Assembly (NCBI GenBank): GCA_030267965.1
Contig: BRYA01000549.1
Location: forward strand, 18,569 to 31,776
Reading direction: 5' to 3'
Length of the DNA: 13,208 bases
Source: Triparma columacea
Lineage: Eukaryota; Sar; Bolidophyceae; Parmales; Triparmaceae
Position numbers and translations under genes: made by a program. The notes under the pieces were generated by a model. The model searched no databases. It was not told where the DNA came from and saw only the letters and a list, made by a program, of their open reading frames with translations. Positions 1 through 13,208 of the stretch are shown piece after piece. Within the stretch, counting starts at the first letter, position 1; each line of letters opens with the position of its first letter.

Positions 1-1975
1 CTCCAATTTCAACCAAGACTTGAAAGACTGGAATGTTGACAAGGTAGCAAGTATGCCCGGAATGTTTTATGATTCCCCTTTCGACCAACCTATCGGAGCC
101 TGGAACGTATCGCATGTCACTGACATGGTGTATATGTTTGCGTATTCCGGTTTCAACCAAGACTTGAAAGACTGGAATGTTGAGAAGGTTACAAATATGA
201 ACGGAATGTTCCTATCTACACCTTTCAACAAACCTATCGGAGACTGGAACGTCATGAGCGTCACTGACATGGGGAATATGTTTTTGGACTCCAATTTCAA
301 CCAAGACTTGAAAGACTGGAATGTTGACAAGGTAACAAGTATGCCCGGAATGTTTTATGATTCCCCTTTCGACCAACCTATCGGAGCCTGGGACGTTTCG
401 CATGTCACTGACATGATGTATATGTTTGCGTATTCCGGTTTCAACCAAGACTTGAAAGACTGGAATGTTGAGAAGGTTACAAGTATGAACGGAATGTTCC
501 TATCTACACCTTTCAACAAACCTATCGGAGACTGGAACGTCTTGAGTGTCACTGAAATGTATGCAATGTTCTCCGGCACATCTTTTGACCAATCTATCGG
601 AAGCTGGAACGTCTCGCAGGTCACTGACATGGGGTTTATGTTTGGGACCTCCGGGAACTCCAACAAACCCAACACAAGTTTCAACCAAGACTTGAAAGAC
701 TGGAATGTTGAGAAGGTCACAAGTATGTCGGCAATGTTTCAAAAATCCTCTTTTGACCGACCTATCGGAGGCTGGAACGTCTCGAGTGTCACTGACATGA
801 GGGATATGTTTGCGGTCTCCAATTTCAACCAAGACTTGAAAGACTGGAATGTTGAGAAGGTTACCAATATGTACTCAATGTTTGAATATTCCATTTTCGA
901 CCAACCTATCGGAAGCTGGAACGTCTCGCAGGTCACTGATATGGGGTCTATGTTTGGGAACTCCAGTTTCAACCAAGACTTGAAAGACTGGAATGTTGAG
1001 AAAGTTACCAATATGCGCGACATGTTTGCGTTTAACACTGACTTTAACAAAGATGTGACAGGATGGGCCACCAACACAACTGGGTTCACCTCAGATGCCT
1101 ACGCCGACATGTTCTACAATTCGACTGCGTGGCAAGCTGCGTACAACTACACTGGATCAGGTGGGATATGTGACAAGGCGTCACCGTATGGCCCTGCAAG
1201 GTGCTGGACGTCAAGCAAGCATGTCACGCCGTTGAAAGACGGCAGCAGCACCACCGCCGGCACCATGTTCTGGGCCATGTCAACGTGGTGCGCAAGCCCT
1301 GCAAAATGGAACAATGCTCACGCTGCAACCTACGGCACGATCGACGAATGGGATACCGCTAAGGTAACAAGCATGAGAGAGTTGGTTTACAAGTACTGTG
1401 GACCCGGAGGGAATGTTACACGAGAGACGTTCAATGCCGATATCAGTTATTGGAACACCGGGAGTGTTGAGGATATGTACGCAATGTTTGAATTTTCCTC
1501 TTTCAACCAACCTATCGGAGGCTGGAACGTCTCGCAGGTCACTAATATGGGGAATATGTTCGCGGTCTCCAATTTCAACCAAGACTTGAAAGACTGGAAT
1601 GTTGAGAAGGTTACAAGTATGTTCGCAATGTTCTACGATACTCCTTTTCACCAACCTATCGGAAGCTGGAACGTCTCGAGTGTCACTAGAATGGGGTATA
1701 TGTTTGCGGAATCCGGTTTCAACCAAGACTTGAAAGACTGGAATGTTGAGAAAGTTACCAATATGCAATACATGTTTGCGTCTAACACTGACTTCAACCA
1801 AAATGTGACAGGATGGGTCACCAACACAATTGGGTTTACTTCAGAGGCCTACGAAGGCATGTTCAAAGATTCGACTGCGTGGCAAGCTGCGTACAGCTAC
1901 ACTGTCTCAGTTGGGATAATATGTGACAAGGCGTCACCGTATGGCCCGGCAACGTGCTGGACGCCAAAGCTGTGA
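1..1975 (+). CDS. BspA-like (DUF285) leucine-rich-repeat protein, 5'-truncated
   Basis: The frame is open from the left edge of the window, so the true start lies outside. It runs from base 2 and ends at TGA 1973-1975. The protein is built of ~24-residue units of the BspA/DUF285 type, which alternate between an A form (FNQDLKDWNVEKVT) and a B form (F[ND][QK]PIGxWNVSxVTDM), giving a 48-residue, 144-bp higher-order period. A units begin at bases 8, 152, 296, 440, 680, 824, 968, 1574 and 1718. Between 440 and 680 there is an extra B unit plus an 8-residue insert (GNSNKPNT). A cysteine-containing cap (VTGW...CDKASPYGPA.CW) occurs twice, starting at 1043 and 1793, exactly 250 codons apart. After the first cap comes a segment (TMFWAMSTWCASPAKWN...YGTIDEWDTAKVTSM) that looks like a second N-terminal entry module, so the gene may be a head-to-tail fusion of two paralogues. 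No membrane segment is visible in this part. Such proteins are often surface or secreted, but the function here is unknown. Confidence 0.88.
   Translation, partial: SNFNQDLKDWNVDKVASMPGMFYDSPFDQPIGAWNVSHVTDMVYMFAYSGFNQDLKDWNVEKVTNMNGMFLSTPFNKPIGDWNVMSVTDMGNMFLDSNFNQDLKDWNVDKVTSMPGMFYDSPFDQPIGAWDVSHVTDMMYMFAYSGFNQDLKDWNVEKVTSMNGMFLSTPFNKPIGDWNVLSVTEMYAMFSGTSFDQSIGSWNVSQVTDMGFMFGTSGNSNKPNTSFNQDLKDWNVEKVTSMSAMFQKSSFDRPIGGWNVSSVTDMRDMFAVSNFNQDLKDWNVEKVTNMYSMFEYSIFDQPIGSWNVSQVTDMGSMFGNSSFNQDLKDWNVEKVTNMRDMFAFNTDFNKDVTGWATNTTGFTSDAYADMFYNSTAWQAAYNYTGSGGICDKASPYGPARCWTSSKHVTPLKDGSSTTAGTMFWAMSTWCASPAKWNNAHAATYGTIDEWDTAKVTSMRELVYKYCGPGGNVTRETFNADISYWNTGSVEDMYAMFEFSSFNQPIGGWNVSQVTNMGNMFAVSNFNQDLKDWNVEKVTSMFAMFYDTPFHQPIGSWNVSSVTRMGYMFAESGFNQDLKDWNVEKVTNMQYMFASNTDFNQNVTGWVTNTIGFTSEAYEGMFKDSTAWQAAYSYTVSVGIICDKASPYGPATCWTPKL
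8..1050 (+). repeat. 144-bp coding tandem repeats in the BspA-like gene
   Basis: The stretch beginning TTCAACCAAGACTTGAAAGA recurs with almost no change at 8, 152, 296, 440, 680, 824 and 968, and again at 1574 and 1718. The third positions match as well as the residues do, so the copies are recent or kept alike by gene conversion. The alternating B units vary more. The spacing is a strict 144 bp except for the 240-bp interval at 440-680. Confidence 0.95.
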
Positions 1976-2049
1976 ATGTTTAGTTTCGTAAGTCACTACA
2001 GCTGTAATGACAGTAATGTGAACCACGATTTGGTAGTTAAGGGAAGGGA

Positions 2050-2329
2050 GGGGGGGGGGGACAGGGGAGATCGAGAGCATAGCGGAATGTAGCGTGGTCT
2101 TTCCGCTTGGGAAATGAGGAGCGAAGCGACGTGAAAAGAGCGACAGTGAAAGGAAAGTGTAACAAGAATGATGGATGTATGAGACGAAGGCGAATTGTCG
2201 AGCGGGATAGCGAGGCGTGTGAGCGAAGCGAGAGAGAGCGGGTAGCGATCAGTGAGGTGTGAAAGCACCAACTTAGGTTGAAACGAGAAGGACTTCAGAC
2301 TAAGACGGCTAATAACAACGAAAATGATA
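2050..2329. repeat. Dispersed non-coding repeat, long copy
   Basis: This begins with an 11-G run followed by ACAGGGGAGATCGAGA and ends with CTAATAACAACGAAAATGATA (2309-2329). The same two ends, in the same order, recur at 4623-4728. The middle (2110-2300), with GAGCGAAGCGA-like words at about 2112 and 2221, is missing from the other copy. No coding frame with family resemblance is visible. It could be a degenerate non-autonomous element or a shared 3'-flank sequence. Confidence 0.7.
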
Positions 2330-2730
2330 ACAAAAACAAGACTTTTTATTTCCACAGGACTCTCCTAGGTTTACTTCGTAGTCTCCTCTAATAGGTAGGC
2401 CAGTGACATCTATGGACTAAGATCGTCGTAATGGGCCTAACGGATCTTCTCATCCTAAATTACCAAAATTAATTAAATTGCAAAAAAGAAGTCGAAAGAA
2501 GGATTCTTCCTCATTTCGGAATACAACTCATAAAAGATTTCATCAGACAGAGGTAAGCGTTGAAGCAAGCGCAAACGCTTTGGAATCATTTGTTTGTATC
2601 GATCACTGCCTTTCTCCACCCCCGCTACTGTTTCATTTCAAGAAAAATAGGGCCCTCTATGCCTCGTTCTGAACATCATTGATTTCTACTCAAAATTCTG
2701 GTCGATTGAGTCCTTAGAAGTTTGTAAATA
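2330..2730. other. Intergenic region without recognised gene
   Basis: This is AT-rich DNA between the repeat copy and the amylase promoter. A 64-codon open frame at 2478-2672 starts MQKRSRKKDSS but shows no domain, no repeat and no partner signal, so I treat it as chance. No tRNA-like cloverleaf was seen. Confidence 0.5.
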
Positions 2731-2734
2731 TACG

Positions 2735-2775
2735 TATATAAGGCACAAATACCCTTCAAAGCACAATTCAGACTT
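2735..2775 (+). promoter_or_regulatory. Probable core promoter of the amylase gene
   Basis: A TATATAAG motif lies at 2735-2742. About 35 nt further on, at 2767-2775, is a TTCAGACTT sequence resembling an initiator. This would put the transcript start near 2770 and leave a 5' UTR of about 93 nt before the ATG at 2863. The assignment rests on motif and spacing only. Confidence 0.5.
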
Positions 2776-2862
2776 ATTCTGCCCTAATAGCGTGCAATAT
2801 CTCACAAAATTGCCCTTTTCCTCAGCCCTCGACTTTATTGATCATATTCATATTGACAAAAG

Positions 2863-4353
2863 ATGAAGTCACTAGTCGCTTTGTTAGCTGCTTCGCTGCT
2901 AGTTTTGGTACTACTCGTCATCACTACCCACGGGACTGATAAATCGCTGAGGTCCCCTTCAAGAGGCCTTTCTGACAGCACCAGCATGGATGTGTTGAAA
3001 GAAGTCAACAAAGCAACCACTTCTGTTGAGGCATCCCAGGGGGGTGCATTGGCCACTCCTTATTTTGCTAGTTCTAGGAAGAGCAAGAAGGGCAAGAAGG
3101 GCAAGAAGGGCAAGAAGGCCAAGAAGGCCAAGAAGGGAAAAAACAAGTCGCCAAACCCTTGGATAGGTCGTAGTATATATTTCGTCATGACCGATCGTTT
3201 CGCATCCTCCGACCCAAACCTTCCATCATGCGTTGATACAAAGGAGTGGTGCGGGGGTAACTTCGACGGCCTGATAACCCAACTCCCATACATTGCGGAT
3301 ATGGGCTTCGACTCGATCTGGGTAACCCCACCTGTAAAACAGGTGGAGTGGAGGGACGATTACAACGGCACAGGGTATCACGGTTACTGGGCCCAAGAGT
3401 TCACTGAGATTGACGAGCACCTCGGTGGACCTGAGGGGCTTTTAAGGCTGTCTGAAGCTGTACACGAGCTCGATATGTTATTCATGGTAGACGTTGTAGC
3501 CAACCATGTAGGACCAGTGCATGGGGGAGAGGACGTTGGGAAGTTCAAGGGTGTCCTAGGAAAGGAGGGTGGGGAACAGTATAACACGCTGGGTAGGGGG
3601 GAGGGGGAGAGCATGGACGAGTACATTAAGGGAACACCTGGACCTCCCAACGCAATGACTGACGCGGGGGAGGAGTGCTGGCCGTACTACGACTTTGAGG
3701 AAGGCAAGTGCGACAGGAACATCGTGGAGAAAGGGTGGTTCGGTGACCTGGCTGACTTGAACCAAACAAACGTGGATGTACGGTCGTACTTGCTCGATTG
3801 GATCAGGTGGATGAAGGAATCTTTCTCCGTTGACGGCTTCAGGCTAGACACGGCACTCTACGTACCATTGGACTTCCTAGACGAGTTCCAGGAGGCCGCA
3901 GGTGTTTACATTGTCGGGGAGGTCGTCACTTACAACTTCACTTTACATTCTGAATACCAACAGCACCTATCTGGCGTGCTGAACTTTCCCGTGACAGAGA
4001 AGCTAGGCTCCGTCTTCAACGGTAACATGTCAGACCTCCAGGCCTTGGTCTCAGAAAGCCGGGGTGCGGGTTACGTGGACAGGAACCTGCTGGGTATCTT
4101 TGTGGACAACCACGATGGTGATCGGTTCCTAAGGAAGGTTGGGGGAGATGTAGGACTCCTTAAGAACGCCCTCGCTTTCGTGATGCTATCTGAGGGGGTG
4201 CCCATTGTGTATTACGGGACAGAGAATCCCGAGGTCGCAGGGAATGAGGATAGTAGGGTCGGGATGTGGGAGTTTGGTTATGATAGTGACACGGAGGTCG
4301 GGGAGCTCTTGAAGGCAATGAATGGGGCTAGGAAAGAGTTTGGTTTGGGGTAG
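2863..4353 (+). CDS. Secreted GH13 alpha-amylase (catalytic part; ends at an in-frame TAG)
   Basis: A 496-residue product of the fungal-type (Taka-amylase-like) GH13 alpha-amylase family, which hydrolyses internal alpha-1,4 links in starch-like glucans. Residues 1-24 form a signal peptide. Residues 73-95 are a lysine cluster (see separate entry). The (beta/alpha)8 barrel starts near 100. Visible motifs: GYHGYW 171-176, region I DVVANH 210-215 (Asn214 in the usual calcium-binding position), region II GFRLDT with nucleophile Asp329, region III GEV with acid/base Glu353, and region IV FVDNHD with Asp418. Cysteines 123/130 and 272/283 sit where Taka-amylase has its disulfides. The Lys-His pair that normally follows the nucleophile is Leu-Tyr (332-333) here, so substrate contacts may differ. 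The frame stops at TAG 4351-4353, just after the barrel, where the family normally continues into a beta-sandwich domain C. That domain is present downstream in the same frame. There are no introns and an N-terminal start is clear. Confidence 0.9.
   Translation: MKSLVALLAASLLVLVLLVITTHGTDKSLRSPSRGLSDSTSMDVLKEVNKATTSVEASQGGALATPYFASSRKSKKGKKGKKGKKAKKAKKGKNKSPNPWIGRSIYFVMTDRFASSDPNLPSCVDTKEWCGGNFDGLITQLPYIADMGFDSIWVTPPVKQVEWRDDYNGTGYHGYWAQEFTEIDEHLGGPEGLLRLSEAVHELDMLFMVDVVANHVGPVHGGEDVGKFKGVLGKEGGEQYNTLGRGEGESMDEYIKGTPGPPNAMTDAGEECWPYYDFEEGKCDRNIVEKGWFGDLADLNQTNVDVRSYLLDWIRWMKESFSVDGFRLDTALYVPLDFLDEFQEAAGVYIVGEVVTYNFTLHSEYQQHLSGVLNFPVTEKLGSVFNGNMSDLQALVSESRGAGYVDRNLLGIFVDNHDGDRFLRKVGGDVGLLKNALAFVMLSEGVPIVYYGTENPEVAGNEDSRVGMWEFGYDSDTEVGELLKAMNGARKEFGLG
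3085..3147 (+). repeat. Lysine-cluster microsatellite in the amylase linker
   Basis: A 9-bp-type repeat (AAGAAGGGC, later AAGAAGGCC) encodes KKG/KKA triplets at residues 75-93. Lysines fall on every third residue in two registers: 75, 78, 81, 84, 87, 90, 93 and 76, 79, 82, 85, 88, 91. The pattern contains KxxKxxKxxKxxK, the form known as a pentalysine cluster in diatom silaffins. It lies between the signal peptide and the catalytic barrel. Confidence 0.85.
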
Positions 4354-4614
4354 GGGGGGGAGTATGCCGAGACGGAGATGGAGGTGCTGGGAGTTGAGGA
4401 GGATTGGTTCGTGTTTGGTAGGGGTGAGCTTGTTGTTTTCATCAACAACATTGGGAGGGGGAAGGGGGGGGGGAAAGCGTGTTTTGAGGGGGTGAAATGG
4501 GGGGAGGGATTGAAGGTGATTTACGGAGAGGGAAGTGTGAACGAGGGCGAGGGGGAGATCGGCGTTTGCGTGAGTGTAGGGGAAGAGGGGGACCCCATCG
4601 TGGCGGCAAGGTGA
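4354..4614 (+). pseudogene. Detached C-terminal beta domain of the alpha-amylase (same frame, after TAG)
   Basis: Immediately after TAG 4351-4353 the same frame stays open for 86 codons to TGA 4612-4614. It reads through EVLGVEEDWFVFGRGELVVF and INN, then ends in VCVSVGEEGDPIV. This has the order expected of GH13 domain C: a strand with 'xxFxRGxxLVxxNN', a Cys-containing middle and a final strand. So the gene either carries a nonsense mutation or the TAG is a sequence error, an edited codon or a readthrough codon. The TAG sits between runs of four and eight G. A single homopolymer length error would not restore both sides, because they already share a frame. Confidence 0.75.
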
Positions 4615-4622
4615 TGGGGGGT

Positions 4623-4728
4623 GGGGGGGGGACAGGGGAGATCGAGATCATAGCAGAAGGTTGCGTCGTCTTTACGCTTGACTCAGAAGGAGCGCTTGCC
4701 TGACGGTCTAATAACAACGAAAATGATA
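4623..4728. repeat. Dispersed non-coding repeat, internally deleted copy
   Basis: A G-run followed by ACAGGGGAGATCGAGA matches the left end of the 2050-2329 copy. After about 55 nt with scattered substitutions it jumps to CTAATAACAACGAAAATGATA at 4708-4728. About 180 bp of the long copy is missing. Both copies lie just downstream of a plus-strand gene. Confidence 0.7.
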
Positions 4729-4941
4729 CTACTGTTACAAAACAACAATCCCTCCACTCAACTAATCTCGGCACAAACATAGATTGCCCTCTAGCGAAGG
4801 AATACGGTAGGGTTAACCAAGCCCAAGTCGGATCAAGTCTGATTTCATCAAGTCTCATTTTCAAAAGATTCCGTTGCACTTCCGTCCCCCCCCCTCCCTC
4901 CACGTAAAAAAATAACCAGAAGTAATGTATCCTAAAAAAGC
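4729..4941. other. Convergent intergenic spacer
   Basis: This separates the end of the amylase gene from the TAG stop (plus-strand CTA 4942-4944) of the minus-strand bestrophin gene. It is AT-rich with a C-run near 4886. I see no gene and no clear polyadenylation signal in it. Confidence 0.5.
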
Positions 4942-7152
4942 CTACTTTTCTCCCCCCTCCTCCCCCCCTCCCCCTTCTTCTTCATCATCCTCCTTCTCCA
5001 CAAGTCCGCTATTAACAACCATATTCTCGATCCTCTCAATCGTTTCCTTCTCAACATTCGCCAGCACCACGCTCTTGGTCGCCTCGCTCATGACTTCGCT
5101 GAACATGTCACCCCCCTTATCCTTCTTCCCCTTATTCCCCCCCTCCTTCTTCCCCCCGACCTTGACAACCTGCTGAATGTCGTCCCTGTCCTTCTCTGGT
5201 ACCGGCACACCCATGGGATCGCTGGAGGCTACGAAGACGACAGGGTCTTCCCCTCCAACCTTGGGTTGGTAAGTTCCCACCTCCACCTCCTCCTTATCTA
5301 CCTGTTCCTCCTCCTCCCCCGCCTCTTCGTCGAATTGCTGATCGAAGTCCTCCAGGCTCTCGGCCAGAGGTCCCGCGTTCAATATGGCCTCCGTCTCCTT
5401 GAGTTCCGCCTCCGCCTTGCTTAGCGCCTCCTGTGCCTCCTTCTTGAAAGCGTCGAGGGCGACCGGTAGGTCGCTCAGGTCGTCTGTTTCCAGCATCCCC
5501 ACGACCTCGTCGCTTAGCTGCTCGCTCAGCCTCTTGTCGTCGTCCTCCTCCTCCTCCTCCCCCCCCTCTCTCCTGCCCTCCTTGCCCATGCCGCTGCTGA
5601 CCTTCTCGTCGACCTCCTTGGCCTTGCTCTTCTCCAACTTCTTAGCCTCCATGACCCTCTTCCGTTCCTCCTCCAGTTCCATCTCCTCCAGCTCCGCTAC
5701 GCTCCACCCCTGCTCAGGTCTAATCAGGCTGTCCAGCCCTCCGTCCACCAGGCGTTGGCTGTCCCACGGCTGCACCTCGAATCCTCTAAGCCATCTAACC
5801 GACCCTGCGTTAGACTCTGCGATAAGTGTGTCGACGACGAGGGGATCGTCCCCAGCTCCGTAGTTCTCGTTATCGTACGGGTCCAAGAACTGCTTCGCCA
5901 GCCCCAGGAGTCCGCTGTAGAAGAGCGTTAATAGTCCGCACCCAAGGACACCCAGACCAGCACCCATCCCAGACCCGAACGCCATGGCCGGGTACAGCCA
6001 AAGGACGATGTCGACTAGGACCTGAACGAGGTGTGCGTACGCCAGTGGCATCCTCCCGCTAAGTTCGTCTCCAATGCTTCCATATTGCGCCCTAATTTCA
6101 TGTACCCTTTGTAGGAAGTTCTGTTCCAACCCTGGTCCCCCTCTTATAACACCTCCCTCAACCCCGTCCCCGAATACCCTAACGATCCATAGTAGTACGT
6201 TATTATGTCTCTGCGTCGCCGGTACACCTGCGGATGTTAAAGCCTCCCTTTCGAGTTCCGTGATGATTCCTCTGTCAACCATTCTCCTCATCCCTAGCGG
6301 TGTTAACAACGGCCTATGGCTCCTGCAGAAGCTCGCGTACGTAAGTAAATTGAAGAGCCTTATATACCTACTCGCCAGCAACAGCGTTTGCCTCGCAGCT
6401 TGGGTGTACCCGCTCGTCCCTATTACGCTTCCCCCCATACCCTCTGTCCCCGTTTGCACAGACGGTGCGCTCTTGGGTTCCCGAGCGGCGTGGCCTGCGA
6501 GGAGGAGACTAACGTCGTTTAGACGACCCTGGAGACGCCGGGATACTAGGTAGCACTTACGCCATAGTGCGTAGGATACGTTTAGGAAGAAGGTTAATGT
6601 GAAGGTTGTTACGCCAAGGAGCTGAGACCAGAGGGTGGGGAACTTAGACAGGGCTGGCTTGGAGGCTGGGTGGAGCTGAGGGAAGTGGGGGGGGGGGGGG
6701 ATTGGGAAGGGGCTGACTGCGTTAGCATGGATGTTTTGGGGAATCCTCATATATTGTAGCCCTCCCAACCCATCCCTTGTTTTTACCTTGAACCAGAATC
6801 CCACAGCTCCCGCGATGCACATGTTTCTTAAGCACGCCCTCCAGCTTTCCGCGAAGACTGTCCCCCTCCATTCCCTCCACAAGAAGCTCCCTGTTGGGTC
6901 GAACTGTAGTATGATTGATCTACGGGCGGAGGTTCGGACGGATTCGGAGATTAGGTCGTCTAGGAGATCTTGGGTTGATGTCGACTCGATTATTGACTCG
7001 GGGGTTGTGAGGACGTGGAGGGAGGTGGTGGTGGGGGGGGGAGGAAGGGGGGGAAGATGGAGGCGGGGGAGAAGGGTGAAGGAGGAGACAGGAGGGAAGA
7101 TTAGGAGGGTTAGGAGAGCTAAGTGGTGGAGGGGGGGGGAGGACAGAGGCAT
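4942..7152 (-). CDS. Plastid-targeted bestrophin-like anion channel with long acidic tail
   Basis: A 736-residue product. The start is placed at ATG 7150-7152 for two reasons. It begins a signal peptide (MPLSSPPLHHLALLTLLIFP, cleavage after VSS) followed by Phe25 and a Ser/Thr/Pro-rich stretch, the bipartite leader for secondary red plastids. It also lies 10 nt inside a splice acceptor. The open frame extends upstream to 7329, but only through intron sequence. The body resembles the bestrophin/UPF0187 family: a WREW segment near 92-95 before the first membrane segment (~108-122), a second at ~174-197 leading into FLNVSYALWRKCYLVSRRLQ, and a hydrophobic block at ~372-418 followed by a DPYDNENYG motif (424-432) in the place of the bestrophin acidic calcium-clasp loop. 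Family members conduct chloride or bicarbonate, and plastid ones tune thylakoid membrane potential. Residues ~483-736 are an acidic coiled coil and low-complexity tail unusual for the family. A 14-G run at 6687-6700 encodes Pro residues, so the frame depends on its length. Confidence 0.72.
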   Translation of the reverse strand: MPLSSPPLHHLALLTLLIFPPVSSFTLLPRLHLPPLPPPPTTTSLHVLTTPESIIESTSTQDLLDDLISESVRTSARRSIILQFDPTGSFLWREWRGTVFAESWRACLRNMCIAGAVGFWFKVKTRDGLGGLQYMRIPQNIHANAVSPFPIPPPPHFPQLHPASKPALSKFPTLWSQLLGVTTFTLTFFLNVSYALWRKCYLVSRRLQGRLNDVSLLLAGHAAREPKSAPSVQTGTEGMGGSVIGTSGYTQAARQTLLLASRYIRLFNLLTYASFCRSHRPLLTPLGMRRMVDRGIITELEREALTSAGVPATQRHNNVLLWIVRVFGDGVEGGVIRGGPGLEQNFLQRVHEIRAQYGSIGDELSGRMPLAYAHLVQVLVDIVLWLYPAMAFGSGMGAGLGVLGCGLLTLFYSGLLGLAKQFLDPYDNENYGAGDDPLVVDTLIAESNAGSVRWLRGFEVQPWDSQRLVDGGLDSLIRPEQGWSVAELEEMELEEERKRVMEAKKLEKSKAKEVDEKVSSGMGKEGRREGGEEEEEDDDKRLSEQLSDEVVGMLETDDLSDLPVALDAFKKEAQEALSKAEAELKETEAILNAGPLAESLEDFDQQFDEEAGEEEEQVDKEEVEVGTYQPKVGGEDPVVFVASSDPMGVPVPEKDRDDIQQVVKVGGKKEGGNKGKKDKGGDMFSEVMSEATKSVVLANVEKETIERIENMVVNSGLVEKEDDEEEGGGGEEGGEK

Positions 7153-7162
7153 TTTGACAGAG

Positions 7163-7462
7163 CTGGAAAAAGGGGGGTAGGTGTGTGTGGGGGGGGGGAG
7201 GCGGGGGTAGGGTGAGGGATGGGGTTTGGGGGGTTTGGATGGGCGGGAGAATGAGGTTGGGTGATGTTGTTGTTTGTTCCTCAGTATGGTCGTTTGGCAG
7301 CCGTTTCGTTGTTGCTGGCGTTCAATCATTGCGCGTGTCTCCGAAATGCACGTCGCATATCATATAAAGATTCGGGTTGTGGTATATTTACATCCTTGGA
7401 ACAAACAACATTCAACATCTCAAAAACTTTGCATACCTCTCCTTCTTTCCTTCCTTCCTTAC
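7163..7462 (-). other. Intron-like segment 12 of 12 (element R1), final acceptor before the bestrophin ATG
   Basis: The donor is the type a junction at 7462. The element is at 7273-7405. Windows are CGTTG (inner) and TAAAGATTCGGG (outer, 7365-7376). The 3' half is unique sequence. It is C-rich and AG-free over about 115 nt down to CCAG at 7163-7166, and the exon then reads CTCTGTCAAA-ATG. The 300-nt length matches the other segments, which supports this acceptor. Confidence 0.72.
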
Positions 7463-7786
7463 CTGCATCGTCAAATGTGTGTGTGTGTGTGTGGGTGGAG
7501 ATGGGGGATAGCGGATATAGAGTGCGATTGAAGATGTGTGTTAGGTGACTCTTCGACAGGAAACAGGAAGGTACAGTGTGAAGTAATAACAGCTTGTCGT
7601 TGTCATGTGTTTGTTCCTCAGTATGGTCGTTTGGCAGCCGTTTTATTTACTGGCGTTATATCATTGCGCGTGTCTCCGAAATGCACGTCGCATATCATAG
7701 ATAGCAAGACATTGTGGGTTATCTCTTCATCGGAACATCCACAACAAAACAAGACCTCTCCATCTCCTTCCCTGTTCTCATCTTAC
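7463..7786 (-). other. Intron-like segment 11 of 12 (element R2)
   Basis: The element is at 7610-7737, an 84-nt core with inner window TATTTAC. The outer window is GATAGCAAGACA (7700-7711). The right flank departs from the others (TTATCTCTTCATCGGAACA). The type a acceptor follows a (CA)n tract. Confidence 0.7.
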
Positions 7787-8079
7787 CTGAGTTCCATAGT
7801 GTCAGCCGTTGCGAAGGGCGAAAGTGTATTGTGTTAGGGCTGTGCAATGCGTCGCTGTTATTGTCCTTTTCACAGTTCTTGTTGTTGTTTGTTCCTCAGT
7901 ATGGTCGTTTGGCAGCCATTTGGAAGTTGCTGGCGTTAAATCATTGCGCGTGTCTCCGAAATGCACGTCGCATATCATAAGAATGCACTGTTCGTGGTAT
8001 ATTTACATCCTTGGAACAAACAACATTCAACATCTCAAACAACTTCCTGATATCTCTCCTTCTCTCCTTCCTTCCTTAC
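7787..8079 (-). other. Intron-like segment 10 of 12 (element R3)
   Basis: The element is at 7888-8020. The arms extend to GTTGTTTGTTCC/GGAACAAACAAC, the longest closing stem of the set. Windows are GGAAG (inner) and AGAATGCACTGT (outer, 7980-7991). The acceptor is type b. Confidence 0.7.
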
Positions 8080-8390
8080 CTGTATCATCAAATATGTGTG
8101 TGAGGGGGGAGGAGGAGGGAGGGGGAATGTCGAGTGCGATTGAAGATGTGTGTTAGGTGATTCTTCGACAAGAAGGTACAGTGTCAACCTACTACAGGTT
8201 GTTGTTGTCATGTGTTTGTTCCTCAGTATGGTTGTTTGGCAGCCGTTTAGATGTTGCTGGCGTTTAATCATAGCGCGTGTCTCCGAAATGCACGTCGCAT
8301 ATCATACTCAAGATGGTGTTGTGGTATTTACATCAGCGGAACAAACAACATTCTCAATCTCTTCCTTGTCCCCAGCTTACTAAGACTTAC
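8080..8390 (-). other. Intron-like segment 9 of 12 (element R4)
   Basis: The element is at 8215-8345. Windows are AGATG (inner) and CTCAAGATGGTG (outer, 8307-8318). The type c donor side carries a second GTAAG 10 nt downstream. The acceptor is type a (ACAG). Confidence 0.7.
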
Positions 8391-8696
8391 CTGAATCATC
8401 GCAAGAGCGGTAGTTGAAAAGCAAGTGTTAGGGCGCGCGGGCGGACGTGTGTTAGACAGCTTGAAATGTATCCTTCCAGCATGTGTTTGTGTTTGCTGTT
8501 GGTTGTGTTGTATGTTTGTTCCTCAGTATGGTCGTTTGGCAGCCATTTGGAAATTGCTGGCGTTATATCATTGCGCGTGTCTCCGAAATGCACGTCGCAT
8601 ATCATAGAGACAGAGACAGTTGTGGTATATTTACATCCTTGGAACATCCACAACAAAACAAGACCTCTCCATCTCATTTCCCTTTTCTCATCTTAC
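8391..8696 (-). other. Intron-like segment 8 of 12 (element R5)
   Basis: The element is at 8515-8646 with right arm GGAACA. Windows are GGAAA (inner) and GAGACAGAGACAG (outer, 8607-8619). The acceptor is type c, with two CTAAC words ahead of an AG-free tract to TTCAG. Confidence 0.7.
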
Positions 8697-9000
8697 CTGA
8701 GTTCCATAGTGTCAGCCGTTGCGAAGGGCGAAAGTGTGTATTGTGTTAGGGCTGTGCAATGCGTCGCTGTTATTGTCCTTTTCACAGTTCTTGTTGTTGA
8801 ATTTGTTTGTTGTTTGTTCCTCAGTATGGTCGTTTGGCAGCCGTTTTTCTTGCTGGCGTTATATCATTGCGCGTGTCTCCGAAATGCACGTCGCATATCA
8901 TAACATGGAAGGTATTGTGGTATATTTACATCCTTGGAACAAACAACATTCAACATCTCAAAGACTTTGAATACCTCTCCTTCTTTCCTTCCTTCCTTAC
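8697..9000 (-). other. Intron-like segment 7 of 12 (element R6)
   Basis: The element is at 8813-8943, with an 84-nt core and the shortened inner window TTCTTGC. The outer window is ACATGGAAGGTA (8903-8914). The acceptor is type b. Confidence 0.7.
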
Positions 9001-9321
9001 CTGCATCGTCAAATGCGTGTGTGAGGGGGGAGGAGGAGGGAGGGGGAATGTCGAGTGCCACGATTGAAGATGTGTGTTAGGTGACTCTTCGACATAAGGT
9101 ACAGTGTGAAGTAATAACAGCTTGTCGTTGTCATGTGTTTGTTCCTCAGTATGGTCGTTTGGCAGCCGTTTTGCAAACTGGCGTTATATCATAGCGCGTG
9201 TCTCCGAAATGCACGTCGCATATCATAAGCCTGTGAGAGCTGTGGTATATTTACATCCTTGGAACAAACAACATTCAACATCTTGAAGACTTTGCATTTC
9301 CTTCTTTCCTTCTTTCCTTAC
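9001..9321 (-). other. Intron-like segment 6 of 12 (element R7)
   Basis: The element is at 9138-9268, an 84-nt core with a 7-nt inner window (TGCAAAC). The outer window is AGCCTGTGAGAG (9228-9239). Both the upstream and downstream junctions are type a, the only a-a pair in the array. Confidence 0.7.
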
Positions 9322-9635
9322 CTGCATCGTCAAATGTGTGTATGAGGGGGGAGGTGGAGGGAGGGGGAATGTCGAGTGCAATTGAAGATGTGTGTTAGGT
9401 GATTCTTCGACAGGAAGGTACAGTGTTAACCTACTACGGCTTGTTGTTGTCATGTGTTTGTTCCTCAGTATGGTCGTTTGGCAGCCGTTTAGAAGTTGCT
9501 GGCGTTATATCATTGCGCGTGTCTCCGAAATGCACGTCGCACATCATACACGTACAAACCTTTGTGTGGTATTTACATCAGCGGAACAAACAACATTCTC
9601 AATCTCTTCCTTGTCCCCAGCTTACTAAGACTTAC
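9322..9635 (-). other. Intron-like segment 5 of 12 (element R8)
   Basis: The element is at 9457-9590. Windows are AGAAG (inner) and CACGTACAAACCT (outer, 9549-9561). On the minus strand the sequence next to the left arm reads CTGATGT, close to a C box. The acceptor is type a. This segment is the close duplicate of segment 9 apart from the windows. Confidence 0.7.
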
Positions 9636-9937
9636 CTGAATCATCGCAAGAGCGGTAGTTGAAAAGCAAGTGTTGGGGCGCGCGGGCAGACGTGTGTTAG
9701 ACAGCTTGAAATGTATCCTTCCAGCATGTGTTTGTGTTTGCTGTTGGTTTTGTTGTATGTTTGTTCCTCAGTATGGTCGTTTGGCAGCCATTTGAAGCTT
9801 GCTGGCGTTAAATCATAGCGCGTGTCTCCGAAATGCACGTCGCATATCATAGCCTAGTCTATGTCGAGGTATTTACATCATTGGAACATCCACAACAAAA
9901 CAAGACCTCTCCATCTCCTTCCCTGTTCTCATCTTAC
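9636..9937 (-). other. Intron-like segment 4 of 12 (element R9)
   Basis: The element is at 9760-9888. Windows are GAAGC (inner) and GCCTAGTCTATG (outer, 9852-9863). The acceptor is type c (TTCAG). In this copy the word before the final AG tract is CCAAC, with an intact CTAAC slightly further upstream and no AG between. Confidence 0.7.
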
Positions 9938-10221
9938 CTGAGTTCCATAGTGTCAGCCGTTGCGAAGGGCGAAAGTGTGTATTGTGTTAGGGCTGTGCTG
10001 GCTGTTATTGTCCTTGTCAAAGTTCTTGTTGTTGTTTGTTCCTCAGTATGGTCGTTTGGCAGCCATTTGGTGCTTGCTGGCGTTAAATCATTGCGCGTGT
10101 CTCCGAAATGCACGTCGCATATCATAACCGCACTCGCATTGTGGTATATTTACATCCTTGGAACAAACAACATTCAACATCTCAAAAACTTTGCAATACC
10201 TCTCCTTCTTTCCTTCCTTAC
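9938..10221 (-). other. Intron-like segment 3 of 12 (element R10)
   Basis: This is the shortest segment. The element is at 10035-10167 with the full TTTGTTCC/GGAACAAA arms. Windows are GGTGC (inner) and ACCGCACTCGCA (outer, 10127-10138). The acceptor is type b. Confidence 0.7.
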
Positions 10222-10544
10222 CTGCATCGTCAAATGTGTGTGTGTGTGGGTGGGGATGGGGGATAGCGGATATCGAGTGCGATTGAAGATGTGTGTTAGG
10301 TGACTCTTCGACAGGAAACAGGAAGGTACAGTGTGAAGTAATAACGGCTTGATTTTGTCATGTGCTTGTTCCTCAGTATGGTCGTTTGGCAGCCGTTTTC
10401 CACTTGCTGGCGTTATATCATTGCGCGTGTCTCCGAAATGCACGTCGCTTATCATAAACTTCAACATGTTATGGGATTTTTACATCATTGGAACATCCAC
10501 AACAAAACAAGACCTCTCCATCTCATTTCCTCCTTTCATCTTAC
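10222..10544 (-). other. Intron-like segment 2 of 12 (element R11)
   Basis: Donor GTAAG abuts the type b acceptor of segment 1, and its own acceptor is type a (GCAG). The element is at 10365-10495 with only GGAACA in the right arm. Windows are TCCAC (inner) and AACTTCAACATG (outer, 10457-10468). The core has CGCTTATCATA instead of CGCATATCATA. Confidence 0.7.
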
Positions 10545-10897
10545 CTGAGTTCCATAGTGTCAGGCGTTGCGAAGGGCGAAAGTGTATTGTGTTAGGGCTG
10601 TGCAATGCGTCGCTGTTATTGTCCTTGTCACAGTTCTTGTTGTTGATTTTGTTGTTGTTTGTTCCTCAGTATGGTCGTTTGGCAGCCATTTAAAAGTTGC
10701 TGGCGTTAAATCATTGCGCGTGTCTCCGAAATGCACGTCGCATATCATAAGAACATTCGCTTGTGGTATATTTACATCCTTGGAACAAACAACATTCCCA
10801 ATCTCTTTCTTGTCCTCTTTCTTCTCTTAGTCCTCCTTTTGTTCGTCCTTTTGTTCGTCCTTCTGTTCCTCCTTTTGTGCGTTCTTTCTTCACTTAC
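10545..10897 (-). other. Intron-like segment 1 of 12 (element R12)
   Basis: The first donor AAG|GTAAGTGAAG lies in unique sequence and the acceptor is of type b (CTCAG). The element is at 10658-10789. Plus-strand variable windows are AAAAG (inner) and AGAACATTCGC (outer, 10750-10760). The 5' half contains a 12-bp minisatellite (unit GTCCTTTTGTTC, 10833-10880) not found in other segments. Confidence 0.7.
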
Positions 10898-11371
10898 CTT
10901 TCCTTTGATCTCTTCTTCTCCTTTTAATCTCCTTTGTCTCCTTTCCTTTCAACTTTTTGATGATTTTATTTGATGACTTTGTTTAATGTAGTCTCGAGTG
11001 AGATGATATTGTAGTATTGATATGATGTAGTAGTGTTTAAGATAGGGATAGTGCAGCTAAACACAGTTTTATCTCTAAATCAAATGGACACCTCGATGAT
11101 TTAATAATCTCTATGCCCTCCTTTTTGACACACAGAGACACCGTAGCAAATATAATATACCTTATGTACAATTTATACGATATATAACACTACAATATAG
11201 CACTATTATTCAATATAGCGTTACTACAAAGATAATCACAACTGCTTTGAAAATTCACCTTCTCGGATCTCCGACCTCTCTGTTTCCCAGTTTCCCAGTG
11301 TTCTGCCTTTTTGACTGGCATCTTATATTAAACCTATTCGACAAATACGAGAGATACTACATCTTCCACCG
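10898..11371. promoter_or_regulatory. Leader exon of the bestrophin transcript and divergent promoter region
   Basis: On the minus strand the sequence just above 10898 is purine-rich and ends GGAAAG before GTAAGT, as a non-coding 5' exon would. Further up, 11100-11230 is very AT-rich, with TATA-like words on both strands (for example TATAAATTG on minus near 11170). The zinc-finger gene starts at 11372 on the plus strand, so the two genes are divergent and may share this region. Start sites cannot be fixed from the sequence. Confidence 0.4.
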
Positions 11372-12244
11372 ATGCCTTATGGGGAGATGAGGTCGTATAT
11401 CGACATATTTGCGCCAACTACCACAACAATAGATGATTTCAAGGTTGAAGAATTTACATCAATGGAACAAGGTATCCTCCCCGGGTTTCAAGGAGGCGAA
11501 AAGGGTAGATGTACAGCGGGCGGTGTAGACGAATCGCAAAGCGAGGCTGATGTAAAAGAGGATGCTGTGGTAAGGCATGATCTGCTTGTTTGCCACCCAT
11601 GTGATGAGGACGTTACGGTTGTTGCTGAAAGGAAGACAAACAGCAGAGGCGTTCCAGTGGTGGGGGTGAACGGACAGGTGGCTGAGCGACTGTACGAGTA
11701 CGATGAGGAAGAGATAGACGAGAGGCCTTACCGCTGCGAACAGAGAGGATGCAAATATAGGGCGAAGCAGAGAGGCGAAATAAAGAAACACCTTGCTGAT
11801 ATTCACGATATCGGCATAACGTGGCATACATGCCCGCAAGAAGGGTGTGAATACAAGGCGAAGAGGAGACGCCACATCAAGTACCACCTTGCTAACGTTC
11901 ACGACATTGGCGTAACCTGGCATCCATGCCCGCAAGATGGGTGTGAATATAAGACCAAGATGAAAGGCAAGATCAAGTACCACCTTGCTAACGTTCACGA
12001 CATCGGCGTAACCTGGCATCCATGCACGCAAGATGGGTGTGGATATAAAACTAAGGAGAGAGGGACTATCAAGAGACACCTTGCTAACATTCACAATGTT
12101 GAAGTAACCTGGCATACATGCGGGCAAGAAGAATGTGGATATAAGACGAAGCAGAGAAGTGCACTCAAGGATCACCTTGCGAGTATTCACAATATTGGCG
12201 GAGGCAAAATAAGGAACATAAAGGGAGAAAATAAAAGGCGATGA
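11372..12244 (+). CDS. Five-finger C2H2 zinc-finger protein
   Basis: A 290-residue product with five tandem C2H2 fingers of the form C-x4-C-x12-H-x4-H and a fixed 32-residue period: Cys122/127-His140/145, Cys154/159-His172/177, Cys186/191-His204/209, Cys218/223-His236/241 and Cys250/255-His268/273. The linkers read HDIGVTWHxC rather than the TGEKP of animal proteins, a style typical of an expanded family in diatoms and relatives. The finger helices are Lys/Arg-rich and very alike, and fingers 2-4 are near copies at DNA level. Residues 1-118 have no recognisable domain and include an acidic patch (YEYDEEEIDE, 108-117). Nucleic-acid binding is likely but the target is unknown. It is divergent from the bestrophin transcript. 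Confidence 0.85.
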   Translation: MPYGEMRSYIDIFAPTTTTIDDFKVEEFTSMEQGILPGFQGGEKGRCTAGGVDESQSEADVKEDAVVRHDLLVCHPCDEDVTVVAERKTNSRGVPVVGVNGQVAERLYEYDEEEIDERPYRCEQRGCKYRAKQRGEIKKHLADIHDIGITWHTCPQEGCEYKAKRRRHIKYHLANVHDIGVTWHPCPQDGCEYKTKMKGKIKYHLANVHDIGVTWHPCTQDGCGYKTKERGTIKRHLANIHNVEVTWHTCGQEECGYKTKQRSALKDHLASIHNIGGGKIRNIKGENKRR

Positions 12245-12320
12245 CGGAAAACGCACCCTCAAAATTTACTCATATTCATGGTATTTTGCCCTTAACTTTA
12301 ACGCCTAGATACTTGTGTAA

Positions 12321-12422
12321 TTAAAACTTGTTCGAAACGTGTGTGAATATAAGGCGAAGCGGAGAAGCAATCTCAAGAAGCACATTTCTCGTCATCATTA
12401 TAAGTTGAATCATCTGAATTAG
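12321..12422 (+). pseudogene. Decayed C2H2 finger remnant
   Basis: A short frame (12321 to TAG 12420-12422) reads CEYKAKRRSNLKKHISRHH, clearly the second half of a finger of the upstream gene's type. The first cysteine and the WHxC linker are missing, and the frame differs from that of the 11372-12244 gene. No splice acceptor joining the two is apparent. It is best read as an eroded finger or the end of a lost paralogue. Confidence 0.65.
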
Positions 12423-12581
12423 AGTTGAAGCATGTTATATTTGCTAAATAAATGAACGACGCTAAAGTTTTTTGAAATAGGAATCATCCTGTGTCAACTA
12501 TGACAATCGAAATGTCCTCACGAGCAAACATTTACACACAAGCAAAGTTTAAATGTACGACAAACAATACGTCTGAAATTC

Positions 12582-12587
12582 AATAAA
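12582..12587 (+). terminator. Possible polyadenylation signal
   Basis: AATAAA about 340 nt past the zinc-finger stop codon. No supporting downstream element was identified. Confidence 0.3.
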
Positions 12588-12616
12588 AACACAAACACGT
12601 GCTATACACTACGTCC

Positions 12617-12636
12617 TCCCCCCCCCCCCCCCCCCC
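12617..12636. repeat. Poly-C run
   Basis: About 20 consecutive C directly before the stop codon (minus strand) of the small TPR-like gene. Other long G/C runs are at 2050-2060, 6687-6700 and 13098-13109. Confidence 0.9.
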
Positions 12637-12637
12637 T

Positions 12638-13137
12638 TTAACACACAACACACCCCTTGTCCTTCAGCCTATTGATGATCTTCTTATCTTCCCTCTTTAG
12701 CCCCTCGTACCGCTTCAGAAGCTTGACCCTCCCCTTTAAATTATAAAGCTCCACGTCCTCCTCCTCCCTTATCCCCTCCCCCTCCATCCCCTTAATGATC
12801 CCCTCGTAGTACCTCACAGCGCTGGGAACGTCGACGTGGTAAGCCTCGGCCTTCCTGCACCACTTCAGGTACTCCTCCTCGCACCCCCCCTGCCCGGCCA
12901 TCTGCATCGCCAGACCAAGAGCGTAGTGCTGCTCCAGGTCGTTAGGGTCGGAGGAGACGATTGACTCGTAGGTGGACCAGGCGGAGGTCATGGCGGGGAG
13001 AGTCCAGGAGGCGCGACCGCCGCCGACGCCGCGGGCAAAATTTGAGTTCTTGAGGGATACAGGGTGAGGGGGTTTTGGAGGCAGGAACAAAGGGCAAGGG
13101 GGGGGGGGGAGGAACTCACCTTCCCTATTACCACCAT
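12638..13137 (-). CDS. Small TPR-like protein with CaaX-like C-terminus, two-exon model
   Basis: Exon 2 (13048-12638) encodes 136 residues. Exon 1 (13137-13120) would encode MVVIGK, after an in-frame TAA ten codons upstream. The proposed 71-nt intron (13119-13049) has donor AAG|GTGAGT, a C/T-rich body and acceptor CCCTCAAG, with phase 0 on both sides. If only the internal ATG at 12988-12990 is used, the product has 117 residues. The region SAWSTYESIVSSDPNDLEQH followed by YALGLAMQMAG resembles a tetratricopeptide helix pair. The C-terminal part is charged (LYNLKGRVKLLKRYEGLKRE) and ends CVVC, which fits a CaaX prenylation box. Function is unknown. An upstream exon outside the window cannot be excluded. 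Confidence 0.55.
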
Positions 13138-13208
13138 GCGAACAAGGTAAGTTTGGGTTCGGCGTTATTCCAAGGCTGTAGGGAAAGGCCTCCACCCCCC
13201 CCCACCCC

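Follow-up and report, generated by a model that had tools for sequence, protein, structure and literature searches.

A 3.7-kb array ahead of a predicted bestrophin gene in the marine microalga Triparma columacea probably consists of twelve intron-like units, set acceptor to donor and each carrying a box C/D-like element, from which recursive splicing is predicted to yield one likely guide RNA per unit. The junctions were established as features of the sequence, and so were the presence of one element per unit, the layout of C box, D box and terminal stem, the changes that preserve sense-strand pairing and the hypervariability of two segments (V1 and V2). Compared with the yeast precedent discussed below, the array is new in its scale and in combining a fixed scaffold with a likely guide that is hypervariable, and a literature search found no array of this kind described. 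If the array is spliced as predicted, a single gene could supply dozens of guide RNAs with no exon between them in Parmales, a group sister to the diatoms and, if confirmed, this would be a new way of packing many guides into one gene.

Architecture of the array ahead of the bestrophin gene

On the minus strand of the window (the whole 13,208-nt stretch of DNA that was analysed), eleven YAG/GTAAG junctions with zero-length exons (the slash marks the boundary between acceptor and donor) split positions 10897 to 7163 into twelve units of 284–353 nt. All inner junctions read CAG/GTAAG, with first donor bases at 10544, 10221, 9937, 9635, 9321, 9000, 8696, 8390, 8079, 7786 and 7462 (minus strand). 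The units and the gene that follows them are listed below.

10545–10897, minus strand: unit 1, with one element copy between the external donor GTAAGT (at 10897) and the acceptor CAG; V1 10750–10761
10222–10544, minus strand: unit 2; V1 10457–10468
9938–10221, minus strand: unit 3; V1 10127–10138
9636–9937, minus strand: unit 4; V1 9852–9863
9322–9635, minus strand: unit 5; V1 9549–9560
9001–9321, minus strand: unit 6; V1 9228–9239
8697–9000, minus strand: unit 7; V1 8903–8914
8391–8696, minus strand: unit 8; V1 8607–8618
8080–8390, minus strand: unit 9; V1 8307–8318
7787–8079, minus strand: unit 10; V1 7980–7991
7463–7786, minus strand: unit 11; V1 7700–7711
7163–7462, minus strand: unit 12 (last), with no CTAAC in its own 3' flank and with the external acceptor TTCCAG, which ends at 7163; V1 7365–7376
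6787–7162, minus strand: predicted first coding exon of bestrophin, ATG at 7152, N-terminus aligned by eye with Triparma laevis P0003
6676–6786, minus strand: predicted ordinary bestrophin intron, 111 nt
4942–6675, minus strand: second coding exon of bestrophin, to the stop, matching P0001

The exon begins at 7162 and reaches the ATG, at 7152, after ten bases. A later Met is taken as the start in the deposited model P0001, to which the query was 100% identical over 84% of its length. Gene prediction for T. columacea relied solely on a reference protein database (PMC10328945). The Pfam match to Bestrophin, an ion-channel family, had an E value of 0.00034, under the curated cut-off of the family.

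YAGGTAAG was found nowhere else in the window on either strand, the eleven junctions being the full set, and in 200 dinucleotide shuffles of the window the motif occurred 0.62 times on average and at most 3 times, as opposed to the 11 occurrences observed. CTAAC was noted 46–77 nt upstream of all eleven inner acceptors, within AG-free tracts of 51–84 nt. All eleven inner sites fit the original prediction of CTAAC, an AG-free tract and a YAG abutting GTAAG. Agreement extended to the external donor placed at 10897, the external acceptor placed 10 nt ahead of the ATG, the spacing of about 300 nt and the ratchet-splicing architecture, which is present in the sequence. CTAAC was not found within 90 nt of the external last acceptor, which counts against the preferred reading.

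Each of the twelve window units held exactly one element copy, oriented in the same direction as its splice sites. Neither this 124–128-nt element, common to all units, nor the like arrays on other contigs had figured in the original prediction.

According to the preferred reading, the array would be removed stepwise from the bestrophin pre-mRNA by recursive splicing, with each step rebuilding a donor at the leader exon and each lariat holding one RNA. Debranching and trimming would halt at a C/D ribonucleoprotein, and V1, which is followed immediately by a D'-like box, would be the target-pairing guide. Since no exon is needed, any number of guide introns could be stacked in one gene with the mRNA unchanged. 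The RNA-like cargo is the probable reason for the introns.

The element family in the genome

The element hairpin had 357 matches genome-wide at up to three mismatches, and those copies that were examined occurred in arrays or in single introns, so that the array is not a curiosity of one leader. Of the 357 matches, 237 were read. Junction conservation (107 junctions), V1–V2 correlation (160 copies), flank identity and pairing of V1 with flanks were determined on a smaller set, from which some copies with hairpin mismatches are missing.

Of 165 pairs of adjacent copies at most 450 nt apart, 162 were joined by YAG/GTRNG, with A at +3 in all 162 junctions and at +4 in 161. The other three pairs comprised one joined by CAG/GTAAAG and two separated by predicted exons; acceptor abutted donor with no exon between them in 163 of the 165 close pairs, as it did at 11 of 11 junctions in the window. 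At 156 of the 162 junctions, CTAAC, a branch-point-like motif, preceded the acceptor by no more than 90 nt. Splice junctions recurred about every 310 nt in arrays, the largest of which (42 units) was on contig C66.

These junctions bear on the unlikely alternative that the whole 3.7-kb array is excised as one intron (10897 to 7163), its inner junctions being relics of tandem intron duplication. As that alternative would have it, GTAAGGA came after 70 of 73 type-B acceptors and GTAAGAT after 68 of 83 acceptors of types A and D. Junction flanks that come in such blocks suggest that growth of the repeat runs from one core to the next, which would copy the junction passively. Relics, however, should decay like their flanks, whereas AG/GTAA was kept while conservation of the positions around it fell below this level (34–97%, 107 junctions), and each of the 41 gaps in the C66 array held exactly one YAGGTAAG, with none on the opposite strand. 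Array junctions, by this pattern, look maintained.

The C66 array extends almost to the end of its contig and long tandem repeats are error-prone, but an assembly artefact or chance is very improbable indeed, since a different V1 in nearly every copy makes the copies distinguishable and JGI and ENA contigs gave 12 predicted proteins in which the family is found again. A shorter protein query gave no candidate.

A donor-like GTRWG was noted within 180 nt upstream, on the same strand, in 189 of the 193 copies with enough flank. Copies appear to sit in predicted introns in the sense orientation of the host, as expected of intron-encoded snoRNAs, and at single-copy loci such as L043 open frames were present on both sides of the predicted intron. 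Similarity from splice site to splice site was seen in many units across contigs and in the single copies L040, L041 and L046, in which family-type flanks were kept up to the splice site. It was absent from the single copies L043, L044 and L047, which shared the core alone and lay in predicted introns with unrelated ends. The number of hairpin matches, the similar intron units across contigs, the flanks of the former three copies and a short terminal inverted repeat (GTTCC and GGAAC) would all suit an introner-like mobile element that carries its splice sites and spread by insertion, with a core that is element sequence without RNA function. We hold this to be quite unlikely, however, in view of the latter three copies, of hairpin changes that preserve sense-strand pairing and of the two fixed-length, fully variable segments within a conserved core. 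Introners likewise form a dispersed family of similar introns, whereas the Triparma family has a core with an RNA-structure constraint, hypervariable segments and some core-only single copies. Triparma, Bolidophyceae, tandem and snoRNA were not mentioned in the main text of a report on introners (PMC9860276).

Box C/D-like layout and the hypervariable segments

In each unit the element comprised, in order, a terminal stem, a C box at a 3-nt offset, the 12-nt hypervariable V1, a D'-like box, a near-invariant hairpin, a C'-like box, the 5-nt hypervariable V2 in a loop and the D box CTGA. Box parsing, which required TTCC and C[TC]GAGG, succeeded for 227 of 238 copies and left out 11. Three bases and a C box of GATG or GAAG followed in 220 of the 227 parsed copies, and the D box was CTGA in 226. 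In box C/D snoRNAs, box C (RUGAUGA) and box D (CUGA) form a kink-turn with a terminal stem; the terminal stem and C and D boxes of the element agree with this class as a sequence layout. Members of the class have an antisense guide immediately 5' to D or D', bind Snu13/15.5K, Nop56/58 and fibrillarin, and have a 2'-O-methylated target. T after GATG was accompanied by A before the D box (126 copies, plus one with CCGA) and G after GATG by C before the D box (2 of 2 copies). In the 91 copies with GAAG, the nucleotides that follow this box and precede box D did not pair, which counts against the assignment. V1 was directly upstream of TATGATAT, which was exact in 219 of 238 copies and in which UAUGA differs from CUGA. 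No Rfam family matched the element even at E 10, which leaves it outside the known C/D snoRNA families there; the low-scoring matches were mostly to microRNA models and fell on the purine/pyrimidine flanks.

Among 21 changed stem pairs of the hairpin, 19 still paired, 17 of these as G-U and 2 by double change, as compared with 7 of 42 expected from random one-sided changes and 7 of 14 when only transitions were allowed. Since pairing kept as G-U is a property of the sense strand, the hairpin changes keep sense-strand pairing. Eleven of the 17 G-U changes were identical and at one pair, perhaps shared by descent. The stems were nearly invariant, and no covariation was seen among 50 aligned copies.

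A clean V1 was present in 233 of 238 copies, and 231 of these 233 were distinct; five copies were without a clean V1, and L021-1500, in which the hairpin is present alone and the rest of the element absent, was excluded from V1 counts. Distances between V1s were near column-shuffle expectation apart from three near-identical pairs, with a slight excess at distance 4 (93 versus 75 expected). Among 95 distinct V1s, 19 pairs shared 7-mers (12.2 ± 3.7 expected) and 9 shared 8-mers (2.85 ± 1.35 expected), an excess which indicates that V1s are not perfectly random. The C content of V1 was low (19%), which counts against the guide reading. Tandem-repeat noise was rejected, given that the segments within the fixed cores are variable throughout yet constant in length.

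Another explanation, which we consider improbable, is that the element encodes a true C/D-type RNA which does not act as an antisense guide, so that its V1 and V2 would be unconstrained spacers of which the lengths alone matter. Several results accord with it. Exact 12-mer matches of 206 V1s in 297 kb of DNA (both strands) numbered 5 as against a null of 3.0 ± 1.8, with no clear excess; complementarity of V1 to its own flanks was the same as to swapped flanks (162 copies); and no selection for an unpaired state of V1 beyond composition was apparent (209 copies). Evidence against spacers came from 39 pairs of units with flanks at least 90% identical, in which 8.92 of the 12 V1 positions differed, as opposed to 1.59 of 48 constant positions. 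Near-identical flanks with different V1s indicate that V1 is not merely drifting with its surroundings. In addition, two pairs of copies shared V1 and V2 jointly while other parts differed, and one combination of V1 and V2 seems to be shared with a metagenome contig.

Base pairing between V1 and V2 was rejected, as the correlation of V1[-9] with V2[1] noted in 82 copies (z 5.3) was no longer among the top-ranked in 160. The strongest of 136 position pairs in the 160 copies were V1[-1]/V2[4] (z 4.2, 45% pairable) and V2[2]/V2[4].

Beyond the preferred reading of guide RNAs released from the array, a more speculative view, possible but on the doubtful side, is that of a growing guide library against many RNAs (own transcripts, transposons or viruses), made up of about 350 copies of a single C/D-type scaffold. 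Almost every copy would have a 12+5-nt guide to itself, and the copies, stacked in the introns of host genes through recursive splicing, would have diversified blockwise once duplicated. The exact 26-nt hairpin had no match in viral and prokaryote contigs, a search from which records of this genome were possibly left out. Two questions are raised, namely what hundreds of different 12-nt guides bind, in an alga that can be cultured, and how a guide changes completely while the sequence on either side stays fixed.

Comparison with known systems

Recursive splicing had been described in the original prediction as known mainly from very long animal introns. Zero-length exons are not restricted to these, being reported also between yeast C/D snoRNA introns (PMC5033589). 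In the polycistrons snR57-snR55-snR61 and snR41-snR70 of Candida and Debaryomyces, introns are separated by a zero- or one-base exon, and recursive splicing is one of two pathways in cluster II and required in D. hansenii cluster III (PMC5033589). The nested pathway predominates over the recursive one in cluster II, which counts against the reading proposed for Triparma (PMC5033589). The Triparma C/D-like RNAs resemble those of the yeast clusters in lying in adjoining introns with zero-length exons, although in Triparma splicing is so far a prediction. In the yeast clusters, two or three introns hold snoRNAs that are distinct and individually named, whereas Triparma has up to 42 units with one scaffold in protein genes, and the 12-nt and 5-nt hypervariable segments on that scaffold set its array further apart (PMC5033589).

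Fungal [D] stwintrons are complex introns removed by consecutive splicing reactions, as is predicted for Triparma, but in them one intron lies inside the donor of a second, and neither RNA cargo nor a long array was mentioned for them in the abstract (PMC7138796).

Large tandem arrays of single-family C/D RNA genes, as proposed for Triparma, are formed by SNORD115/116 and SNORD113/114 of mammals (PMC11028025). Repeated IPW-A exons lie between the introns of SNORD116, in contrast with the zero-exon units of Triparma (PMC9369261), and the mammalian arrays are described as subject to gene conversion and homogenisation (PMC11028025), in contrast with Triparma, in which almost every copy has a V1 of its own. 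As in Triparma, acceptor abuts donor at the zero-nucleotide recursive sites of Drosophila and mammals, the Drosophila ratchet consensus being (Y)nNCAG/GTAAGT, but the animal sites occur in long introns, typically >10 kb, as opposed to the spacing of about 310 nt in Triparma with an RNA-like element between sites (PMC5126111, PMC13149111).

Splice junctions of the window array and the gene downstream

Eleven CAG|GTAAG junctions, at each of which an acceptor abuts a donor with no exon between them, split positions 10897-7163 (minus strand) into 12 units of 284-353 nt, in agreement with the original prediction of twelve head-to-tail introns. The sequence YAGGTAAG occurred nowhere else in the window on either strand (mean 0.62, maximum 3 in the shuffled window). 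The motifs predicted at the eleven junctions were also present: CTAAC was located 46-77 nt before 11 of 11 inner acceptors, with AG-free stretches of 51-84 nt. No CTAAC was found within 90 nt of the external acceptor of the array.

The window is part of contig C485 of the 37.85-Mb assembly (789 contigs) of Triparma columacea, which belongs to the Parmales, the group sister to diatoms (PMC10328945). The bestrophin protein predicted downstream of the array was 100% identical to T. columacea TrCOL_g13491 over 84% of its length. The deposited protein begins at an internal methionine, and an exon directly after the array is supported by the longer N-terminus readable from an ATG at 7152, which can be aligned by eye with the T. 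laevis protein P0003.

A box C/D-like element and its hairpin

Each of the 12 units contained one copy of a common element, and a covariance-model search of the window (E up to 1) returned exactly those 12 copies, all on the minus strand; the model was built from 50 copies, the window's own 12 included. Measured from GTTCC to GGAAC, the two strands of the terminal stem, the element was 124-128 nt long in the 8 of 12 units where this could be done without reaching a second GGAAC. After the GTTCC strand, the element reads in order:

three bases, then GATG or GAAG
V1, a hypervariable 12-nt segment
TATGATAT
a near-invariant 26-nt hairpin
(A/T)ATGAT
a small GCCA/TGGC hairpin with V2, a hypervariable 5-nt segment, in the loop
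a constant stretch
CTGA against the closing stem

As judged from sequence, this is the layout of a box C/D RNA, with the boxes and the terminal stem placed as in a kink-turn. Box parsing, for which TTCC and C[TC]GAGG were needed, succeeded for 227 of 238 copies; three bases followed by GATG or GAAG were noted in 220 of these and CTGA at the place of box D in 226. The next pair in GATG copies was T-A in 126 (plus one with CCGA) and G-C in 2, and in GAAG copies (n=91) the position after the box was unpaired. The D' and C' boxes were degenerate. An Rfam search with the element gave no family match, and since the ncRNA annotation in the T. columacea genome paper relied on Rfam (PMC10328945), the family would have escaped it.

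Among 32 hairpin copies with one to four substitutions each, 21 stem pairs were altered, 17 to G-U or U-G, 2 by double changes that restored pairing and 2 to broken pairs. A random one-sided change preserves pairing in 7/42 cases (transitions alone, 7/14); 11 of the 17 G-U or U-G changes were identical, so that independent events number fewer than 17. By these substitutions, the hairpin is evolving like a sense-strand RNA. No covariation was seen in element stems among 50 aligned copies because these stems hardly vary.

Genomic arrays and variability of V1 and V2

The hairpin at up to 3 mismatches gave 357 matches in the genome and 0 in the control, and no exact match in viral and prokaryote contig collections. 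Twelve predicted proteins from JGI and ENA contigs were antisense read-through of the family (approximately 20 copies by motif), and 8 of the 12 contained a peptide that we read as an antisense zero-length junction. For 189 of 193 copies with enough flank, a donor-like GTRWG was present on the strand of the copy, no more than 180 nt upstream of it, and at 15 inspected loci with open frames, single copies or small clusters lay between donor and acceptor.

Where successive copies lay within 450 nt of each other (165 cases), the join was YAG|GTRNG in 162; position +3 was A in 162 joins and position +4 was A in 161. The remaining three comprised a single CAG|GTAAAG join and two predicted exons, and the translation of one of these exons, at locus L009, resembles the start of RlmN as read from the letters. 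The longest run read, 42 units on contig C66, held a single YAGGTAAG in every one of its 41 gaps, with none on the opposite strand, and stopped 0.2 kb short of the contig end. Conservation of bases adjoining the junction was 34-97% (107 junctions). The pattern is that expected if every junction is under selection as a working splice site. The acceptor and donor sides of junctions come as matched types, so that exchange between cores, rather than whole-intron insertion, seems to be how arrays grow. The exon downstream of a 15-unit array at locus L056 (contig C87) resembles an OsmC-type protein, as read from the letters.

Distinct V1 sequences made up 231 of 233 clean segments, and information per V1 position was 0.00-0.22 bits (160 copies). 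A column shuffle reproduced the Hamming distances among 206 copies, except that three pairs lay at distance 0-1 and distance 4 was slightly overrepresented (93 vs 75 expected). V1 apparently changes in blocks, as distances 2 and 3 were without excess (1 and 15 observed vs 1.5 and 12.9 expected). Some excess of 8-mers common to different V1s was noted. In the set of 180 copies with flanks, identity reached 90% or more across the 45 nt upstream and 110 nt downstream in 39 pairs; V1 in these pairs differed at 8.92 of 12 positions (8.78 for all 206 copies) and 48 constant positions differed by 1.59. Thus, V1 diverges much more rapidly than its surroundings on both sides. It did not match its own flanks, showed no clear enrichment in 297 kb of sampled DNA and gave no sign of selection for accessibility.

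The variability of V2 resembled that of V1, and V2 can change while V1 stays; two units at locus L064 had V1 one base apart and V2 loops unlike in sequence and length. Two pairs of copies had identical V1 and V2, and in the L056 pair five scaffold bases differed, as did the flanks. A copy in the metagenome-derived predicted protein P0129 had both the four-residue V1 peptide and the V2 peptide of L087-565, a T. columacea copy whose flanks were different; eight other V1s readable in that frame were absent from 210 translated V1s (237 of the 357 genomic hairpin matches having been read). These findings hint at conservation, the P0129 match being a single case at the protein level.

Predicted removal of the array and other features

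Intronic C/D RNAs are usually freed by splicing, debranching and trimming to protein-protected ends, and two in one intron can yield composite RNAs (PMC11028025). One RNA per intron is therefore an advantage, which abutting splice sites would give without any exon. Such an arrangement is reported for small yeast snoRNA clusters. The snR57-55-61 cluster of C. parapsilosis and relatives is processed either by recursive splicing with a zero-size exon or by a nested pathway, the latter being predominant, whereas D. hansenii depends on recursive splicing between snR41 and snR70 (PMC5033589). We therefore read the array as stacked guide-RNA introns, each predicted to be removed in turn by ratchet splicing; we infer the splicing, the RNA and its targets alike. 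No such array was described in the titles and abstracts of the open-licence papers listed on introners, Parmales, recursive splicing, snoRNA arrays and stwintrons.

A separate repeated sequence, CTAACTC...TGTCACAGGTAAG, likewise ending in CAGGTAAG, is not of the C/D-like family and was present on contigs C84, C276, C280, C285, C357, C368, C380, C450 and C480. Features of the window outside the array were:

20-1975, plus strand, repetitive DUF285 protein with internal repeats of ~72/144 nt
2046-2123 and 4617-4694, 78-nt direct repeat (82% identity) flanking the amylase frame
2863-4353, plus strand, alpha-amylase reading frame (Pfam PF00128) ending at an in-frame TAG, 4351-4353
11372-12244, plus strand, zinc-finger-like ORF, divergent from the leader of the array, with a 96-nt tandem repeat at 11754-12180

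The amylase frame is open for 86 more codons past its TAG, for which a premature stop, a base-call error and readthrough are candidate explanations.
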